Assembly: GCF_028330965.1 (NCBI RefSeq)
Contig: NZ_JAQMUB010000067.1
Coordinates: forward strand, 62,001-126,000
Length of the DNA stretch: 64,000 nucleotides
From: Oscillatoria sp. CS-180
GTDB taxonomy: Bacteria > Cyanobacteriota > Cyanobacteriia > Phormidesmidales > Phormidesmidaceae
Direction of reading: 5' to 3'
Shown: positions 1 to 64,000 of the stretch, one piece after another
Numbering within the stretch: position 1 is the stretch's first letter
How the letters are laid out: every line of letters starts with the position of its first letter
Translations under genes and position numbers: made by a program
The notes under the pieces: model-generated
The model's input: the letters and a program-made list of their open reading frames with translations, nothing else
The model's database searches: none
What the model was told of the DNA's origin: nothing

Positions 1-226
1 GAGCAATGGACTGCCCCTGCTGATTTCGAACAACCCCTGTATTGGATGTGCCGACGAGAACCTGAGGTTCATTTTCGCGAATCGCAACCCGCAGCTCTAG
101 AGCCAGAGCAGGCAGTCCCCAAATCACCCATAAAAAGAGGGCTAGTCCGCCTGTTGGTAGGAATTTCCAAAACCTAAGCAAGCTTTGCCGATTTAGAGAG
201 TTGGAACTCACGAGGGAATGGGCCAT
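1..226 (-). CDS. N-terminal part of a SpoIID/LytB-like exported protein (cut by window start)
   Basis: Reading leftwards from an ATG at 226, an open frame of 75 codons runs off the window. Residues about 26-43 form one hydrophobic segment ending in a small-residue site (GLPALALEL), which looks like a signal peptide or anchor. The next residues, LRVAIRENEPQVLVGTS, match the way cyanobacterial SpoIID-domain proteins begin (family knowledge: SpoIID is a lytic transglycosylase acting on peptidoglycan). Only the N-terminus is visible and no catalytic residue can be checked, so the family call is tentative. That the gene is real and exported is better supported. A cell-wall amidase gene lies next to it on the same strand, which fits a wall-related role. 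Confidence 0.6.
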   Translation of the reverse strand, partial: MAHSLVSSNSLNRQSLLRFWKFLPTGGLALFLWVIWGLPALALELRVAIRENEPQVLVGTSNTGVVRNQQGQSIA

Positions 227-582
227 TATCTGAATCTTCTAAACAAGCAATGCAACAAACGACTCGCTTGGCTAAAGCCAACAGCTAGATGTAGACAGAT
301 CAGCCAATTAAGACTTTGAGACAAAAATTTTGTCAACCTTCACTCAAACCCTCCTTCACCTGACCATCCCGACTGTCCGATAAAAACCTGAGGTTGACCT
401 GTCTTACACAGATTGCTAAGCCAGGCCAAAAGCTTTGCTGCCTGCGCCTAAACGGTTGTCACCCCAAACCAGACACCAAGATAGCACCGGATGCTGAACA
501 TGAAACATCTTGATCCCAAAGGAACCTCAATCAGATTGCCCATAGACGCTATTGGCCTATCCATCGTTTTTCTGCCCTTTCT
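227..582. other. intergenic spacer, nothing recognised
   Basis: This 356-bp stretch lies between two minus-strand genes. I see no coherent coding frame, no clear terminator and no repeat shared convincingly with the rest of the window. A short piece near 273-292 (GCTAAAGCC...GCTAGATG) faintly resembles the end of the dispersed repeat found elsewhere here, but it is too short to call. Confidence 0.4.
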
Positions 583-1938
583 CTAGAGCAGACCTGCCGA
601 CTCATACAAACGCCGCAATATTGCCATGATTTTCTCCCCGTACAGGGGGTCTGCATCCCATCGACCGCTGAGATCGGTGATCAACGGTGCGACCCCACGC
701 CGAACGAGACGAAATCGTGGATCGGCAACCCGCTGGGCCAGCGGCTCCGTACTGCCATAGGCTTTGAGATGTTGAATATGGGCCTGCACGCCAATCCGTT
801 GAGTATCAAACGAGACGGCACCGTCATCGCCGGAAACAGCCCCAATTCCCCCAAAGTTGTTGCTCTCAGGACGTAGGCTGCCCAAAAATCTGAGGTAAGA
901 GGTCTCCAAACACATCTGGCAGAAGGCTAAGTCGTGGTTGACCCCTTCCGTCTCTCCCTCCTCGCGATAAAAACGAGGCAGATCTTTATAAGGCTGCACA
1001 GCATTTTCGTTGTTGGCCTTAAGAAACATCAGCATCTGAATATCAGAGGTGACACCTTTACCCATAATGCGCTGAAGCTGATCAGAGCAAATGGGTAGGG
1101 CATTGATGGTTTTGAGCGTAACGCTGCGGGTGGTTGCATCCCAGCCAACGGAAACGTTGTACTCCCGCAGATCAATTGCCTTGATGTAGACCACCCCTCG
1201 ATATCGAATCCGTCGAACCTCTGGGTCCTGAACCACATTGACGTCTAGCTGATCAGCCAGATCGATAGGAATATAGGCGTTGTTGTTGATAATGATGCCT
1301 TTTTCGTCATAAAGACCGGTATTGACCTTGATATTGACCTCTGGAAAACTGCGTATCGTTTCCGCTGCGTTTCCAGCCACTGCACGACTCCAAGACGCCA
1401 CCCCATCGGCAATACCTAGCGCAATATCTCGGCGTCGATTCTGAATGAGTCCCAGATCATCGGGGTTCGTTAGATAGCCTACCTCCATAAACAGAGAGGG
1501 GCATCCCAAACGACGGGTGAAATCCAGATTGCCGACGCCCGTTGTAGTGTCAGGTTTAGCCCCTCGGCTAGGCAATTGGGGAACGCGACGGAGTAGGGCC
1601 AGCAGCAAAAGTTCCGCGTGAGATTTTCTAACTTCGTTGTTGGCAATGTAGAAAACGCTAGCCCCCCGTGCTCCAGGACTTGTGGCTGCTCCGGCATGGA
1701 TTTCAAGTGCGACGTCGTCTCGTTGGCAGCGAGAGTTGATCCATCGTAGAGTCTGCTCGCGGCTGAGGTCGTCGGGCACTGAAAGTACCTCAAAGCCTCG
1801 CGATCGCAGCTCTGGCACCACCAAATCCCGAATCCGAATCATCTCAGCAGATTCGGACGTACCCGGCACCGTAACCCCCATATCGAGTGCTCCGTCCTCA
1901 AGACCGCCGTGACCTGCCGAAATCAATATCTTTCCCAT
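583..1938 (-). CDS. N-acetylmuramoyl-L-alanine amidase with C-terminal glucosaminidase-like domain (TftA-like)
   Basis: The protein has about 451 residues. Residues 3-190 are an Amidase_3 domain with the expected zinc and catalytic residues: H10 in SAGHGG, E29, H81 in LEIHAG and E152 in FMEVGYLTN. Amidase_3 enzymes cut the bond between muramic acid and the stem peptide. A middle part (about 205-275) looks like a copper-amine-oxidase-N/wall-binding fold, and the last about 150 residues resemble a glucosaminidase module (ETSYLRFLGSLRPESNNFGGIGA). This order matches proteins named hormogonium tapered terminus morphoprotein TftA in filamentous cyanobacteria; that name is from memory and not proven here. 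The ATG at 1938 begins the amidase fold directly. An in-frame TTG at 1950 is possible but adds only four residues. No signal peptide is visible, which is unusual for a wall enzyme. Confidence 0.85.
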   Translation of the reverse strand: MGKILISAGHGGLEDGALDMGVTVPGTSESAEMIRIRDLVVPELRSRGFEVLSVPDDLSREQTLRWINSRCQRDDVALEIHAGAATSPGARGASVFYIANNEVRKSHAELLLLALLRRVPQLPSRGAKPDTTTGVGNLDFTRRLGCPSLFMEVGYLTNPDDLGLIQNRRRDIALGIADGVASWSRAVAGNAAETIRSFPEVNIKVNTGLYDEKGIIINNNAYIPIDLADQLDVNVVQDPEVRRIRYRGVVYIKAIDLREYNVSVGWDATTRSVTLKTINALPICSDQLQRIMGKGVTSDIQMLMFLKANNENAVQPYKDLPRFYREEGETEGVNHDLAFCQMCLETSYLRFLGSLRPESNNFGGIGAVSGDDGAVSFDTQRIGVQAHIQHLKAYGSTEPLAQRVADPRFRLVRRGVAPLITDLSGRWDADPLYGEKIMAILRRLYESAGLL

Positions 1939-2123
1939 AGTCGATGCCAAGCGCCCCTTGAGACAGTTGAATTCTAGGAAAGGATACCGTCAATCTTGGA
2001 CATGGTTCAAAAATTGCGTCATCTCTATTGGAAATTTGACACGTTATTTATTTCTAACGGTTTGTTTTAGGGCTGATTTAGAACTACTGTGGCGACCCAT
2101 GAGCCACCGTATTTAGTCACATA

Positions 2124-2229
2124 AGGCTTACACAGGGCCTTTTGCATCCCTCAATTCTTGGGAACGTTGAATTCGGCTTCCCCTTTTTATAAATTCAGGC
2201 GTTGAAGCCCCATTCAACTGCGTAAGTCT
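2124..2229. repeat. MITE-like element with terminal inverted repeats (copy A)
   Basis: The left end AGGCTTACACA and the right end TGCGTAAGTCT are inverted repeats matching at 9 of 11 positions. The interior (CTCAATTCTTGGGAACGTTG, then TTCGGCTTCCCC) resembles the element at 13081-13191. It lies in the 384-bp spacer (1939-2322) between the amidase and the first mechanosensitive channel, where I recognise nothing else. It has no coding capacity. Confidence 0.55.
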
Positions 2230-2322
2230 GGTCAAAGTTTATTCTCTCGAAACAGGAATTCTTGTCTAAAATCGCTCTATCAGCGAAGTCAAGCTTAGTT
2301 GAACGCTCTATTGCTTAAAAAC

Positions 2323-3429
2323 ATGATGTGGGACGCCTATTTGTCTCTTGCAGTTGAAAATCCAGCCCTCTTTTGGGCAATTTTTGCCGTCACCTCCGGA
2401 GGAACTGCGCTTTTAATCAGTCAAGCAGTGCCTCTATTCACGCAACTTCTTCTCAAGCGCTTTTTCCAAGACGACACCAAACAGTTTTACAGTCGGGTTG
2501 TCGAACCTCACCGATCGCTCCTCACCTTAACAGGTGCTTTAGGCATTCTCGATCTCGTCGCCCTAATCCTATTACAAGGACTCTGGTATGTGCCTTGGTA
2601 CCGCAACTTAGAGTTTGGCCTGACACTCGCTCTAACCCTTTCGTTAGGCCTTTTCCTGAGTCAATGTTTCCAAACTTATTTTGATGAATATTTGCTGGGC
2701 GCAGCTGTTGAGGAGGGTCGCAAGACCAATAGTGAACTTTTAGTGGTCAGCCGGTTTTTAGCAAACCTGGGGCTGATTTTTATCCTGACAACTCTTTTTG
2801 CTCAAACCCATCAAATTAATATTATCGGGGTATTTGCCAGTTTAGGCGTAGGGGGCATTGCGATCGCTTTCTCCGCTCAAAAGGTGTTGGAACAACTACT
2901 AGGCGGCGTCGTACTGTATGTAGATCGTCCCTTCGAGATAGATGACTATATTGGGCTACCGGACGGAACGTTTGGTCGAGTTGAAACGATTGGATTGCGC
3001 TCTACCAAAATTCGAACTTCTGGAAAAGGCACGCTGGCGATCGTGCCCAATAGTTCTTTGATTCAAACCACAGTTGAGAATTTTACAGGCGCGAAAAAAG
3101 TAATGGCGATCGTCTATCTCAATCTGTATCGAGCCGTTGGCGAAGAAGAACAAGCTCTTATCCGTCAGGTCATCACGGAAAGCACCCGCGACATTTTCGG
3201 CATCGACACCCGCAGCACTGACATTACCTTCCGCACCCTTGATAGCGGCAACCTAACTCAAGTACAAGCAACCTTGTTCATCTTGGGGGCAACTGGCAGC
3301 TCAATGGACATTCGTCGTCAACTGCTGGATATCGCGAATCAAAAAATGACTCAGCGACTGAAAAGTTACGGCATTTCTTTTGATATTGAGGAGCCGATTG
3401 TTTACGTTGACTCACCCATCACGATTTGA
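2323..3429 (+). CDS. small-conductance mechanosensitive channel, MscS family (first of a tandem pair)
   Basis: The protein has about 368 residues. Several N-terminal membrane helices are followed by the pore helix and MscS core: ASLGVGGIAIAFSAQKVLEQ, then the beta domain with YVDRPFEIDDYI, G.VE.IGLRSTKIRT and VPNSSL. MscS channels open under membrane tension and release solutes on hypo-osmotic shock (family knowledge). I chose the ATG at 2323 (a second ATG follows directly) over an in-frame TTG at 2299; neither has a strong Shine-Dalgarno sequence. A paralogue starts about 110 bp downstream on the same strand. The pair was probably made by gene duplication and may be co-transcribed. Confidence 0.85.
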   Translation: MMWDAYLSLAVENPALFWAIFAVTSGGTALLISQAVPLFTQLLLKRFFQDDTKQFYSRVVEPHRSLLTLTGALGILDLVALILLQGLWYVPWYRNLEFGLTLALTLSLGLFLSQCFQTYFDEYLLGAAVEEGRKTNSELLVVSRFLANLGLIFILTTLFAQTHQINIIGVFASLGVGGIAIAFSAQKVLEQLLGGVVLYVDRPFEIDDYIGLPDGTFGRVETIGLRSTKIRTSGKGTLAIVPNSSLIQTTVENFTGAKKVMAIVYLNLYRAVGEEEQALIRQVITESTRDIFGIDTRSTDITFRTLDSGNLTQVQATLFILGATGSSMDIRRQLLDIANQKMTQRLKSYGISFDIEEPIVYVDSPITI

Positions 3430-3487
3430 AGATTGAGTTTTGAGTTTTGCCTAACCCTTTCGAAAGCCCTATTGCATCTACGTCTAT

Positions 3488-3539
3488 GGGTTTTGGGTTT
3501 TGGGTTTTAAGTTTTGGGTCTTGAATTTTGAATTTTGAT
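3488..3539. repeat. short T/G-rich tandem repeats between two mscS genes
   Basis: A run of GGTTTTG-like heptamers (GGGTTTTGGGTTTTGGGTTT) passes into TTGAATTTTGAATTTTG units and ends at the start of the next gene. Short heptamer tracts of this kind (STRR) are common in cyanobacterial spacers. Copy number probably varies between strains. Confidence 0.7.
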
Positions 3540-4673
3540 ATGGATTCTGAGGTATTTAATTTACAGAATTGGCTCGAAATTGTGGGAATCACGTTCGAGG
3601 AAACGCCCACACTGGTGGTTTTTGGGGTATCGCTGCTGTTAGCGATCGCCGTTGGCCGTTTCACACCGCGTATTGTGCGGTTGTTCATTCGCCGCTTTTC
3701 TCCTGAACAAGTCTCTCACTTGTACGAAAACCTAGTCGCCCCTATCAGTGGAGCTTTTCAGTTAGCAGGCACGATGTTGTTAGTCTCGCTGGCGATGGTT
3801 TGGCTGCAGGAGGACTATCGCAGCCTGCACGACTTCTTCAAGCCATTTGTAGACTTAGCGTTGATTAGCACAATGGCTTGGTTGGCCTCTCGTCTGTTCG
3901 GTCGCATTTTTCGTATCTATGGCGTAGAACTGCTGAAAAAGGTTGGACGCGAAGTTGATGAGATGCTACTGGTGTTTGAAACGGTAGCAAACGTGATTAT
4001 CGGCTTTATTGCAGTGCTAGCGTTTGCCCAGAGTCAGAATTTCAATCTAGTTGGACTGTTCGCCAGCTTGGGAATTGGCGGGTTGGCGATCGCTTTTGCC
4101 GCTCAAAAAATTCTGGAGCAGTTGCTCAGCACCATTGTTCTGTATCTGGATCGGCCTTTTATTCCAGGGGAGTATATTCGCTTGTCTGATGGACAGCTGG
4201 GCCGAGTCGAATCAATCGGACTGCGATCGACGAAAATTCGAACAGCGGCCAAAAGTACGCTCTTCATCTTGCCAAACTCAACCCTCTTGAACATGGAGAT
4301 TGAAAACGTCAGCCGTGCCAAAAAGGTGATGGTTATGCTCTACCTCGACTTTACTCGCAGGCTGACCAATGAAGATGCCGCGTTGGTCAAACAAGTGATT
4401 ACTCAGAGTACTAACTCAGTTTTTGGGGTTGATCCCGACAGTACCAGCATCGTGTTTCCCCACAGCGCTAATGAAAACGGACGCGCCGATCAGCATATGC
4501 GCCGTGCCCGTGTCACCTTTTTCATTCTTGGCTCCAGCGAAAGTTCAATCGAACTCCGCAAGCGTCTTTTGGAACTAGCTAATGAAACGATCGCTGAACG
4601 TCTGGAGAGCTACGGCCTTCACTTCTCCATGCAAGATCCTACTGTATATGTGGAATCCCCAGTCACGTTGTAA
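3540..4673 (+). CDS. small-conductance mechanosensitive channel, MscS family (second of a tandem pair)
   Basis: The 377-residue protein is clearly paralogous to the one just upstream. It shares ASLGIGGLAIAFAAQKILEQ in the pore helix, YLDRPFIPGEYI, IGLRSTKIRT, LPNSTL and the C-terminal .YG..F....P.VYVESP ending. Membrane helices fill roughly residues 25-180 and the cytoplasmic beta/alpha vestibule follows. The ATG at 3540 sits at the end of a short-repeat tract; an upstream in-frame TTG at 3528 is less likely. It has an insert near residues 305-315 (NENGRADQHMRRAR) that the first copy lacks. Confidence in the family is high; its physiological stimulus cannot be told from sequence. Confidence 0.87.
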   Translation: MDSEVFNLQNWLEIVGITFEETPTLVVFGVSLLLAIAVGRFTPRIVRLFIRRFSPEQVSHLYENLVAPISGAFQLAGTMLLVSLAMVWLQEDYRSLHDFFKPFVDLALISTMAWLASRLFGRIFRIYGVELLKKVGREVDEMLLVFETVANVIIGFIAVLAFAQSQNFNLVGLFASLGIGGLAIAFAAQKILEQLLSTIVLYLDRPFIPGEYIRLSDGQLGRVESIGLRSTKIRTAAKSTLFILPNSTLLNMEIENVSRAKKVMVMLYLDFTRRLTNEDAALVKQVITQSTNSVFGVDPDSTSIVFPHSANENGRADQHMRRARVTFFILGSSESSIELRKRLLELANETIAERLESYGLHFSMQDPTVYVESPVTL

Positions 4674-4770
4674 GTAAGGCAGGTTGATCCGCAGTTGGGC
4701 TAGTGCAGCGTCAAGCTCAAAATGGTGAGTCAATCCAGATCTTGCAATCGAGTTGAGGCTGACTGCTTTG

Positions 4771-4837
4771 GCCCCCCAGCCCCATTCTGGAGGAGCCAAA
4801 TCTCCAGAAGTCTCCCAGAATGGGGGATTGAGGGGGC
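4771..4837. repeat. imperfect inverted repeat between convergent genes
   Basis: The arm GCCCCCCAGCCCCATTCTGG at 4771-4790 pairs with 4814-4837, read as GCCCCCTCAATCCCCCATTC on the other strand. It lies between the 3' ends of the second mscS gene (+) and the GH15 gene (-). The folded RNA could end transcription from either side, although no T-run follows. G/C-rich palindromes of this type are common between cyanobacterial genes. Confidence 0.6.
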
Positions 4838-4921
4838 GAATGTACACTATTGGCTGAACCGAGAGATCGGATGGAACGCTCCGCAAGATTTTGATGCCTA
4901 AAAATTTCCGGGCAACCCGCC

Positions 4922-6763
4922 TCAACTAGAACATGGGTTGCTGCTGTGAGCTTCCAGCGTTTCATTGAGGTTCCAGGCGGCGCTGATTAACGCAATGTGA
5001 GTGAAGGCTTGAGGAAAGTTCCCCAGAGCCACACCGTTAACAGCCATTTCCTCAGCGTAGAGACCCAGATGGTTGGAATAGCTCAGCATTTCCTCAAAGA
5101 TTAAGCGAGCTTTGTCCAGCTGTTCAGGATCAGTTTTGCCCGCACGAGTCAGGGCTTCGACCAGCCAAAAGGTACAGAGATTGAAAGTGCCTTCTCGTCC
5201 TTCTAAACCATCACTAGAGGTTTGGGGATTATAGCGATAGACCAAGCTATTAACCGTTAGTCCCCCTTCTCGCGGTGGCTTCTGGACTCGCTCCAACGTT
5301 TTGATCATGCGGGGGTCATTAGGAGCCATGAAAAAGACCAACGGCATGATCAAACAGCCTGCATCGAGGGTATCGCCGCCATAGATTTGGACAAAGGATT
5401 CCAGTTCTTCGTTCCAGCCTTTTTCAAAAATCTCTTCGTAGATGCGATCGCGCAGAGAAATCCAGGTGTCGCGATCGGCTGGAAACGATCGCTTTTCTGC
5501 CAAACGCAAGCCGCGATCAAGAGCAACCCAACACATGAGCTTAGAATACACGTGATGTTCTCGCCCGCCACGCGATTCCCACACCCCATCATCAGAGAGA
5601 TAGAAGTTATCGCACACATAATCAAGCAAGCGTCGTAGATGCTGCCAAAAGTCGTATGAGATCTGAGTGCCGTACTTGTTGAAGAGGTAAACCGAGTCCA
5701 TCAGCTCTCCATAAATATCGAGCTGAAGCTGGTCATAGGCTCCATTGCCAAGTCTGACAGGTTTAGAGTTTTTGTAACCGGATAGATGCTCTAAGTAAGT
5801 CTCTGAAAGTTCGCGGCTGCCATCAATGGTGTAAATCACCTGCAGCATCTTGCCATCCACCTCATGACAACGACGCTCAATCCATCCCATAAAGGCATGG
5901 GCCTCTTGAGTGAACCCCAGCCTGAGCAAAGCATAGACAGTAAAGGCTGCATCTCGCAGCCAGGTATAGCGGTAATCCCAGTTACGCTCACCACCGATGT
6001 CCTCGGGCAAGCTGGTTGTAGGTGCGGCAATAATTGCACCAGTTGGTTCGTAAGTCAGGAGTTTCAAGACCAATGCCGAGCGCTCCACCATGCCTCGCCA
6101 AAGCCCCCTGTACACGCTTTGAGAAAGCCAGCTACGCCAGAAACAAACCGTTTGCTCAAACAGCTTTTCCGCATGATCTTGAGAAATGGGAAGATTGCAG
6201 TCCTCCGTGCAGTCCACACCACGAAAGATGAAGGCCATTGATTCGCCTTCCTCAAGAACGAATTCCGCCGTGACGCCGCGATCGTCCTGTTGCAGCTCCA
6301 CGTCTGTGACCAAAGCCATGTTGAGGTTATCCGATACGAAAATGGCTCCCTCATCAACGAGCTTGGTGTGATGCTCATCACGGCCATAGTTGAAGGCAGG
6401 ATAGCAGGTCATGCGAAACCGCATTGAACATCGCCGTGACCTGACCTGGCGGATCAGCCACTGCTTGGGCGCGTCTGTGCCCACCGGCATAAAGTCAACC
6501 ACTTCTCCTACAGCGGTCTTAGACAAAAACCGAGTGACTAAGACATTCGTTTCAGGCCAATAGAATTGTTTGTGTGTGACGTCTTCAGTTTTGGAGGTAA
6601 TTTGAAAAAAGCCACCTTTCTCGTCGTCCAAAAGGGCTGCAAACACACTGGGAGAATCGTGTTTTGGAAAACAGTACCAATCGATTGAGGCGTTGAGTCC
6701 CACCAGGGCGGTGGTTCGCATATTGCCAATAATGCCGTAATTGCTGATGGGTTGATAGCCCAT
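4922..6763 (-). CDS. glycoside hydrolase family 15 protein (glucoamylase/trehalase type)
   Basis: The 613-residue cytosolic protein covers the whole GH15 family. The N-terminus MGYQPISNYGIIGNMRTTAL with NASIDWYCFPKHDSPSVFAALLD is the usual start of bacterial GH15 enzymes. The catalytic region carries GERNWDYRYTWLRDAAFT, and the C-terminal part has NLCTFWLVEALTRAG and LYAEEM...LGNFPQAFTH, where the second catalytic acid (EE) lies. GH15 enzymes release glucose from alpha-glucans or split trehalose by inversion; which substrate is used here cannot be told. No signal peptide is present, so a role in glycogen or trehalose turnover inside the cell is likely (inference). The ATG at 6763 matches the family start. 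Confidence 0.92.
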   Translation of the reverse strand: MGYQPISNYGIIGNMRTTALVGLNASIDWYCFPKHDSPSVFAALLDDEKGGFFQITSKTEDVTHKQFYWPETNVLVTRFLSKTAVGEVVDFMPVGTDAPKQWLIRQVRSRRCSMRFRMTCYPAFNYGRDEHHTKLVDEGAIFVSDNLNMALVTDVELQQDDRGVTAEFVLEEGESMAFIFRGVDCTEDCNLPISQDHAEKLFEQTVCFWRSWLSQSVYRGLWRGMVERSALVLKLLTYEPTGAIIAAPTTSLPEDIGGERNWDYRYTWLRDAAFTVYALLRLGFTQEAHAFMGWIERRCHEVDGKMLQVIYTIDGSRELSETYLEHLSGYKNSKPVRLGNGAYDQLQLDIYGELMDSVYLFNKYGTQISYDFWQHLRRLLDYVCDNFYLSDDGVWESRGGREHHVYSKLMCWVALDRGLRLAEKRSFPADRDTWISLRDRIYEEIFEKGWNEELESFVQIYGGDTLDAGCLIMPLVFFMAPNDPRMIKTLERVQKPPREGGLTVNSLVYRYNPQTSSDGLEGREGTFNLCTFWLVEALTRAGKTDPEQLDKARLIFEEMLSYSNHLGLYAEEMAVNGVALGNFPQAFTHIALISAAWNLNETLEAHSSNPCSS

Positions 6764-6893
6764 GAACTGAGATACCTGCCGAGATAAGTAGCCCCACGAG
6801 CTTAAGCCGTCGCTAACGAAAACGCTTCCAACCTGAGATGGATAGTAGGTGATGTCACTCTTATGACGGCAGATAGACTACTGGGGCTAGTCC

Positions 6894-8495
6894 TCAAGAC
6901 CCTTTCGGCTTTAGTTCATTGACAGCTGGTCCATGTAAAATCTTGCCGTCTACGTCAAATCGCGATCCATGACAAGGGCAATCCCAGCTTTTTTCAGCCT
7001 GGTTCCAATCAACAATGCAGCCTAAATGGGGACAAACTGCGGAGACTTGATGGAGCGTTCCAGATTCATCTCGGTAAGCTGCTATCTTGTCGGTGCCTAC
7101 AGTGACAAGTTTTCCTTCATTGGGTTTGATTTGGTTGGGATTATCAAAAAGTCCTTTAAGGCGATCGCCGACCCAACGGCTGCCCACATCTAGATTGTTC
7201 TTCAGCGACTTTTGAGTCATAAACGGAGTTGCTCTAGTGGCCTCATAAAGATCAGCCCAGGGGTTCTTTTGACCCAGGATGAGATCCCTTAGCAGCATGG
7301 CCGAAAGCGTGCTGTTGCTCATTCCCCAAAGACTAAATCCTGTTGCCACATAGGTATGTTGATTAGCCGGAGTAAGCTTGCCGATGTAGGGCAGCTTATC
7401 AAATGAGACCATATCCTGAGAGGACCAATAGTAATCAACGTTGGTAGCTCCGAAGCGATCGCGAGCATATTCAGCGAGTCGATTGAAACGTTCTGGAGTA
7501 TCCGACGCCTCTCCCACCTTGTGGCCTTCGCCACCGACCAACACTATCGTGCCGCCATCATCAGTGGGTGTAGCGCGAATAGAGCGATACGTCTCGCCGG
7601 TGCCAATGAACATGCCTCCAGGAACTTGGTCTGGCTCGACTTGGAAACCAATTAGGTAAGAGCGTTTGGGAAACGTTTTTGCAAAAAACAACCCCTGATC
7701 CAAAATGGGCAAGTTTGTGGTGATAACGACGTCTCGTGCTGTGACCGTAAAGCCATTCTGAGTACGAACCTGACAAGGATCTTCGCCTGCCACCGTTTTG
7801 ACACGAGTCTGCTCAAACACATAGGACCCGTTGCCATCGATTTTGCCGGCCAAAGCCAGAATGTATTTACGAGGATGAAATTGAGCCTGCTGACTAAACT
7901 TGACTGCTCCCAATGTTGCAAAGGGTAAAGGAATGTCCTTTTCAAAGGTTGCCGGTAGCCCTAATTTCTGGGCTGCCTCAACCTCCTGCTTGACTTTGGT
8001 TAAATTTTGTTGGCTTTCTGCAAACGTGTAGGCGTCTTTACGCTCAAAGTCACAATCAATCTGCTCATCCTTGACTAACGCCGCTATCTGCTCGATAGCC
8101 GCCTGATTAGACTCCCCATAAAGACGAGCCTTGTTGACGCCTACCTCTTTGATCAGCGTGTCGTATTTCAGCTGATGCAACGAGGTCACCTTAGCCGTGG
8201 TGTGACCCGAAACACCTTCGGCAACTCGGTCTGCCTCCAAGACAGCAACACGCTTACCGGCCTTTTTCAAAAGCATTGCAGTGGTAATTCCTGCCAAGCC
8301 CGCTCCCACGATCGCAACATCTACTTCGATGTCTTGAGAAAGTGACGGATAGCTAGATTGCAAAGTTGACGCTATCCAGAAAGATTGATGTGTTTCCAGA
8401 AGAGGTGAAACAGTCATAACGGGAGCATTGAGACAGCTATTTCTGTGTAGCGTAATTCCTGAAAAATGCTCTATCCCTCTAAGGGTTGAATTCAC
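6894..8495 (-). CDS. FAD-dependent oxidoreductase fused to a C-terminal Rieske [2Fe-2S] domain
   Basis: The 533-residue protein starts its dinucleotide fold at about residue 57 (VDVAIVGAGLAGITTAMLLKKAG) with a DadA-like FAD oxidoreductase body. It ends in a Rieske domain: C488-x-H490 in CPHLGC and C506-x2-H509 in CPCHGSRFD are the cluster ligands. Such fusions presumably pass electrons between a flavin substrate site and the iron-sulphur cluster; the substrate is unknown. The GTG at 8495 is preferred because AGGAAAGGA lies just upstream at good spacing. The alternative ATG at 8417 would drop 26 residues and has no ribosome site. Related proteins end after the Rieske fold, as here. Confidence 0.88.
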   Translation of the reverse strand: MNSTLRGIEHFSGITLHRNSCLNAPVMTVSPLLETHQSFWIASTLQSSYPSLSQDIEVDVAIVGAGLAGITTAMLLKKAGKRVAVLEADRVAEGVSGHTTAKVTSLHQLKYDTLIKEVGVNKARLYGESNQAAIEQIAALVKDEQIDCDFERKDAYTFAESQQNLTKVKQEVEAAQKLGLPATFEKDIPLPFATLGAVKFSQQAQFHPRKYILALAGKIDGNGSYVFEQTRVKTVAGEDPCQVRTQNGFTVTARDVVITTNLPILDQGLFFAKTFPKRSYLIGFQVEPDQVPGGMFIGTGETYRSIRATPTDDGGTIVLVGGEGHKVGEASDTPERFNRLAEYARDRFGATNVDYYWSSQDMVSFDKLPYIGKLTPANQHTYVATGFSLWGMSNSTLSAMLLRDLILGQKNPWADLYEATRATPFMTQKSLKNNLDVGSRWVGDRLKGLFDNPNQIKPNEGKLVTVGTDKIAAYRDESGTLHQVSAVCPHLGCIVDWNQAEKSWDCPCHGSRFDVDGKILHGPAVNELKPKGS

Positions 8496-8722
8496 TCATA
8501 CATCCTTTCCTGACTTAGCTCTTCTGTGAATTCAATTTTCTATATGGGCTATGACAAGCACAGACAAGCAATATTAAAAAATATTTCAGTAAGAATCATC
8601 TTGGAAACATGAAAATACTAGGTTTATTGACTTATTTTTAATAGAGCTAAAATATCCCATCCTGTAGAGGGCGTCAGCTTATGGCTCCACTTAGCTTATG
8701 AAAAGCATATTGGTGAATTAAA

Positions 8723-9466
8723 GTGACTAACGATTCGAGTTTGGGTAGACAGGCTATCAGCAAAGCAGCTGAAATTGGAATGAAGTCTCAGCTCGACGAA
8801 GCGGAGACTTTGAATGTTGATGTAGACGCCGATCCAGCTTCACTCATGAATGGTGAAGTCAATTCTGTCACCATTGAAGGTGAAGGATTAGTCATGCAGG
8901 AGGAGCTGAGAACAAAGCAGTTAACTGTCAAGACGGACGCCATCAAAGTGAATCCCTGGAAGGCTGCTTTCGGTAACATTACGTTGGAACGGCCAACCCA
9001 TTCTTCTGTGAAGATGGTGCTATCTGAATCAGATATTGATACTGCCTTCAATTCTCAATTTGTGAATAGTAAAATGCCGGATTTGACTATCAATCGCAAT
9101 GGTCAATCTATTCACATGACACCTCAAGAAGTCTCTTTTCAACTTCCTGAAAATGGCAAGGTAGCCGTTCATGCCCATCTCAAAAATTTAAGCACAGGCG
9201 AAATTGAGCAAATGGCTTTTCGCGCTACTCCTTACATTGCCGATAGGGGAAACCGCGTCGACCTCAAGGACGTTGAATATCTCGATAATCGAGAGATTTC
9301 TCCTGAACTTACTGCGGTTATTCTTGAACAAGTCAGTAGCTTGCTTGATCTGAAAAACTTTGAGATTCCTGGCATGAATTTGGCGCTAACGAATCTAGAA
9401 GTCGCTAATCAGGAATTGACCCTACTTGCAAATGCAGAAATCACTACATTTCCAGGCAACGCATAG
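8723..9466 (+). CDS. DUF2993 (LmeA-type lipid-binding) family protein
   Basis: The 247-residue protein starts at a GTG at 8723 and has no membrane segment. The pattern matches cyanobacterial DUF2993 proteins: SLGRQAISKAAEIGMKSQLDEAETLNVDVDADPASLMNGEV near the start, ERPTHSSVKMVLSESDIDTAFNS in the middle and LEVANQELTLLANAEI at the end. DUF2993 resembles LmeA, a phospholipid-binding envelope protein of mycobacteria (family knowledge). What it does in cyanobacteria is unknown. It stands alone, divergent from the FAD/Rieske gene across a 227-bp AT-rich spacer. Confidence 0.8.
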   Translation: MTNDSSLGRQAISKAAEIGMKSQLDEAETLNVDVDADPASLMNGEVNSVTIEGEGLVMQEELRTKQLTVKTDAIKVNPWKAAFGNITLERPTHSSVKMVLSESDIDTAFNSQFVNSKMPDLTINRNGQSIHMTPQEVSFQLPENGKVAVHAHLKNLSTGEIEQMAFRATPYIADRGNRVDLKDVEYLDNREISPELTAVILEQVSSLLDLKNFEIPGMNLALTNLEVANQELTLLANAEITTFPGNA

Positions 9467-9565
9467 AAGATATGCGGACACTGGCCTTAATCGAAGCTGG
9501 CACTAATACACTATGGCAGAAATAGGCTTACTATTCAAAACATTGGGAAAGCCCATCTATCTTAG

Positions 9566-9641
9566 TTTTGTAGAGCTTTGCTCTTCTCGCAGAGTATTCT
9601 GAATTTTGTAGGGCTTTGCCCTTCCCGGAGGGTATTTTGAA
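9566..9641. repeat. 38-bp imperfect tandem repeat, two units
   Basis: The units 9566-9603 and 9604-9641 share TTTTGTAG(A/G)GCTTTGC. Each contains a small hairpin (GAGCTTTGCTC or GGGCTTTGCCC) whose paired bases change together between the units. A CCGCGTAGCGG palindrome follows directly. This is typical of cyanobacterial intergenic repeat DNA. Confidence 0.7.
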
Positions 9642-9771
9642 TTCCGCGTAGCGGTACTAGAAGTTGACTGAACTCTGAGCAAAGGGCTTAAACTCCGGGT
9701 ATTGTTTAATACTGGAAGATTGGGGAGCGGGGGCCAAAAGCAGTCATCATAAACTCAGCTGGTAGAGTGCC

Positions 9772-9815
9772 GTTAGCGCAGCGTAATGCACTACAGCTGG
9801 GTATTTTTATTGTTA
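9772..9815. repeat. GTTAGCGCAGCGTAATGC repeat, copy 1
   Basis: Eighteen bases (GTTAGCGCAGCGTAATGC), followed after a few bases by CAGC and GTATTTTTATT, recur at 48377-48415 in the same order and orientation. The repeat is known as a common type in cyanobacterial spacers; its role is unknown. Confidence 0.6.
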
Positions 9816-9830
9816 GAAATCTCCGTAGCT

Positions 9831-9882
9831 CATAGCCAAATGACTCGCTGTCTTGTCCTAACAGAATTGGCAGCATCTATAT
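9831..9882 (-). repeat. dispersed imperfect palindrome, copy 1 (partial, reverse orientation)
   Basis: Read on the minus strand, it shares CTGTTAGGACAAGAC exactly with copy 2 (11733-11840), followed by AG-CAT-T-GCTATG. It lies just after the 3' end of the kinase gene, so copies 1 and 2 bracket that gene in opposite orientations. Confidence 0.65.
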
Positions 9883-9899
9883 ATATCTGCGATGTCTCT

Positions 9900-11669
9900 T
9901 TAATTGCGGGGACGGATATGATTGCGTTCCATCTGTCGATAAGCCGCAATCCGCTTAGCTCGCTTCAAAGGAGCATGAACCAGAAGAGAGCCTAAAACCA
10001 TTGCCGAAACCGTCAGGGGTAACAGGATCTGCCACTGCCCAAATCCAAGCAGCAGGCCCAGTGCAACGGCTAAGGCAAGGAATAGGGTGGTTAGTGCTAG
10101 GGCGATCGCCTCTGCTTTGGGAACATGAGCCTCCAAAAGCTTTTCTGTTGTGAGTCCTAAACCGAGTCCCAATAACCAACCGCCAATTGTGCCCGGAATA
10201 AGCCCTGCCAAAATGGTATCCCAGGAACCCGCTAGACCGTCAATGACCATCCCCACACCTGTTAGGGTCGCCGCAGCAAGAAAGATGGATAGAAAAGAGG
10301 CCAACTGAGACCCTAAATAAATTCTGGCTCCCTGCAAAGTCCATGCAGAGCCTTGTAATCCTCCCACCGTACCCAGCAGCAAACCAAAACTTGTTACCCC
10401 AACAGCCTGGGGCAAAAGAGAGGCTGGCAGTGCTGCCCATAGCAGAATCCGACAGGCCATTAAGACGAAAAAGAACAGGGCCAAGATGGGATAAAAAGAG
10501 ACGCTAGAATTTTGAACCGGGATGCTAGCTGTTTGAACTTGAAGCGGAATTGAATAAGTTTGGGGAAACGCATTGGTATGCAAAAGTAGAGTCCGTTGAT
10601 AAGTTTCGCCAGCCATCAATTTGCGAGTATCAATGCTGATTTGACAGGGGACTCGGTTACCCTCAAAAGTCGAGGGTGTAATCTCAAGCCAGGCATGATT
10701 CCCATTCGGCATCTTTGGATCTTGAGGATGCTTTTGCACCTCCCAATGACCTGAAAGCAGAATCTCAGGAACAACATTGGTCACGTCAACTGTGCGGGTA
10801 ATGACTTCTCCAATGCGATTGGCTTGAATTGTGAAATTGGCCTGACTCATCTGCACTTCTGGCGGGTGAATTGATGCTGTAGGTAGCGACTTAAGGGCCT
10901 CCCGTGCATTTGGATAACGATCTTTGACTCTCGGCTCCGCCATTTTTTCCAACCACTTCACCCAAGGAAGGCTAAGTTTTGGCGCCAAATGTCTGAATTT
11001 TATTTTGTAGCTAATATCAACAAGGGAGCCAATATCATCTGGCTTAGTTTGCGTTAATAAGCAAATCAACGTCATGCCTAAACCATATAAATCTGAAGCT
11101 TCAGTGAGCTGACGATTAAATAATTGCTCAGGGGGCATAAAGCCCAAAGTTCCTTTGACGACGCTGCTAACACCGACCTCGCCATCACCTACACGGGCAA
11201 ATCCAAAGTCAACTAGATAAACATTGAGCTTGTCATCTACCAAGATATTGTCTGGCTTTAGATCCCTGTGAATAATAGGCGGAATCCGATTCTGTAGATA
11301 GATCAGAATTTCTAATGTTTGAGTAGCGATCGCCCCGATATCTTCACCACTAAAACTGCGATTGACGGATAGTGGCTGAGCCTGTTTATATTCCTGCACC
11401 ATGCAAAAGCCGTCAGGCAATTGAAAAGAATTCAAGTAAGCGGGAATTCCAGAATGCTGCAAGCCCTTCAAAACCTCAATCTCGCGCTGATGAGCGTCAT
11501 ATGCAGACCAGCTAGATGAAGTTTTTGCAAACTGGAACTGCTTGATTACAACGGTTCTTTGTTTCTCAATCTCGATCGCTAAATATGTAATTCGACCACC
11601 GGAACGATTCGCTCCCAGTTCTTTCTGTAAAGAATAGCCATAATGAGTAAAATCGGGTAGATCATCCAT
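9900..11669 (-). CDS. serine/threonine protein kinase with C-terminal membrane domain
   Basis: The protein has 589 residues. Residues about 10-270 form a Hanks-type kinase: glycine-loop region LGANRSGG, catalytic K43 (VIKQF), HRDLKPDN at 134-141 and DFGFA at 154-158, all intact. A segment at about 275-385 looks like an Ig/beta-sandwich (HWEVQKHPQDPK, YQRTLLLHTNAFPQTYSIPLQV). From about 390 to 570 there are about six hydrophobic helices. The kinase should therefore be cytosolic and held at a membrane. The beta-sandwich lies between kinase and helices with no membrane segment before it, so it is probably cytosolic too. Substrates are unknown. Two inverted copies of a dispersed repeat flank the gene, and no operon partner is present. 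Confidence 0.88.
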   Translation of the reverse strand: MDDLPDFTHYGYSLQKELGANRSGGRITYLAIEIEKQRTVVIKQFQFAKTSSSWSAYDAHQREIEVLKGLQHSGIPAYLNSFQLPDGFCMVQEYKQAQPLSVNRSFSGEDIGAIATQTLEILIYLQNRIPPIIHRDLKPDNILVDDKLNVYLVDFGFARVGDGEVGVSSVVKGTLGFMPPEQLFNRQLTEASDLYGLGMTLICLLTQTKPDDIGSLVDISYKIKFRHLAPKLSLPWVKWLEKMAEPRVKDRYPNAREALKSLPTASIHPPEVQMSQANFTIQANRIGEVITRTVDVTNVVPEILLSGHWEVQKHPQDPKMPNGNHAWLEITPSTFEGNRVPCQISIDTRKLMAGETYQRTLLLHTNAFPQTYSIPLQVQTASIPVQNSSVSFYPILALFFFVLMACRILLWAALPASLLPQAVGVTSFGLLLGTVGGLQGSAWTLQGARIYLGSQLASFLSIFLAAATLTGVGMVIDGLAGSWDTILAGLIPGTIGGWLLGLGLGLTTEKLLEAHVPKAEAIALALTTLFLALAVALGLLLGFGQWQILLPLTVSAMVLGSLLVHAPLKRAKRIAAYRQMERNHIRPRN

Positions 11670-12114
11670 AGCCCAAAAAACCTAAAAGTCCTACCTGGTG
11701 TTGCTATAACGTCAATAAAAATGGAAGTTGACTGTACAGCCGTCGTGAGTCCTGTTAGGACAAGACGGTAAGCCATCTAGCTATGGACCAAGCACCTAGA
11801 TGCTATTGAATGCGCGAACCTAGATGGCTGAAGCTATATATAAATTCCTAAACGGATCTAACTTGTTTGAACTTTGGCTTTAGACATATGAGTGAGTTCA
11901 TAATTAATTGAAGATATTATCAGATTCAGGACTTTTTGCTCAATTTTTACGCGAGCTTCATCTTAACCGCCTTTCAACGATTTCAAACCAGTTCCAAAAT
12001 GAAATATTGGCAAAACATAAGTACGTCAAATCAGTTATTGAAAAGAATCTAGAATTGCTCGGCTATTTGTTTTTATTCCGTCCATTTTATGATTGAACTC
12101 ATCCAAGGTGTCTC
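11670..12114. other. spacer between divergent genes, with repeat copy 2
   Basis: Apart from the repeat at 11733-11840, the 445 bp hold AT-rich sequence. A TTG-started open frame of 62 codons (11908-12096) has no ribosome site and no family resemblance, so I do not annotate it. Promoters for the kinase (-) and the YdcF-like gene (+) must lie here, but I see no clear boxes. Confidence 0.5.
11733..11840 (+). repeat. dispersed imperfect palindrome, copy 2 (full length)
   Basis: The copy runs from TGTACAGCCGTCGTGAG through CTGTTAGGACAAGACGGTAA, GCCATCT, ATGCTATTG and CCTAGATGGCTGAAGCTA. The same blocks in the same order recur at 57184-57283, and in reverse at 17438-17510 and 47996-48078. It is non-coding. 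Confidence 0.75.
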
Positions 12115-12855
12115 ATGCGGTGTCCTTTCTGTAAAAGCTCTGCTGTTACTCAACATCGTTCTTCAGTATCAGCGGCTTATACTTGCCTGACCTGCCAGCG
12201 TTCCTTTGGTTCTTCCCGGCGAGCATTTTGGGGTAAGTCTTGGCTTATTGCTTTAGGTGTGTTGGGATTGTCCTCTCCGCTGCTTCTTAATGCGTCTATG
12301 AAGACGATCGCCAATCTACTACCGACTAGTCGAGACGAAACGGTTGCGTCCATCATCGTCCTGGGTAGAGGTCCCAGCGATCGCGCCGAAAGAGCTTTAG
12401 CTACCTCAGAAATTTTTCAAACCAAGCCGGTTCCCGTTTTTGTGAGCGGTATGACTGACGCGCCTCAAATTGTGAAAGTGCTTCATGAAATGGGCGTTGA
12501 AATGGATTATTTGTCCGGTGAGCGATGCTCTCAAACGACCTGGGAAAATGGTCTGTTCTCGGAAGCTTCTCTTAAGCCCAAAGCTGAGACCAACGTTCTT
12601 TTAGTGACGGATGAGCCTCATATGCTAAGAGCATATTTGGTATTCCAGAGTTTTGGCTTTGATGTGACACCTCATGCCGTTCCTTCTGAAAAAGGACTAT
12701 TTTCTCTGCAACAAGCACGGGTTGTGTTAAGAGAATATGCAGCGTTAGCAACCTACACCCTAAGGGGAAAACTTCACTCGAAGTCAGAATCTGTTCAAGA
12801 AGCGGACCAACGTCAAGCCATCCTGAAGATGGATGATTGGGGGTGTAGGCTCTAG
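12115..12855 (+). CDS. YdcF/DUF218-family membrane-anchored protein with N-terminal zinc ribbon
   Basis: The 246-residue protein opens with a CxxC...CxxC zinc ribbon (C3, C6, C24, C27), followed by a single membrane helix (about residues 41-58). A YdcF-like domain follows: ASIIVLGRGPSDRAERALAT, VFVSGMTDAP, CSQTTWENGLFS and VLLVTDEPHMLRAYLVFQSFG. DUF218 proteins such as YdcF and SanA are linked to envelope functions, and their biochemistry is poorly known. The zinc ribbon fused in front is less usual and suggests docking to another molecule. The ATG at 12115 follows AAGGTG. The gene stands alone; the polysaccharide export genes begin 580 bp further on. Confidence 0.82.
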   Translation: MRCPFCKSSAVTQHRSSVSAAYTCLTCQRSFGSSRRAFWGKSWLIALGVLGLSSPLLLNASMKTIANLLPTSRDETVASIIVLGRGPSDRAERALATSEIFQTKPVPVFVSGMTDAPQIVKVLHEMGVEMDYLSGERCSQTTWENGLFSEASLKPKAETNVLLVTDEPHMLRAYLVFQSFGFDVTPHAVPSEKGLFSLQQARVVLREYAALATYTLRGKLHSKSESVQEADQRQAILKMDDWGCRL

Positions 12856-13438
12856 GGAGCAAACGTTATCTGTCTGTCCCATAAAGTCATGGAAGACTTC
12901 ATTGAAAATTCAATTTGTTAACAACTTTATAAACTTCATATTTGAGTCATCAAAATGCGTACCCTTAGATTACCAATTAGCATTAGCGTTCAGAATATAA
13001 ATGTCTACCGTATTTCTTCGCTTTAGATCCGTAGCTCCGATAAAGCCAAATCATGATGCCAGAAATGTCTTCTACCTACATAGGACTTATGCATAAACCC
13101 TCTTACATCTCCATATTTTGGAGAACATTAAATCCGACTTCCCATATTCTGGGGTAAAGGGCCAAGACCGGCTTCAACTCCGTAAGTCCTACGCTATTGA
13201 AGCTTTTATACGCAACCAAGCATCAGCGGCTGAGTCTACTCCAAACTGCCCTTAACTAAAAAATTCTAAAACCGTCGAAATGATGGGTCATCTGTCTGTT
13301 TCAAAATCATGGTCTTTATTAATCTTTGCTCTATGCGATCCTTCTATATCAGAGCAATACGGTTGGATAGCACCCTTCTTTCAAAACGGGTGGGAGGTCA
13401 GTCATGTTCGAGTCTTAGCCAATCTTTGAGCCTAGCCC
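12856..13438. other. long spacer upstream of the polysaccharide export genes
   Basis: This 583-bp stretch has no convincing coding frame. It contains one terminal-inverted-repeat element (13081-13191). The rest is AT-rich and probably includes the promoter of the export genes. I cannot place a start site. Confidence 0.5.
13081..13191. repeat. MITE-like element with terminal inverted repeats (copy B)
   Basis: The left end TAGGACTTATGCA pairs with the right end TCCGTAAGTCCTA at 11 of 13 positions. The interior (CATATTTTGGAGAACATTAA, then TCCGACTTCCC) is related to the element at 2124-2229. Another left-end-like piece (TAGGACTTACCCAGA) is at 31075-31089 without a right end. The element has no coding capacity. 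Confidence 0.6.
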
Positions 13439-14947
13439 ATGACTCTTTTATATAATCGCTTGCAAATATCTTTCTTGGCGTCTCTACCATGCGCCTTACT
13501 GATGGCTCTAGCCCTCTGTTTGCCGGGATTGTCGCAATCGGCACCGCTGCCTGATTTGGCTCCTATCGATGAGCGATCATTCCCTAGCATTGATAATGAG
13601 CCGGTCGTTGATAGTGAGCCAGTCGTTACAGAATCGGTCACCGATGGGTACGTGCTTGGTGCGGGCGATCGTCTGAGCGTTGAAGTATTCCGTATCCCCG
13701 AATACAGCGGCGAGTATGAAGTCCTAGTCAGCGGACGATTGAGCCTGCCTATGGTGGGCCAAGTTCCAGTTGCTGGGTTAACTTTGCAACAGGCTCAGGC
13801 CAAAATATCTGAAGCCTACGCAGCGCGGCTCCGACGACCCATCATCAATCTCTCACTCGTCGAGCCACGTCCTCTAAGAATCGGCATTGCAGGAGAGGTC
13901 ACCCATCCGGGCTCATACGTTTTAGAGCGCGAAGGAACCCAGTTTCCCTCATTAATATCGGCGCTGGAAATGGCAGGTGGTGTGACCCAATCGGCAGATT
14001 TAAGGCAAATTGTGGTGACGAGGACAGGGGGCAGCGTCACGGAGGAAGTTTTGGTCACTGACCTCTGGGAGTTCTTGCAGACCGGAGACCTACGCTATAA
14101 CCTAGACCTGCGCGATGGCGACACGGTCTTTATCCCGACCAGAGAAACCTTTGACCCAAATGAGTCACTTCAATTAGCTGCTGCTAGCTTTGCCGCCGAT
14201 GAAAGTCGTCCACTGAATATCGTGATTATTGGCGAAGTCTTCAGACCTGGGCCTTATACCGTTACTGGGACTGCTCGAACAGGGGAAGCGGGCGTCCCTG
14301 GAGGAACAGGAGGTGCTAGCATCCCCCCTACCGTGACCCGAGCGATTCAGGTTGCGGGGGGGATTAAGCCAGATGCCGATATTCGCGGAGTGGAAATCTA
14401 TCGAAGAACTCGTAATGGAGAAGAACAGCGGATTGGTGTTAATCTCTGGGAACTCCTGGCAGAAGGGCAGATTACTCAAGATATCGTGCTGCAAGAGGGG
14501 GATACGGTCTTTATCCCGGAAGCAGAAAATATTCCACCGGAAGAACTGGCTGAAATAGCGGCAGCTAGCTTTTCTCCAGATACCATTCGGATCAACGTCG
14601 TGGGTGAAGTTGAAAGCCCTGGCGTGGTTGAGGTGCCGCCTAACACTCCCCTAAGCCAGGGAATTTTGGCGGCGGGCGGATTTGACAGTCGGCGAGCAAG
14701 AACAACTGATGTTGACCTAATTCGCCTTAATCCTAATGGGACAGTAACCCGTAGTTCTGTTCCTGTTGACTTTGCGGCAGGCATCAATGACGAAACCAAC
14801 CCGACGCTCCGAAATAATGATGTGATTGTCGTGAATCGATCAACATCAGCCAGCATTGCCGACACTCTAGACACAGTGGTGGTACCTTTGGGTAGAGTAT
14901 TCAGTCTATTTACAATACCGACATCATTTATCCGACTGTTTGATTAG
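13439..14947 (+). CDS. polysaccharide export protein, Wza-like (Poly_export plus SLBB domains)
   Basis: The 502-residue protein has a signal peptide (hydrophobic core at about 15-32, ending GLSQSA). A Poly_export domain follows at about 68-145 (YVLGAGDRLSVEVFRIPEYS, RLSLPMVGQVPVAGLTLQQA). Then come three SLBB-type repeats, each opening with a G-E-V motif: IGIAGEVTHPGSY, IVIIGEVFRPGPY and INVVGEVESPGVV. Proteins of this family form the outer-membrane and periplasmic channel for capsule or exopolysaccharide export. The tyrosine autokinase partner follows 110 bp downstream on the same strand, the usual Wza-Wzc order. No glycosyltransferase genes are next to them. The 3' end lies in a 32-bp tandem duplication that repeats the last ten codons and stop. 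Confidence 0.9.
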   Translation: MTLLYNRLQISFLASLPCALLMALALCLPGLSQSAPLPDLAPIDERSFPSIDNEPVVDSEPVVTESVTDGYVLGAGDRLSVEVFRIPEYSGEYEVLVSGRLSLPMVGQVPVAGLTLQQAQAKISEAYAARLRRPIINLSLVEPRPLRIGIAGEVTHPGSYVLEREGTQFPSLISALEMAGGVTQSADLRQIVVTRTGGSVTEEVLVTDLWEFLQTGDLRYNLDLRDGDTVFIPTRETFDPNESLQLAAASFAADESRPLNIVIIGEVFRPGPYTVTGTARTGEAGVPGGTGGASIPPTVTRAIQVAGGIKPDADIRGVEIYRRTRNGEEQRIGVNLWELLAEGQITQDIVLQEGDTVFIPEAENIPPEELAEIAAASFSPDTIRINVVGEVESPGVVEVPPNTPLSQGILAAGGFDSRRARTTDVDLIRLNPNGTVTRSSVPVDFAAGINDETNPTLRNNDVIVVNRSTSASIADTLDTVVVPLGRVFSLFTIPTSFIRLFD

Positions 14948-14979
14948 TACCGACATCATTTATCCGACTGTTTGATTAG
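14916..14979. repeat. perfect 32-bp tandem duplication spanning the stop codon
   Basis: The units 14916-14947 and 14948-14979 are identical (starting TACCGACATCATTTATCCGA, ending GTTTGATTAG). Unit 1 contains the last codons and the TAG stop of the export gene, and unit 2 lies just beyond. The perfect identity suggests a recent slip or duplication. The protein is unaffected because unit 1 keeps the stop. Confidence 0.95.
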
Positions 14980-15057
14980 TCCTGTTTCCTGACTCGGCTT
15001 GATTAGTGTTTCTACGCGAAATCTCTTAGAGATAGATATCACATAGGGTAAACCAGC

Positions 15058-17340
15058 ATGGTCTCCGAAAGTTCGCTACCACAATCAGCAATCGCAGTTC
15101 CCGCCTCGGAGCAAGAAGGTGGGCTGCAGTTGGGGCGTTTTGTGGGTGCTATCAAACGCCGTATGTTGATTGTGCTCGGCGTGACTACTTTGACGGCGTC
15201 AGCAGCCGTTCTGAAAGCAATCACTGATACACCTGTTTACAATGCAGGATTTGAACTGTTAACGCCACCCACTACCCTAGAGACGCAGATTATCTCAACT
15301 ATCAACGATGAGGCTCTTAGTAATCAATCTGAGCTATTTGACGTTGCTGTTGACGAGACAAAGCTCAAAATTCTTAAAAGCCCTCGTTTAATAGATCCAA
15401 TTCTCGTGGAGATTCAGCAGCGTTATCCTAATACAACGTACAACCAAGTTACCAGCAACCTCTCAATTAAGCCTGATCAGACCGGCAACACGCTCCACGT
15501 CAATTATACGAATACAGACCCTGAGAAAGTTGCTTATGCTTTAGAGATAATTGTCGAAGCCTACCTCAGCTACAGTTTGGAAGACAGGCAGAATGCGATT
15601 TTTCGGGGCATTGACTTTGTTGATGAGCAGCTTCCGGTCGCTCGACAACGAGTGGAAGAACTGGAGCGAGAGCTTGAAGGGCTGAGGCAAAGTGCCAATT
15701 TAATCGATCCCCTCGTGCAAGGGGAACAGCTATCGGAACAGGCTGCCCGATTTAATGCTGAGCAACTAGATTTGCAAGTTCAGATCCAAGAAGCTCAGGA
15801 TATCTACAATAATTTGCAGGCAGATCTCAACAATAGTGAGGAGTTTGCCGCGACGTCAGTGCTGTTGGAGAGCGATCGCTACCAAGCCCTTCTAGACCAG
15901 ATTCTGGCAGTGGACAGTGAGCTTGCCGATCAGCTGACCCTCTATTTAGAAGACAGCCCCGAAATAGACGTGATTGAAGAGCGTCGTCAAAACCTTCAGC
16001 CGTTGCTCCAGCGAGAGGGCATCCGAGTACAGCGTCAGTTGGCAAACTATATTCAAGAATTGCAGGACCGCAATCGAGCTTTGAGTGAGACTATCGGGTC
16101 TCTCAATAATCAGATTAAGAATTTATCAACTACTGCCCGTGAATATGGCAGTATTCAGCGTGAACTGGATATCGCTTCAACCAATCTCAATCAGTTCTTG
16201 ACTAAACGTGAAGCCTTGAGAATTGATGCCGCTCAAAGACAGACACCTTGGGAAATTTTGACACCGCCCTCTGCTCCTAAGGCTTCAGTAGCAAGCGCTA
16301 AGCGTAATCTAGTGCTAGGCGTTGTCTTGGGTGTTCTTTTAGGATCAGGTACTGCAATTATCATCGATCGCTTCGCAGGCAAAATTTATACGATAGAGGA
16401 ACTGAAGGAAGCTGTAGGGCCAGGAATTCCGCTTTTAGCTGTCATTCCCTATGAGAAGCTTTTAGAAGGAGAGCATTCTCTGGCAAGTTCTCTGAGCCAG
16501 CTGAGCCAGTTAGGATTCAACACTCGCTTCTTCTCCTCTAATGGAGAGGGTAACAATGGTCAAAAATCCGTTTCAACTCCCTTTTTGGAAGCCTTCAGGA
16601 TTTTAAGCACTAACGTTCAGTTGAGTAGTCCAGATAACCCGATCACCTCGTTCGCGGTGAGTTCAGCGATTCCAAACATGGGTAAGAGCACGATCACTTT
16701 CCACCTTGCTCATGCGATGGCTACGACGGGGCGCAGGGTTTTAATGATTGATGCCGATTTGAGACGTCCCACACTGCATAAGCTCTGCAATGTTTCCAAC
16801 GAAGTTGGGGTCTCGAATTACATTTCTAGTGATATTGAGATTAAAGAAGCTATCTCCGATGTGCCTATTGATCCAAATCTATTTTTAATGTCGTCAGGTC
16901 CCATGCCACCGGATCCCATCAAAATATTGACGGCTCAGCGCATGAAAAATCTGTTGGCATTTGCTCAAGACAACTTTGACGTTGTCATCTTCGATACTCC
17001 ACCTATTCTGGGATTCGCCGATGCCCTGGTTCTTGCCGCGTATACTCAAGGCGTTCTATTGACTGCGACGTTAGGAGAAATTAAGTTTGCTCAAATGCAG
17101 ATGGCTCTTGATGAACTCAATGTTGCCAAGGTTTTCCCATTGGGGCTGGTTGCCAATGGCTCCAAACAAGAGAGCCAAACACGTTATAGCTATTATCAGT
17201 ACTATCGTGAAGATAGAATTGACACGACTTCCCCGAACTCTAAGTATCATCTCGACGGTTCCCAAAAGCCTAAAAAAGAAGTTTCTGGCTCCAAAAATCC
17301 ACTCAGTTCTTTAGGGAAGAGTTTCAAAAATCGGCGTTGA
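15058..17340 (+). CDS. Wzc-like polysaccharide co-polymerase / tyrosine autokinase
   Basis: The 760-residue protein has a Wzz-type N-terminus with membrane helix 1 at about 34-50 and a long coiled coil at about 185-370. Membrane helix 2 is at about 418-437 (NLVLGVVLGVLLGSGTAIII). A C-terminal BY-kinase domain follows: Walker A about 538-548 (PNMGKSTI), Walker A' VLMIDADLRRPT and Walker B VVIFDTPP. A tyrosine-rich tail YSYYQYYRED near residue 710 is the expected autophosphorylation cluster. Such proteins control chain length and export of exopolysaccharide with the Wza-like channel encoded just upstream. The start at 15058 has an AGGG-type ribosome site. Confidence 0.92.
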   Translation: MVSESSLPQSAIAVPASEQEGGLQLGRFVGAIKRRMLIVLGVTTLTASAAVLKAITDTPVYNAGFELLTPPTTLETQIISTINDEALSNQSELFDVAVDETKLKILKSPRLIDPILVEIQQRYPNTTYNQVTSNLSIKPDQTGNTLHVNYTNTDPEKVAYALEIIVEAYLSYSLEDRQNAIFRGIDFVDEQLPVARQRVEELERELEGLRQSANLIDPLVQGEQLSEQAARFNAEQLDLQVQIQEAQDIYNNLQADLNNSEEFAATSVLLESDRYQALLDQILAVDSELADQLTLYLEDSPEIDVIEERRQNLQPLLQREGIRVQRQLANYIQELQDRNRALSETIGSLNNQIKNLSTTAREYGSIQRELDIASTNLNQFLTKREALRIDAAQRQTPWEILTPPSAPKASVASAKRNLVLGVVLGVLLGSGTAIIIDRFAGKIYTIEELKEAVGPGIPLLAVIPYEKLLEGEHSLASSLSQLSQLGFNTRFFSSNGEGNNGQKSVSTPFLEAFRILSTNVQLSSPDNPITSFAVSSAIPNMGKSTITFHLAHAMATTGRRVLMIDADLRRPTLHKLCNVSNEVGVSNYISSDIEIKEAISDVPIDPNLFLMSSGPMPPDPIKILTAQRMKNLLAFAQDNFDVVIFDTPPILGFADALVLAAYTQGVLLTATLGEIKFAQMQMALDELNVAKVFPLGLVANGSKQESQTRYSYYQYYREDRIDTTSPNSKYHLDGSQKPKKEVSGSKNPLSSLGKSFKNRR

Positions 17341-17437
17341 GCAGCCGTAGTGCTTAGCGTCACTGTTTGGTGCAGACTAGGTGATAGGGAACAGGGAGCA
17401 GGGGACAGACTTGCACTCTGCTAGAAGGTTGGGGACC

Positions 17438-17510
17438 TAATAGCACCTGGCTATTTAGCGCATAATCAGATGGGTTACTTCTTGTCCTCACAAAACTGGC
17501 GGCGGCTATA
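17438..17510 (-). repeat. dispersed imperfect palindrome, copy 3 (reverse orientation)
   Basis: It reads TAATAGCACCTGGCTAT, then CAGATGGGTTACTTCTTGTC and ACTGGCGGCGGCTATA. This is the reverse-strand order of copy 2. It lies between the convergent 3' ends of the Wzc-like gene and the exporter operon. The rest of this 174-bp spacer holds nothing recognised. Confidence 0.65.
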
Positions 17511-17514
17511 ACGA

Positions 17515-20385
17515 TTAGGCAAGTTGCCGTTTTGCCAGTTGTTGAAACAAACCGGGCTGAGAAACCAGTTCTTCAAAATTGCCCTGCTGGACCAAACGGC
17601 CTGCTTCAATGACGTAGATGCGATCAGCGTCGCGAATGGTGCTGAGACGGTGGGCAACAACAACTCGCGTCACGTTGAGATGATTCAGGCTGTCCGTCAC
17701 GATCGCCTGTGTCCGGTTATCCAATGCACTTGTTGCCTCATCCATCAGCATAATCTTGGGATTGACGGCCAGCGATCGCGCAATCAAGAGCCTTTGTCGC
17801 TGTCCCCCTGAGAGGTTGCTGCCGCCCTCGCTGACCACCGTATGCATCTGCATCGGCATGGCGCGAATATCGTCTGCCAATCCGGCTTTTTCTGCTGCAT
17901 CCCAAGCATTTTCCAAAGAAATTAGCGCACCGCCTGCCAAGTTCTCAAAGATAGACCCAGCGCTGAGGCGACTCGTTTGCAGCACAACTCCAAACTGGCG
18001 ACGGACAGCGACTAAATCCAAGCCTGACAGATCCTGTCCGTCATAGTACACGCTGCCGGATTCTGGACTGTCAAATCCCAGCAGCAACCGCATCGCAGTT
18101 GATTTTCCTGACCCCGACGGACCGACTAACGCGATAAATTCTCCAGGTTTAGCGGCAAAGCTAACACTGTCCAGAATTAGCGGACCGTTTGAAGCATAAC
18201 GGAAGCTGACTCGATCCGCCTGAAGGGATCCCGACAGCTGACCTGGGTCGTTTTTGGATAGATTGACTTCAGGCTCAGCGTGAAGAATGGGCTGTGCTCG
18301 CTGCCAGAGCGGCACGATATCTAACAGTTCAACTAGGGTATTGCTGAGGCTGGTTGCCCCTGAGATAAAAATACCGAAGGCAACTGAAAACGCCAGAAAT
18401 TCTCCCGTCGATAGCCCCCCATTCACGGTTGGATCGATGAACTGACTGGCCAACCAAAAGAGAATCAGCGTCGTCAAAATGGGCAGAACTGTGTTGAAAA
18501 CATCAACTGAATCTTCCAATTGCTGCGTGCTTAGAGTGAGTCGAAGTTGTTGCCCATACTGCTGACCCCAGGTAGCAAACGCCCGTTCCTCAGCTCCCGC
18601 AATCCGCAGCTTAGAGACGCCGTTGATGAGCTGTACCAACAACCCATAGAGCTTGCCCTGCATTTCCAACAGCGGACGGTACTTGCGCACTAAAACCAGG
18701 CCAGATGACACTGTGACACCCACAATGACGACGGCAACAACCAGTGCAATTAAGGCAAGAGTTGGGCTGTAGTAAAACAAAAGGCCCAAGTTGAGCAAGG
18801 CAAACGCACCTGACAAGATGCCCTGGAGGGCCGACCCGCTGAGCTTGCGGCGAATAGCACTGATGCTGGAGACTCTTGAGTTGAGGTCTCCTGTTGCATA
18901 TTGGCGGTAGAAGGAGGGCCGCAGCTTCAGCAACCGATCCCAGACCGCAGCCTGCAAATGAGCATCGGAAGCTGTTTCGACTCGTAGAGTTGCGATCGCT
19001 TGAGCCAGCTGAAAAACGGCAGCTCCAAACGCTGCTGCCAGTAACCCAATGCCAATCTGTACCAGCAAAGTACGATCGCCATAAGGCACAACAGTATCAA
19101 CCAGTGCCGCCGTCGCTTGGGGCACCAACATGCCAATCAGCGTGGCAGCGACCCCAGTTAGCACAATAGTGAGCCAATCCTTGGTCTGTCCCCGAAAGGC
19201 AAACGTCAATAGTGACCAGGCGTTGAGGTTGCTAGTCGGTAGAGGACGGTAGAAGATGAAAGCAACCGGATCGAGCGTGTTGGCGATCGCATCCGTCACC
19301 AAGTTGTGCCCTGTGAGTGACTCCTTGGTCTTAGGCTTGACCGGATCAAACAATTCATAGCCCTTATTGCCAGCGGGAAGCAGTGCCACTGGATGACGAT
19401 CTTCTCGCGTATAGGCCACTAAGGGACCACTGTCTTTCTGCCACCATTGGCCTCGTAAGAGAACTCGTCGCAGTCGTAGCTGAGAAGCACGGGCAATCGC
19501 CTCTAGCGGTTCCTTCACACGGGCTGTATTTTCGGACGCCGCCGGCGGTTCAATCCTGACGCCCAAGACATGCCCGACAGCCCCTGCTGCGGCTAAAAGA
19601 GGAGATTCAATATCCCGCCAAGGATCGTCCTGCTCCAAAACGCCAGCTAGCTTGCTGACCACATTTTGAGTGACGTCTTGATTGAGTTGTTGCCGCTGCT
19701 GAAAGCGCCGCAGACTCAATCGCTGACGAAGAGTCTCAATCTGCTCCAACGTCATGAAGAAGTAGATGTGGAGTTGCTTCAGCCCTCGAATCAAGATTTT
19801 ACGGTTCTTGACCTCAGCCGTAGGCCGAATAAAAAACTCAATGTGATCCTGTGCTTGCAAAAACATGCAGTGCCCCAGCGGGAAGCAGCCCAGCTCAGCT
19901 ACTAGAGAGAGCGCTGGATTTCCCATCCAATAAGCTGTTCCCTGCTGCATTCGGACCCAAGACACGTCTCCATCAGGTGGACGACAGACCTGACCAGAGA
20001 CTAAAGAAATATAGTGAATGTCCGGTGTCACTCCGGTCTGAGCCGTATGGGGCATGCCATCAAGTTGTCCGAGCTGATGAATCCAGGGATCGATCAGCTG
20101 TTTAAGGTCGTTGGTGGGGACTGTCGTCTCATCGTCTTCGACTAAGGGGAATGGAGTGACTTCTGAAGGTTCGGAGGCGATCGCCAACAGACCCAAGCCC
20201 GTTTTAGGGCAGACATCAGCGCTGAACAAGGCACCGCCGACCTCTACTACAAATAGAAAGCGGCGACGACCCGCCGGTTTGCCATCTATAAAAGTCGTGG
20301 CAAAGACCGCCATTTTGCCAGAGTCGATCACCCACATTTGGGAGGGTTGGGTGAGTAATAGGGGCTGGTTCGCAGTAACGTGCAT
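17515..20385 (-). CDS. NHLM/NHLP-type peptide export ABC transporter, permease/ATPase subunit
   Basis: The 956-residue protein has a long N-terminal region (about 1-390, including a part resembling a degenerate cNMP-type sensor: LLLTQPSQMWVIDSGKMAVF). Six membrane helices follow (about 395-650), then an ABC ATPase with Walker A at about 755-765 (VGPSGSGKST), signature LSGGQRQRLLIARSL and Walker B IMLMDEATSALD. This architecture defines the second ATPase of NHLM bacteriocin systems (family knowledge: export of ribosomal peptides with Nif11- or nitrile-hydratase-like leaders). It starts 1 bp after the stop of the C39-ABC gene with a strong AGGGAGGAGG site, so the two are made together. It is the last gene of the operon. 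Confidence 0.9.
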   Translation of the reverse strand: MHVTANQPLLLTQPSQMWVIDSGKMAVFATTFIDGKPAGRRRFLFVVEVGGALFSADVCPKTGLGLLAIASEPSEVTPFPLVEDDETTVPTNDLKQLIDPWIHQLGQLDGMPHTAQTGVTPDIHYISLVSGQVCRPPDGDVSWVRMQQGTAYWMGNPALSLVAELGCFPLGHCMFLQAQDHIEFFIRPTAEVKNRKILIRGLKQLHIYFFMTLEQIETLRQRLSLRRFQQRQQLNQDVTQNVVSKLAGVLEQDDPWRDIESPLLAAAGAVGHVLGVRIEPPAASENTARVKEPLEAIARASQLRLRRVLLRGQWWQKDSGPLVAYTREDRHPVALLPAGNKGYELFDPVKPKTKESLTGHNLVTDAIANTLDPVAFIFYRPLPTSNLNAWSLLTFAFRGQTKDWLTIVLTGVAATLIGMLVPQATAALVDTVVPYGDRTLLVQIGIGLLAAAFGAAVFQLAQAIATLRVETASDAHLQAAVWDRLLKLRPSFYRQYATGDLNSRVSSISAIRRKLSGSALQGILSGAFALLNLGLLFYYSPTLALIALVVAVVIVGVTVSSGLVLVRKYRPLLEMQGKLYGLLVQLINGVSKLRIAGAEERAFATWGQQYGQQLRLTLSTQQLEDSVDVFNTVLPILTTLILFWLASQFIDPTVNGGLSTGEFLAFSVAFGIFISGATSLSNTLVELLDIVPLWQRAQPILHAEPEVNLSKNDPGQLSGSLQADRVSFRYASNGPLILDSVSFAAKPGEFIALVGPSGSGKSTAMRLLLGFDSPESGSVYYDGQDLSGLDLVAVRRQFGVVLQTSRLSAGSIFENLAGGALISLENAWDAAEKAGLADDIRAMPMQMHTVVSEGGSNLSGGQRQRLLIARSLAVNPKIMLMDEATSALDNRTQAIVTDSLNHLNVTRVVVAHRLSTIRDADRIYVIEAGRLVQQGNFEELVSQPGLFQQLAKRQLA

Positions 20386-20386
20386 G

Positions 20387-22633
20387 TCATCCTCCTCCCT
20401 GTTGAATCAATTGCTGGTACCGTCCCCCTTCTTCCCACAGGCTTTGGTGAGTGCCGCGCTGGACGATTTTTCCCCGGTCAAGCACGAGAATCTCGTCGCA
20501 GTCTCGAATGGTGCTGAGACGGTGGGCCACGATGATGCAGGTGCATCCCCGGCGGCGTAGATTTTGGTCAATACGCTTTTCCGTTTCGGTATCGAGAGCA
20601 CTCGTCGCCTCATCGAGAATCAGAATCGACGGGTTGCCGACTAGGGCACGGGCAATCTCAAGCCGCTGTCGCTGGCCACCGCTCAAGTTTGAAGCCCCTT
20701 CCAAAAGCTGAGCATCATACCCGTTGGGCTGAGCGACGATGACATCTGCGATCGCGGCATCCTGAGCTGCTTTATGGATGTCGGCAGTGGGAATTGTTGT
20801 GTCCCAAAGCGTCAGATTGTCTCGAATTGGACCTTCGAAAATCAAAATGTCCTGTTCGATTACCGCAATGGAGTTCGTCAATACGTTGCGAGGGATCTGA
20901 CTACGGGGAATATTGTCAAAGCAAATGTCGCCTGATCGCGGCTCATACAGTCCCGCAATCACCTTTGCCAAAGTAGACTTGCCGGAACCACTGCCGCCCA
21001 CAAACGCCACTCGCTGCCCAGGTTGAATCGAAAGGTTGAGATTCTCAATCAAGGGAGCTTCTAGCGGATGGTAACCAAAGGAAATGTTCTTGAGGGTGAC
21101 AGAGCCAACGAGGCGGTGAGGGACGGAGGGATGAAGGGATAGGGCTGTGGGAATTGAGGTTTCGGATGTCGTGGGTTCCTCAGAGCTGTCTTTCGGTTGT
21201 CTCGGGTCCTGAAGCTGTCTATCAACATCGTTGGCGAGTACGTCGTTGAGGCGCTGTAGATTACCCTGCAGGGTTTGTAGGGTACTGGCAAACCGGACGA
21301 GGCGATTAACGGGGCGCTGAAAGCTCACCATCAGCAGTTGAAAGGCGACAAGCATCCCGATACTAAGTTCACCGTTGATGACGCGCCAACCGCCAACAAC
21401 CAAAAGAGCCAAATTACTGAGGGCGGAGAGGAGGGAGGGCAAAATGCCGAGCGTTTGGTTGGTCAGGCCGAGGGCTTGTTGGGCATTGATGGCTTTGGTG
21501 TAGTAGCCTGCCCAGCGAGCGAAGAAGTCAGACTCCAACCCTGAGGCTTTGATCGTTTCAATGCTCTGAAGACCCGCGATCGCTACCCCTGCGGCCTTAC
21601 CCTGATCTTGAGACAGTCGCAGATTGGCATCCGTTCGTTGGCGACCAATCCACTGCAAAACCACCACGTTAACAATGGCAAACCCAACGGTGATTGCCGT
21701 CAGCAGCAAGTCATACTGGGCCATTGCCAGCATATAGAACAGCAATAATAAAAAACTGATCACTGTTGTCGTGAGTCGTCCGGAGAGAACAGCCGCGACC
21801 TCATCGTTCAGGCGAATCCGGTTCGCAATTTCTCCAGCAAACCGCTGGGCATAGAAACCGACTGGAAGGCGCAGGACGTGCCAGACAAAGCGACTGGTCA
21901 TGCCAACGGCTAGTTTGACCCGTAGCGATCGCAGATATTGTCGCTGAAGTGCTGTCAGCCAGCCCTGAGTAACGGCGATTATTAGCAGACCCAGCAGCAA
22001 ATAGGGCACCCACTCCAACCGGCCACCTACTAGGACAGAATCGACAAACACGCGACTCAGCGCCGGCAGCACCAGCGCCGGCAGCACCAGAAAGAGACCT
22101 GCGATGATTGCCAGCAGTAACGCCCCTTTGGAGGTTTGCAGACGACCCCAGAGCGATCGCACTAAGTTTTCCGTCTGTCCACCGGGTTGAAATGATGCCT
22201 CTGGCTCAAATGTGAGGGCGACACCTGTATACCCCTCGTCAAACTCTTCATGGGTAATCCGACGCGGCCCCGTTGCTGGGTCATTCAGGTAGACCCATTG
22301 AGGAGTAAACCCCTCGACGACTAGAAAGTGATTGAAGTGCCAGAACACAATGAACGGGGGCGGCAATAACATGACCCGCTCTAGGCTCTTTTTAAACCCC
22401 TTAGCATCCAGGCCATAGCTGCGAGCGGCTTTGAGCAGACTGGCTGCGGTAACCCCATCCCGTGATACTCCACAAGTTTGCCTCAATTGGGCTAGCGGTA
22501 CGGTTCTACCGTGATAGCCCAGGATGGTCCCTAATGCCGCTGCCCCACATTCCACTGCCTCCATTTGCAGCACGGTGGGCGTTTTGACCCGCTTAGAAGA
22601 AGAACGAACGGCTTGTTTTGGAAAAATCAGCAT
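20387..22633 (-). CDS. NHLM/NHLP-type peptide export ABC transporter with C39 leader peptidase
   Basis: The 748-residue protein begins with a C39 cysteine peptidase that has a complete triad: C29 (VECGAAALG), H102 (NHFLVVEGF) and D118 (YLNDPATGP). Six membrane helices (about 170-470) and an ATPase domain follow, with Walker A at about 540-550 (VGGSGSGKST), LSGGQRQRLEIARAL and ILDEATSALD. C39 transporters cut leaders directly after a Gly-Gly motif while pumping the core peptide out. A matching Gly-Gly peptide gene lies at 24519-24689, which makes it the obvious candidate substrate (inference). The gene is 22 bp behind the adaptor gene and 1 bp ahead of the second ABC gene, so these form a tight operon. 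Confidence 0.93.
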   Translation of the reverse strand: MLIFPKQAVRSSSKRVKTPTVLQMEAVECGAAALGTILGYHGRTVPLAQLRQTCGVSRDGVTAASLLKAARSYGLDAKGFKKSLERVMLLPPPFIVFWHFNHFLVVEGFTPQWVYLNDPATGPRRITHEEFDEGYTGVALTFEPEASFQPGGQTENLVRSLWGRLQTSKGALLLAIIAGLFLVLPALVLPALSRVFVDSVLVGGRLEWVPYLLLGLLIIAVTQGWLTALQRQYLRSLRVKLAVGMTSRFVWHVLRLPVGFYAQRFAGEIANRIRLNDEVAAVLSGRLTTTVISFLLLLFYMLAMAQYDLLLTAITVGFAIVNVVVLQWIGRQRTDANLRLSQDQGKAAGVAIAGLQSIETIKASGLESDFFARWAGYYTKAINAQQALGLTNQTLGILPSLLSALSNLALLVVGGWRVINGELSIGMLVAFQLLMVSFQRPVNRLVRFASTLQTLQGNLQRLNDVLANDVDRQLQDPRQPKDSSEEPTTSETSIPTALSLHPSVPHRLVGSVTLKNISFGYHPLEAPLIENLNLSIQPGQRVAFVGGSGSGKSTLAKVIAGLYEPRSGDICFDNIPRSQIPRNVLTNSIAVIEQDILIFEGPIRDNLTLWDTTIPTADIHKAAQDAAIADVIVAQPNGYDAQLLEGASNLSGGQRQRLEIARALVGNPSILILDEATSALDTETEKRIDQNLRRRGCTCIIVAHRLSTIRDCDEILVLDRGKIVQRGTHQSLWEEGGRYQQLIQQGGG

Positions 22634-22655
22634 GACAGCGACCCTAAAACCAGGC

Positions 22656-23231
22656 TTAACGGTCTAGAAATGGGAACACGAAGGCGATGGGAGCGCGTTC
22701 TTCAAGGGTGATGCGTCCCTGCACTCTAACCCCAGCAACGATAGTGTTGGGTGGCATGGCGCTGTCCATCGGGGAAAGCTGAGCCAAAACTTCTAGTCGT
22801 CCGTCCTCCCGAGTTTCTGATTCCAGTTCAACTTGACGGGCCTGCTCAAGCGTTAGCGCAGGCGATTCCAAAACCTCTACAATTTCGGCCTGGAGTCCCG
22901 GCTCGTTGTAAATCAGTAGCGTTTCAGGCGTGAGAACGACAGGCATGCCCGGACGAAACTGACCTCGATAGCGATTGTCAAAGTGTAGAAGGGCCACTAG
23001 ATGACCTGTGTCTTGCTCGTCTTGGACTAACATGCCACGACCGTTTGTCGTGATGGGAATGCGTCCTATCCAACTCCAGATCAGCCCTATTCCCAGCAAC
23101 AGGCACAATGCGCCCAAGGGCAGCCAAGTCCTCAAGTTGACAATGGTCATCAACTCGTCTAACCGTTCTGGAGAGGACAGCCGTTCTAGAGATTCCTGAC
23201 GGAACAGATCGTTTGCTTTCTCGTCAGCCAT
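22656..23231 (-). CDS. short HlyD-like adaptor of the NHLM-type exporter
   Basis: The start at the ATG 23231 gives 191 residues (MADEKANDLFRQESLERLSS) and overlaps the upstream gene by 8 bp. A frame open to 23414 would add 61 residues, but these lie wholly inside the upstream gene and look like nonsense. Features are the typical N-terminal FRQESLERLSSPERLDELM motif of NHLM secretion proteins, one membrane helix (about 35-55), and a beta-barrel-like tail (GRITLEERAPIAFVFPF). Family members usually have about 400 residues, with a lipoyl/coiled-coil hairpin between helix and barrel. That middle part is missing here. The protein may still link the transporter to the periplasm, but it is too short to reach the outer membrane in the usual way. 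Confidence 0.8.
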   Translation of the reverse strand: MADEKANDLFRQESLERLSSPERLDELMTIVNLRTWLPLGALCLLLGIGLIWSWIGRIPITTNGRGMLVQDEQDTGHLVALLHFDNRYRGQFRPGMPVVLTPETLLIYNEPGLQAEIVEVLESPALTLEQARQVELESETREDGRLEVLAQLSPMDSAMPPNTIVAGVRVQGRITLEERAPIAFVFPFLDR

Positions 23232-24276
23232 CTTGCGTAACTCCCAGTTGCGACAGCATCCAGTTGAATTTCTTAGCCCCTTCAGACATTTGCTGTAAGT
23301 CTTCCATGTCGAGCTCTTCGTCATGTTCCTCAATATCTGGAGGTCCAGCGTCTGAGTGAGGGTCAACCAGGCGAGTGCTAACCGTGTGCAGCAGTTCCAG
23401 AATCTCGATCGCAATCAGGCGATAGAACCGAGACGCAAAGCTATTGTCTGCCTGTAGTTTCGTCACGAGCGTCTGACGAGGAACCGCGTAAACAAGAGAC
23501 TCTTTGACAGCACGAATCGTCACAGGCAAGGGGCGAAAGTCCAAAAATGAGATAATGCCTGGCATACTTCCCTTTGAGAGGGTGGCAAAAGCTTTCTGGT
23601 CGCGAGTACTGTTTTCTAATCCCGAAAAGCACAAGTAGAGGGGATTGAATTTGCCCCCTGGAGAGGATATCGACATTTGCCCGTCGAGTAGAACATAAAG
23701 AGCGTCCACGGGGCGTCCTGCCTGCAAAAGCACTTTGTCGGCGGCGATCGCCTCTGTCGCACCAAACGAAGCCAGCCAATCAACGTCGCTATCCCGTAAC
23801 TCTCCGAAGACAGAGAGCACCTCTTTGACAGACCGCTCCCCCCAAAATCGAATCCGTTCAGGGTCTTCAAAGATGCGGCGCAATCGATCAGACAGCATAA
23901 TGGCGATTGCTCGGTGAAAGTGAGCGGCAAAGGCAATATCTTCCCGCAATTTTGCCTGCAATTCACTCACCGACATCGACATCACTAAAGAGGGTTCTGC
24001 CGTTGTTATGCAGTTAATTTCTGGCCTACCAAACAAAGGGCCAATACCAACAATTTCACCCTGAGTAAGCTGACCTATTGAAGTCTTTTGGGCATGAGAA
24101 TCAACAAAAGGCACAAAGCTTAAGTCAAACTTTCCTTCTATCAAGACGTAGATTGAATCAGTACCGTTACGGGAATCCAAGAGTTGATGACCTTCTGGAA
24201 TATGCGATCGCTTCCCATGGGTGATCATCCAGTCCAAGTCTGTATTGCTCAACTCTTGCAGCAAAGTATCTGTCAT
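23224..24276 (-). CDS. protein with two cyclic-nucleotide-binding-like domains, first gene of the exporter operon
   Basis: The 350-residue protein has two Crp-type beta-barrel domains at about 10-125 and 165-300. The motifs are IPEGHQLLDSRNGTDSIYVLIEGKF and VLLQAGRPVDALYVLLDGQM. An acidic C-terminal tail (EEHDEELDMEDLQQ) follows. There is no DNA-binding helix-turn-helix, so it is not a CRP-like transcription factor; it probably senses a ligand and acts on partner proteins. cNMP-binding proteins often accompany NHLM exporters in cyanobacteria (family knowledge). Neither domain shows an intact phosphate-binding cassette with the usual RxA, so nucleotide binding is doubtful. The ATG at 24276 is chosen over a TTG at 24279. 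Confidence 0.82.
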   Translation of the reverse strand: MTDTLLQELSNTDLDWMITHGKRSHIPEGHQLLDSRNGTDSIYVLIEGKFDLSFVPFVDSHAQKTSIGQLTQGEIVGIGPLFGRPEINCITTAEPSLVMSMSVSELQAKLREDIAFAAHFHRAIAIMLSDRLRRIFEDPERIRFWGERSVKEVLSVFGELRDSDVDWLASFGATEAIAADKVLLQAGRPVDALYVLLDGQMSISSPGGKFNPLYLCFSGLENSTRDQKAFATLSKGSMPGIISFLDFRPLPVTIRAVKESLVYAVPRQTLVTKLQADNSFASRFYRLIAIEILELLHTVSTRLVDPHSDAGPPDIEEHDEELDMEDLQQMSEGAKKFNWMLSQLGVTQDG

Positions 24277-24518
24277 CAAATAAAGTTGGGTGTGACTTGC
24301 ACAAGTATAGAAGTAAAAAGCGGAATGTTTCGCAACCTAATGAAAAAAGCAATCTTCTACAACAAAAGTCGCTACTGACTGTGATCCATCAACAGAGAAT
24401 ATCCCAAAGCATACATAAAATCGGGTTTTATCATAATTTAGAGAGCTATTTTTTCAGGCAGACAATTTTGATGAGTATGCCTATCTTTATAAATGTATTT
24501 TGTTTGGAGAAAATATAG

Positions 24519-24689
24519 ATGACTGAGCAAGCTAAGAAAGATGCCAATCCAAAAGGTGAACAGCTTTCGGATGATCAGCTAAAAGATGTTTCCGGTGGTG
24601 TAAATTTTGATGAGCTTCGCCGCGAAAATTTAGACAAAGATGCAACAAACTTTGATGAGCTTCGCCGTGAAAATCTAGACAAAGACTAG
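24519..24689 (+). CDS. double-glycine leader peptide with two identical 13-residue core repeats
   Basis: This short gene encodes 56 residues. Its ATG follows TTTGGAGAAAATATAG, a good ribosome site. The leader GEQLSDDQLKDVSGG (13-27) fits the double-glycine consensus (LS..EL..VSGG) cut by C39 transporters. The predicted core of 29 residues is V, NFDELRRENLDKD, AT, NFDELRRENLDKD. It is strongly charged, has no Cys, Ser or aromatic residue other than Phe, and each 13-mer has a net charge of about -2. The gene is divergent from the exporter operon across 242 bp. No lanthipeptide, YcaO, ATP-grasp, radical-SAM or peptidase gene is nearby, so the peptide may be exported unmodified or be modified by a distant enzyme. 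Possible roles are a signal peptide or a bacteriocin; sequence alone cannot decide. I do not recognise a named family for the core. Confidence 0.85.
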   Translation: MTEQAKKDANPKGEQLSDDQLKDVSGGVNFDELRRENLDKDATNFDELRRENLDKD

Positions 24690-24734
24690 TCATTGATTGT
24701 TGATTTCTAGTTTATAGTCACAGCTATGTGATGC

Positions 24735-24766
24735 AGGCTCTCTGGTAACGGGGAGCCTAAATTTTT
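24735..24766 (+). terminator. Rho-independent terminator of the leader-peptide gene
   Basis: AGGCTCTC and GGGAGCCT form an 8-bp stem with one G-U pair around an 8-base loop, followed by AAATTTTT. It begins 45 bp after the peptide stop codon, so the peptide gene is probably a single-gene transcript. Confidence 0.8.
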
Positions 24767-25024
24767 GAGGAATTTCTAAGTTTCACTTGATTAAAAGGCT
24801 TTGGAAGTCGCAGTGCTATAGCTTGCTTTCTTATCGTAGCTAATTCGTTGCTACTTGAGTTTTATTAGTTGATTAGTATACTTCGAAGCTAATAATCAAT
24901 ATTGAAATTGGTCTGATAGTGAATGAAACTCTAATAAAGTAACTATTTCGGTTCTTTTATGGACTTTGAATGTATCAAGCTTGGTGTGCTTAACTCCTTT
25001 TGAATCAGTCATCTGCACACCATG

Positions 25025-25056
25025 ACTCCAGTCCTTAAGACTGGAGTTTTCTTTTC
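25025..25056 (+). terminator. second plus-strand Rho-independent terminator
   Basis: ACTCCAGTC and GACTGGAGT form a perfect 9-bp stem around CTTAA, followed by TTTTCTTTTC. It lies just before the 3' end of the convergent DM13 gene and would stop leftover plus-strand transcription there. Confidence 0.85.
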
Positions 25057-25080
25057 ATGTGGTTATGGAATAACAATAGT

Positions 25081-25587
25081 TTACGCCTTTTTGACAATAG
25101 GCATATACCCCATTGTGGTGTTTAGCTCAGGGCACCAGATGACAACTGAGGAATATTGATACAGATCAATCGAGGACGGCAGAGGATAGCGATGCTGGCC
25201 TGAACTCTTTTCAAGATCTCCGACCTTTAAATGGCGATCGCTCTGATAAACAAAAGTTGAGTCGGGTTCCGCAGCAGTATCCAGAATGAGTATCAATCTT
25301 GGCATCTGTGCCGGTGTGTTGAGCGAATGATAAAACTCAAGAAAAGTTTGACCGTTTTCTTGAACAATCTGGGCTTGAGCAGGATTTTCTGATGCGACGT
25401 CCATTAGCTTGTATGCCCTGACCAGCGTTTTGGGTTCAGAATCCATCAGCGTATCCGTCAGTGCCATCTTATACAGCGGCTGAACAGGACGTGTAGGGCC
25501 AGAGGACAATATGCTGTTGGCTAAGACTAGCGCCGGCGTCACGCCAGCAAGAATGCTATAGGCGATAAAAGAGAGTCGCACAGTCAC
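25081..25587 (-). CDS. DM13-domain exported protein
   Basis: The 168-residue protein starts with GTG (AAGGAATT upstream) and has an N-terminal signal or anchor (about 5-28). The body fits a DM13 domain: the segment PRLILILDTAAEPD and the ending YSSVVIWCPELNTTMGYMPI with the conserved single Cys in VVIWC. DM13 domains are thought to take part in redox reactions at the cell surface (domain knowledge). The hydrophobic start suggests a periplasmic or membrane-anchored place. The gene stands alone, convergent with the leader-peptide gene, and I see no functional link to the exporter. Confidence 0.82.
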   Translation of the reverse strand: MTVRLSFIAYSILAGVTPALVLANSILSSGPTRPVQPLYKMALTDTLMDSEPKTLVRAYKLMDVASENPAQAQIVQENGQTFLEFYHSLNTPAQMPRLILILDTAAEPDSTFVYQSDRHLKVGDLEKSSGQHRYPLPSSIDLYQYSSVVIWCPELNTTMGYMPIVKKA

Positions 25588-25722
25588 AATTCCTTAAAAG
25601 TCAGTCATCTATCGTCATGTTCTCTGACGTGCCTGATGCTGTCCTGATGAAGAGTTTAGAGTTTTGCCTGGAAAAACTCAGCAGAAAACCCCTGTGCTCT
25701 CAGGAGAGATTCAGTCAAGACG

Positions 25723-25761
25723 ATGGCTCGGTCAACCAGGAGAACTGATTAACCGAGCCAT
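25723..25761 (-). terminator. stem-loop downstream of the dienelactone hydrolase gene
   Basis: ATGGCTCGGTCAA at 25723 and TTAACCGAGCCAT at 25749 pair at 12 of 13 positions around a 13-base loop. It lies 40 bp past the stop of the minus-strand gene at 25802. No clear T-run follows on that strand, so it may protect the 3' end or act as a weak terminator. Confidence 0.55.
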
Positions 25762-25801
25762 GCTTGATAAGTGCGACCACCTGCTATGAGTGCAACACCT
25801 G

Positions 25802-26587
25802 CTAACGAATTTGCCGATCTAAAAACATAAGCAGTGTGTCCCAGGACTGAGTGTCGGCCTTCGGATCGTAGCGAGTGGCTTCACCGCTAGCGCCCCACAC
25901 CGTGAATGAATGGGGCACACCACCATAGATTTCCATGTCGTAATCGACGCCCGCAGCATTGAGTTCGTCAGCTAGTGCGGCGACCTGAGACATGGGTGCG
26001 ATCGGGTCGTCGCCACCATGCAGGATGAGAATTGGCCCTTGAGCCTGCTCGTAGGTCTGCCCTTCAGGGGTTTCCAAACTGCCGTGAAAACTGACAAATC
26101 CGTCGATCTCGGCTCCAGCGCGGGCAAATTCTAGAACTGCGGCCCCGCCAAAACAGTACCCCATGGCGACAACCCGATTGGGATCCACACCAGTCATGCT
26201 TTGGGCTTCGGACAGTCCTGCAAACAGGCGCTGTCTCATCGTGGGGCGATCGCTATAGAGCTTGCTGCTTTCCGCTTGCGATTCCTCCGGATTAGCTGGC
26301 CGAACACCCTGCCCGTACAAATCGGCTGCGAATGCAGCATAGCCCCGTTCCGCTAGCATCTGAACGCGGCGTTTTTCATAATCGCCAATCCCATTCCAAT
26401 CATGAATGAGCAATACGATAGGCTGCTCATCACCAAATCCTTCATTAATTGCGAAATACCCTTCGTAGGGCTGACCGTCTATCTCGTACACAACGGGTTC
26501 CGCCACAATATCGGCCTTGGCGTTCACGGCAACCAAGCCAATCAGACACGCTACAGTCAGCAAGACTAGCAAGACTCTTTTCAACAT
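25802..26587 (-). CDS. dienelactone hydrolase family protein, exported
   Basis: The 261-residue protein begins with a signal peptide (LKRVLLVLLTVACLIGLVAVNA). It is an alpha/beta hydrolase of the dienelactone hydrolase family: nucleophile Cys in MGYCFGGAAVLEFA, Asp in HGGDDPIAP and His in PHSFTV form the triad. The family opens ester or lactone bonds; the true substrate is unknown, and the signal peptide suggests it works in the periplasm. The ATG at 26587 is preceded by GAGGAG at the right distance, which decides against the GTG at 26602. The gene is not part of an obvious operon. Confidence 0.9.
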   Translation of the reverse strand: MLKRVLLVLLTVACLIGLVAVNAKADIVAEPVVYEIDGQPYEGYFAINEGFGDEQPIVLLIHDWNGIGDYEKRRVQMLAERGYAAFAADLYGQGVRPANPEESQAESSKLYSDRPTMRQRLFAGLSEAQSMTGVDPNRVVAMGYCFGGAAVLEFARAGAEIDGFVSFHGSLETPEGQTYEQAQGPILILHGGDDPIAPMSQVAALADELNAAGVDYDMEIYGGVPHSFTVWGASGEATRYDPKADTQSWDTLLMFLDRQIR

Positions 26588-26980
26588 CAATTGACTCCTC
26601 ACAGATTTCGTCTCGAATCATTTAGCTCGCTTTGATAACGAGCGAGGACTCTTGAAATATAAACTGTGTTGAGCCAGGGAATAGGCTGAGTGACTGACAA
26701 AAAATTTCTAATCATCAAACAGGTCGTTCCAGAACTACATAAAGTTGACTTGCCGAGAAATCTACTCAAGGTCAAACAAACTATGTAGACCGGCGGGGCG
26801 ATCGCTCCAAGTATCGCAAGCGAAGCACATTTTCAAACGCTAGATTCCCCAGAACTGGCAGCCGTAACACCCACTGAAAACAGACGCCTCAGTAGTTCCC
26901 TGGCAACTGAGGGCTTTCGACTCGTCTCCTATACTGTGGCTATGGCGACTTTGGTAACCCCTTAAGGAGGCACGCTTGCA
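26588..26980. other. spacer between divergent genes
   Basis: The 393 bp between the dienelactone hydrolase (-) and the first Uma2 gene (+) show no coding frame, repeat or hairpin that I can support. The only clear site is AAGGAGG at 26964-26970, the ribosome site of the Uma2 gene. Confidence 0.45.
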
Positions 26981-27598
26981 ATGATCGCCCTATCGGATAA
27001 AACGCTCCTATCATTCGATGAATTTATAGAGTGGTATCCCGAAGCGTCTGAGCATCATTATGAATTAAGGCGTGGAGTCATCATTGAAATACCAAAGCCC
27101 AGAGGCAAGCATTCTAGAATTGCAGGTGATTTAGCCTACAACCTGGGTTCAGCTATTCGACAAACACAGCGTCCATTTTTTATTCCTAAAGAATGCATCA
27201 TCAAGATTGCCGATGACACAGGTTATGAACCGGACATCATTGTTTTGGATCAGAGTGAGATTATCCATGAACCTCGTTGGGAACGCGAATCTATCGTCAT
27301 ACTGGGCCAAAGTATTAAACTTGCTGTGGAAGTCGTTTCGACAAACTGGCGAAATGATTACCTGTTCAAATTGGGCGATTATGAACATCTGGGCGTTCAG
27401 GAATATTGGATTGCAGATTATTTAGGAATTGGTGGACGACGCTATATTGGTACTCCCAAACAGCCGACTTTAACGGTGTGTACTTTGGTAGATGGGGAAT
27501 ATGAGTTGAGTCAGTTTCGAGGGAGTGATCGCATCCTTTCAACAACTTTTCCTGACTTACAACTCACTGTTGAGCAGGTATTTAATGCGACTGTATGA
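26981..27598 (+). CDS. Uma2 family endonuclease-fold protein (first of two)
   Basis: The 205-residue protein has the usual Uma2 features: LLSFDEFIEWYPEASEHHYELRRGVIIEI at the start, GKHSRIAGDLAYNL, the acidic EPDIIVLD and VEVVSTNWRNDYLFKLGDYEHLGVQEYWIADY. Uma2 (DUF820) proteins have a PD-(D/E)XK nuclease fold, occur in many copies in cyanobacteria, and have no settled function. The ATG at 26981 has a strong AAGGAGG site. A second Uma2 gene follows 46 bp later in the same direction. The two are not close to each other in sequence, so this is probably not a recent duplication. Confidence 0.88.
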   Translation: MIALSDKTLLSFDEFIEWYPEASEHHYELRRGVIIEIPKPRGKHSRIAGDLAYNLGSAIRQTQRPFFIPKECIIKIADDTGYEPDIIVLDQSEIIHEPRWERESIVILGQSIKLAVEVVSTNWRNDYLFKLGDYEHLGVQEYWIADYLGIGGRRYIGTPKQPTLTVCTLVDGEYELSQFRGSDRILSTTFPDLQLTVEQVFNATV

Positions 27599-27644
27599 GT
27601 CAGAATTGGGATAAGGCGATCGCCCTCGTTCCACACATCCAGCC

Positions 27645-28217
27645 ATGACTGTCAGCAAACACCATGCCTCATTTACGCCTGAAGAATACTTGGAAATTGA
27701 GCGGATCAGTCCGATCAAACACGAGTATGTGCAAGGGCAAATCGTTGCGATGGCGGGAGCAAGTAAAGCCCATGTCATCATCACGGGAAATCTCTCGGCC
27801 TTGCTGGTCAACCCTTTGCGGGAATTGGGCTGCATCGCCTATGCCAGTGACCTGAAGGTGCGGCTGCCAGAGTTGGGGCTTTTCTACTATGCAGACTTAA
27901 CGGTGACCGGTGATGAACGCGATCGCCGCTCTAGCGAAGATTTTATTCTGTATCCCCAACTCGTTGTAGAGGTCTTGTCGGACTCAACGGAGGCGTTCGA
28001 CCGAGGGGATAAGTTTACAGATTACCAGTCCAATCCGCTGCTGGAAGAATATGTCTTGATTCATCAGAAACAAATTTTAGTCGAGCGTTTTCAGCGTAAA
28101 GCTAATAATCTTTGGGTTCCTCACATTTTTCGTAGTGGCGATCGCGTGGAGTTTTCTAGCATTGGCTTCACCTGCGATATTTCCGAGCTGTATGAAAATG
28201 TGGATCAGCTGCAATAA
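27645..28217 (+). CDS. Uma2 family endonuclease-fold protein (second of two)
   Basis: The 190-residue protein belongs to the other common Uma2 branch: FTPEEYLEIERISPIKHEYVQGQIVAM, YYADLTVTGD, PQLVVEVLSDSTEAFDRGDKFTDYQ and EEYVLIHQKQILVERF. The acidic and lysine residues of the PD-(D/E)XK core (D in YADLTV, E in VEVLS, K in DKF) are present, so nuclease activity is possible but untested. It probably shares a transcript with the Uma2 gene 46 bp upstream. The biological role of the family is not known. Confidence 0.88.
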   Translation: MTVSKHHASFTPEEYLEIERISPIKHEYVQGQIVAMAGASKAHVIITGNLSALLVNPLRELGCIAYASDLKVRLPELGLFYYADLTVTGDERDRRSSEDFILYPQLVVEVLSDSTEAFDRGDKFTDYQSNPLLEEYVLIHQKQILVERFQRKANNLWVPHIFRSGDRVEFSSIGFTCDISELYENVDQLQ

Positions 28218-28389
28218 AAAGGAAAGGGGCCATGTAGGTTGGCGAAATCAATCAGACTTTGTTGAATAGAACTGTAGTTGAAGTGTAAAGCCCTCCTCCG
28301 CTCACTGCCGATGCCATCAACTGCGTGGATTATTGTCACCATCGCCCTCGCTGCAGTGGTGGGCTACCTGACAAACCAACTCCCCGAAA

Positions 28390-29187
28390 TTAAACTTTGT
28401 TACTCCTGAAAAGTTCAAAATCGGTGACAAGACAAGCAATCTCGCCGTCAGCACCGTAGCCCCAGTAAGATGCATAGCCACCATCTCCCCAGCCTGAGTT
28501 GAAAGCAACCACATTAGCCCCGGTGTTCTCATCGATGCAAAAATTTGCCCAGCCCCCTTTTCTATCGTAAAGATATTCATCACTTACGGCTGCTGTGGTG
28601 TTGCTTTCCATTTGTTCAATTACAACCTCCCAGTATTCATGCCAGAATGGGTCAAAAGTTCCTCTTCTAGCTTCCCAACCAACATCTCGGCTTTTTTGCA
28701 AAGCTCTGGCGTACACATCCGAATTCGGATTCTCAAATTGCAGAAGAGCACTGGCACCCTCAGCATCCATGAAGCAACCTGTGCCAGAGTCAACTCCATA
28801 GTTTTGATACTCTGCGGACCGGCTCGGCTCTAGAGTTGCGAGGTCCCATCGAAGCGGCATTTGCTTGTTGAACTGCAACATAGCACAGGCAATTCTTCTA
28901 TCTCGTTCGGGCTTGAACCCTGCCAAACTCAGAAAGATGGGGTAGCATCCTGGCTTCACACTTTGCGTGAAAGTACACTCGAAATCTTCGCTGATGGACG
29001 GATCGCAAGCAACAATCTGGCCTGACGGCAATACTAAATCATCAATTTGATGAGTAGTAAATTCAACGGTTTGCAGCCCGCTATGAGGTAAGTCGTACTG
29101 AAACTGATAGCCATCTTGAAACGCTTTCGAGAAGTCAGTTCTGGGGTATCCGTTAGCGTCAATGGTGTTGGGTTCAGAAGGTGCCAT
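28390..29187 (-). CDS. DUF4241 domain-containing protein
   Basis: The 265-residue protein carries the C-terminal hallmark of DUF4241, FNSGWGDGGYASYWGYGADG followed by ACLVTDFELF. Earlier parts also fit: LVLPSGQIVACDPSIS and MDAEGASALLQFE. The family is found in bacteria and is often tied to polymorphic toxin immunity proteins, but no toxin gene is next to this one. The ATG at 29187 follows TTGGAGAAGTTT, a clear ribosome site. An ATG ten codons earlier (29217) has none. No membrane segment or signal peptide is visible, so the protein is cytosolic. Confidence 0.82.
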   Translation of the reverse strand: MAPSEPNTIDANGYPRTDFSKAFQDGYQFQYDLPHSGLQTVEFTTHQIDDLVLPSGQIVACDPSISEDFECTFTQSVKPGCYPIFLSLAGFKPERDRRIACAMLQFNKQMPLRWDLATLEPSRSAEYQNYGVDSGTGCFMDAEGASALLQFENPNSDVYARALQKSRDVGWEARRGTFDPFWHEYWEVVIEQMESNTTAAVSDEYLYDRKGGWANFCIDENTGANVVAFNSGWGDGGYASYWGYGADGEIACLVTDFELFRSNKV

Positions 29188-29456
29188 AAACTTCTCCAAG
29201 CTGATGATGCTTAGCATTATGAAGGTACTTTCGAAGGCTAGAGGATAGCTACAAAATCTGATGATTGCTGAAAGGACTGCTCGGCAGTCTTCTTAAAGGA
29301 TTTGGCAAAGCATTGCCCACTACTGCACATATATCGCCTAATACAATTGCTACGAGCATCTGCATCATCTAGCAATACATAGTCAGCATTCAACTCCATT
29401 GCTAGGGCGTAGACAACTTGTCAGGCAAGGACTTAATTCTGTCTTATGTCGTACAG

Positions 29457-30974
29457 CTACCCTTTTAACCGATCGCACACACGATCCCCAACCCGCAATG
29501 CATTTGCCATGATCGTCAAGGCTGGGCCAACGCTGGGACAGGAGGGGAAGAAGCTGCTGTCTACCACGTAGAGATTATCAATTTCATGGGTACGGCAGTT
29601 GCCGTCTAGAACAGAGGTGCTGGGGTCGGTGCCCATCCGACAGGTACCGCACTGATAGCCGACGACTTGAATGGGCGCTTCGCCCCGGGGATACACGCCA
29701 CTGGGCTTGGCCTCTTTACTATCTCTTTCTAGCGTCTTGAGAACTTCGAGCCAGCGATATACGAGGCGATCGTGGGCTTCAAAGTTATTGACTTCATAGG
29801 CGTAGCGTAACTTACCTTTTTTGTGCCAGTAAACGCGGTTGTTTGGGTCAGGCAGGACGCCTGTTTGCGCCCACCAGCCAACAGAGCGCTTTGCCAGTTG
29901 CTTTAGCCCCGAACCGGGCATGATTTGCGCCAATACGGAGAGCAGCGGCGGCGATTCAGCAAAGATCACGTCTTGCAGCAGGCCGCCACTGTTTTCAATG
30001 TGTCCCATCGGATAGGTATAGTCGCGATCGCCCCAATAAAAGTCATTCACGCTAACGCTACGGGGAAAGACGCCGTCGTTGTTGGCCGCGCCCCGTTCAA
30101 CGATCACCGTCATCTGCTGCTTCATTAGGTTGCGCCCCACTTGATCAGACTTGTTCGCCAAACCATGGGGATGCTTTTCGTTAGCAGAGGCCAAGAGTAG
30201 CGCCGCTGAATTGACCGCGCCACAGGCCAAGACAACGATATCAGCGTTAAAGATCATCGATTGCTCACCGATCTCGGCTTGAACGCCCTTAATTTCGGTC
30301 CCTGTAGGATTGGTGTGGAGGGCAACCACTTTGGCCGATGTCCTCAGCGTGACATTGGTGTGTTTGAGAGCAAGGTCAATCCCAAAGACCTCAGCATCGC
30401 CCGTTGGGTCATCTGCTTGACGAGTAAGACTCATCGGTAGCGGCGTCGGATGGAGTCCTTGCTGGGCGATCGCCGCAACAATGGGCCGCATTACAGGTGC
30501 ATGGTCTACTGCTGGGTAAGGATAGTCACCGCTGTGTTTGGGTTCCGTCGGATCGTTTTGAACGTCTCCGTGGACCTGATAGAGCTGCTCAACAGCAGTG
30601 TAGTAGGGCTCCAGGTCGGCATAGTTGAACAGCCATTCAGGGGCAGTGCCTTCTTGATGAGTGACCGCAGTAAAATCGCGATCGCGCATCCGTACCAGGG
30701 AAGCCGCATAGATTTTGGTATTGCCGCCTACGGCATAGTTAGTTTGGGGTGAAAACGGTTCACCGGCTTGGTCGTACCACTGTTCTGGGGCGCGATAACG
30801 TCCTTTTTTGAAGACATCCACATCAGCGCGGTTTTGCTCGTCCAAGGCCATGCCCGATCCCCTTTCTAGAATCAGGATCCGCTTGCCCGTAGGAGCGAGC
30901 TTCTGGGCTAGAGTTCCGCCGCCAGCTCCAGTACCCACAATGATTACGTCGTAATGCTGATCATCAATAATCAT
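29457..30974 (-). CDS. GMC family oxidoreductase (FAD)
   Basis: The 505-residue protein has the FAD-binding N-terminus YDVIIVGTGAGGGTLAQKLA...ILILERG, the GMC motif region NYAVGGNTKIYAASLVRMR, and the C-terminal CGTCRMG with VDSSFFPSCPSVGPALTIMANALR. It contains the usual His/Asn active-site area near the end. GMC enzymes oxidise alcohols such as sugars, choline or cholesterol; the substrate is unknown here. The ATG at 30974 starts directly before the FAD fold, so there is no signal peptide. The gene lies downstream of the oxidase operon on the same strand, separated by a 308-bp repeat-bearing spacer, and is probably independent. Confidence 0.9.
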   Translation of the reverse strand: MIIDDQHYDVIIVGTGAGGGTLAQKLAPTGKRILILERGSGMALDEQNRADVDVFKKGRYRAPEQWYDQAGEPFSPQTNYAVGGNTKIYAASLVRMRDRDFTAVTHQEGTAPEWLFNYADLEPYYTAVEQLYQVHGDVQNDPTEPKHSGDYPYPAVDHAPVMRPIVAAIAQQGLHPTPLPMSLTRQADDPTGDAEVFGIDLALKHTNVTLRTSAKVVALHTNPTGTEIKGVQAEIGEQSMIFNADIVVLACGAVNSAALLLASANEKHPHGLANKSDQVGRNLMKQQMTVIVERGAANNDGVFPRSVSVNDFYWGDRDYTYPMGHIENSGGLLQDVIFAESPPLLSVLAQIMPGSGLKQLAKRSVGWWAQTGVLPDPNNRVYWHKKGKLRYAYEVNNFEAHDRLVYRWLEVLKTLERDSKEAKPSGVYPRGEAPIQVVGYQCGTCRMGTDPSTSVLDGNCRTHEIDNLYVVDSSFFPSCPSVGPALTIMANALRVGDRVCDRLKG

Positions 30975-31282
30975 GGAGTTCCCCGTGATGCGTGTGGTGT
31001 TTCACAAAGTCCGTTGACCTAGGTTTATGACCTGCGTCAATTTCTTCAAAGATTTTGCTCAGAATTGTCACTTTTAGGACTTACCCAGAATACAGATAGG
31101 GTTGGGCATTGCCTGGGCTGTTCACTTTCGGACGTTTAAAGGGCAATTCTGTTAATGCAACACTTGCGTGGTGGGCAATGCCCACCCTACCCTTCTACCC
31201 CTCAAATGCCTTGTAGGGTGGGCATTGCCCACCGAAACCAGCGTGGAATAACATCGTCAGATTGCTATCAAGAATGAATAGC
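30975..31282. other. spacer with inverted repeat arms
   Basis: The 308 bp between the oxidase operon and the GMC gene hold a left-end-like repeat piece (TAGGACTTACCCAGA at 31075-31089) and the two inverted arms at 31170-31233. No coding frame is supported. Confidence 0.5.
31170..31233. repeat. pair of 21-bp perfect inverted arms, each itself palindromic
   Basis: The arms 31170-31190 and 31213-31233 are exact reverse complements. Each has the core GGTGGGCAATGCCCACC (or GGTGGGCATTGCCCACC) plus CCTAC/GTAGG. They lie just past the 3' end of the subunit III gene, so the oxidase transcript would end in a long hairpin or cruciform. This sequence type is widely repeated in cyanobacteria. Confidence 0.85.
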
Positions 31283-31891
31283 CTATCGCCAGACATAGAT
31301 CAGGATAAATAGAACAATCCAAATGACATCCACGAAGTGCCAGAAAATAGAGGTCGCATCGACGCCGTATTCTCCACTTTCATAGTTATTAGGAATGAAC
31401 GATCGCCCCAGCATAATGCCCTGCAGCAGTACCCCGGATAGGACATGGAGGCCATGAAATCCTGTCAACAAATAGAACGTGCCGCCAAATACACCATCCT
31501 TGAAGCCGAACGGTAGCGCCATCCATTCCACCGCCTGCCCGTACAAGAAATAGCTGCCCATTGCCATCGTCAGCAACCAGAAGGCTCGAAAGCCCCACAG
31601 GTTGTCCTTATGCAGAAAGCGCTCAGCAAAGTAGATGACGAAGCTGCTGGAAACTAGAACGACCGTGTTGATGAAGGGTTCTCGAATTTCCAATCCTTCA
31701 AAGCCAGCCGGATACCAGTCAGCTGCGCTGGTTTTATAGACGATGTAGCCCACAAAAAAGCTGAGGAAAATCACGCTTTCCGATAGCAGAAAGACGATGA
31801 AGCCAAACATGCGATGATCTTCTTCTTCGTGTTCTGCTGCACCGTGAACTGCCTGAGTGTTCAAAGTAGGGTCAAGATTAGCTGTGCTCAC
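31283..31891 (-). CDS. ctaE: heme-copper oxidase subunit III (alternate respiratory terminal oxidase)
   Basis: The 202-residue protein has five predicted membrane helices and typical subunit III motifs: FGFIVFLLSESVIFLSFFVGYIVY, GFHGLHVLSGVLLQ with conserved His, and SIFWHFVDVIWIVLFILIYVWR at the C-terminus. Subunit III stabilises the oxidase core. The start is GTG at 31891, supported by AAGGAG seven bases upstream; it overlaps the subunit I gene by 14 bp. It is the last gene of the oxidase operon and is followed by a strong inverted repeat. Confidence 0.93.
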   Translation of the reverse strand: MSTANLDPTLNTQAVHGAAEHEEEDHRMFGFIVFLLSESVIFLSFFVGYIVYKTSAADWYPAGFEGLEIREPFINTVVLVSSSFVIYFAERFLHKDNLWGFRAFWLLTMAMGSYFLYGQAVEWMALPFGFKDGVFGGTFYLLTGFHGLHVLSGVLLQGIMLGRSFIPNNYESGEYGVDATSIFWHFVDVIWIVLFILIYVWR

Positions 31892-33560
31892 TGACTAACT
31901 CCTTGGTGGAATCGCTAGCAACTAAAGGTTCATCACTGCCGTAGCCATAGGGACCCGAGACAACAACGGGAATTTCATCAAAGTTTTCGTGGGGTGGGGG
32001 AGACGAGACGAGCCACTCTAGACCGATCGCCCGCCAAGGATTATCGCCCGCTTCCTTACCCCGTGCCCAGGAACTCAGCATATTAAGGATGAACGGTAAG
32101 GTTGAGACGCCCAATAAAAAGCCACCCAAACTGGCGAGGACATTCCAAAACGCAAACTCTGGGTCATAGGACGCTACCCGGCGAGGCATGCCTTGCAATC
32201 CCACAGGATGCATGGGCAGGAAGTTGAGGTTAGCGCCAATAAAAGTCAGGACGAAGTGCAGTTTCCCTAGCCCCTCGTAATACATGCGGCCCGTCATTTT
32301 GGGGAACCAGTGATAGATGGCCGCATAAAAGCCCATCACTACAGCCCCGTAGATAACGTAGTGGAAGTGCCCCACGACAAAATAGGTGTTGTTGACGTGA
32401 ATATCAAACGGAGCCGAGGCCAGCATAATGCCTGTGATGCCGGCAAAGAGGAACATCGTCAACCCCCCCAGCGCAAACAGCATGGCCGTATTGAGCCGCA
32501 GCTTGCCCCCCCAAACCGTGGCAACCCAGGCAAATACCTTAATCCCTGTCGGCACAGAGATCATCATCGTGGTGAACATAAACAGCATCCGCATCCAGCC
32601 TGGGGTGCCGCTAGCGAACATATGGTGAACCCAGACGATACCGCTCAGTCCAGTAATGATCAGAGAAGACACTGCGACCACCCGGTAGCCAAACAACGGC
32701 TTACGGGCATAAACCGGAAAAACCTCTGAAAACACGCCGAAGATTGGCAGGATGATGACGTAGACCGCTGGGTGTGAATAGAACCAAAAGAAGTGCTGAT
32801 AAAGAATTGGGTCGCCGCCCAGTTCAGGATTAAAAAAGCTGGTTCCTACAGTCAGGTCAAACAGCAGCATCACTGCGCCTGCCGTCAGAGCTGGTAGACC
32901 AAAGAGCTGAATCATCTGTGCAGATAGCACAGTCCAGCAGAAGGCAGGCATCTTGAACCAACCCATACCCGGTGCTCGCATCCGGAAGATGGTCGTGACA
33001 ATATTGACTGCGCCCATGATGGAGGACACCCCAGACAGAGCAACGGCCAGCAGCCAAAGGGATTGTCCATTAATGAGATTGCCTGTCGGATTCTGCAAGC
33101 TCACGGGAGGATAGGCCCACCAACCTGACTGAGATGGACCACCCGGAACAAAGAAGCTGACCACTAGGATGACGCCAAACACAGGAACCAGCCAGAAAGC
33201 CGCAGCGTTAAGTCTGGGGAAGGCCATGTCTCGGGCACCGATCATCAGCGGCACCAAATAATTCGCTAGTCCGTTGAGCATTGGAAAGGTCCACATGAAC
33301 AGCATGATGGTGCCGTGCATGGTGAACAAACCGTTATAGACGGTGCGATCGACCAGATCAGCGGGAGGAGTAATCAATTCTCCTCGCATCACCATGGCCA
33401 AGAGTCCTCCAAACAGAAAGAAGATAAAAGCCGTGACGATGTACTGGATGCCAATGACCTTATGGTCAGTGCTGAAGGTGAAAAACCGACGCCAGTTATC
33501 GGGCGCTCCTGGCTGGGGCTGGAGACTGGGCTGAGCCACCTCCAGAGATGCGTTACTCAT
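31878..33560 (-). CDS. ctaD: heme-copper oxidase subunit I (alternate respiratory terminal oxidase)
   Basis: The start at the ATG 33560 (MSNASLEVAQ) gives 560 residues; a longer frame upstream lies inside the subunit II gene. Twelve membrane helices are expected. The heme and copper ligands are present: H82 (FTMHGTIM), H263 and Y267 (YSHPAVY), H312/H313 (VHHMF) and VGHFHYV. The YSHP motif replaces the usual GHPE glutamate, the mark of A2-type oxidases. The protein reduces oxygen to water at the heme-CuB site and pumps protons. It overlaps subunit II (8 bp) and subunit III (14 bp), so the three are translated together. Confidence 0.95.
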   Translation of the reverse strand: MSNASLEVAQPSLQPQPGAPDNWRRFFTFSTDHKVIGIQYIVTAFIFFLFGGLLAMVMRGELITPPADLVDRTVYNGLFTMHGTIMLFMWTFPMLNGLANYLVPLMIGARDMAFPRLNAAAFWLVPVFGVILVVSFFVPGGPSQSGWWAYPPVSLQNPTGNLINGQSLWLLAVALSGVSSIMGAVNIVTTIFRMRAPGMGWFKMPAFCWTVLSAQMIQLFGLPALTAGAVMLLFDLTVGTSFFNPELGGDPILYQHFFWFYSHPAVYVIILPIFGVFSEVFPVYARKPLFGYRVVAVSSLIITGLSGIVWVHHMFASGTPGWMRMLFMFTTMMISVPTGIKVFAWVATVWGGKLRLNTAMLFALGGLTMFLFAGITGIMLASAPFDIHVNNTYFVVGHFHYVIYGAVVMGFYAAIYHWFPKMTGRMYYEGLGKLHFVLTFIGANLNFLPMHPVGLQGMPRRVASYDPEFAFWNVLASLGGFLLGVSTLPFILNMLSSWARGKEAGDNPWRAIGLEWLVSSPPPHENFDEIPVVVSGPYGYGSDEPLVASDSTKELVSEHS

Positions 33561-34467
33561 GAGTGTCTTCCTCCGAACTAGCGTAATTGACGACGGGTGC
33601 AGGAGCCGGTTTGACGGTTTCCCAGCCGAGATCGATCGCGTTCTCATTGGCGCGATTGAACTCCTCATAGGCAACGTTTTGAGCTGGGGCCAGTGGAGTG
33701 TCTGCTGCTTCCGCTAACCAGTGCTGATAGTCCGCTGCTGACTCAACGACAACATTCGTTTGGTTAGCCGCAAAATAGGTACCGCTGTATTCAGAGTCTC
33801 GCAGGCGATACCGCCCTTCGCGGATGGGCGTGAATTCAAAATCGATCTCGCGACCTGGCACGACATCCTGCTTAACTCGAAAGGCTGGAACGAAGAAGCC
33901 GTGTAGAACATCCTCAGAGGACAGGAGCAGTCGCGCCCGCTCGTTCACAGGCAGATGGAGTTCCGTACTGCTGACGTTCTGATCGGGATAGTGAAACTCC
34001 CATGCCCACTGACGAGCATAGACCTTGATAGGACTTGCCGGTTCGTCGGGTGCGTCTAGGGGAGCTGCCGTTGCCGAAGGCATTCCCATCGCCATGTGCT
34101 CCATTGGACCCAGGATAGCCATGCGATCGTAGGTCTGGTAGCTGAAGGTGCCAATCCAGATGACGAGCAGCACCGGAATAGCGGTCCAGACAACCTCTAG
34201 CTTGACGTTGCCCTCAATGGGGGGACCATCGCTGGAGTCATATTTGGCAGCTCGCTGGAAGAGGATGGAGTATACGAGAGTGCCCGTGACCCCAAAGAAG
34301 ATGAAGCTACCGATGGTCGTCATAAAGCTGAACAGATTGTCCACCAGCATAGATTCAGCAGAGGCTTGGGGTGGCATCCAGTTGTACGCTTGCTGACCTA
34401 TCCAGAGGCTAAGAAAGAAGTCCGCGATCGCCAGCCCGGTCAGAATCAAAATCGTGCGTCGAGTCAT
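33553..34467 (-). CDS. ctaC: heme-copper oxidase subunit II lacking the CuA site (alternate respiratory terminal oxidase)
   Basis: The 304-residue protein has two membrane helices (about 5-25 and 45-70, a third hydrophobic part at about 92-108) and a cupredoxin-like domain: KVYARQWAWEFHYPDQ, DVLHGFFVPAFRVKQDVVPG. The CuA loop is broken. Where CxExCGxxHxxM is expected there is D224-S-E-Y-S228-G-T-Y-F232, so both Cys, the second His and the Met are missing; only H189 remains. Cytochrome c oxidases need CuA, whereas the cyanobacterial alternate oxidase (CtaII/ARTO) and quinol oxidases do not. A quinol or other non-cytochrome donor is therefore likely (inference). Two DUF2231 genes precede it, as usual for this operon. 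Confidence 0.92.
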   Translation of the reverse strand: MTRRTILILTGLAIADFFLSLWIGQQAYNWMPPQASAESMLVDNLFSFMTTIGSFIFFGVTGTLVYSILFQRAAKYDSSDGPPIEGNVKLEVVWTAIPVLLVIWIGTFSYQTYDRMAILGPMEHMAMGMPSATAAPLDAPDEPASPIKVYARQWAWEFHYPDQNVSSTELHLPVNERARLLLSSEDVLHGFFVPAFRVKQDVVPGREIDFEFTPIREGRYRLRDSEYSGTYFAANQTNVVVESAADYQHWLAEAADTPLAPAQNVAYEEFNRANENAIDLGWETVKPAPAPVVNYASSEEDTHE

Positions 34468-34481
34468 ATTTGCGATGACCT

Positions 34482-35114
34482 CTAGTGCTTAATGAGGATA
34501 TTCAAGTGAGTGTTGGGATTGATGCCGGAGCGAATTAAGCGATCAGCGCTGACATGAATGCCAAAGTCAGATCCTAAGTGAGCGCCCAGCGTGCCGTGGA
34601 CAAACATCAGCACGAAAATACCCAAACCGGTTAATAGGTAGCTCCACTGCACTTGCCGGGCTCGATCTTCTCGCCAAACGTAGCGCTGGAATCCTCGCCA
34701 AACGGTCATAGCTACGATCAGCCCTAGCAACACCACACCGCCAACACCATGCCAGACCATGGTGTCCATCGCCCCCAGCCCCCAGGGACTGATCACATCG
34801 TTAGGGGGTTCCGCCAGCATGATTTCATAAAATCCAGCGGCAACTGTGAAGAACGTGATCACAGCGGCAGCGACCATGTTGAACCAGCCCACGTCATATA
34901 AGCCAGAGCTAGTGACAGGGATGGCTAGAAATTTGAAGATGGGTTTTTCTAAGGGATAGAGAGCCGCAACGATGTCGAAAGCGATCGCGACGATAAATAG
35001 CCCCAGCGTCAAATGCACAAGGTTAGGGTGAATCGGCACGCCGTAGGGTAATCCATTGGCTTGTGCCCCTAATGTTGGCAGCCAGGACCCTTCAACAAGC
35101 GGCATCAAACTCAC
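34482..35114 (-). CDS. DUF2231 membrane protein (second of two in the oxidase operon)
   Basis: The 210-residue protein has four predicted membrane helices and the DUF2231 pattern with His residues near helix starts: VPIHPNLVHLTLGLFIVAIAFDI, MVWHGVGGVVLL and FVHGTLGAHLGSDFGIH. The GTG start at 35114 overlaps the stop of the previous gene (GTGA) and has GAGGAGG six bases upstream, which settles it against the ATG at 35105. The gene ends 14 bp before subunit II. DUF2231 proteins commonly sit beside cyanobacterial alternate oxidases. They may bind heme or pass electrons from the quinone pool, but this is not proven. Confidence 0.9.
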   Translation of the reverse strand: MSLMPLVEGSWLPTLGAQANGLPYGVPIHPNLVHLTLGLFIVAIAFDIVAALYPLEKPIFKFLAIPVTSSGLYDVGWFNMVAAAVITFFTVAAGFYEIMLAEPPNDVISPWGLGAMDTMVWHGVGGVVLLGLIVAMTVWRGFQRYVWREDRARQVQWSYLLTGLGIFVLMFVHGTLGAHLGSDFGIHVSADRLIRSGINPNTHLNILIKH

Positions 35115-35611
35115 AGTAAACCTCCTCGACCTGCTTCTACAACTGGCTCAGTGTGGAGTCCATAGACCCAGACTAGTTTATCCCCTAGATAGATCTGGAA
35201 CAGGACAAGAACGGTTAGCACAGCGTTAAGGCCCAGGTAGGCTTTCGGCAAGGAGTTCGCATTTCTCAATCGGATGATGTAGCGCCAGCCTGTAATGGTC
35301 GCCAGTAGGCCAGACAGCGACCATCCCAGTAATGTGTGAAGATTCAAGTCTGCCGCCGCCGCTGCATAGGGTGTCGCTAAGCCTGCTTCGAGCTGCCCAA
35401 AAATGATGGCAATAAAAATGGAAACTGTAGCAAAAACCATATTCCACCAGCTCACCTCGTAGAGCCGAACGTTTTTAGTGAAATAAGCAATCACATCGCA
35501 GAGCACGGCAAACAGGAACATCGCAATGACAAAGTGCACCACAATGGGGTGGATGGTATCGGGATAGGGTAGGTTGTGGTTATTAAGGGGAGGGAGTAAA
35601 TTTTCAAACAC
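35111..35611 (-). CDS. DUF2231 membrane protein (first of two in the oxidase operon)
   Basis: The 166-residue protein starts with GTG (MFENLLPPLNN) and has four membrane helices. It carries the same HPIVVHFVIAMFLFAVLCDVIAYF and LHTLLGWSLSGLLATI motifs as its neighbour; the pair are distant paralogues. It is the first gene of the five-gene oxidase operon, whose promoter must lie in the 481-bp spacer upstream. Conserved His residues (HPIVVHF, NLHTLLGW) within the membrane fit heme binding, but that is only inference. Confidence 0.88.
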   Translation of the reverse strand: MFENLLPPLNNHNLPYPDTIHPIVVHFVIAMFLFAVLCDVIAYFTKNVRLYEVSWWNMVFATVSIFIAIIFGQLEAGLATPYAAAAADLNLHTLLGWSLSGLLATITGWRYIIRLRNANSLPKAYLGLNAVLTVLVLFQIYLGDKLVWVYGLHTEPVVEAGRGGLL

Positions 35612-36092
35612 TGTTTTTAAGCAACAAGCTACGCTTTTCTTCCACTGTTAAAATCGCGTTCTCATACAGCCCTATGGCATATGCAAAGGTAAGAGTTCTC
35701 TCTATGCTAAAGTACCTGACTCGAACAATTAGCTTAGTGTTATTAGAACGCTGGTTGCATTGTAGCGGCGCTGGTTGTAAATCACGAGGGTCTTTTTAGA
35801 ATTTTTGAATAGTTTATGATTAATGTCTGGAAAGGTTGACTACGAAAAGGTTAAGGAGAGTCACATCGATCGCTCACAGACTAAAGAGTTGACCTTGAAT
35901 GAGGTATGCTAGCGCCTGTTCTAAGGATTAAACGAAAATTTTGTCTAGACATAAATAGTCCAATTTTGATGTTGAAGCGATCGCCGGAAAAGCAAATCTA
36001 CGCTTAATAGGATTTAGAAAATTCTATGAGGAAAATGGTTTTTATGCGGACGGCGTAAAATAGCATTAACTCTGTTCGTTCATTGTTTATCA
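35612..36092. other. spacer carrying the oxidase operon promoter region
   Basis: The 481 bp between the start of the DUF2231/oxidase operon (-) and the 3' end of the following mscS-like gene (-) contain no supported coding frame. I see no clear regulator site or terminator. Confidence 0.4.
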
Positions 36093-37739
36093 TCAGGCTA
36101 AATCGTTGAATGAGATAGGTGATGGAGAATCCGGGATGGCTTCTACTGCATCTGCCTGCTTCAGATAGCGCATCATTTCCTGGTAGATTTGGCTGCTGAT
36201 GCGATCGCCGCGCTTCCCGTTTTCGAGCTTAATATCATCGACAAAGAAATTAAGGCGGAAGGTGAGGTAAGCATTGCCCTCGTCATCATGTTGCAAATCG
36301 CTGATCAACACTTGCGGCTCTTGCCATTTTTTTCGAGGCGTTTTGAATCGATCTTTTAGCCATTGCCGCAGCTCCAGCACATAGTCATCCAGCCGAGTTT
36401 CCTCACGTTCGGGTCGAGCAATTTTTTGATAGAGCCGCTGGACCCGTCGCTTCAGAAGTGTGATACGCCGCTCCCAGTCTTCAGGGATGATATCTTCATC
36501 GTCGTCCAGCAAATTAGGGTCGCGGATGCTGATGCGATACCAAGTACGAATGAGTTCAAGTAGGGTATCATCCTCTTGCGTCTCTTCAAAGTTCTCTTCA
36601 GTACGGCTGCCGCTCTCTTCGGTGTGGGCTAAACCAATGGATTGGAGCACCGTTTCATACTCCATTTGAATATTCTCAATTTCATCCTGAGTCAATCCGC
36701 CCTTCTCTGCAAATTGTAGGGTCACTACGATGGAACTCAGTTCTAAGTCAATCTCTTCTAGCTTGAAGTTGACATCGTTTTCAGCTTCCAGCCGTTTGCG
36801 CCCGATGATCTGTTGATCTGCTAGCAGCGGTTCTGTCTCTGAGGGGTGGAAATACCCCTCCATCAGCTCAAGCTTATCGTCGAGATTCCCCAAAGTATCG
36901 GGGTGGGCCAGGGCAATCTCTCGCATCACTTGTTTGAGCTGATCCAGATCCTGCTCAAAAGGCACTTCTGCCACCGTGGAGTAATGATAGTAAGTCGTTG
37001 GGCGACTGAGGTTGGTGATATTTTGCCCCTGCAAAACGCTGTTGGGAATGTACATGTCGCAGTGATTATCAAACATATAAAGCTGTGTCACCCGTACGCC
37101 GATACGGCGCAGCATGCCGACAGAACCATCCTCTAGTTTCAGCACGTCACCAAATTGAAATGGCGTATCAATCAGTAGCACCACGCCACTGAAGAAGTTT
37201 GCCAGAATGTCCTTAACCGCGAAACCAATGACAAAGGTTGCCCCCCCCAGGGTTACCCAGATGCCAGTGAGATCCAGCCCAAAGGAGTTCAGCACTAGCG
37301 CTCCACTCAGGAGAATCACAACGACAGGCACCACTGCCTCCAGTAGGGGCAGCAACACGTCATCCCACATCACCTCAGACTGCTGGGTAAATTCCTTCAG
37401 GTAGTAGACGACTACCTGCTCAAAGATTTGCACCAGCCAGTAGCTCAGCGCAATGATCAGCCCCGCTGTAAGCAACCGTTCGAAATCGTCAATGCCATCT
37501 ATCGTTTTGAGCCTAAGAAACGTCACCTTGAGACTGAGCAGCAAAAAACAGGCCAGGGCAGGATAGGCCGAGACATTCAGCGTGACTAGGGGTAAATCGT
37601 TTTCAAGGCGGCGAAATAGCGATCGCAGCACCGAGAACAAAATAAAGTACAGGAGGCTGGTACCAAGCGCTGCTATCAGTAAACCTGTGATAACAAAGGC
37701 GCGAGTGCCGACGGTATAGGGAAGCAGGTGCCACAGCAT
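36093..37739 (-). CDS. large MscS-type mechanosensitive channel (second of a tandem pair)
   Basis: The protein has about 548 residues and four or five N-terminal membrane helices. The MscS core is WVTLGGATFVIGFAVKDILANFF and DTPFQFGDVLKLED, followed by RRIGVRVTQLYMFDNHCDMYIPNSVL. A long cytoplasmic tail of about 300 residues holds charged helices (LRQWLKDRFKTPRKK). I chose the ATG at 37739 because its first residues align with the start of the neighbouring paralogue; a frame from a TTG at 37802 is possible but overlaps that gene. The tail is far longer than in ordinary MscS and has no domain I recognise. The pair differs clearly from the short MscS pair at 2.3-4.7 kb. Confidence 0.86.
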   Translation of the reverse strand: MLWHLLPYTVGTRAFVITGLLIAALGTSLLYFILFSVLRSLFRRLENDLPLVTLNVSAYPALACFLLLSLKVTFLRLKTIDGIDDFERLLTAGLIIALSYWLVQIFEQVVVYYLKEFTQQSEVMWDDVLLPLLEAVVPVVVILLSGALVLNSFGLDLTGIWVTLGGATFVIGFAVKDILANFFSGVVLLIDTPFQFGDVLKLEDGSVGMLRRIGVRVTQLYMFDNHCDMYIPNSVLQGQNITNLSRPTTYYHYSTVAEVPFEQDLDQLKQVMREIALAHPDTLGNLDDKLELMEGYFHPSETEPLLADQQIIGRKRLEAENDVNFKLEEIDLELSSIVVTLQFAEKGGLTQDEIENIQMEYETVLQSIGLAHTEESGSRTEENFEETQEDDTLLELIRTWYRISIRDPNLLDDDEDIIPEDWERRITLLKRRVQRLYQKIARPEREETRLDDYVLELRQWLKDRFKTPRKKWQEPQVLISDLQHDDEGNAYLTFRLNFFVDDIKLENGKRGDRISSQIYQEMMRYLKQADAVEAIPDSPSPISFNDLA

Positions 37740-37783
37740 GGCTTTTAAGGTGAAGTTACAGAAGGGGTACAGCCAGCAGGCGA

Positions 37784-39430
37784 TTAAGCGGTCACCTGAC
37801 AAGCATCTTTGAGGTGAAGCAAGATTTCGCGGTGGATGTCGCTGTTGATGCGATCGCCCCGCTCGCCATCTTCCAAGCGAATATCATCGACATAGTATTC
37901 CAGGCTAAATTCAAAGAAGGTGCGTTCGCGATCGTGCACAACTTGTTCTAGACGCACGTCTGGATTCTGCCAAGCACTCCGAGCCTGCTTAAAGCGGTTG
38001 CGTAGCCATTTCACAAACTTTCGCGAATAGTCATCCAGCCGCGTTTCTTCTCGATAGGGATGTAGTATCTTTTGGTTGAGCTTGTAGGCTTGCTTTTTCA
38101 GCAGTTCAATTTTGCGTTCCCAAATCTCTGACAAGATGTATTCGTCTTTGTGAACCACGTTAGGATCCCGTAGCCAAATTCGATACCATTCTCGCACCAG
38201 GCTAATCAGCGCATCGCTGTCTTGCGTTTCTTCAAGCTGAAATCGAATGAGCCGTTGTTGCAGACCCAGAAAGGAACGGCGAGGGCGAGGTGTTTGTTGG
38301 ACTACTTTAAGGCCAATCAACTCTAAAACATAGTTGAACTCCTCCTGAATGGTTTCTACATCGTCTGGATCAAGTCCGCCTTTTTCCACAAACCCTAGGG
38401 TAATACTCAGGGCCTCTAAGGCTTGCTCAATATCGGCCAACTTTTCATTAACGGCATGTTCGGCCTCTAACCGCTGGCGTCCATTTTCTTTCTTGTTAAG
38501 GAAGCTTTTATCGGTTTCTTCCCAATTGAAGTACCGTTCAAGATGAACTAGCTTGGTGCCGATGTCTCCCAACGTATCGGGATGAGCTTGAAGAATTTCT
38601 TCCATAATGCGTCGAGCCTGTTCTTGATCACAGTGCGATCGCAATTGAATTCGAGTGGAATAGTGAATGGGTTCAATGGGTCGGCTGAGATTTGTAATTC
38701 TCTGACTTTGCATCACGCTGTTGGGAATATAAACCTCGGTATGCGTTTCAAACATGTATATGTGAGTGACCCGCACACCAATCTTTCGCAAGATTCCCAG
38801 TTCTCCTCCGTCTTGATTACCATCAATACGCAACACATCGCCAAATTGAAAAGGGCTATCAAGCAGCAACACGATACCGCTAAAAAAGTTCGCTAGGATA
38901 TCTTTTACGGCAAAGCCAATGACAAAGGCACTTCCTCCCAAAGTGAGCCAAATCCCGCTTAAGTCCAACCCTAGAGAAAATTGAAAAATCGCTGCTGTAC
39001 TCAGCACAATTAATAGTGTCGGAATCACCCCTTCAAGCAACGGAATGAGCACCTGATCCCACATCATTTCAGTGGTTTCGGCGTAGTCTTTGAGGTAGTA
39101 GACAATGACTTGCTTAAACAAGCATAGTGACCAATATCCCAATGCCGCGATAATGCCTGCGAGTAACAGTCGCTGTAACCACAGGACAGAACCCAATATT
39201 TCTGATCGCTGACCCGTAATTTTGAGACAGGTTGCTACAAACAAGAAGAGGGCGGGATAAGCCGAAACATTCAGAGTGACTAGAGCAATGTCGCGATCCC
39301 ACTTTCGAAAAAGCGATCGCAGTAGGCGAAAGAAAATCACATACAGTCCCGCTGCTCCGACTACCGTCACAATTAAGCTAACTGCAAGATAAAGCGTTTC
39401 ACGTAAATGAATCGGCAGTGAATTTAGCAT
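37784..39430 (-). CDS. large MscS-type mechanosensitive channel (first of a tandem pair)
   Basis: The 548-residue protein is a clear paralogue of the next gene. It shares WLTLGGSAFVIGFAVKDILANFF and LDSPFQFGDVLRI, then LRKIGVRVTHIYMFETHTEVYIPNSVM, and the same long tail with WIRLRDPN-like and REETRLDDYSRKFVKWLRNRF motifs. Both end by repeating a YYVDDI-LE-GERGDRI-S-I--E motif. Membrane tension gating is expected from the core. What the tail does is unknown; it may form a sensing or assembly platform. It lies 44 bp before its paralogue in the same direction, so they are likely co-transcribed. Confidence 0.88.
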   Translation of the reverse strand: MLNSLPIHLRETLYLAVSLIVTVVGAAGLYVIFFRLLRSLFRKWDRDIALVTLNVSAYPALFLFVATCLKITGQRSEILGSVLWLQRLLLAGIIAALGYWSLCLFKQVIVYYLKDYAETTEMMWDQVLIPLLEGVIPTLLIVLSTAAIFQFSLGLDLSGIWLTLGGSAFVIGFAVKDILANFFSGIVLLLDSPFQFGDVLRIDGNQDGGELGILRKIGVRVTHIYMFETHTEVYIPNSVMQSQRITNLSRPIEPIHYSTRIQLRSHCDQEQARRIMEEILQAHPDTLGDIGTKLVHLERYFNWEETDKSFLNKKENGRQRLEAEHAVNEKLADIEQALEALSITLGFVEKGGLDPDDVETIQEEFNYVLELIGLKVVQQTPRPRRSFLGLQQRLIRFQLEETQDSDALISLVREWYRIWLRDPNVVHKDEYILSEIWERKIELLKKQAYKLNQKILHPYREETRLDDYSRKFVKWLRNRFKQARSAWQNPDVRLEQVVHDRERTFFEFSLEYYVDDIRLEDGERGDRINSDIHREILLHLKDACQVTA

Positions 39431-39530
39431 GGGATAGCTAATAGAAAGGTAGAAGCTTCTCTAAAGGTGAGAAGGCTAAAGCAACAGAAATAATCTACTC
39501 TAAATACTGTCAGTTTTGCTGCATCATCTA

Positions 39531-39884
39531 TCACTCAATTTCAAGTTTGAGGCTAGGTAAAAACTTCTGTAAATTCTTTAAAGACTTACCCTGCCACGGC
39601 ATATCGTTAGACCCCAAAATGACTAGCTGAGTCCCTTTTTTTTTCCTCAGGCCCAAGACAAATTTAGATAACATGCTAATGCCAGAACTGTTAAGGAAAG
39701 CTAACTCTCGGAGGTCCAGCGTCATCTCAGTGGGATCCTGATCAATGACGTCTGCTAGTAAGCTGTTGATCGGGTCATAGTCTTTAGGGCCTCCCAGCGC
39801 TAGTTCTCCCTGAAACTTAACAGTTTGAGTTTCTGAGTCATATTGAATTGTGTAGTCTTCGCCTTTGATTTCCTGAGCGGTCAT
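39531..39884 (-). CDS. STAS-like regulator, slr1659 type
   Basis: The 117-residue protein has a STAS/anti-sigma-antagonist-like fold: TVKFQGELALGG, TLDLRELAFLNSSGISMLSKFV with the candidate phospho-acceptor Ser pair (NSSG), and QLVILGSNDMPWQGKSLKNLQKF. It matches the cyanobacterial slr1659 superfamily, which pairs with slr1658-like proteins. In the partner-switching model (family knowledge) the kinase-like protein phosphorylates the STAS protein and a SpoIIE phosphatase removes the phosphate. All three are encoded here in a row, 169 bp and 41 bp apart. A sigma factor or other output target is not encoded nearby. Confidence 0.88.
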   Translation of the reverse strand: MTAQEIKGEDYTIQYDSETQTVKFQGELALGGPKDYDPINSLLADVIDQDPTEMTLDLRELAFLNSSGISMLSKFVLGLRKKKGTQLVILGSNDMPWQGKSLKNLQKFLPSLKLEIE

Positions 39885-40053
39885 GACAAGTCCTATCCTC
39901 TGAGCTTAAGCAGTTGTATTAAGGTAAAACAGCTGAATATTGCGGCTGATCTTATCCAGGCGATCATGGAGAATCGCCTATGTAGCATCCCATAAATTCT
40001 CTGTGATCTTACTGGTCTAGGTTTTATTTTGGAACGTCTTGGCAAACCTGTTC

Positions 40054-40686
40054 CTATAGAGCAATTTGAACCATGGCGGTGACAATAGAAATTTCTGAAT
40101 CCGGGGCAACGGGTTCAAATTGCCAACCCAGCTTAGCTTGGTAGTCATTGATCATCGTTAGGAAGCCTAATCCTGAAATTTTGGTATCGGGGTCTTCGGC
40201 GCTGGCTTCTACCTGACGAATATAAAATTCTTCTGGATCAGACTCTAGCAATTCTTGAATGAACTGTTGAAATTTTTCAGCTCCGAAGCGGTTGATGCTA
40301 TTTGTGGCAAACATGACCGCGATAATGTCGGAACCATCCAAAAAGTGAATGCCAAATCTGACCTTGCAGTCAGCATCTTCAAGATTGAACTTCATGGCAT
40401 TTTCAAGCAGTTCATTAGCGACGTAGCTAATGGCTCCTTTAGCCTCTTTGATCCGCCGCTCTTCAACCGGATCATCCTTATCGAGCGGCAAAAAATTGAC
40501 GAAGTAATCCGCGATGAAATGGGCCGATAACCGCTGATTGCGCCAAAGATGACGAATCCGCTCAGAGGTAGGCGTAAAACTTAGCTCCAGAGAGTCGTGA
40601 TCCGGAGGAAAGTTTGTGATGAAATCGCCAAATGTCTTCTCCATACCTGAGTTGCCTTTTGGAATTGGGTAATAGTCCATCGTCAT
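40054..40686 (-). CDS. RsbW/HATPase-like regulator, slr1658 type
   Basis: The 210-residue protein fits the slr1658 superfamily: MDYYPIPKGNSGMEKTFGDF at the start, LSFTPTSERIRHLWRNQRLSAHFIADYFVNFLP, and GAISYVANELLENAMKFN, which is the N-box of a GHKL ATPase. The end has ISGLGFLTMINDYQAKLGW. Such proteins act as serine kinases or anti-regulators on a STAS partner, here probably the gene that follows. The start at 40686 (ATG, with a second ATG two codons later) is 41 bp after the SpoIIE phosphatase gene, so the cassette is transcribed together. Confidence 0.88.
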   Translation of the reverse strand: MTMDYYPIPKGNSGMEKTFGDFITNFPPDHDSLELSFTPTSERIRHLWRNQRLSAHFIADYFVNFLPLDKDDPVEERRIKEAKGAISYVANELLENAMKFNLEDADCKVRFGIHFLDGSDIIAVMFATNSINRFGAEKFQQFIQELLESDPEEFYIRQVEASAEDPDTKISGLGFLTMINDYQAKLGWQFEPVAPDSEISIVTAMVQIAL

Positions 40687-40727
40687 CAGCCTTCAATACG
40701 TTGGGATCTACCCAACTGAACATCCAG

Positions 40728-42881
40728 TTATTGCATCGCTAATGTCTTGAGAAAACTTTCGTTAGCCGGATCAGGTAAAGACTCTGTGGTAACGTCTTGC
40801 CGTTTGAACACCAACAGTGTGATGTCGTCAAACACCTTCTGGGTGTCGATAAATTGACAAACATCATCAATGATGGCTTGTTTGACCTGTTCTGCTGGAT
40901 TCTGCCAATGTTTGCTCACCATTTCGCAGAGTCGTTCCAAGCCGTACTGCTGCTTATCGGGATTGTAGGCTTCGGGAATCCCATCGGTGTAAAGGACAAT
41001 CCCATCTCCAGGTTGCAGTTCCACAATGGCGTGATCAATGAATTCTGCAATATCGTCATCCAATCCAATGGGGAGGCCTAAATCCATCGTATCGATGCGC
41101 TCAACCGTACCCTCGGCTCGCACCACTAGCGTTTCTTCGTGCTGACCGCTGATACTCACCCGACCTTCAGAGTAGTTGAGGATAGTCAAGGTCAAGTTGC
41201 GATCGCTATTCATCCGCTGCACATTACGATAAATCGTGCGGTTGAGGGTGTCTAAAAATCGCACCAGGTCATACTCGCGAATTTCCTGTAGAGTGCGGAC
41301 GGCGGTTTGGGTCATCAGCATCAGCAGGCCACTCTCTAACCCGTGGCCAGTCACATCTCCAATACCCAAAGTGACGATGCCTTCGGTCTGCAACACGTCA
41401 TAGTAGTCACCCCCAACTTCATCAGCGGGTTCCATGTAGCCTGCAATGTCCAGACCTTCAACATTTTCTAATTCTTCTGCTTTGGGCAAGATCATCTGTT
41501 GAATCTGGCGGGCTACGTCGAGTTCGGCCCCCATCCGCAGGTTCTCTGCCTTGAGCCGCTCATTCAATGCCAGAATTTGCTCATTGGCGCTAGCGAGTTC
41601 GGCAGTGCGTTCTTCTACCCGGTCTTCTAATGTTTCCAAAGACTCTTTAAGTTGAGCTGCCATGCTGTTGAACGATCGCGCCAAATCACCCACTTCGTCT
41701 TTAGAGGTTTCAGGGGCTTTAGCGTCCAAATCTCCCGCTTGAATACGGCTAGTAACTTCAGTGAGTCGTTTAATGGGTTCTGCAATTTGCTGCTGTAGCA
41801 GTTTGACCATTGCAAGGCCCACCCCTACTGCTAGCAAACCACCTAACAACGTCTGCCATTGCGCCAAAGCCAGCCCTCGACTGCCAGCCTGTAATTCTTG
41901 GGCTAAGTCGACTTGCTGATCGGTCACAATTTGCTTGAGCTGATTCAGCATCGACTCGGCCAGCGGTTCAGCCTGCTCTTGAAACAAGAATAAATCCTGA
42001 CGGTACTGGTCACTATCAACAATGTCGAACATCTGCTCTGGCAAGGGGGCGATCGCCTGCCGTTGCTTAGCAATTGCCGTCATCCGGTTTCTCTGACTGT
42101 CGGTAAGGCCAGTCTGATTCTCCAAGAGCTGTTCCCAAACCAGTTGGTTCGCCCTCGCCAAAGCGTTGTATTCGAAGCGGAAGGCGGGTTCTCGGGTCAC
42201 GAGATAGCTTTGCAGGGCTGCGAGCGCTAATGAGAACGTATTCCTGAATTCCGCCATGTCACGCAGTAAGATTGTGTTGGCGCGGGAGGGCGATCGCAGT
42301 TCTTGCTCCTCTAGCATTAGCCCCATCTCTCGCTGAATCACAATCACGCTGGCATCGCCCTGCTCGTCCAGAATTTTCAACGCCGGTTGGTTATCCGTTA
42401 GATTGTTTTGTAAGGCGATGAGCTGATCGGGTAACGCTAACCAATCGCGGTAGCTCGTTGTTAATTCCTCCAGTTGTTCCCGTGACTGGGCTGAGGCATC
42501 GCGATCGCTAAATAACCTTTCCAACTGGGCTAAATCCGCCTCAAAGGCTTGACGGGTTTGCTGATATCGGTAGCGATATTCTGGTTCTCCGGTTGCCAAA
42601 TAGGCCCGGATATTCGACAGCATTTTCAACAAGTTTTCTTGGGCATTGGCTGAGGCAAGGGTTGTCGGCACCCGCAGATCTTGAGTGCGCTGGATATTGG
42701 ATGAGGCTACCTGTCCGGCCAAATAACTTGAGACCACCACCAACAGCGTAATTGCGACCAAACTGCCAAATCCCAACGTCAGCTTGCGGCCAATCTTCAG
42801 GTTTCGCAGCGTACGCCACAGCTGTAATCGGTTTAACTGGTGCGATCGCTTAGGCGTATTGTGATGGGATTTATGATTCAT
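40728..42881 (-). CDS. membrane HAMP-SpoIIE serine phosphatase (RsbU-type)
   Basis: The 717-residue protein has membrane helix 1 at about 35-58 and a helical periplasmic sensor region at about 60-335 (two four-helix-like halves). Membrane helix 2 (WQTLLGGLLAVGVGLAMVKLL) is followed by HAMP at about 365-415, a coiled coil and a C-terminal PP2C/SpoIIE domain. Metal-binding aspartates are in DEVGGDYYD, GIGDVTGHG and LYTDGIPEAY. It should sense something in the periplasm and dephosphorylate a STAS-type protein. It overlaps by 11 bp the stop end of a TRAP-type binding protein gene, so that periplasmic binding protein is a natural candidate for handing it the signal. Confidence 0.92.
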   Translation of the reverse strand: MNHKSHHNTPKRSHQLNRLQLWRTLRNLKIGRKLTLGFGSLVAITLLVVVSSYLAGQVASSNIQRTQDLRVPTTLASANAQENLLKMLSNIRAYLATGEPEYRYRYQQTRQAFEADLAQLERLFSDRDASAQSREQLEELTTSYRDWLALPDQLIALQNNLTDNQPALKILDEQGDASVIVIQREMGLMLEEQELRSPSRANTILLRDMAEFRNTFSLALAALQSYLVTREPAFRFEYNALARANQLVWEQLLENQTGLTDSQRNRMTAIAKQRQAIAPLPEQMFDIVDSDQYRQDLFLFQEQAEPLAESMLNQLKQIVTDQQVDLAQELQAGSRGLALAQWQTLLGGLLAVGVGLAMVKLLQQQIAEPIKRLTEVTSRIQAGDLDAKAPETSKDEVGDLARSFNSMAAQLKESLETLEDRVEERTAELASANEQILALNERLKAENLRMGAELDVARQIQQMILPKAEELENVEGLDIAGYMEPADEVGGDYYDVLQTEGIVTLGIGDVTGHGLESGLLMLMTQTAVRTLQEIREYDLVRFLDTLNRTIYRNVQRMNSDRNLTLTILNYSEGRVSISGQHEETLVVRAEGTVERIDTMDLGLPIGLDDDIAEFIDHAIVELQPGDGIVLYTDGIPEAYNPDKQQYGLERLCEMVSKHWQNPAEQVKQAIIDDVCQFIDTQKVFDDITLLVFKRQDVTTESLPDPANESFLKTLAMQ

Positions 42882-43983
42882 CAGCCTGGAGAGAAAAACG
42901 GTTAAAACTTAGTTCATTAATTTGATTCCACTGGAAGATTTGACGCCGAAACTGACGCCACTGCTGGTATAACTGCTGAAAACTCAAGTCCTCGCCAGCC
43001 GTCTCTTCCAGGAGCTCAAAGGTGGCGGTGTGAGCTGCCTCTAAGATGTCTTGGCTAAAGGGTCTTAGCTCAACGCCTCGAAAGATGAGATTTTGTAAGG
43101 CTCGACCGTTTGCCGCATCAAACTCTGCCAGAATCGTCAGGTTCATCTCACTGGCAGCCGCTTGCAGGATGCGCTGATACGCCGTCGGCAACTGCTGCCA
43201 CTGCTCCTGATTGATCAAAATTTCGTAGGTTGTGCTGGGTTCCCACCAACCGGGATAGTAGTAATATCTTGCAACTTCATAGAGACGAAGTTGTTCATCC
43301 CCATGAGGATTCTGCCATTCTGCAGCGTCAATCTGACCCTCATCCAGTGCTGTTGCAATATCATTGACGCCTAGAAGTACAGGCTCTGCCCCCAGTTGTT
43401 CCATCACCCGTGCCCCAAAACCGGGTAGACGCATCTTAAGTCCCTTTAGGTCATCAACGGTGTCCACCGTTTTATTGAACCAGCCTCCCATTTGGACCCC
43501 TGGGCTGCCAGCCATCAAAGCCACCAATCCCAAATCGTTGTAGATGGATTGGATCGCCTCTAAACCGCCGCCGTAGTAGAGCCAGGCATATTGTTGATAG
43601 GGCATCAGACCAAAGGGCAGACTGGTGCCAAACACGAGGGCCGGGGCCTGATCGAGGTAATAGCCACTCGTGGTATGACCGCAGTCAACCTCACCCGACT
43701 GCACGACAGAGAACACCTCTAACGCCGATACAATTTCCCCAGCTTCGTAGGGAGTAATGATAAATTGCCCCGCTGTCATTGTCGCCACTTTTTCACAGAA
43801 CATTTTGATAGCGCTAAAGATGATGTTGTTGCGACGGGGCCAACTCGTTGCCATGCGCCATTTGATTTCAGTTGATGAGGCAGGCGTCACCGCAGAGTTG
43901 ATTTGGGCTTGCGCTGTTTGTTGAAGGGCGATCGCCCCTGTTGCCCCGAGGGTCAAATTTTGGAGTAGCCGTCTGCGCTGCAT
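42871..43983 (-). CDS. TRAP-type solute-binding protein (TakP-like), second of two
   Basis: The 370-residue protein has a Tat-like signal (RRRLLQN, ending QQTAQAQ). The body matches DctP/TakP 2-oxoacid-binding proteins: MATSWPRRNNIIFSAIKMF, GEIVSALEVFSVVQSGEVDCGHTTSGYYLDQAPALVFG, VQMGGWFNKTVDTVDDLKGLKMRLPGFG and YYYYPGWWEPSTTYE. No TRAP permease genes (DctQ, DctM) are in the window. The gene overlaps the SpoIIE phosphatase by 11 bp, suggesting a joint sensor role instead of, or beside, transport. It follows a paralogue by 14 bp. Confidence 0.88.
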   Translation of the reverse strand: MQRRRLLQNLTLGATGAIALQQTAQAQINSAVTPASSTEIKWRMATSWPRRNNIIFSAIKMFCEKVATMTAGQFIITPYEAGEIVSALEVFSVVQSGEVDCGHTTSGYYLDQAPALVFGTSLPFGLMPYQQYAWLYYGGGLEAIQSIYNDLGLVALMAGSPGVQMGGWFNKTVDTVDDLKGLKMRLPGFGARVMEQLGAEPVLLGVNDIATALDEGQIDAAEWQNPHGDEQLRLYEVARYYYYPGWWEPSTTYEILINQEQWQQLPTAYQRILQAAASEMNLTILAEFDAANGRALQNLIFRGVELRPFSQDILEAAHTATFELLEETAGEDLSFQQLYQQWRQFRRQIFQWNQINELSFNRFSLQADES

Positions 43984-43997
43984 TGAACCGTTAGCTC

Positions 43998-45098
43998 CTA
44001 AACGGTGTTAAAAGCAAATTGGGCAAGACTCAGAGAACTCACTCGATTCCAGGCATAGAGATTTTGTCGAAAATCTAACCATTGTCGATAGAGGGTGTCG
44101 AAAGTTCTATCATCTGCCGCAAATTCTTCGTACATGTCAAAGGCCGTCTGACGAACCGTTGCCAAAATCTCATCGCTAAAGGGCAGGGTTGTGGTTCCTC
44201 CTAATCGAAAACGTTCTAGAATTTCCCGATTACGGGCGTTGTAGCGAGCAACCATAGCAAGGTTGGCAGCGGCAGATGCCGTTTTCAAAACCGTTTGATA
44301 GGCCGGGGGAAGATTAGCCCACTGCTGCTGGTTGATGAGTAATGCAAAAGTAGTCGCGGGTTCCCACCATCCGGGATAGTAATAATAGGCAGCAGCATTC
44401 TGTAACCCCAAGGTGCGGTCTTCCCTGGGACCAATCCATTCGACAGCGTCAATGGTGCCATCTAGCAAAGCAGGCACAATATTCTGCGCAGCAAGCGGGG
44501 TTGTGGCAACCCCCAATCGACTCAATACTTGGCCACCCAGACCCGGAATTCGCATTTTCAGTCCTGCTAAGTCAGCGACGGTGTTGATAGGTTGGCGGAA
44601 CCAACCACCCATCTGTCCCGTTGTGTTACCTGCTGGAAGCCAGACTAAGCCAAATGGGTCAAGCAGCTTTTGGATATTGGCAATGCCGCCACCACTGTAG
44701 AGCCAGGCGTGTTGCTGCTGCGTGTCAAAACCAAAGGGAATCGATGCGCCAAACGCCAAAGCTGGGTCTTTATCTACAAAGTAATAGAGTGCTGTATGAG
44801 CACAGGGCACCTCTCCAGCTGCGACCGCATCAAACACACCCAGTGGTGGAGCCAATTCGCCCCCTTCGTAGGGAGTGATGGTAAAGCGCCCAGAGGTCAT
44901 TTCACTCACTCTCTGGCATAAAATGTCAAGTCCTTCGAAGACGTCGAGAAATCGAGGCCAACTCGTTGCCATACGCCAGTTGACGACAGGCTGCGATCGC
45001 TCTGGTTCGCTGGTCAGCTCTGGAGGGTAGCTGCAGGCTGTTAGTGCACCCGCCATACCGCCAACAGCAATTTGCTCAAAAAGGTGACGACGTTTCAT
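43998..45098 (-). CDS. TRAP-type solute-binding lipoprotein (TakP-like), first of two
   Basis: The 366-residue protein has a twin-arginine/lipoprotein-type signal (KRRHLFEQ, lipobox LTAC at about 19-22), so it should be tethered to a membrane outside the cytoplasm. The fold is that of TakP, as in its neighbour: WRMATSWPRFLDVFEG, GELAPPLGVFDAVAAGEVPCAHTALYYF, TTGQMGGWFRQPINTVADLAGLKMRIPGLG and YYYYPGWWEPATTF. TakP binds 2-oxoacids such as pyruvate with a metal ion (family knowledge). The ATG at 45098 is clear. The two copies probably bind related but different ligands. Confidence 0.88.
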   Translation of the reverse strand: MKRRHLFEQIAVGGMAGALTACSYPPELTSEPERSQPVVNWRMATSWPRFLDVFEGLDILCQRVSEMTSGRFTITPYEGGELAPPLGVFDAVAAGEVPCAHTALYYFVDKDPALAFGASIPFGFDTQQQHAWLYSGGGIANIQKLLDPFGLVWLPAGNTTGQMGGWFRQPINTVADLAGLKMRIPGLGGQVLSRLGVATTPLAAQNIVPALLDGTIDAVEWIGPREDRTLGLQNAAAYYYYPGWWEPATTFALLINQQQWANLPPAYQTVLKTASAAANLAMVARYNARNREILERFRLGGTTTLPFSDEILATVRQTAFDMYEEFAADDRTFDTLYRQWLDFRQNLYAWNRVSSLSLAQFAFNTV

Positions 45099-45244
45099 CT
45101 AAAAACTTCTAGGAGCGGGTTGAATAACCGCTTAAGATGACAGAAACAATCTGATATTACAGGGGGTTTAGCCCTAGACAAGGTTAGAAAAGTGAGGAAT
45201 TTGAGGTCTGCAATGACGAGTAGTTCCTGATGTGAGTCACACCT

Positions 45245-45760
45245 TTAAACCTCTGTCAGCTTCAAGTCATCAACATAGAGCATCAAAAATCCCAAGGCAA
45301 TGGTCATCCAAGACCGCCAAAAAGGCTGTATGGGAATATCCCACAGCAGCCCCCACGTACCACACCAAGACAAGATAATACCGATGTAGGTATAGACAGC
45401 AATAAGGTTGGGATAGTGACGTTTAAGGTAGACAACTGCTTTACCCCATTGCCCCCGCCGCCTATCTATTGGTTTAAGTCGACTGGTTCTCATCAAAACC
45501 AATTCATCAAGCGACTGATCGTCGATGTAGAGCATCGTTAAGCCCAGCACAAGCAAAAACAGATGTTTTGCCGCAACCACTGGGGCAACAGCAGAGACTG
45601 GAGCTAGTAGATCTTGTCCGCTAGCCCACGTGTCTGCAAGGTACCAGCTGCCACTCCAGATACTGACGATGCTGATCATAAGATAGATGGCATAAGCGTT
45701 AGGATGGCTGTGCTTAAGCTGGAAGAAAAAGCGCTCTCGGTATCCACAGGGTTCAGGCAT
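45245..45760 (-). CDS. membrane protein with internal duplication, unknown function
   Basis: The 171-residue protein has four predicted membrane helices in two similar halves: LKHSHPNAYAIYLMISIVSIW...LLVLGLTMLYIDDQSLDEL and LKRHYPNLIAVYTYIGIILSW...IALGFLMLYVDDLKLTEV. Each half ends in a YxDD motif, so the ancestral unit had two helices followed by an acidic pair. I do not recognise a named family. The gene starts 2 bp after the EF-hand gene on the same strand and is surely cotranscribed with it; the calcium-binding protein may act on it. The 146-bp gap to the TRAP gene leaves that link open. Confidence 0.7.
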   Translation of the reverse strand: MPEPCGYRERFFFQLKHSHPNAYAIYLMISIVSIWSGSWYLADTWASGQDLLAPVSAVAPVVAAKHLFLLVLGLTMLYIDDQSLDELVLMRTSRLKPIDRRRGQWGKAVVYLKRHYPNLIAVYTYIGIILSWCGTWGLLWDIPIQPFWRSWMTIALGFLMLYVDDLKLTEV

Positions 45761-45762
45761 AG

Positions 45763-46359
45763 CTAAGTCAATAACAACATCTCGATAAAGCGAGTCCAGG
45801 TCAGCGGCAACGATTGTATCTGCGCTTTCAGCTGCGCCGATTCCTGTTCTGACAAATGCGCCTCACCGACACTGCGCATAGCCAAATTCATTTCTTTAAG
45901 ACTGATCGCATCATCACCGTCAGCATGAATGGGCAAGAAGTATGTCGTAAATTCCTCATAATTAGCCATCAGCCGACGATGCCGCAGCATCAGCTCGCCA
46001 AACTCTTCAAAGTCAATCTCGCCGCTGCCATCTCTATCAATGCAGTTAAACAAATAAGCCAATTCTGTCTCAGATGAAAATTGTCCCGTTTGGCGCAGAT
46101 GTGCGGTCAATTCTTGCACCGATAGGGTGCCACTCTGATTGACATCAATCTGATTGAAAAAATATCTCAAGTCCCCTTGGACAGCGGCGCTGGCTTTGTT
46201 CAATAGTTGACTACGGTCCCGAGGCGTAATTCCCCGTCCTAAGACCTCTAGCGCGTCAGCAATTTCCTGCTCGGTCAGATAGCCATCGTTGTTGGCGTCA
46301 AATAGGGTATAGATTTCTCTAAACTCATGCTGACGATCTGCAGAAAGATTCGGAGGCAT
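45763..46359 (-). CDS. EF-hand calcium-binding protein (calmodulin-like)
   Basis: The protein of about 198 residues has four EF-hand loops: DANNDGYLTEQE, DVNQSGTLSVQE, DRDGSGEIDFEE and a fourth, weaker HADGDDAISLKE. The first three have the standard acidic positions and should bind calcium; the fourth is probably poorer. There is no signal peptide or membrane segment, so it is a cytosolic calcium sensor. The ATG at 46359 (MPPNLSADRQ) follows AAGGAG at 10 bases and beats a TTG ten codons upstream. It leads the transcript with the duplicated membrane protein 2 bp behind. Confidence 0.9.
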   Translation of the reverse strand: MPPNLSADRQHEFREIYTLFDANNDGYLTEQEIADALEVLGRGITPRDRSQLLNKASAAVQGDLRYFFNQIDVNQSGTLSVQELTAHLRQTGQFSSETELAYLFNCIDRDGSGEIDFEEFGELMLRHRRLMANYEEFTTYFLPIHADGDDAISLKEMNLAMRSVGEAHLSEQESAQLKAQIQSLPLTWTRFIEMLLLT

Positions 46360-46492
46360 AACTTGAAAGCTCCTTGATTTGCAAGACAAAGGGCATCACA
46401 TTAGTGGTGCGGAGCGGGATTTTGTGGGATTGCTGAGCATATTCAACTCTTTCATTTCAAGCGTTGGAAACAAAGAATTTCAGCAATGGGGG

Positions 46493-47869
46493 TTACTCCT
46501 GCATGCCGGCATAGAGGAGTCGCATAAACAGCCGCGCTCCATCGTCTTGCTTCAGCTCTGCGTAGGTAGGTGGTTCCCGCACGCCGACTACTCGCAGGTC
46601 AGACAGCAGTTCAGGATGGAACTGACAAGTAAACGATCGCCGCACTTTCCGCGTTTCGAAATCGATGTAGTTGATGCAAGTGGCAGAGCACTCGGTCACC
46701 ACCTCACCGTGCTCTGCTGTCGAACAAAGAATCTCAATCGCATCGGGCAGACGAATGAGCCAGGATAACGAGCTATTAGCCACCACATGGCGACAGGGAA
46801 TCAGGGCATCATGAATCAACCGATAGGCCCAGTTCGCAAAGAGAATTGCCTCTTCGTTCACCTCATCGGAATGGAACATGGCGATGTTGAGTTCATGTTC
46901 GTACTCAATGGTCGTGTCGATGATGCCTTCATGTTGATCAGCTGTAATTTCATGGGCAGTCGTCAGCTCTTCAGGAATCGCTGACGTCTCGGCATCAGGA
47001 GACTGATAGTGCAACAGCTGACGATCGCCCACTTCCTGCGATTCATTTTTGGCTACTGCAAATTCTGGATGAGTCCAGCCGTTAGCTACCTGCCGTCCGG
47101 TTTTCTTCAAAATGGGAAGCGATTGCCCCACAGACTGAATACGCTCACAAACCCGCTGCAGCGATCGCAGCGATTTTCCTTTCGCATCTCCGACAAGGGG
47201 ACCTGACGTCAGCACTGCTTGAACCGCTTTTTGTAGCAGGCTGATATGGGCTTGAGCTGCAAGCTGATGTCCCAAACAGATAAAGATGGCGGGCGCACTG
47301 GTAGGCGATCGCGACAGCAAAATCCTTTCCGTCACCGCAATCAAATCGTCGTGCGAGCATCGGGACCCAGCAAAGGTTGTCGGGTCTCGCAGGGAAGGAT
47401 CACCGCCTTCCATCACGATCGCTAAACCAGACGCCAACACCGCCGTCAGCTTGTCGAGATCAAACACCCCGGATGACCAGAGCGGAAACAAAACGGTGTC
47501 ACAATCGGCAATGACTTGCGCTAGATAGGCCACGTTGATAGATGCCCGGACATGTTCACCCAGCGGGTTATGGCCCACATGCTCCCAAGGTTCAATGACT
47601 GCGATCGCATTGCGATAGAGCTGTGGATTCATCAATAGTTGTTCGAAGGCGGCTTGAGAATCGATCACCTTTTCCAAAGGCTGCCCCTGCCCCCAAGCAA
47701 ACTCAGGATTGTGCTCCACCACAGATCGATGCATGAGTGGGCTGGGGCTATGACGATCAGCCAGAAATCGGCCCAGCAAGATATGAATAGATTCGAAACC
47801 CGAACCACTTTCACTCAAGTAGCCCGGCTGCGATCGCCAAATGTAGGGAGAAGCTTGCAGGTTAACCAT
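46493..47869 (-). CDS. class I glutamine amidotransferase-like protein with long insert
   Basis: The 458-residue protein has the GATase1 signatures: nucleophile elbow IFICLGHQL with Cys at 198, and CQFHPELL with the His-Glu pair at 418/420. The gap between them, about 220 residues, is more than twice that of common GATase1 domains. It holds a charged stretch (NESQEVGDRQLLHYQ...EELTTAHEITADQHEG). An N-terminal 190-residue part resembles the usual GATase front (VLFPLWSSGVFDLDKLTAVL and EGGDPSLRDPTT). No synthase domain is attached, so what receives the ammonia is unknown; it may instead be a hydrolase. The ATG at 47869 is chosen over a TTG one codon earlier. Confidence 0.7.
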   Translation of the reverse strand: MVNLQASPYIWRSQPGYLSESGSGFESIHILLGRFLADRHSPSPLMHRSVVEHNPEFAWGQGQPLEKVIDSQAAFEQLLMNPQLYRNAIAVIEPWEHVGHNPLGEHVRASINVAYLAQVIADCDTVLFPLWSSGVFDLDKLTAVLASGLAIVMEGGDPSLRDPTTFAGSRCSHDDLIAVTERILLSRSPTSAPAIFICLGHQLAAQAHISLLQKAVQAVLTSGPLVGDAKGKSLRSLQRVCERIQSVGQSLPILKKTGRQVANGWTHPEFAVAKNESQEVGDRQLLHYQSPDAETSAIPEELTTAHEITADQHEGIIDTTIEYEHELNIAMFHSDEVNEEAILFANWAYRLIHDALIPCRHVVANSSLSWLIRLPDAIEILCSTAEHGEVVTECSATCINYIDFETRKVRRSFTCQFHPELLSDLRVVGVREPPTYAELKQDDGARLFMRLLYAGMQE

Positions 47870-47995
47870 CAACTCACAAAAATTGCATTTCTGACTGGAC
47901 GATTCCTAGAACTTCAAAGCATCTAGTTGCTCGTGACAGGCTCTTCCTTTAGGTCCTTTCTGCCGCCGCTTCATACAGCACCGTAAAGCTAGTGG

Positions 47996-48078
47996 TATGG
48001 CTTCAGCCCTCTGGCTCATACACAAACGGGTGCTCAGCACATCGCTAGATGTCCTTAACAGAACTGACGACGGCTATA
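47996..48078 (-). repeat. dispersed imperfect palindrome, copy 4 (reverse orientation)
   Basis: It reads TATGGCTTCAGCCCTCTGGC, then CATCGCTAGATGTCCTTAAC and AGAACTGACGACGGCTATA. This is the order of copy 2 on the other strand, with the middle shortened by about 15-20 bases. Confidence 0.6.
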
Positions 48079-48376
48079 CCTCTGGCGTCAAAAGGTCCTC
48101 GGGCCATGAAACAGGGCCTAAATCCTAATGATGACTTTTAAGCAAAGCCAACATTGACCGAGAATATCAAAAAAGATCCGGCAATCGAAGTTGGAAAAAG
48201 TAATGAAAATAGGCTCTTTCAAAGACCTCAACGTGAGAAAAGTAAGACAAGCGAGTTTAGCCCATGCCCATGCCTATCGACAGGGTCGTTATGTACCGGT
48301 CGAGTGCGACATACAGCAGCCTTACTCGTGTTGTTTAAAGGATCTTCATGCAAGCATTGACCGCTGGTTGGGTATT

Positions 48377-48415
48377 GTTAGCGCAGCGTAATGCCCGCAG
48401 CCAGTATTTTTATTT
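48377..48415. repeat. GTTAGCGCAGCGTAATGC repeat, copy 2
   Basis: Identical for 18 bases to 9772-9789 and followed again by a CAGC and GTATTTTTATT block. Both copies lie in spacers close to gene 3' ends. Confidence 0.6.
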
Positions 48416-48447
48416 TCTAACAAAGAAATCGCCATGAAAGCTGTCTA

Positions 48448-51216
48448 TTAATCTGAAGCATTGTCCCAAAAAGCATGAATCGTCGCTTGGTTTTCTTTGC
48501 TTTCCGTCTGCTTCAAAAACTCCAAGGCGATTTGGGCAACAGCAGGTTGTTCTCGGCTAAGCAGCCCGAGTTGTTGAACGGTTTGCTGAAGCTGAATGCG
48601 TTTTGAGCGCCGAGCGGCGATCAGCGGAAACGATAAGCAGGCGGTAATCCATCCCAGGACTGCTGGGACGACAGGAATCCACCAGCCTGCCAGAAAGCTG
48701 AGATAGCTGACAACAAGCAGAACGATCGCCCCCACTAGACTCGCGATCGCAATTCGTCTGATCAGCTTTAGCCCCCAAGCGGCAACGGCACCCGCTGTCG
48801 TCCATCCCCAAATCCACAGCCATTCCCCAGGTTCTGACCAGGTATTCAGTAAAGGACGCCCGTCGATTGCTCCCGCTAAGAGCTGACTGATGATATTGGC
48901 ATGAATCGTGACTCCCGCCATCTGTTCAGAGGCCCCAAACCAACTGCGGCTGTAGGGTGTTCGAAACAAATCGTTGATGCTTTCAGCAGTGGACCCGATG
49001 AGAAGAATACGATCGCGCACAGCCTCCTCAGGGACCTCTCCGGCCAGGACCTGATTAATCGAAAAGGTTTGAAATTTGGACAAGTTACCGCGATAGTTCA
49101 TCAAGATTTGATAGCCTCCGTCGTCTGCCCGGATGTAGCCTCCGTCATACCGACGAAAAGGCCGTAGGGTGGACTGGCCCAGCCTTATGCTATGAGGTTG
49201 GTTTGGCAGCGATTCAGGAAATATCCCTTCAGCCTCTAGATAGGCAACTGCCAACCTCAGCCCCAACCCCTGCTGCGTTTCACCCTCTTCGCTACGAACT
49301 GACAGCAATGCCCGACGCACTTTTCCATCGCTGTCTAGCACCAAGTCAGCAAAACCGATGCGATCGCTAACGGCCAATGAGGGGGGCGGAGCAACCTGAC
49401 TGCCGACCGTTTTCTCGATGCCGATAAGGTTAGGCAGTGCGGCAAATAGCTGGTTGAGTTGGTCGGTCCCCGGCTGTACAGGCAAATCACGATACAAGTC
49501 AAGACCAATCAGGCGCGGTTGCTGAGCATTCAAGGATTGCAAAGTCTCGGCCAGCACTTGATCAGGAATCGGGAAACGTCCAATCTGTTGCAAATCAGGT
49601 TCGTTGATCGTAATTACGGTGATATAAGGATCAACGGTTTCAGCTCCATGGCGCAGCTGAAAAAACCTATCCAGCACTGCCCATTCCATTCCCTCTAGCC
49701 ATCCGGTTAGACGCAGCAGCAACGTCAAACTGGCGATCGCCCCGCCTAATACAGCAGTCCACCTGAGGTGAGGTCGCAGACGCTTGGCCCGCTGTTGACT
49801 GACACGCTGCGCATGGGCGAGGACCTGATTCGCTTCCTTAGCAGCCCACAAAGCGAATTCGGCTTGCTGGCGTTCTTGTTGTTCTTGGTTTAAGCGTGCC
49901 TCAACGCGCTGCTGTTCTTGCAATTGACTAGCTCTCAAAAATCGATAATCTAAGTCGCTGAGCTGTTTCTGATCGGCCCAAGCGATCGCCTCCTTGAGAG
50001 CAAGCCCCTCCAGCAGACAGCGGGTATCTTGCTGACGGGATGCTATCCAAGTATTGAATGTTTCAGCATAGGGACGCAGGTGACTGAGTTGCTTAGCGAC
50101 CCAGTTTTCATCGAAGACGGCCTGATAAATACGATTTTTGACTTGAAGTTGCCCTGATTGAGAAACAACCAGTCCTGAAAGCAGCAGCTCGATTTGCTCA
50201 GGACTGGAATCTAAAGGAACGTCTCTGATCGTAAGAATCTGCTGATAAAGTCCCAAAATGCGACTGGTCATAGTGGGCTGATAGAGGATGCGATCGCGAA
50301 TTGTGCGTAGATGCTCTGGCTCATCGTTGCTCTCCCAATGAGCAATGATGTGGGTTGCAACGACCTGATCAATCCAGCTTTCGACCGCTGGTTTGTGAAT
50401 TGGGCTGATCGCTTCTTCTAGGCTTTCAGGGTCGGTGAGATAGGCTGACTGATGCTCCTGAATCAGTAGGGAACAGAGTTTTTGCGTCAGTAAAGGTTGT
50501 CCCCCAGTCCATCTGAGTACGGTCGCTAATACCTGTTGTGGAGCGGCTCCTGCCCTCTGAAGTCCTGTCGCTAAAGGCTGAGCTTCACTGAGCGAAAAGC
50601 CGTTCAGGGAAATGGCTCGGCCAATGTTGAACGGCGTTCGCTGTTTGTCTTGAATGAGCGTAGACGGAGAAGCAACGCCAAAAATGGCGAACGCAATCCG
50701 GCAATAGCGAGCATCGACGGCCCGCCGGTTGTAGCAATAGCGAATGAGGGCAAAAAAGTCATCAATTGAGAAGGACAGCCCTAGAATGCTATCAACCTCA
50801 TCAAAAAAGATATAGAAGCGGTCTTCGGGATGTCGACCTAGTAAAACATCGGCAATAAACTGGCTTAGCTTTTGTGGCAGTGACAGATCATCATGCTGTT
50901 GCCACCAATCGCGAAAATTCACCTTGTCAAACAGCCGAAAGCCCGACCATAGCTCAGCTATCAATCCCTTGTACCACTGAGTAGGCGTAACAGTTTCACT
51001 GCCAATGTTGGTCAAGTCTACGGTGATGCAGCGGTGTCCTTCTTGCTGGAGCCGATACTTCGTCCGCACCATCAGCGAAGATTTGCCCATTTGCCGGGAG
51101 TTCAGCACATAACAAAACTCACCAGCTTCCAAGGCTTGATAAAGATCGGTATCGGCCTGCCGTTCGACATAAGTTGGATCGGTGGCAACCAAGGTGCCAC
51201 CCACTTGATATCGCAT
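48448..51216 (-). CDS. AAA-like ATPase fused to CHASE2 sensor and membrane helices
   Basis: The 922-residue protein opens with an AAA-like (AAA_35) NTPase: [27 protein letters not shown], Walker A-like [13 protein letters not shown], Walker [15 protein letters not shown] winged-helix-like part and a coiled coil follow (about 430-480). A membrane helix (about 490-508) leads to a CHASE2 domain (about 515-770: [45 protein letters not shown]). Two or three more helices close the protein. CHASE2 domains sense unknown signals outside the cytoplasm; the AAA-like part is typical of cyanobacterial signalling or conflict proteins. It begins 3 bp after another AAA-like gene, so the two form a unit. Confidence 0.9.
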
Positions 51217-51219
51217 AAG

Positions 51220-52614
51220 TCATGAAGTCGATGCAGCCAGTTGATTCTGAAAATAGAGCCGATACAACTCACAGGCAGGTTTGAAGAGATCATTTTCAAA
51301 GCGAATCAGACCAAAGCTTTCTAGCCGATAAGCCGCAATCGCATCCAACCTCACGCCCTCCTCAGCATTGACCACCTTTGAGTAGACATCAGCCAGTTCC
51401 GGATCGCTTTGTAAGGTAGCTAAATAGCGTTGCAGATGCTGGCGATAAATCCCGATGGGTGTTGCTGCTGTCTCCAAAATCTCTGCCAAAGAGGTCTGCG
51501 GCTGTTGCAATGCATAAAAAACCAAACTGGCAAGATAAGGATGACCGTTGGTCAAGTGATGCAGCGCTTTGAGATGCCACGGCCCTTGACCTTGGGTTAG
51601 CGAGGTCAGGCCATATTGATGAGCGAGTTCATGTAGCTGAGCCAGCGTAAACGAGGGAAGGACGATGGACAAGCCTACATTGAAGGGGGACTGATTAATT
51701 TTCAAAGGCACGTAGAAATCAGTGCCGTGGACCAGTACTAGACGCAGCTTCTGCCAAAGCGAATCATCCTTGGACTGCTCGTACCACACTCTCACCATAG
51801 GCAAAAAGTCATTGGCGATCGCGGCATATTCAAAAATACGGTTCAGCTCATCGATTCCCAATACCAATGGAGCCGTCAAGTTGGCCAGCACACACCGTTC
51901 GATGTAAAGCTTGCAGTTGACCTTACTACCCATGTCATCGTCCCATAGTGCATCCACTTGAGACGGCAATCCCAACTGCCCACTCAGGTTGGCACAAAAC
52001 CAGCGTAGGAACTTATCCAAACTGGCAAAGCAAGCTTCGTCCACTTCTTGCAAGTTCAGCTTCACAGTGCGGTGACCCCGAGTCGAGCTATGGGCCAGCA
52101 GCCGATTCAGCAAAGAACTTTTACCCATACGACGGGGAGCCTTGATTTTTAACAAACAGCCTGGCTGTTCCAGTTCGTGAAACGCGATCGTTTCCAAAGG
52201 CAACCGTTGAATATATAACGATGAATTCAGGGGCACTGGTCCTGAGGGCACCGTGAAATCGCCATAATCGTTAGCAGCGAGGACTTCACTAGAGGAATCA
52301 GACGACTTGGACACAGCGGTGAGTGAACCTGTTTGAACAGACGACGGCTGCTGATTGCTGGATAAATTTTGAAAATATGGGGTAAACACCAGATGAATAT
52401 TCTTTTTGCTCACCGTCTCGTTCATAGCAACAGAGATCTCTGACCAGAGCTTGGACCCTATCTGCTTGACATACTCTGGGCCATAGCTCGACTCATGCGC
52501 CATCTGAGCATAAGTACGCTTCAGCCAGGACTGACACAAAACGAACCGCTCAAGCGCCTCTAAACGTCGCTGCAAAAGCTCTTCTACGGCATGAACGAGG
52601 CTATCTGCATCCAT
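51220..52614 (-). CDS. AAA-like ATPase with N-terminal vMAP-type helix-turn-helix
   Basis: The 464-residue protein starts with about 80 residues of the helical N-terminal module seen in many cyanobacterial NTPase signalling proteins (LERFVLCQSWLKRTYAQMAH, then VKQIGSKLWSEISVAMNE). A linker follows, then an AAA-like domain with IKAPRRMGKSSLLNRLLAHS as Walker A, LVLGIDELNRIF as Walker B, and PFNVGLSIVLPSFT (compare [14 protein letters not shown] in the next gene). The protein is soluble. The pair of AAA-like proteins, one with a membrane sensor and one without, probably acts together. Their effector, if any, is not seen. Confidence 0.86.
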   Translation of the reverse strand: MDADSLVHAVEELLQRRLEALERFVLCQSWLKRTYAQMAHESSYGPEYVKQIGSKLWSEISVAMNETVSKKNIHLVFTPYFQNLSSNQQPSSVQTGSLTAVSKSSDSSSEVLAANDYGDFTVPSGPVPLNSSLYIQRLPLETIAFHELEQPGCLLKIKAPRRMGKSSLLNRLLAHSSTRGHRTVKLNLQEVDEACFASLDKFLRWFCANLSGQLGLPSQVDALWDDDMGSKVNCKLYIERCVLANLTAPLVLGIDELNRIFEYAAIANDFLPMVRVWYEQSKDDSLWQKLRLVLVHGTDFYVPLKINQSPFNVGLSIVLPSFTLAQLHELAHQYGLTSLTQGQGPWHLKALHHLTNGHPYLASLVFYALQQPQTSLAEILETAATPIGIYRQHLQRYLATLQSDPELADVYSKVVNAEEGVRLDAIAAYRLESFGLIRFENDLFKPACELYRLYFQNQLAASTS

Positions 52615-53264
52615 CAGAAAAAAACTGCGGCGATCGCCTGGCGGATTTCAACTCGGCTCGACCCGATTGTCTAGTAAACAGCCTTCGCTACTAGCTCTAA
52701 ATCGTCTCATTATCATAATCGAATCTTCGACAAGGTCATTATTGAATCAATCACGATCCTGACAAAAGATAACTTTTCTACCTTTTCTTACCTAAGCAAG
52801 CCGATAACATCATGCAGGGAAAAAATCTTTCAAGAGATCAAAAGCCAAATTTCTCGACGTCCTATGCAAAGTCTTTAACACGGTTTGAAAAGCTCAATTT
52901 GTTCACACTGACGATGTAAAAAGCCCTAAGATCAGTGACTCTATAAAATGAATGCTAACTGAGTTCTTTAAACAAGAGTTGCCGTGTAAGCACGCAGCAC
53001 TATTGTTCAGATTGCTACAAAACTTAGCTTAGACAACTTACTAATATTACCCTTCTACGGAGATTGTTCCAGTATCATAATTTTTGACCGAAGTGAGTGT
53101 CATGGAACTCCTTCAACGCTGAAATTGCTCTAATCTAACTTTCGATTTTCTCAATTTCAATTGAATTATTGTGCACTTCAATTGTCTCAATAGGTTGTGC
53201 ACCTATTACCCATGTCTGGGTGCAATTTTTGCGATGTTAATTTTAAGTTAAAGGCTGATTAATA
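52615..53264. other. AT-rich spacer upstream of the nucleoside hydrolase-esterase gene
   Basis: The 650 bp between divergent genes lack a supported coding frame. Close to the plus-strand gene two direct TTGTGCAC sites occur (53169-53176 and 53195-53202), 26 bp apart, each with the palindrome GTGCAC, next to AATTTCAATTGAATT. These could be regulator sites, but I cannot name one. Confidence 0.45.
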
Positions 53265-55979
53265 ATGCCAGATCAAGAATTAAATCCGGTTATTCCCCTC
53301 ATTTTTGATGATGATGGTAGTCAAGATGGAATGACCGCGCTTGCCTACATGCTGGAGAATCCCAAATTCGATCTGCAAGCCATCACCATTTCTCAAGGCA
53401 TCGCTCGTCCCGAAATTTTTGCTGATAACCTTGCCAAAATGCTGACCCGTACGGGAGATACCGACATTCCCATTGGCGTTGGCAGAGCCACTCCTTTGGA
53501 AGGCAACAATGAGTTTCCTGATTTTATTCGCGACGGTTCAGATACGTTTTGGGCACCGTTTGTAACCCTACCCGAAGAGGCCGATCCCACTATTGTCGTG
53601 CGTGATGACGCCGTTGATCTGATCATCGAGACCATCAACAATTCACCCGAACCTGTGGCAATTCTGGCAACGGGGCCTTTGACTAATATTGCCGAAGCGC
53701 TCCGTCGGGATCCGTCTATTGTTGACAATATTGAAGTCGTTCAGGTGATGGGCGGTGCGGTTTTTGTAGAAGGCAACCTACCCGTTTTACCCTTTCCCCC
53801 TTTCTCTACCAATCTGGAGGGAGAATTCAATATCTGGGTGGATCCCGTTGCAGCCCAAGACGTTTTTGATTTTGGCGAACAGGGATTAAAAATTCAACTC
53901 ACTCCCCTGGATGCGACTAACCAAGTTGAATTCGATCGCGAAGACTATGAAGCGTGGTTAGCGACAGACACCCCTGAGAGCCTAATTGCGGCTGAATTTC
54001 TCGACTTTGCTTTGGCCGTCATTCAAAGCGATCTTGATCCCAATCCGGTGTGGGATTTAGTTGCGGCAATCAACCTCAGCGAACCTGACTTCTCCCCTGA
54101 AACGCCCCTACACATTGACGTTGATACAGAGTCAGATCCTGGCGATACGCAAGGAAAAACAGAAGCGGTTGAAGGACTTCCTCCTAACGTCTTAGTCTCC
54201 CTAGATCCCAGCTTCGACAATATTGATTTTGATGCCAGCGAAGTCTTTTCAGCCTTATTGCCCAGCGAACCTACTATTACGGTCGGTATTGCACCAGACG
54301 AGGTGATGATAGCAGAGGGAGAAACCTTTACCTGGAATTTTACACTCAATCACCCTGCTCCAGAAGGTGGCCTATCTGTGTTCCTGCCTATCACAGTGAA
54401 CAAAGATCCGGCCCCTGGCGATGTTGACTATTTTGTAGAGGGCAGCAGCAACATTGCTGATTTTGAATTGGTGACGCTGTTCGACGACTCCATCTCTCGG
54501 GTTATTGCCTTTGGCGACAGCTATTCAGAAAATGGGCGATCGCTTGAACTCTCTACCGAAGCCGTCAATGCCGGGGTGCCAGATGCCTTCATTCTGCCAG
54601 CCGATCCTACTCTGGGACTCTACGATGCTGAAGGACGCTGGACGAATGGTCCTACAGCTGTTGAGGTACTGTCAGAGACCCTTGAAGTGGGTCTAACCAA
54701 CTATGCAGTTGGCGGCGGTAAAAGTGGCAACGGCAACTACTACAGCTGGCTTGATCCAATCGAAGACACGGGCGTTTTGGGACAAATTGAGCAGTTTTCG
54801 GCGGATCTGTCCGGTCAAGCTGCCGATCCGGATGCGCTGTACTTCATCTTCGCTTCCGCCAACGATCTGTTTGAATACGCTGATTTTGGTTTGCCGGGCA
54901 CAGTCGAAGCGCTTGCCGTCGACACGGTTGGAAATATTGCGGAGAGCGTATTGCAGCTGTCCGATCTGGGTGCAGAAAAGTTTCTTGTCGTGAACTCTTC
55001 CGACCTGGATATTCTGCCAGGTGTGATTGAGTTTGGACAGGTTGCAGAAGCCGCCACATTTACCGATGAAGTGAATGCTTTATTGCCTGGGGCTTTAGAT
55101 GAACTGAGTCAAGACCTTGGGGTTGATATTGCGCTGTATGACCATGTCGCAATTAGCGATGACATTCGTGACAATCCTGAAGCATTTGGTTTGAGCAACG
55201 TTGATGATCCCTATCAGCCCATTTTCCCGATCGAATCCGTGGCAGGACCCGACCCCGATGAATTTTATTTCTGGGATGAGTATCACCCCACACGCCGCGC
55301 CCATGAGATTATCGGTGAAGACATGGCAAACTTTGTGGAGTCTGAGTTTGAGGACGGTGGAATCATCGCTGGCTTTGCCGTCACGATCGCTGAGGGGGCC
55401 ACTGAAGCAACGCTCGTGTCTGAGGCGATCGCGGATGGCATCGAAGAAGGGAATGAGACCTTCACAACGGTGCTTGCCGATGGGAAAAACTATCGCGCCG
55501 ATCCCGACAACAATCAAGTAACCACAACGCTATTGGATGCCACGACCAACGACGTTCTCATCGATCTGACAGGCTTTGATGGAGAGGTTGCGCTGGATCT
55601 CACAACCAGTCGAGAAGCCGCCTTCGACAACATCTTGAAGTTCTACCAGACAGACGCTCAGGGTCGCGTTGAGGGCCTGCTGCCAGGCGAAGCGGGATAT
55701 GAAGACGCCGTTCGCGGCAATCTGTTGGATGGAGCCGACATTTTTGTGGAGACCACCAACACCAGTATTGACGAGACACTCGTCCTTGCCGGAGGCGCTT
55801 ACTATGCACCTGCCTTGCTGGTTCGAGGCGAACTCGAAAATCTGGTCACCCTTGATGATACGGCCATGGGGATGGGGATGATCCAACGAGACGAAAACGT
55901 GTGGCGTTTTGAAGACTGGAAAGACTTTGACTTCAACGACCTTGTTTTGACGCTCAACTCAGCTGAAGGGGTGGCTTAA
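53265..55979 (+). CDS. nucleoside hydrolase / GDSL esterase fusion with split Calx-beta and DUF4114 domains
   Basis: The 904-residue protein has several domains. About 10-325 is an inosine-uridine nucleoside hydrolase fold (FDDDGSQDGMTALAYML, AILATGPLTNIAEAL). A Calx-beta domain starts at about 345 (ITVGIAPDEVMIAEGETFTW). At about 410-690 lies an SGNH/GDSL hydrolase: FGDSYSENG with the Ser, GRWTNGP, NYAVGGGKSGNG, ASANDLFEY and DEYHPTRRAHE with Asp and His. The Calx-beta sequence resumes at about 697-765. The end (about 770-904) is DUF4114-like (WRFEDWKDFDFNDLVLTL). No N-terminal signal is present; such acidic calcium-binding proteins are often secreted by type I systems. It may release bases and acyl groups outside the cell (inference). 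Confidence 0.88.
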   Translation: MPDQELNPVIPLIFDDDGSQDGMTALAYMLENPKFDLQAITISQGIARPEIFADNLAKMLTRTGDTDIPIGVGRATPLEGNNEFPDFIRDGSDTFWAPFVTLPEEADPTIVVRDDAVDLIIETINNSPEPVAILATGPLTNIAEALRRDPSIVDNIEVVQVMGGAVFVEGNLPVLPFPPFSTNLEGEFNIWVDPVAAQDVFDFGEQGLKIQLTPLDATNQVEFDREDYEAWLATDTPESLIAAEFLDFALAVIQSDLDPNPVWDLVAAINLSEPDFSPETPLHIDVDTESDPGDTQGKTEAVEGLPPNVLVSLDPSFDNIDFDASEVFSALLPSEPTITVGIAPDEVMIAEGETFTWNFTLNHPAPEGGLSVFLPITVNKDPAPGDVDYFVEGSSNIADFELVTLFDDSISRVIAFGDSYSENGRSLELSTEAVNAGVPDAFILPADPTLGLYDAEGRWTNGPTAVEVLSETLEVGLTNYAVGGGKSGNGNYYSWLDPIEDTGVLGQIEQFSADLSGQAADPDALYFIFASANDLFEYADFGLPGTVEALAVDTVGNIAESVLQLSDLGAEKFLVVNSSDLDILPGVIEFGQVAEAATFTDEVNALLPGALDELSQDLGVDIALYDHVAISDDIRDNPEAFGLSNVDDPYQPIFPIESVAGPDPDEFYFWDEYHPTRRAHEIIGEDMANFVESEFEDGGIIAGFAVTIAEGATEATLVSEAIADGIEEGNETFTTVLADGKNYRADPDNNQVTTTLLDATTNDVLIDLTGFDGEVALDLTTSREAAFDNILKFYQTDAQGRVEGLLPGEAGYEDAVRGNLLDGADIFVETTNTSIDETLVLAGGAYYAPALLVRGELENLVTLDDTAMGMGMIQRDENVWRFEDWKDFDFNDLVLTLNSAEGVA

Positions 55980-56006
55980 AGCGTCACCTTGAGGTGTTTT
56001 GGTGAA

Positions 56007-56272
56007 CTATAGCCGTCGTCTTGTCCTGACGGAACTGGCGACGGCGATATTATTGGGTGCACAAGCCTAGTGGAGCATTTGGCATGACCCTTGCCATTCT
56101 CAAAACGGCTGCTTGCCTAGATATTCTGAACGATAGCGGCATGCATTTGAATCAAGCACCCCCATTCCCTATTCCCTGCTCCCTTAAGACACTGAGATGT
56201 ACTCGACCAAGCTGCACAAGGCTACAAGCGGGCAATATGAACAACAAATGACCCACTAGAGGGCTAAAGCTA
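56007..56272 (+). repeat. dispersed imperfect palindrome, copy 5 (interrupted by a MITE-like element)
   Basis: The left part 56007-56070 reads CTATAGCCGTCGTC, TTGTCCTGACGGAACTGGCG, ACGGCGATA, then TATTGGGTGCACAAGCCTAG. The right part 56260-56272 is AGGGCTAAAGCTA. Joined across CTAG they read AAGCCTAGAGGGCTAAAGCT, matching AAGCCTAGATAGCTAAAGCT of copy 6. The 193 bp from 56067 to 56259 are foreign. The rest of the 295-bp spacer is ordinary. Confidence 0.7.
56067..56259. mobile_element. MITE-like element inserted at CTAG inside repeat copy 5
   Basis: The ends CTAGTGGAGCATTTG and CAAATGACCCACTAG are inverted repeats matching at 13 of 15 positions. The element is 193 bp, has no transposase, and carries CTAG at both ends, consistent with a TA or CTAG target duplication. 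IS630-type elements favour CTAG and duplicate TA (family knowledge), so a parent IS630-like element elsewhere is likely (inference). Confidence 0.7.
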
Positions 56273-56274
56273 CA

Positions 56275-57009
56275 CTACAGCAGTGATTGCAGAAAATTCT
56301 GAAGTTCAAGATCAGTGGGTTCGGCGATCGCCTCGTCTACCAAAACACCCACAAATTCGTACCAGTATCCCCTTTCGGCATACCACTGGGCTTGCTCCAG
56401 AAGAGACGTTTGTGCGCTCAGCTCTTGCGCTTGATCCGCTGTCAACTCTACCCGCTGCACCCAGCCAGTCAACACCGGATCGTCGGGTTGGACAGTCTCT
56501 CCGCAGACCAACACAACGTGCCACTGATAATTATGACCTGGTGTTAGCGGGGGGGTTTGCTCCGGCAAAGTAAAACTGGATATGCCATCTTGTTCAGCGA
56601 TTGGTAGGAAAGCGCGTTCGTAATAACTCCCAGACTCATCTCGCAGAGTCAGCACTACCTGCTGTGCAGTAGTTTCAGGGATCTCGACAAAAATGGTCGG
56701 TTGCTCTGCCAGGGTCAGGCCAAAATTGAGATCGGGCATGAATGCTTGGATAGGATCTTCGCTAGCACTACATCGGTTGCCGTCGCGCGATCCGGCTCCT
56801 GATGTATCGCGGGGTTGTCCAGTGCCCGGTGGCTCAAAATCACTGTTGAAGACAATATCCTGTAAAGCTGTAGCGGGTGAGTTGGCGTCTGATGATGTTG
56901 GCCCTAAACTCGCTAGGGGTTGCTGAGCCATACTAGTTACGGGCAAGACAGTGACCCACGCCAACGTTTGCAAAGCCAAATGGCAAGACCGAAAGCGCAC
57001 CGGATGCAT
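56275..57009 (-). CDS. DUF928 domain-containing exported protein
   Basis: The 244-residue protein has a signal peptide (ALQTLAWVTVLPVTSMAQ). The DUF928 pattern follows: GAGSRDGNRCSASEDPIQAFMP, FGLTLAEQPTIFVEIPETTAQQVVLTLRDE, FTLPEQTPPLTPGHNYQWHVVLVCG and WVQRVELTADQAQELSAQTS. DUF928 proteins accompany CHAT-TPR and TpsA-type genes in cyanobacteria (family knowledge) and are thought to be periplasmic or outer-membrane associated. It is the third gene of that set here, 362 bp after the CHAT gene. Two copies of a dispersed repeat flank it. Confidence 0.88.
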   Translation of the reverse strand: MHPVRFRSCHLALQTLAWVTVLPVTSMAQQPLASLGPTSSDANSPATALQDIVFNSDFEPPGTGQPRDTSGAGSRDGNRCSASEDPIQAFMPDLNFGLTLAEQPTIFVEIPETTAQQVVLTLRDESGSYYERAFLPIAEQDGISSFTLPEQTPPLTPGHNYQWHVVLVCGETVQPDDPVLTGWVQRVELTADQAQELSAQTSLLEQAQWYAERGYWYEFVGVLVDEAIAEPTDLELQNFLQSLL

Positions 57010-57371
57010 AGTTCAATTAGCAATAGGGGGCAGCGGCAACAACAAGCTACTGGCAACAGCAACGCCAATCATTAGCCACTCTCAACATACATTGGCTATT
57101 GGTGCCTTTCAGGGTAATTACGTAAAAACCTGATGAAGACCGTAAAGCCTCCGTATATCTTTGACATTACTCAAAGATTTTATAGAGCCGTTGCCAATTC
57201 CGTATTGCCAGAACGGCAAGCCATCTGGCAATACGGATACCCCAATGCTATTGGGTATCAAGCCTAGATAGCTAAAGCTAGAGCACTGCTAGACCCATCG
57301 CGTTGTGCGGTACATCAAATGCCTCGGCAAAGAGCCGCTTCAAACTCAGCGATCGCCCCTAAACCAGTCAT
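57010..57371. other. spacer with two stem-loops between CHAT and DUF928 genes
   Basis: The 362 bp hold repeat copy 6 (57184-57283), in which two adjacent hairpins fold: 57200-57236, a perfect 13-bp stem CCGTATTGCCAGA/TCTGGCAATACGG, and 57236-57259, GATACCCCAA/TTGGGTATC with one bulge. These might separate or modulate transcription between the two minus-strand genes. Confidence 0.65.
57184..57283 (+). repeat. dispersed imperfect palindrome, copy 6 (full length)
   Basis: It has the blocks AGAGCCGTTG, GAACGGCAAGCCATCT, ATGCTATTGGGTAT and CAAGCCTAGATAGCTAAAGC, in the same order and orientation as copy 2. It contains the 13-bp perfect stem at 57200-57236, better paired than the other copies. Confidence 0.7.
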
Positions 57372-59966
57372 CTACAACCAATTACCAATCAGGACAAAGG
57401 GAGCCCAGTAGTAAGGATGGGCGTATTTTGATCGCTGGAATACCGAAAGTTGGGCCCGTCTCAATGCATCAGCCCGGGTGACATCGTTCTGGGTGAGTTG
57501 TCGATAGAATTCTGTCATCAGTTCGGCGGTGGATTGGTCTTGCACAGACCAGAGGGAGGCCACTGTGCTTCTCGCACCGGAGCGAATTGCCACGCCAGCC
57601 ATTCCTAACGCGGCTCGTTCGTCTCCTTTCGCTGTCTGACAGGCGCTTAAGACGAGGAGTTCTAACGGTGTCTGAAGTTCTCGCTGTTGCAGCAGTCCCT
57701 CTAGTTCCCGCAGTTGCAGGCGATCGCTCCACGTCAGGATAAAGGTCTCGTCAGCTTTGGAACTGAATTGTCCGTGGGTTGCTAAGTGAACGATAGAAAC
57801 CGGATTTTCCACGACCGTTTCAGCCATCTTAGTATCCGTAAAGTCCTGATTCAGCAAGACCCGAGTTGAGAGTTGAGATTGAATTTGGGCAATTTCAGTA
57901 TCCACAGCGGGCAGCGCATTGAACCCTTGGCGAGGAACTGTAATGCCTGCGGCGAGGGCCGAGAGTGCCTGATTGCTGGATTGGAGTGATTCAAAAAGCT
58001 GGAGTCCAGGCGTCAGCGCAAGGCCATAGCGTTCTACTAAGAACTGGTTGCCGTCGTGCAAGACAGCCATTGGCACACTGCGCAGGTAGCCATCCAAAAC
58101 AAACACCAAACGCTGAATCCCTTGCTGCTCCAGGGATGTTTCTGCTGGACGAAGCAGCCAGTCGTAGAACTGTTGGGCCGGGGGCAAGACTTCTGATGCC
58201 AAAAAAGCGGGGTTGAGGGCTTGCCGCAGGGCGAGGAAGGTTTCGAGTCCCGTTTCTTGTGGCAGTGGGTTGCCGTAATGTTGCAGCGGCTGACCGGGCA
58301 AAGACAGGATGACCTCTAGGCGATCGCCGAGCAAGATCGGATAGAACACCGCAGCTTGCGGGTCGATTTCGTCAATGGGTTGTTGAACATATGTCAGGCA
58401 GGCTTCGCGAAAAAAGTTTTCGAGTTCCGCCAGTTGTAGAGACTCGATGACCTCTCGCGATCGCGCTAGTCGCTGCTGTTGCTGATCGGACGGTAGCGTA
58501 TCCACAGTCTGAAGCAGGAGCTGAACCAGTTGCCGATAGACCGGTTCGACCTGTTGTCGAAAGGAGAACTGAGCCTCAGAATTTAGCGCCACTAAGTCTT
58601 GGTCGAGGGATTCTAGTAGCGTCACGGCTTGATTGTAAGCAGCAATGGCTCCATCGGCATTGCCTGACGCTTTGAGAATCCGCCCCCGCTGCCACTGGTT
58701 ACTCGCGGCAATCTCATCGGCTCTCGTTTGCTGGGCTAGTTGAATCGCCTGATCAGTCAACGCTAGTGCCTCTGACCATTGGTGGGCCTGTTCATATAGT
58801 TCGCCGAGCTGTCCTAGGGCATAAGCTTCGGCTGTCACATCCTCGATGGTGCGAGCCTGTTGAAGGGCACGCGTGAGGAGGGGTAGGGGTTGAGGCAGGG
58901 AGGAAGAGCGTTGAGATGCTAGGGTCGTGGCGAGATTGATATGGGCGTAGATGCCCCAGCGACTAGGGGCCAGCGTATCGAGCCGCGATCGCACAGTGGG
59001 TAATTGGACCTCAACTGCATCCCACTGTTCGGTGTTTGCGAGCAGTCGCAGTTCATTCAACGCAATTTCGAGCCAGAGGCGAGAATCGGAAGAGAGATCC
59101 GTCTGGGCCTGTTGGTACCAAGCTAGCGCCGCTTCAGGATGCTCCGCTGCCAAAGCCGTATTGCCGAGCTGAAACAAAGTTTGAGCTGTGGCTTCAGGGG
59201 AGTTGAATGACTGGGCAATGGTCAAACTCTCGGTGAGAACCGCTTCGGAGGCCGCCGATTCTCCCACTGTTCTCAGGGTGATGCCGATGGTTTGTAGTCC
59301 CTGAGCTTTGAGTAGAGAATTGGGCTGAGCTTCGATGTCTTGACGTAGGTCCACGATCAAACGGCGGGCTCGGGGATAGTAGCCAAGCGATCGCAGGGCC
59401 TGTATCTGATTAATCCGACTGAGAACGATGCCCGCTATGTCGTCTACAGCCCGATAGTTCTCTTCCGCTTGCTGCCAAATCGCCAAGGCATTTTGCGGCT
59501 GACCCTGATGAAATTGCAGGCTACCCTGAATATTGAGCACTTGAGCTGTCAACAGGGGATTTTGGACAGTGCCAAGTAGACTCAGGGCAGAGCCAAGGGA
59601 CTCTTCAGCCGCCGAAACTTGACCCAACGCTTGGTAAGCCAGTGCTAAGTAGCTATTGACCGTAATGCGATCAGTCTCAGAGCGGGCTAGTGGTAGTGCT
59701 TCTTGCCAGAGGGACACCGCCGCCACAAACTGCTCCGCCTGATATCGCTGTTGTCCTTGTTCCAGCAGCAGTTGCACCTGATTAGACTGAGCCTGATTGG
59801 ACTGGGCCTGATCGAGTTGTGCGGTTGCTTGCGTAACTTCAATGCTGACGGTTAACGCTTCTGGTTCAGCCAGGCGAGAGGATTGGGCAAACGTTGTTGC
59901 GGTGCTAGCCAAGACAAAACTCCAGGCCAGCAGCATTAAGAGTCCGTAGCGCAGCGATCGCCCCAT
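57372..59966 (-). CDS. CHAT domain protease-like protein with TPR repeats, exported
   Basis: The protein has about 864 residues, with a signal peptide (LRYGLLMLLAWSFVLASTATTFAQ). About a dozen TPR-like helix pairs fill residues about 60-480. A C-terminal CHAT domain follows, with the caspase-like dyad His at about 727 (VHLATHGQF) and Cys at about 775 (VLSACQTAKG). CHAT proteins are cysteine proteases of the caspase clan, but targets of the cyanobacterial secreted type are unknown. The ATG at 59966 is the likely start (2 bp after the TAA of the TpsA-type gene); a GTG at 59984 would overlap that gene. It is the middle gene of the TpsA-CHAT-DUF928 set. Confidence 0.9.
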   Translation of the reverse strand: MGRSLRYGLLMLLAWSFVLASTATTFAQSSRLAEPEALTVSIEVTQATAQLDQAQSNQAQSNQVQLLLEQGQQRYQAEQFVAAVSLWQEALPLARSETDRITVNSYLALAYQALGQVSAAEESLGSALSLLGTVQNPLLTAQVLNIQGSLQFHQGQPQNALAIWQQAEENYRAVDDIAGIVLSRINQIQALRSLGYYPRARRLIVDLRQDIEAQPNSLLKAQGLQTIGITLRTVGESAASEAVLTESLTIAQSFNSPEATAQTLFQLGNTALAAEHPEAALAWYQQAQTDLSSDSRLWLEIALNELRLLANTEQWDAVEVQLPTVRSRLDTLAPSRWGIYAHINLATTLASQRSSSLPQPLPLLTRALQQARTIEDVTAEAYALGQLGELYEQAHQWSEALALTDQAIQLAQQTRADEIAASNQWQRGRILKASGNADGAIAAYNQAVTLLESLDQDLVALNSEAQFSFRQQVEPVYRQLVQLLLQTVDTLPSDQQQQRLARSREVIESLQLAELENFFREACLTYVQQPIDEIDPQAAVFYPILLGDRLEVILSLPGQPLQHYGNPLPQETGLETFLALRQALNPAFLASEVLPPAQQFYDWLLRPAETSLEQQGIQRLVFVLDGYLRSVPMAVLHDGNQFLVERYGLALTPGLQLFESLQSSNQALSALAAGITVPRQGFNALPAVDTEIAQIQSQLSTRVLLNQDFTDTKMAETVVENPVSIVHLATHGQFSSKADETFILTWSDRLQLRELEGLLQQRELQTPLELLVLSACQTAKGDERAALGMAGVAIRSGARSTVASLWSVQDQSTAELMTEFYRQLTQNDVTRADALRRAQLSVFQRSKYAHPYYWAPFVLIGNWL

Positions 59967-59967
59967 G

Positions 59968-62900
59968 TTATTCCGCCCAAGCACTGAGGTTATCGCAGTC
60001 TACCGTCGAGATAGCTGACTGGTTAGCCTCGGCTGTCAGCCAAAGGTTTCCGTCCTCATCTGTTTGCCACCCTTGGGCTTCCACAATGACGAGTGTTTCG
60101 GGCATGGTCTCAGTCGCGGCACCGGCAGCAGGGAGTGGGTTAGAGGTGACCGAGGATGGCTCTGAAGTGGATCGTCGCCAGTCTTGCACAATCACTTGAC
60201 CTGATAGTGTCTGACGGGGATCGGTCGGTAAACCGCCGCGCCCAGTAACGACAAAAGTGCTGTCATCGTTCGCCGGTGCTGCACAGCGAGCCATAATAAG
60301 GGCTTCAGTCGGGGTTAGGGTCGGTAACTCTAGGTCCGCAATTTGCAAATCTGGATTAAACAACTCAATCGTGACCTCGCCATCGAGTCCAAAGCGGGAA
60401 CTGGCGGTGATATCGCTTAGGGGCGTTAGGCGATCGCGAAACTCAATGCCAAACAGTCCTTCAGTTGCAATAGAAACGTTGCCGCCCCGACCTTCAAAGG
60501 CATCGGCAGTGATGTCACTGTCTTCTTCAGGGATGGCGACAATAAACCCATCGCTGAATGTGATGTTGCCGCCATTTCCCCCAGCTCCTGCCAGTCCTGC
60601 TGTGGTAGAAATCAAGCTACCGTTCCGCAATAGCAGCAGGTCGTCAATTTGAAAGTTCAGGTTGCCGCCTTCGCCTGAAGCGCTGGTGGCGGTAACAAAG
60701 CCTCGGTCGAGGAGCAGCGATCGCGCCGCGATATCGACATTCCCAGCATCTCCTTCTCCCTCGCCGCTGACAGTGACAGTGGCTCCGTCCAGAATCCGAA
60801 AGTCTCCGGTCGCCACTGAGATATCTCCCCCGCTGCCGGTCGCCACTTGAAAAGACGACGCAAATAGGCCACTGGCGATACCCGTATCGCTGGGGTCGAT
60901 CAAATCAATGGATTCCGATGCGATAACCGTCAAATTCCCAGCTTGCCCCAACCCAAAAGTTGTCGTGATGGCTTGTGATCCTCCGCTTGCCTGGAGCTGT
61001 CTGGTTTGTAATGTGATATTTCCAGAAGCGGCATTTCCAAAGGTGCCCGTCGCCAAAAAAGCGTTGTCCAGTTGCAGCGTGTTGCTCATAATATCAATGT
61101 CGCCCCCTGTTCCCTGATCAAACGTTGTGGTGCTGACTAGAGCACCGTTGCGAGCCACCATTTGGGGAGTCGTAATTTGGATAGAACCTGCCGCTCCGTC
61201 GTTCGTTGAAATCGTCAAAATTCCTTGAAAAGAATCTTCAATCGTGAGCGCGTCACCAAAATCAGGAGCCACCACTTGCTGAATCGCTCTGTTGGATCCA
61301 TCGCCAACCAGTTCCACTGAATCACGCGCTTGGATCTGAATGTCGCCGCCCCGTTGACCCGTCGTACTGGAGGCGTTAATCTGTCCCTGGTCAAGCTGTA
61401 GCGTATTGACGTCGAGGCGAATGTCGGCCCCTGCGCCGCTGCCTGACGTCGTCGTCAAAATTCGGCCCCCATCCTGAACGACCAATTGATCTGTGGTGAT
61501 GTCGAGAGTAGCAGCATTCCCTTCTCCATAGGAGTTGGCCGCGATCGCGCTGGCAAAACTCCCATCAGCATTTGTCCCCAAAATGGTCACTTGGTCACTG
61601 GCGTCAACCGTCAGCCGCCCCGCATCGCCACGACCAAAGGTAGCCGTAGAGATAGCACTGCCCTCAAACACATTCAACTGTTGAACCGTCAGAGAAAGAT
61701 TTCCTGCTTGCCCAGCCCCTAAAGAGGATGTTGCAATTGCAGCACCGTCGGTTAAGGTCAGGTGATTGGCGCGAATATCTAGATTCCCTGCGCTTTCTCC
61801 AAATGCGCTTGTACCTGTCCCAATTGAGGCCAATCCTCGTAGGGTAATAGCGTCGGCCTCCACCCTCAACTCACCTCCGCTACCGAAAAAGGCTGAGGTC
61901 GCAACCCCGCCGCCATCTTCCAGAATGAGTTGTCCCGTTTGCAAAGTCAGATCACCTGAGTTCCCGCCACCAAAGGCAATGGTGTAAATCGGGGAACCGA
62001 GGAAAAGTCCCTGACTCACATCAATCAGGATCTGAATTTCTTCCAACGTTGGGGTGAACGGCCCTGGAAATGGCCCAGTGAGACGAATGGAATCGGTCAC
62101 TGTCACTTGTAAATCGCCCGTATTTCCAGTGCTCTCAAGGTCAGCAACGGTGGCTAGCCCAAAGCCCCCTAAAAAAGGAAACGTAAAATCTGGGTCACGA
62201 CGCATCTCTAACCGTTGGGCATTGAGGGTGAGATCACCACTGTCCGCTGTGCCATAGTCGGCATTGGCGAAAAGCCCGCTGTCTTGCAGAATGATGTCTT
62301 CTACCGCCTCTACGACAACACTGCCGCCCACGCCATTCTGTTCAAAACCCAGCAGCAGCTGTGACTCATCACGGGTGAGATTGGAAACAACGCTTTGGTC
62401 AAGCTCAATTCTTCGGGCATTCAGACGAATATCGCCACCTATTCCGTCACCGCTAGTGCGACCGCGAACATGAAAGCTATCGGCTGACAGAGTTCCCCCG
62501 CTGGATAGGCTAATAGCTCCCGATACCGATCCTTGGGATCGCAAATTACCTCTACTAAAGAGAGGTTCGGGCGATCGCAATGCTAAATCTTCTCCAGCCT
62601 GAAGCGTAATATCGCCCGCTGGACCGACGGCATCCGCAGTGAGGTCGCCGTCAATCGCAATTTGCCCCGGAGCTACCAGAGTCATGTTGCCAGCTTGCTC
62701 GTTCCCGTCAGTTTGGAGATTGCCATTCACGGTCATGCTCCGATTCTGGCTGGTGACATCAATGTCGCCTCCAATTCCCCGTAACCCACGACTATCTACA
62801 GAGCCTAGGGTGGTCTCTCCAAGAGCTGACACGGTAACGGCTCCCCCATTGCCGTCAGAACTCGCAGTCCTGAGAGTTCCAGGTGTATTCACTACATCAC

Positions 62901-63588
62901 CGGTTAACGCTATTTGCCCACCTGGTGCGGTCAGTATCCCCGTGTTGTTCAGCGTGCCGCCTTGCAGAATGAGGGACTGCTGATCGCCCACAGTAAGTGC
63001 AGCCCGATTGTCGATAGTGCGATCGCGGCTATTGGCACCAAACTGAATGCCTGGCACAACGCTGAGGGTTAGCAACGGCGGCGCCTCGGGCTGAACAGCG
63101 CTGAAAAGATAGTCTTCGACCCAAACGGAATCGGCTGTGGTGGCGGCAAACGAACCGACAAGGTCCAACTCAGCTGTTTCCCCAAACAAGATGCCATTAG
63201 GATTGATAAGCGTTAGGTTTGCTGCTCCCTCAACGCCTAAAGTGCCAAAGATGCCAGACGCTTGATCGCCCGTCACTCGCATCAGGATATCCGTGATGCT
63301 GTCAGGATTGGCAAAGTAAACCTGCTGTCCTGCTGCCACATTAAAGTCTGAAAAGCTGTGAAATAGGACTGTTCCCCGAGCTGCTCCCCCTTCTAGTCGT
63401 AGTCGTTCCGGTGCTTCAATGATGGTTGACTGCTCTGGTCCAAGAGTCGTATCGGGCTGAACTTGAGCGATCGCTGTACTCGACCAGCTTTGAAAGGTAA
63501 CAGCACTGAGTCCACCTAGGGCGATCGCTCGAACCCATCTGGATTGGGAACGGTTGCAGCGACAAGACAGACTCACGAAACTAACCAT
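59968..63588 (-). CDS. filamentous haemagglutinin-type secreted protein (TpsA family)
   Basis: The 1206-residue protein has a long signal peptide (about 1-41, ending STAIAQ). The TPS secretion domain follows at about 45-180 with the NPNGI motif (129-133) and FNVAAGQQVYFANP. The rest is a repeated beta-helix (GN.TL...QL...GG..I.T.TFG.G.AG.L.V), ending with a short tail containing MARCAAPANDD and the Cys-bearing TVDCDNLSAWAE. Such proteins cross the outer membrane through a TpsB pore, usually encoded nearby; none is in this window. It lies 1 bp ahead of the CHAT gene, so co-production is certain. Its role may be adhesion or competition. Confidence 0.93.
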   Translation of the reverse strand: MVSFVSLSCRCNRSQSRWVRAIALGGLSAVTFQSWSSTAIAQVQPDTTLGPEQSTIIEAPERLRLEGGAARGTVLFHSFSDFNVAAGQQVYFANPDSITDILMRVTGDQASGIFGTLGVEGAANLTLINPNGILFGETAELDLVGSFAATTADSVWVEDYLFSAVQPEAPPLLTLSVVPGIQFGANSRDRTIDNRAALTVGDQQSLILQGGTLNNTGILTAPGGQIALTGDVVNTPGTLRTASSDGNGGAVTVSALGETTLGSVDSRGLRGIGGDIDVTSQNRSMTVNGNLQTDGNEQAGNMTLVAPGQIAIDGDLTADAVGPAGDITLQAGEDLALRSPEPLFSRGNLRSQGSVSGAISLSSGGTLSADSFHVRGRTSGDGIGGDIRLNARRIELDQSVVSNLTRDESQLLLGFEQNGVGGSVVVEAVEDIILQDSGLFANADYGTADSGDLTLNAQRLEMRRDPDFTFPFLGGFGLATVADLESTGNTGDLQVTVTDSIRLTGPFPGPFTPTLEEIQILIDVSQGLFLGSPIYTIAFGGGNSGDLTLQTGQLILEDGGGVATSAFFGSGGELRVEADAITLRGLASIGTGTSAFGESAGNLDIRANHLTLTDGAAIATSSLGAGQAGNLSLTVQQLNVFEGSAISTATFGRGDAGRLTVDASDQVTILGTNADGSFASAIAANSYGEGNAATLDITTDQLVVQDGGRILTTTSGSGAGADIRLDVNTLQLDQGQINASSTTGQRGGDIQIQARDSVELVGDGSNRAIQQVVAPDFGDALTIEDSFQGILTISTNDGAAGSIQITTPQMVARNGALVSTTTFDQGTGGDIDIMSNTLQLDNAFLATGTFGNAASGNITLQTRQLQASGGSQAITTTFGLGQAGNLTVIASESIDLIDPSDTGIASGLFASSFQVATGSGGDISVATGDFRILDGATVTVSGEGEGDAGNVDIAARSLLLDRGFVTATSASGEGGNLNFQIDDLLLLRNGSLISTTAGLAGAGGNGGNITFSDGFIVAIPEEDSDITADAFEGRGGNVSIATEGLFGIEFRDRLTPLSDITASSRFGLDGEVTIELFNPDLQIADLELPTLTPTEALIMARCAAPANDDSTFVVTGRGGLPTDPRQTLSGQVIVQDWRRSTSEPSSVTSNPLPAAGAATETMPETLVIVEAQGWQTDEDGNLWLTAEANQSAISTVDCDNLSAWAE

Positions 63589-63917
63589 ATCTTTAGTCTC
63601 TAAAGGAATTGACTAGACTTTGCTAATTGTAGGCAAGGTTTAGCAGCAGAGAATAGCGATCTTTCTAGGGTTCATTTTTACCTACAAATACAGCACGGAA
63701 TCACTTTAAAAAGCAATAAAAAGTGAGATAAAGGTGCATTCTTCATCAGACTTAACATACAAAAAGCATAAAAAGTAAGAAAGGTAAGCTCATCGCAAAA
63801 GCCTGAGTATAGATGGTTGTGTATCAAGTTTGATCTTGATAGTTTGATGTAGGCTTTCAACTGCCAGAAAGCGCTGCAATCTACTCTGTTTTGAAATTGG
63901 TTAAGAGGTTCTCTCCC
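63589..63917. other. spacer between divergent genes
   Basis: The 329 bp are AT-rich and contain no supported gene or repeat. Promoters of the TpsA-type operon (-) and of the cut gene at the window end (+) must lie here. Confidence 0.4.
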
Positions 63918-64000
63918 ATGGCTGAAAATAACGGCAACATTGTTTCGCTGAACAATCTAGATGCATTGAGTTTTGACAGTTTTGGCCGCGATCCAAACCG
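63918..64000 (+). CDS. N-terminus of an unidentified protein (cut by window end)
   Basis: An ATG at 63918 opens 27 codons (MAENNGNIVSLNNLDALSFD, then SFGRDPN) up to the end of the window. A weak AGAGG site lies about 10 bases upstream. The start is polar, with no signal peptide. I do not recognise it, and the visible part is too short to classify. Confidence 0.4.
   Translation, partial: MAENNGNIVSLNNLDALSFDSFGRDPN

Follow-up and report, generated by a model that had tools for sequence, protein, structure and literature searches.

Many double-glycine precursors beside cyanobacterial C39 exporters still have no assigned function. The closest described gene sets are the group V clusters, which combine a double CAP_ED/cNMP protein, an HlyD, a C39 ABC protein and a second ABC protein, with double-glycine precursors nearby that are often unannotated (Wang et al. 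2011, PMC3140520). As far as the accessible text of that survey goes, the cores of these precursors are rich in Gly, Cys, Ser and Thr, and the word 'repeat' is absent from its main text. A second point of reference is the EbfG1-4/PteB system of Synechococcus elongatus, small double-glycine proteins secreted with a C39 transporter and shown to act in biofilm development and the matrix, not in killing; in the accessible portions of the papers concerned, the mature EbfGs are reported to be without homologues in other cyanobacteria (PMC4997328, PMC9981879).

The locus described here lies in a 64,000-nucleotide stretch of Oscillatoria sp. CS-180 DNA, the whole of which is referred to as the window. 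To judge from its sequence, the frame at 24519-24689 (+) is a real gene of a known kind, encoding a double-glycine peptide that is paired with an NHLM exporter of group V; comparison with other genomes sets it apart by the variant form of the exporter and by a link in sequence between the peptide and Sec-secreted repeat proteins. The initial annotation had described a 56-residue double-glycine gene with two identical NFDELRRENLDKD units, facing a complete, divergent export operon with an intact C39 triad; the reading frame bears out the former and profile scores and residues the latter, with the correction that the operon, complete as claimed, contains an additional HlyD gene (Table 1).

Table 1. 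Features of the exporter operon and of the divergent precursor gene, in positions of the window
Feature	Position	Strand	Basis
Bacteriocin-type transport-associated protein, two cNMP-binding domains	23224..24276	-	TIGR03896 209.7 bits (cut-off 161.05); PF00027, two stretches
Short NHLM-type HlyD, 191 aa, without middle coiled-coil part	22656..23231	-	Profile scores; family alignment A2
NHLM ABC1: C39 peptidase, permease, ATPase; triad C29/H102/D118	20387..22633	-	TIGR and Pfam scores, residues read
NHLM ABC2: permease/ATPase without peptidase domain	17515..20385	-	TIGR and Pfam scores, residues read
Double-glycine leader, 27 codons	24519..24599	+	ORF translation; invariant residues in relatives
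Core unit 1, NFDELRRENLDKD; V28 (24600-24602) before unit	24603..24641	+	ORF; unit also in Sec proteins L060-L067
Core unit 2, NFDELRRENLDKD; linker AT (24642-24647) before unit; stop codon 24687-24689	24648..24686	+	ORF; bases differing from unit 1: 4 synonymous, 0 nonsynonymous; protein identical

The operon, in the order double cNMP-binding protein (probably starting at the ATG at 24276), short HlyD, ABC1 and ABC2, fits the gene set of a group V cluster (PMC3140520). Both ABC subunits exceed their curated cut-offs (TIGR03796, 1103.1 bits vs 853.3; TIGR03797, 993.4 vs 709.4), the C39 domain of ABC1 scores 123 bits against PF03412 with all three triad residues present, and Walker A and LSGG are kept in both subunits. 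The HlyD falls below the full-length NHLM model TIGR03794 (71.6 vs 156.2 bits): its N-terminal TM segment aligns with the beginning of that model, its C-terminal part aligns with residues 366-493 of the genome's own full-length HlyD, and the middle region of a full NHLM HlyD is missing. This middle region normally holds the lipoyl and coiled-coil parts. HlyD proteins of short-HlyD clusters measure about 186-215 aa, and a search of 390 genomes with the short-HlyD profile gave matches in 58, among them some long HlyDs that match it only in part. The same genome carries a second NHLM cluster (L068, G000:C28) whose HlyD is full-length and whose three precursors are Nif11-like (ELSDDELEAVAGG with a hydrophobic core), an ordinary bacteriocin-type set that contrasts with the short-HlyD operon. 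Next to the exporter operon, beyond its ABC2 end and on the opposite strand, two genes (13439-17340) resemble, as read from sequence, a polysaccharide export protein and a Wzc-like chain-length/tyrosine kinase protein.

Preceded by a GGAG at 24506-24509, the precursor frame of 56 codons reads MTEQAKKDANPKGEQLSDDQLKDVSGG/VNFDELRRENLDKDATNFDELRRENLDKD, where the slash separates leader and core. The leader is of typical double-glycine type (L-12, S-11, L-7 and V-4, plus GG), and its residues S17, L21, G26 and G27 are invariant among 10 relatives and again in a comparison of 18. The precursor stays below the cut-offs of the double-glycine bacteriocin leader model TIGR01847 (12.7 vs 15.7 bits, a model that the relative L049 passes at 21.7 bits) and of the CTB family model NF038167 (14.5 vs 32 bits), and no NHLP/Nif11 leader domain was matched up to E 1. 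Its core of 29 residues, V + NFDELRRENLDKD + AT + NFDELRRENLDKD, is charged at 16 positions and has no hydrophobic and no Cys-rich stretch. Searches with the peptide gave no match among PDB, phages or plasmids and only insignificant matches to Pfam and PHROGs; neither the window nor the surroundings of this genome's Sec genes gave an Rfam RNA family, and no modification-enzyme gene was seen among the ORFs of about 14-31 kb, the Pfam scan covering the six genes nearest the peptide. AlphaFold models are helical only and of such low confidence (mean pLDDT 60.6 and 40.9) that they support no fold or assembly and are too weak for a fold search.

Across 59 related genomes, tblastn recovered leader-plus-core precursors in several (lowest E 3e-22); many other genes also contained the core unit. 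In the loci that were fetched, from carriers including Nodosilinea, Tildeniella, Leptolyngbya and Halomicronema, the relatives of the precursor adjoin the same operon, almost always divergently. In 31 of 46 loci an automatic scan picked up a precursor no more than 5 kb from the HlyD gene; for most of the others a precursor was read by eye near ABC1 or HlyD, the contig broke off at the start of the locus, or the search pattern fell short, and two loci (G250 and G157) had no visible precursor. One short-HlyD cluster (L366, G068) has a precursor whose core, SGSSNPDQLTEENTTDPMERFREMRRENRDK, shows no clear tandem repeat. The initial annotation had proposed a search for leader genes beside related exporters, whose absence was to count against it; the 31 loci leave it unrefuted on this point and also remove the label 'orphan' it had given the peptide, as do the eight other genes of the same genome that carry the unit. 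Apart from that label its interpretation is supported as far as secretion goes: a C39 exporter for a small peptide whose repeat core is charged and free of Cys. The core is at the same time the repeat unit of a multi-gene Sec-secreted family.

That family comprises, in this genome, at least eight dispersed genes (L060-L067) with Sec-type signal peptides (MKRIALALTALTA...AYA) followed by 3-8 recognised units of the NFDELRRENLDKD type; in the proteins of this lineage, termed lineage A, units mostly form dimers with spacers of about 8-9 residues between them. No common neighbours were found around the eight genes, only generic ABC-type ATPases, in one relative. Compared within genes, repeat units from 65 genes of many genomes have a mean pS of 0.82-0.83 against a pN of 0.07-0.16, and pS exceeds pN in all 65, with the proviso that picking units by motif limits pN. 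Synonymous sites being close to saturated, the units are of old origin and their protein sequence has been kept constant. The Sec unit nearest to the core in the window differs from it by a pS of 0.55, which argues against recent copying of DNA. Seven of the eight genes (L060-L066) are preceded by a conserved block of repeated CTCAG/TCAG-like boxes at roughly helical spacing and then a TATAGA-like probable -10 box, and these account for seven of the nine good copies in the genome. The other two copies (L128, G000:C30:139058, and L135, G000:C92:95053) are placed otherwise, one near a contig end with no repeat gene seen and the other ahead of a small unrelated ORF. Common regulation of the peptide gene and the Sec genes through this block was considered and rejected, the block being absent upstream of the peptide gene. 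A Sec repeat gene on a Halomicronema MAG contig (L096, 1279-2010) has in-frame stop codons and is possibly a pseudogene or an assembly error.

In other genera the exporter and leader are kept and the core differs. Five core classes were distinguished (A, FDELRRENLDKD; B, RLEHLDNQTK; C, SGRSAEEFKDGLGNK; D, RFxxARxxNLDK; E, PPSGDSNPSD), each with Sec proteins of the same genome that bear the matching unit. Thus genera g2 and g13 combine NKLHEQRLEHLDNQSK-type cores with Sec proteins containing RLEHLNNQTK-type repeats, in G038 three SGRSAEEFKDGLGNK-type units beside the exporter go with ten LTGRSADEFADGLGNK-type units in a Sec protein, and the cores of family f24 are either of the RFxxARxxNLDK kind or PPSGDSNPSDLNNPTVDTSDIINP, each with its matching Sec proteins. 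When the core of each genus was scored against the Sec proteins of all 16 genera, kinship being ignored and the Sec proteins having been found with core sequences as queries, the own-genome set ranked first for 12 of the 16, and the own pairing was reached by none of 200,000 permutations. Own pairing was also the single best of 720 arrangements for six related class D genera and of 40,320 for the eight f24 genera, where one query held all f24 cores and hence favoured no genome. For classes B and C the query was the own core, and class A queries gave few or no class A repeat genes there. Within lineage A alone the pairing was not distinguishable from chance (14 of 120 permutations) because all its members have one unit, and phylogeny could explain part of the co-divergence. 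Two precursor classes, EDGG and HDSGQY, have no Sec counterpart, searches having returned only the precursors themselves and weak matches. The Sec form was present in six of the eight peptide-bearing genomes checked; G032 and G073 have the peptide and gave no Sec form, and six genomes (G001, G004, G016, G021, G023 and G035) lack a short HlyD yet contain Sec-type matches. With several genomes Sec-only and a linkage of six in eight, two routes for one module fit better than an obligate two-part complex. As a pattern among genome sequences the link between core and Sec proteins is strong.

The architecture of the precursors bears on how they would be processed. In lineage A the core is one dimer, to which three precursors add a second leader-like segment and a second dimer, and in f24 tandem leader-plus-core arrays are common, with up to four copies, as would be expected if the C39 domain cuts at every Gly-Gly. 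Arrays of up to four copies, such as EDGGYRRQNPEGVGPTEGLLSDADLSTVSGG or HDSGQYSGELSDAELSQASGG, also occur in L277 (G256), L281 (G197), L274 and L278 (G147, G136) and L283 (G180), and for these cores no Sec counterpart was found. The predicted mature N-termini of Sec and exported products lie on the same unit boundary or a few residues away from it, the Sec site having been read by eye (AYA/VDFDQLRR vs GG/VDFDQLRQ; SA/LTERF vs GG/LTDRF).

The explanation that we hold to be rather probable is that of one module delivered by two routes. The C39 domain of ABC1 would cut the precursor after Gly-Gly during export and free the 29-residue peptide, one dimer of the unit and thus a short, exporter-dependent form of the module, which the same cell would also make through the Sec pathway from its dispersed multi-copy genes. 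Both routes would bring the unit, with about the same N-terminal boundary, outside the inner membrane, and the first stop of both products is probably the periplasm, since the HlyD is without the part that normally reaches the outer-membrane channel; from what is known of HlyD adaptors, such a protein would hardly suffice by itself for a tunnel to the outer membrane, and the peptide may be released into the periplasm. There the two forms would meet each other or one common partner, and such a meeting would keep units matched within a genome and let them change between genera. A more tentative proposal concerns use: the products may form a self-associating envelope or matrix module, in which the short peptide, under its own control, would be a subunit, a cap or a competitor. 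A structural or adhesive use of this kind is favoured, as the many dispersed Sec genes with their varying numbers of units point to it, and the C39-exported matrix proteins of Synechococcus offer a possible precedent by analogy, within what the accessible text on EbfG describes.

The next best reading, which we consider possible and rather doubtful, is a peptide signal sent by two routes, with the unit as a lineage-specific ligand that proteases would free singly from multi-copy Sec precursors and that the C39 exporter would supply in a one- or two-unit version. Divergence of the unit between genera and its near constancy within a genome are what signal specificity would look like, tandem precursors are known from Phr pheromones (PMC11343458, in its accessible text), and tandem leader-plus-core arrays would yield one core per cut; against this, the units share no obvious common cleavage motif between them, those of classes C and D mostly abut directly and class A dimers are split by variable spacers, and eight or more dispersed Sec genes would be a large number for a signal. 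It seems improbable that the peptide is an ordinary unmodified (class II-like) bacteriocin or microcin leaving through a group V NHLM cluster, the Sec proteins being immunity decoys or unrelated. The names of the exporter families and the type of leader are those of bacteriocin systems (PMC3140520, as far as its accessible text goes), but both bacteriocin models miss the precursor and the core is identical to repeats that the cell itself secretes in many copies; its charged, non-hydrophobic character makes a pore-forming bacteriocin less likely, and nothing in these data speaks for killing. A chance ORF or low-complexity DNA repeat, which shortness and repetition might have suggested, is refuted by conservation and retains practically no probability: orthologues occupy the same place beside the exporter, and the two units differ by synonymous bases only.

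Returning to the two-route module, the exporter cargo is here tied by sequence to a second gene family, Sec-secreted and encoded in the same genome, and its function thereby becomes approachable in a concrete way. Should the mirroring reflect recognition, nature would here offer repeat peptides that co-evolve in at least five different units. The tandem precursors would be examples of polyproteins that C39 peptidases cleave at more than one site. The literature search found no description of the core-Sec link or of a two-route repeat-peptide system, and nothing on this system among work on tandem double-glycine precursors, secreted repeats and the promoter motif, many subscription papers being outside its scope. 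We put at about even the proposal that this is an undescribed cyanobacterial system in which one unit travels by Sec, as many units from many genes, and by a C39/NHLM exporter with a truncated HlyD, as one to three units and sometimes arrays, the products recognising each other or one partner and this recognition driving their co-divergence.

Among described families, the MXKDX repeat proteins (TIGR02953) are likewise small, secreted and rich in charged repeats, and one Sec relative (L091) passes that model at 50.2 vs 41 bits; the unit itself differs, having no Met here, and L062, L067 and the double-glycine peptide fail the cut-off. Tandemly duplicated Phr propeptides resemble the present precursors in holding several near-identical units in one chain, but they belong to Bacillota and their phages, are processed by extracellular proteolysis and act on known Rap receptors, with no C39 exporter described in the accessible text (PMC11343458). 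The EbfG/PteB system shares C39-exported double-glycine proteins in a cyanobacterium, yet in the accessible parts of its two reports no repeat unit or Sec counterpart is described for the EbfGs (PMC4997328, PMC9981879). Closest in gene content are the group V clusters, as presented in the available text of their survey (PMC3140520), from which the present system differs in that its cores are charged tandem repeats, its HlyD is truncated and its core unit recurs in Sec-secreted proteins.
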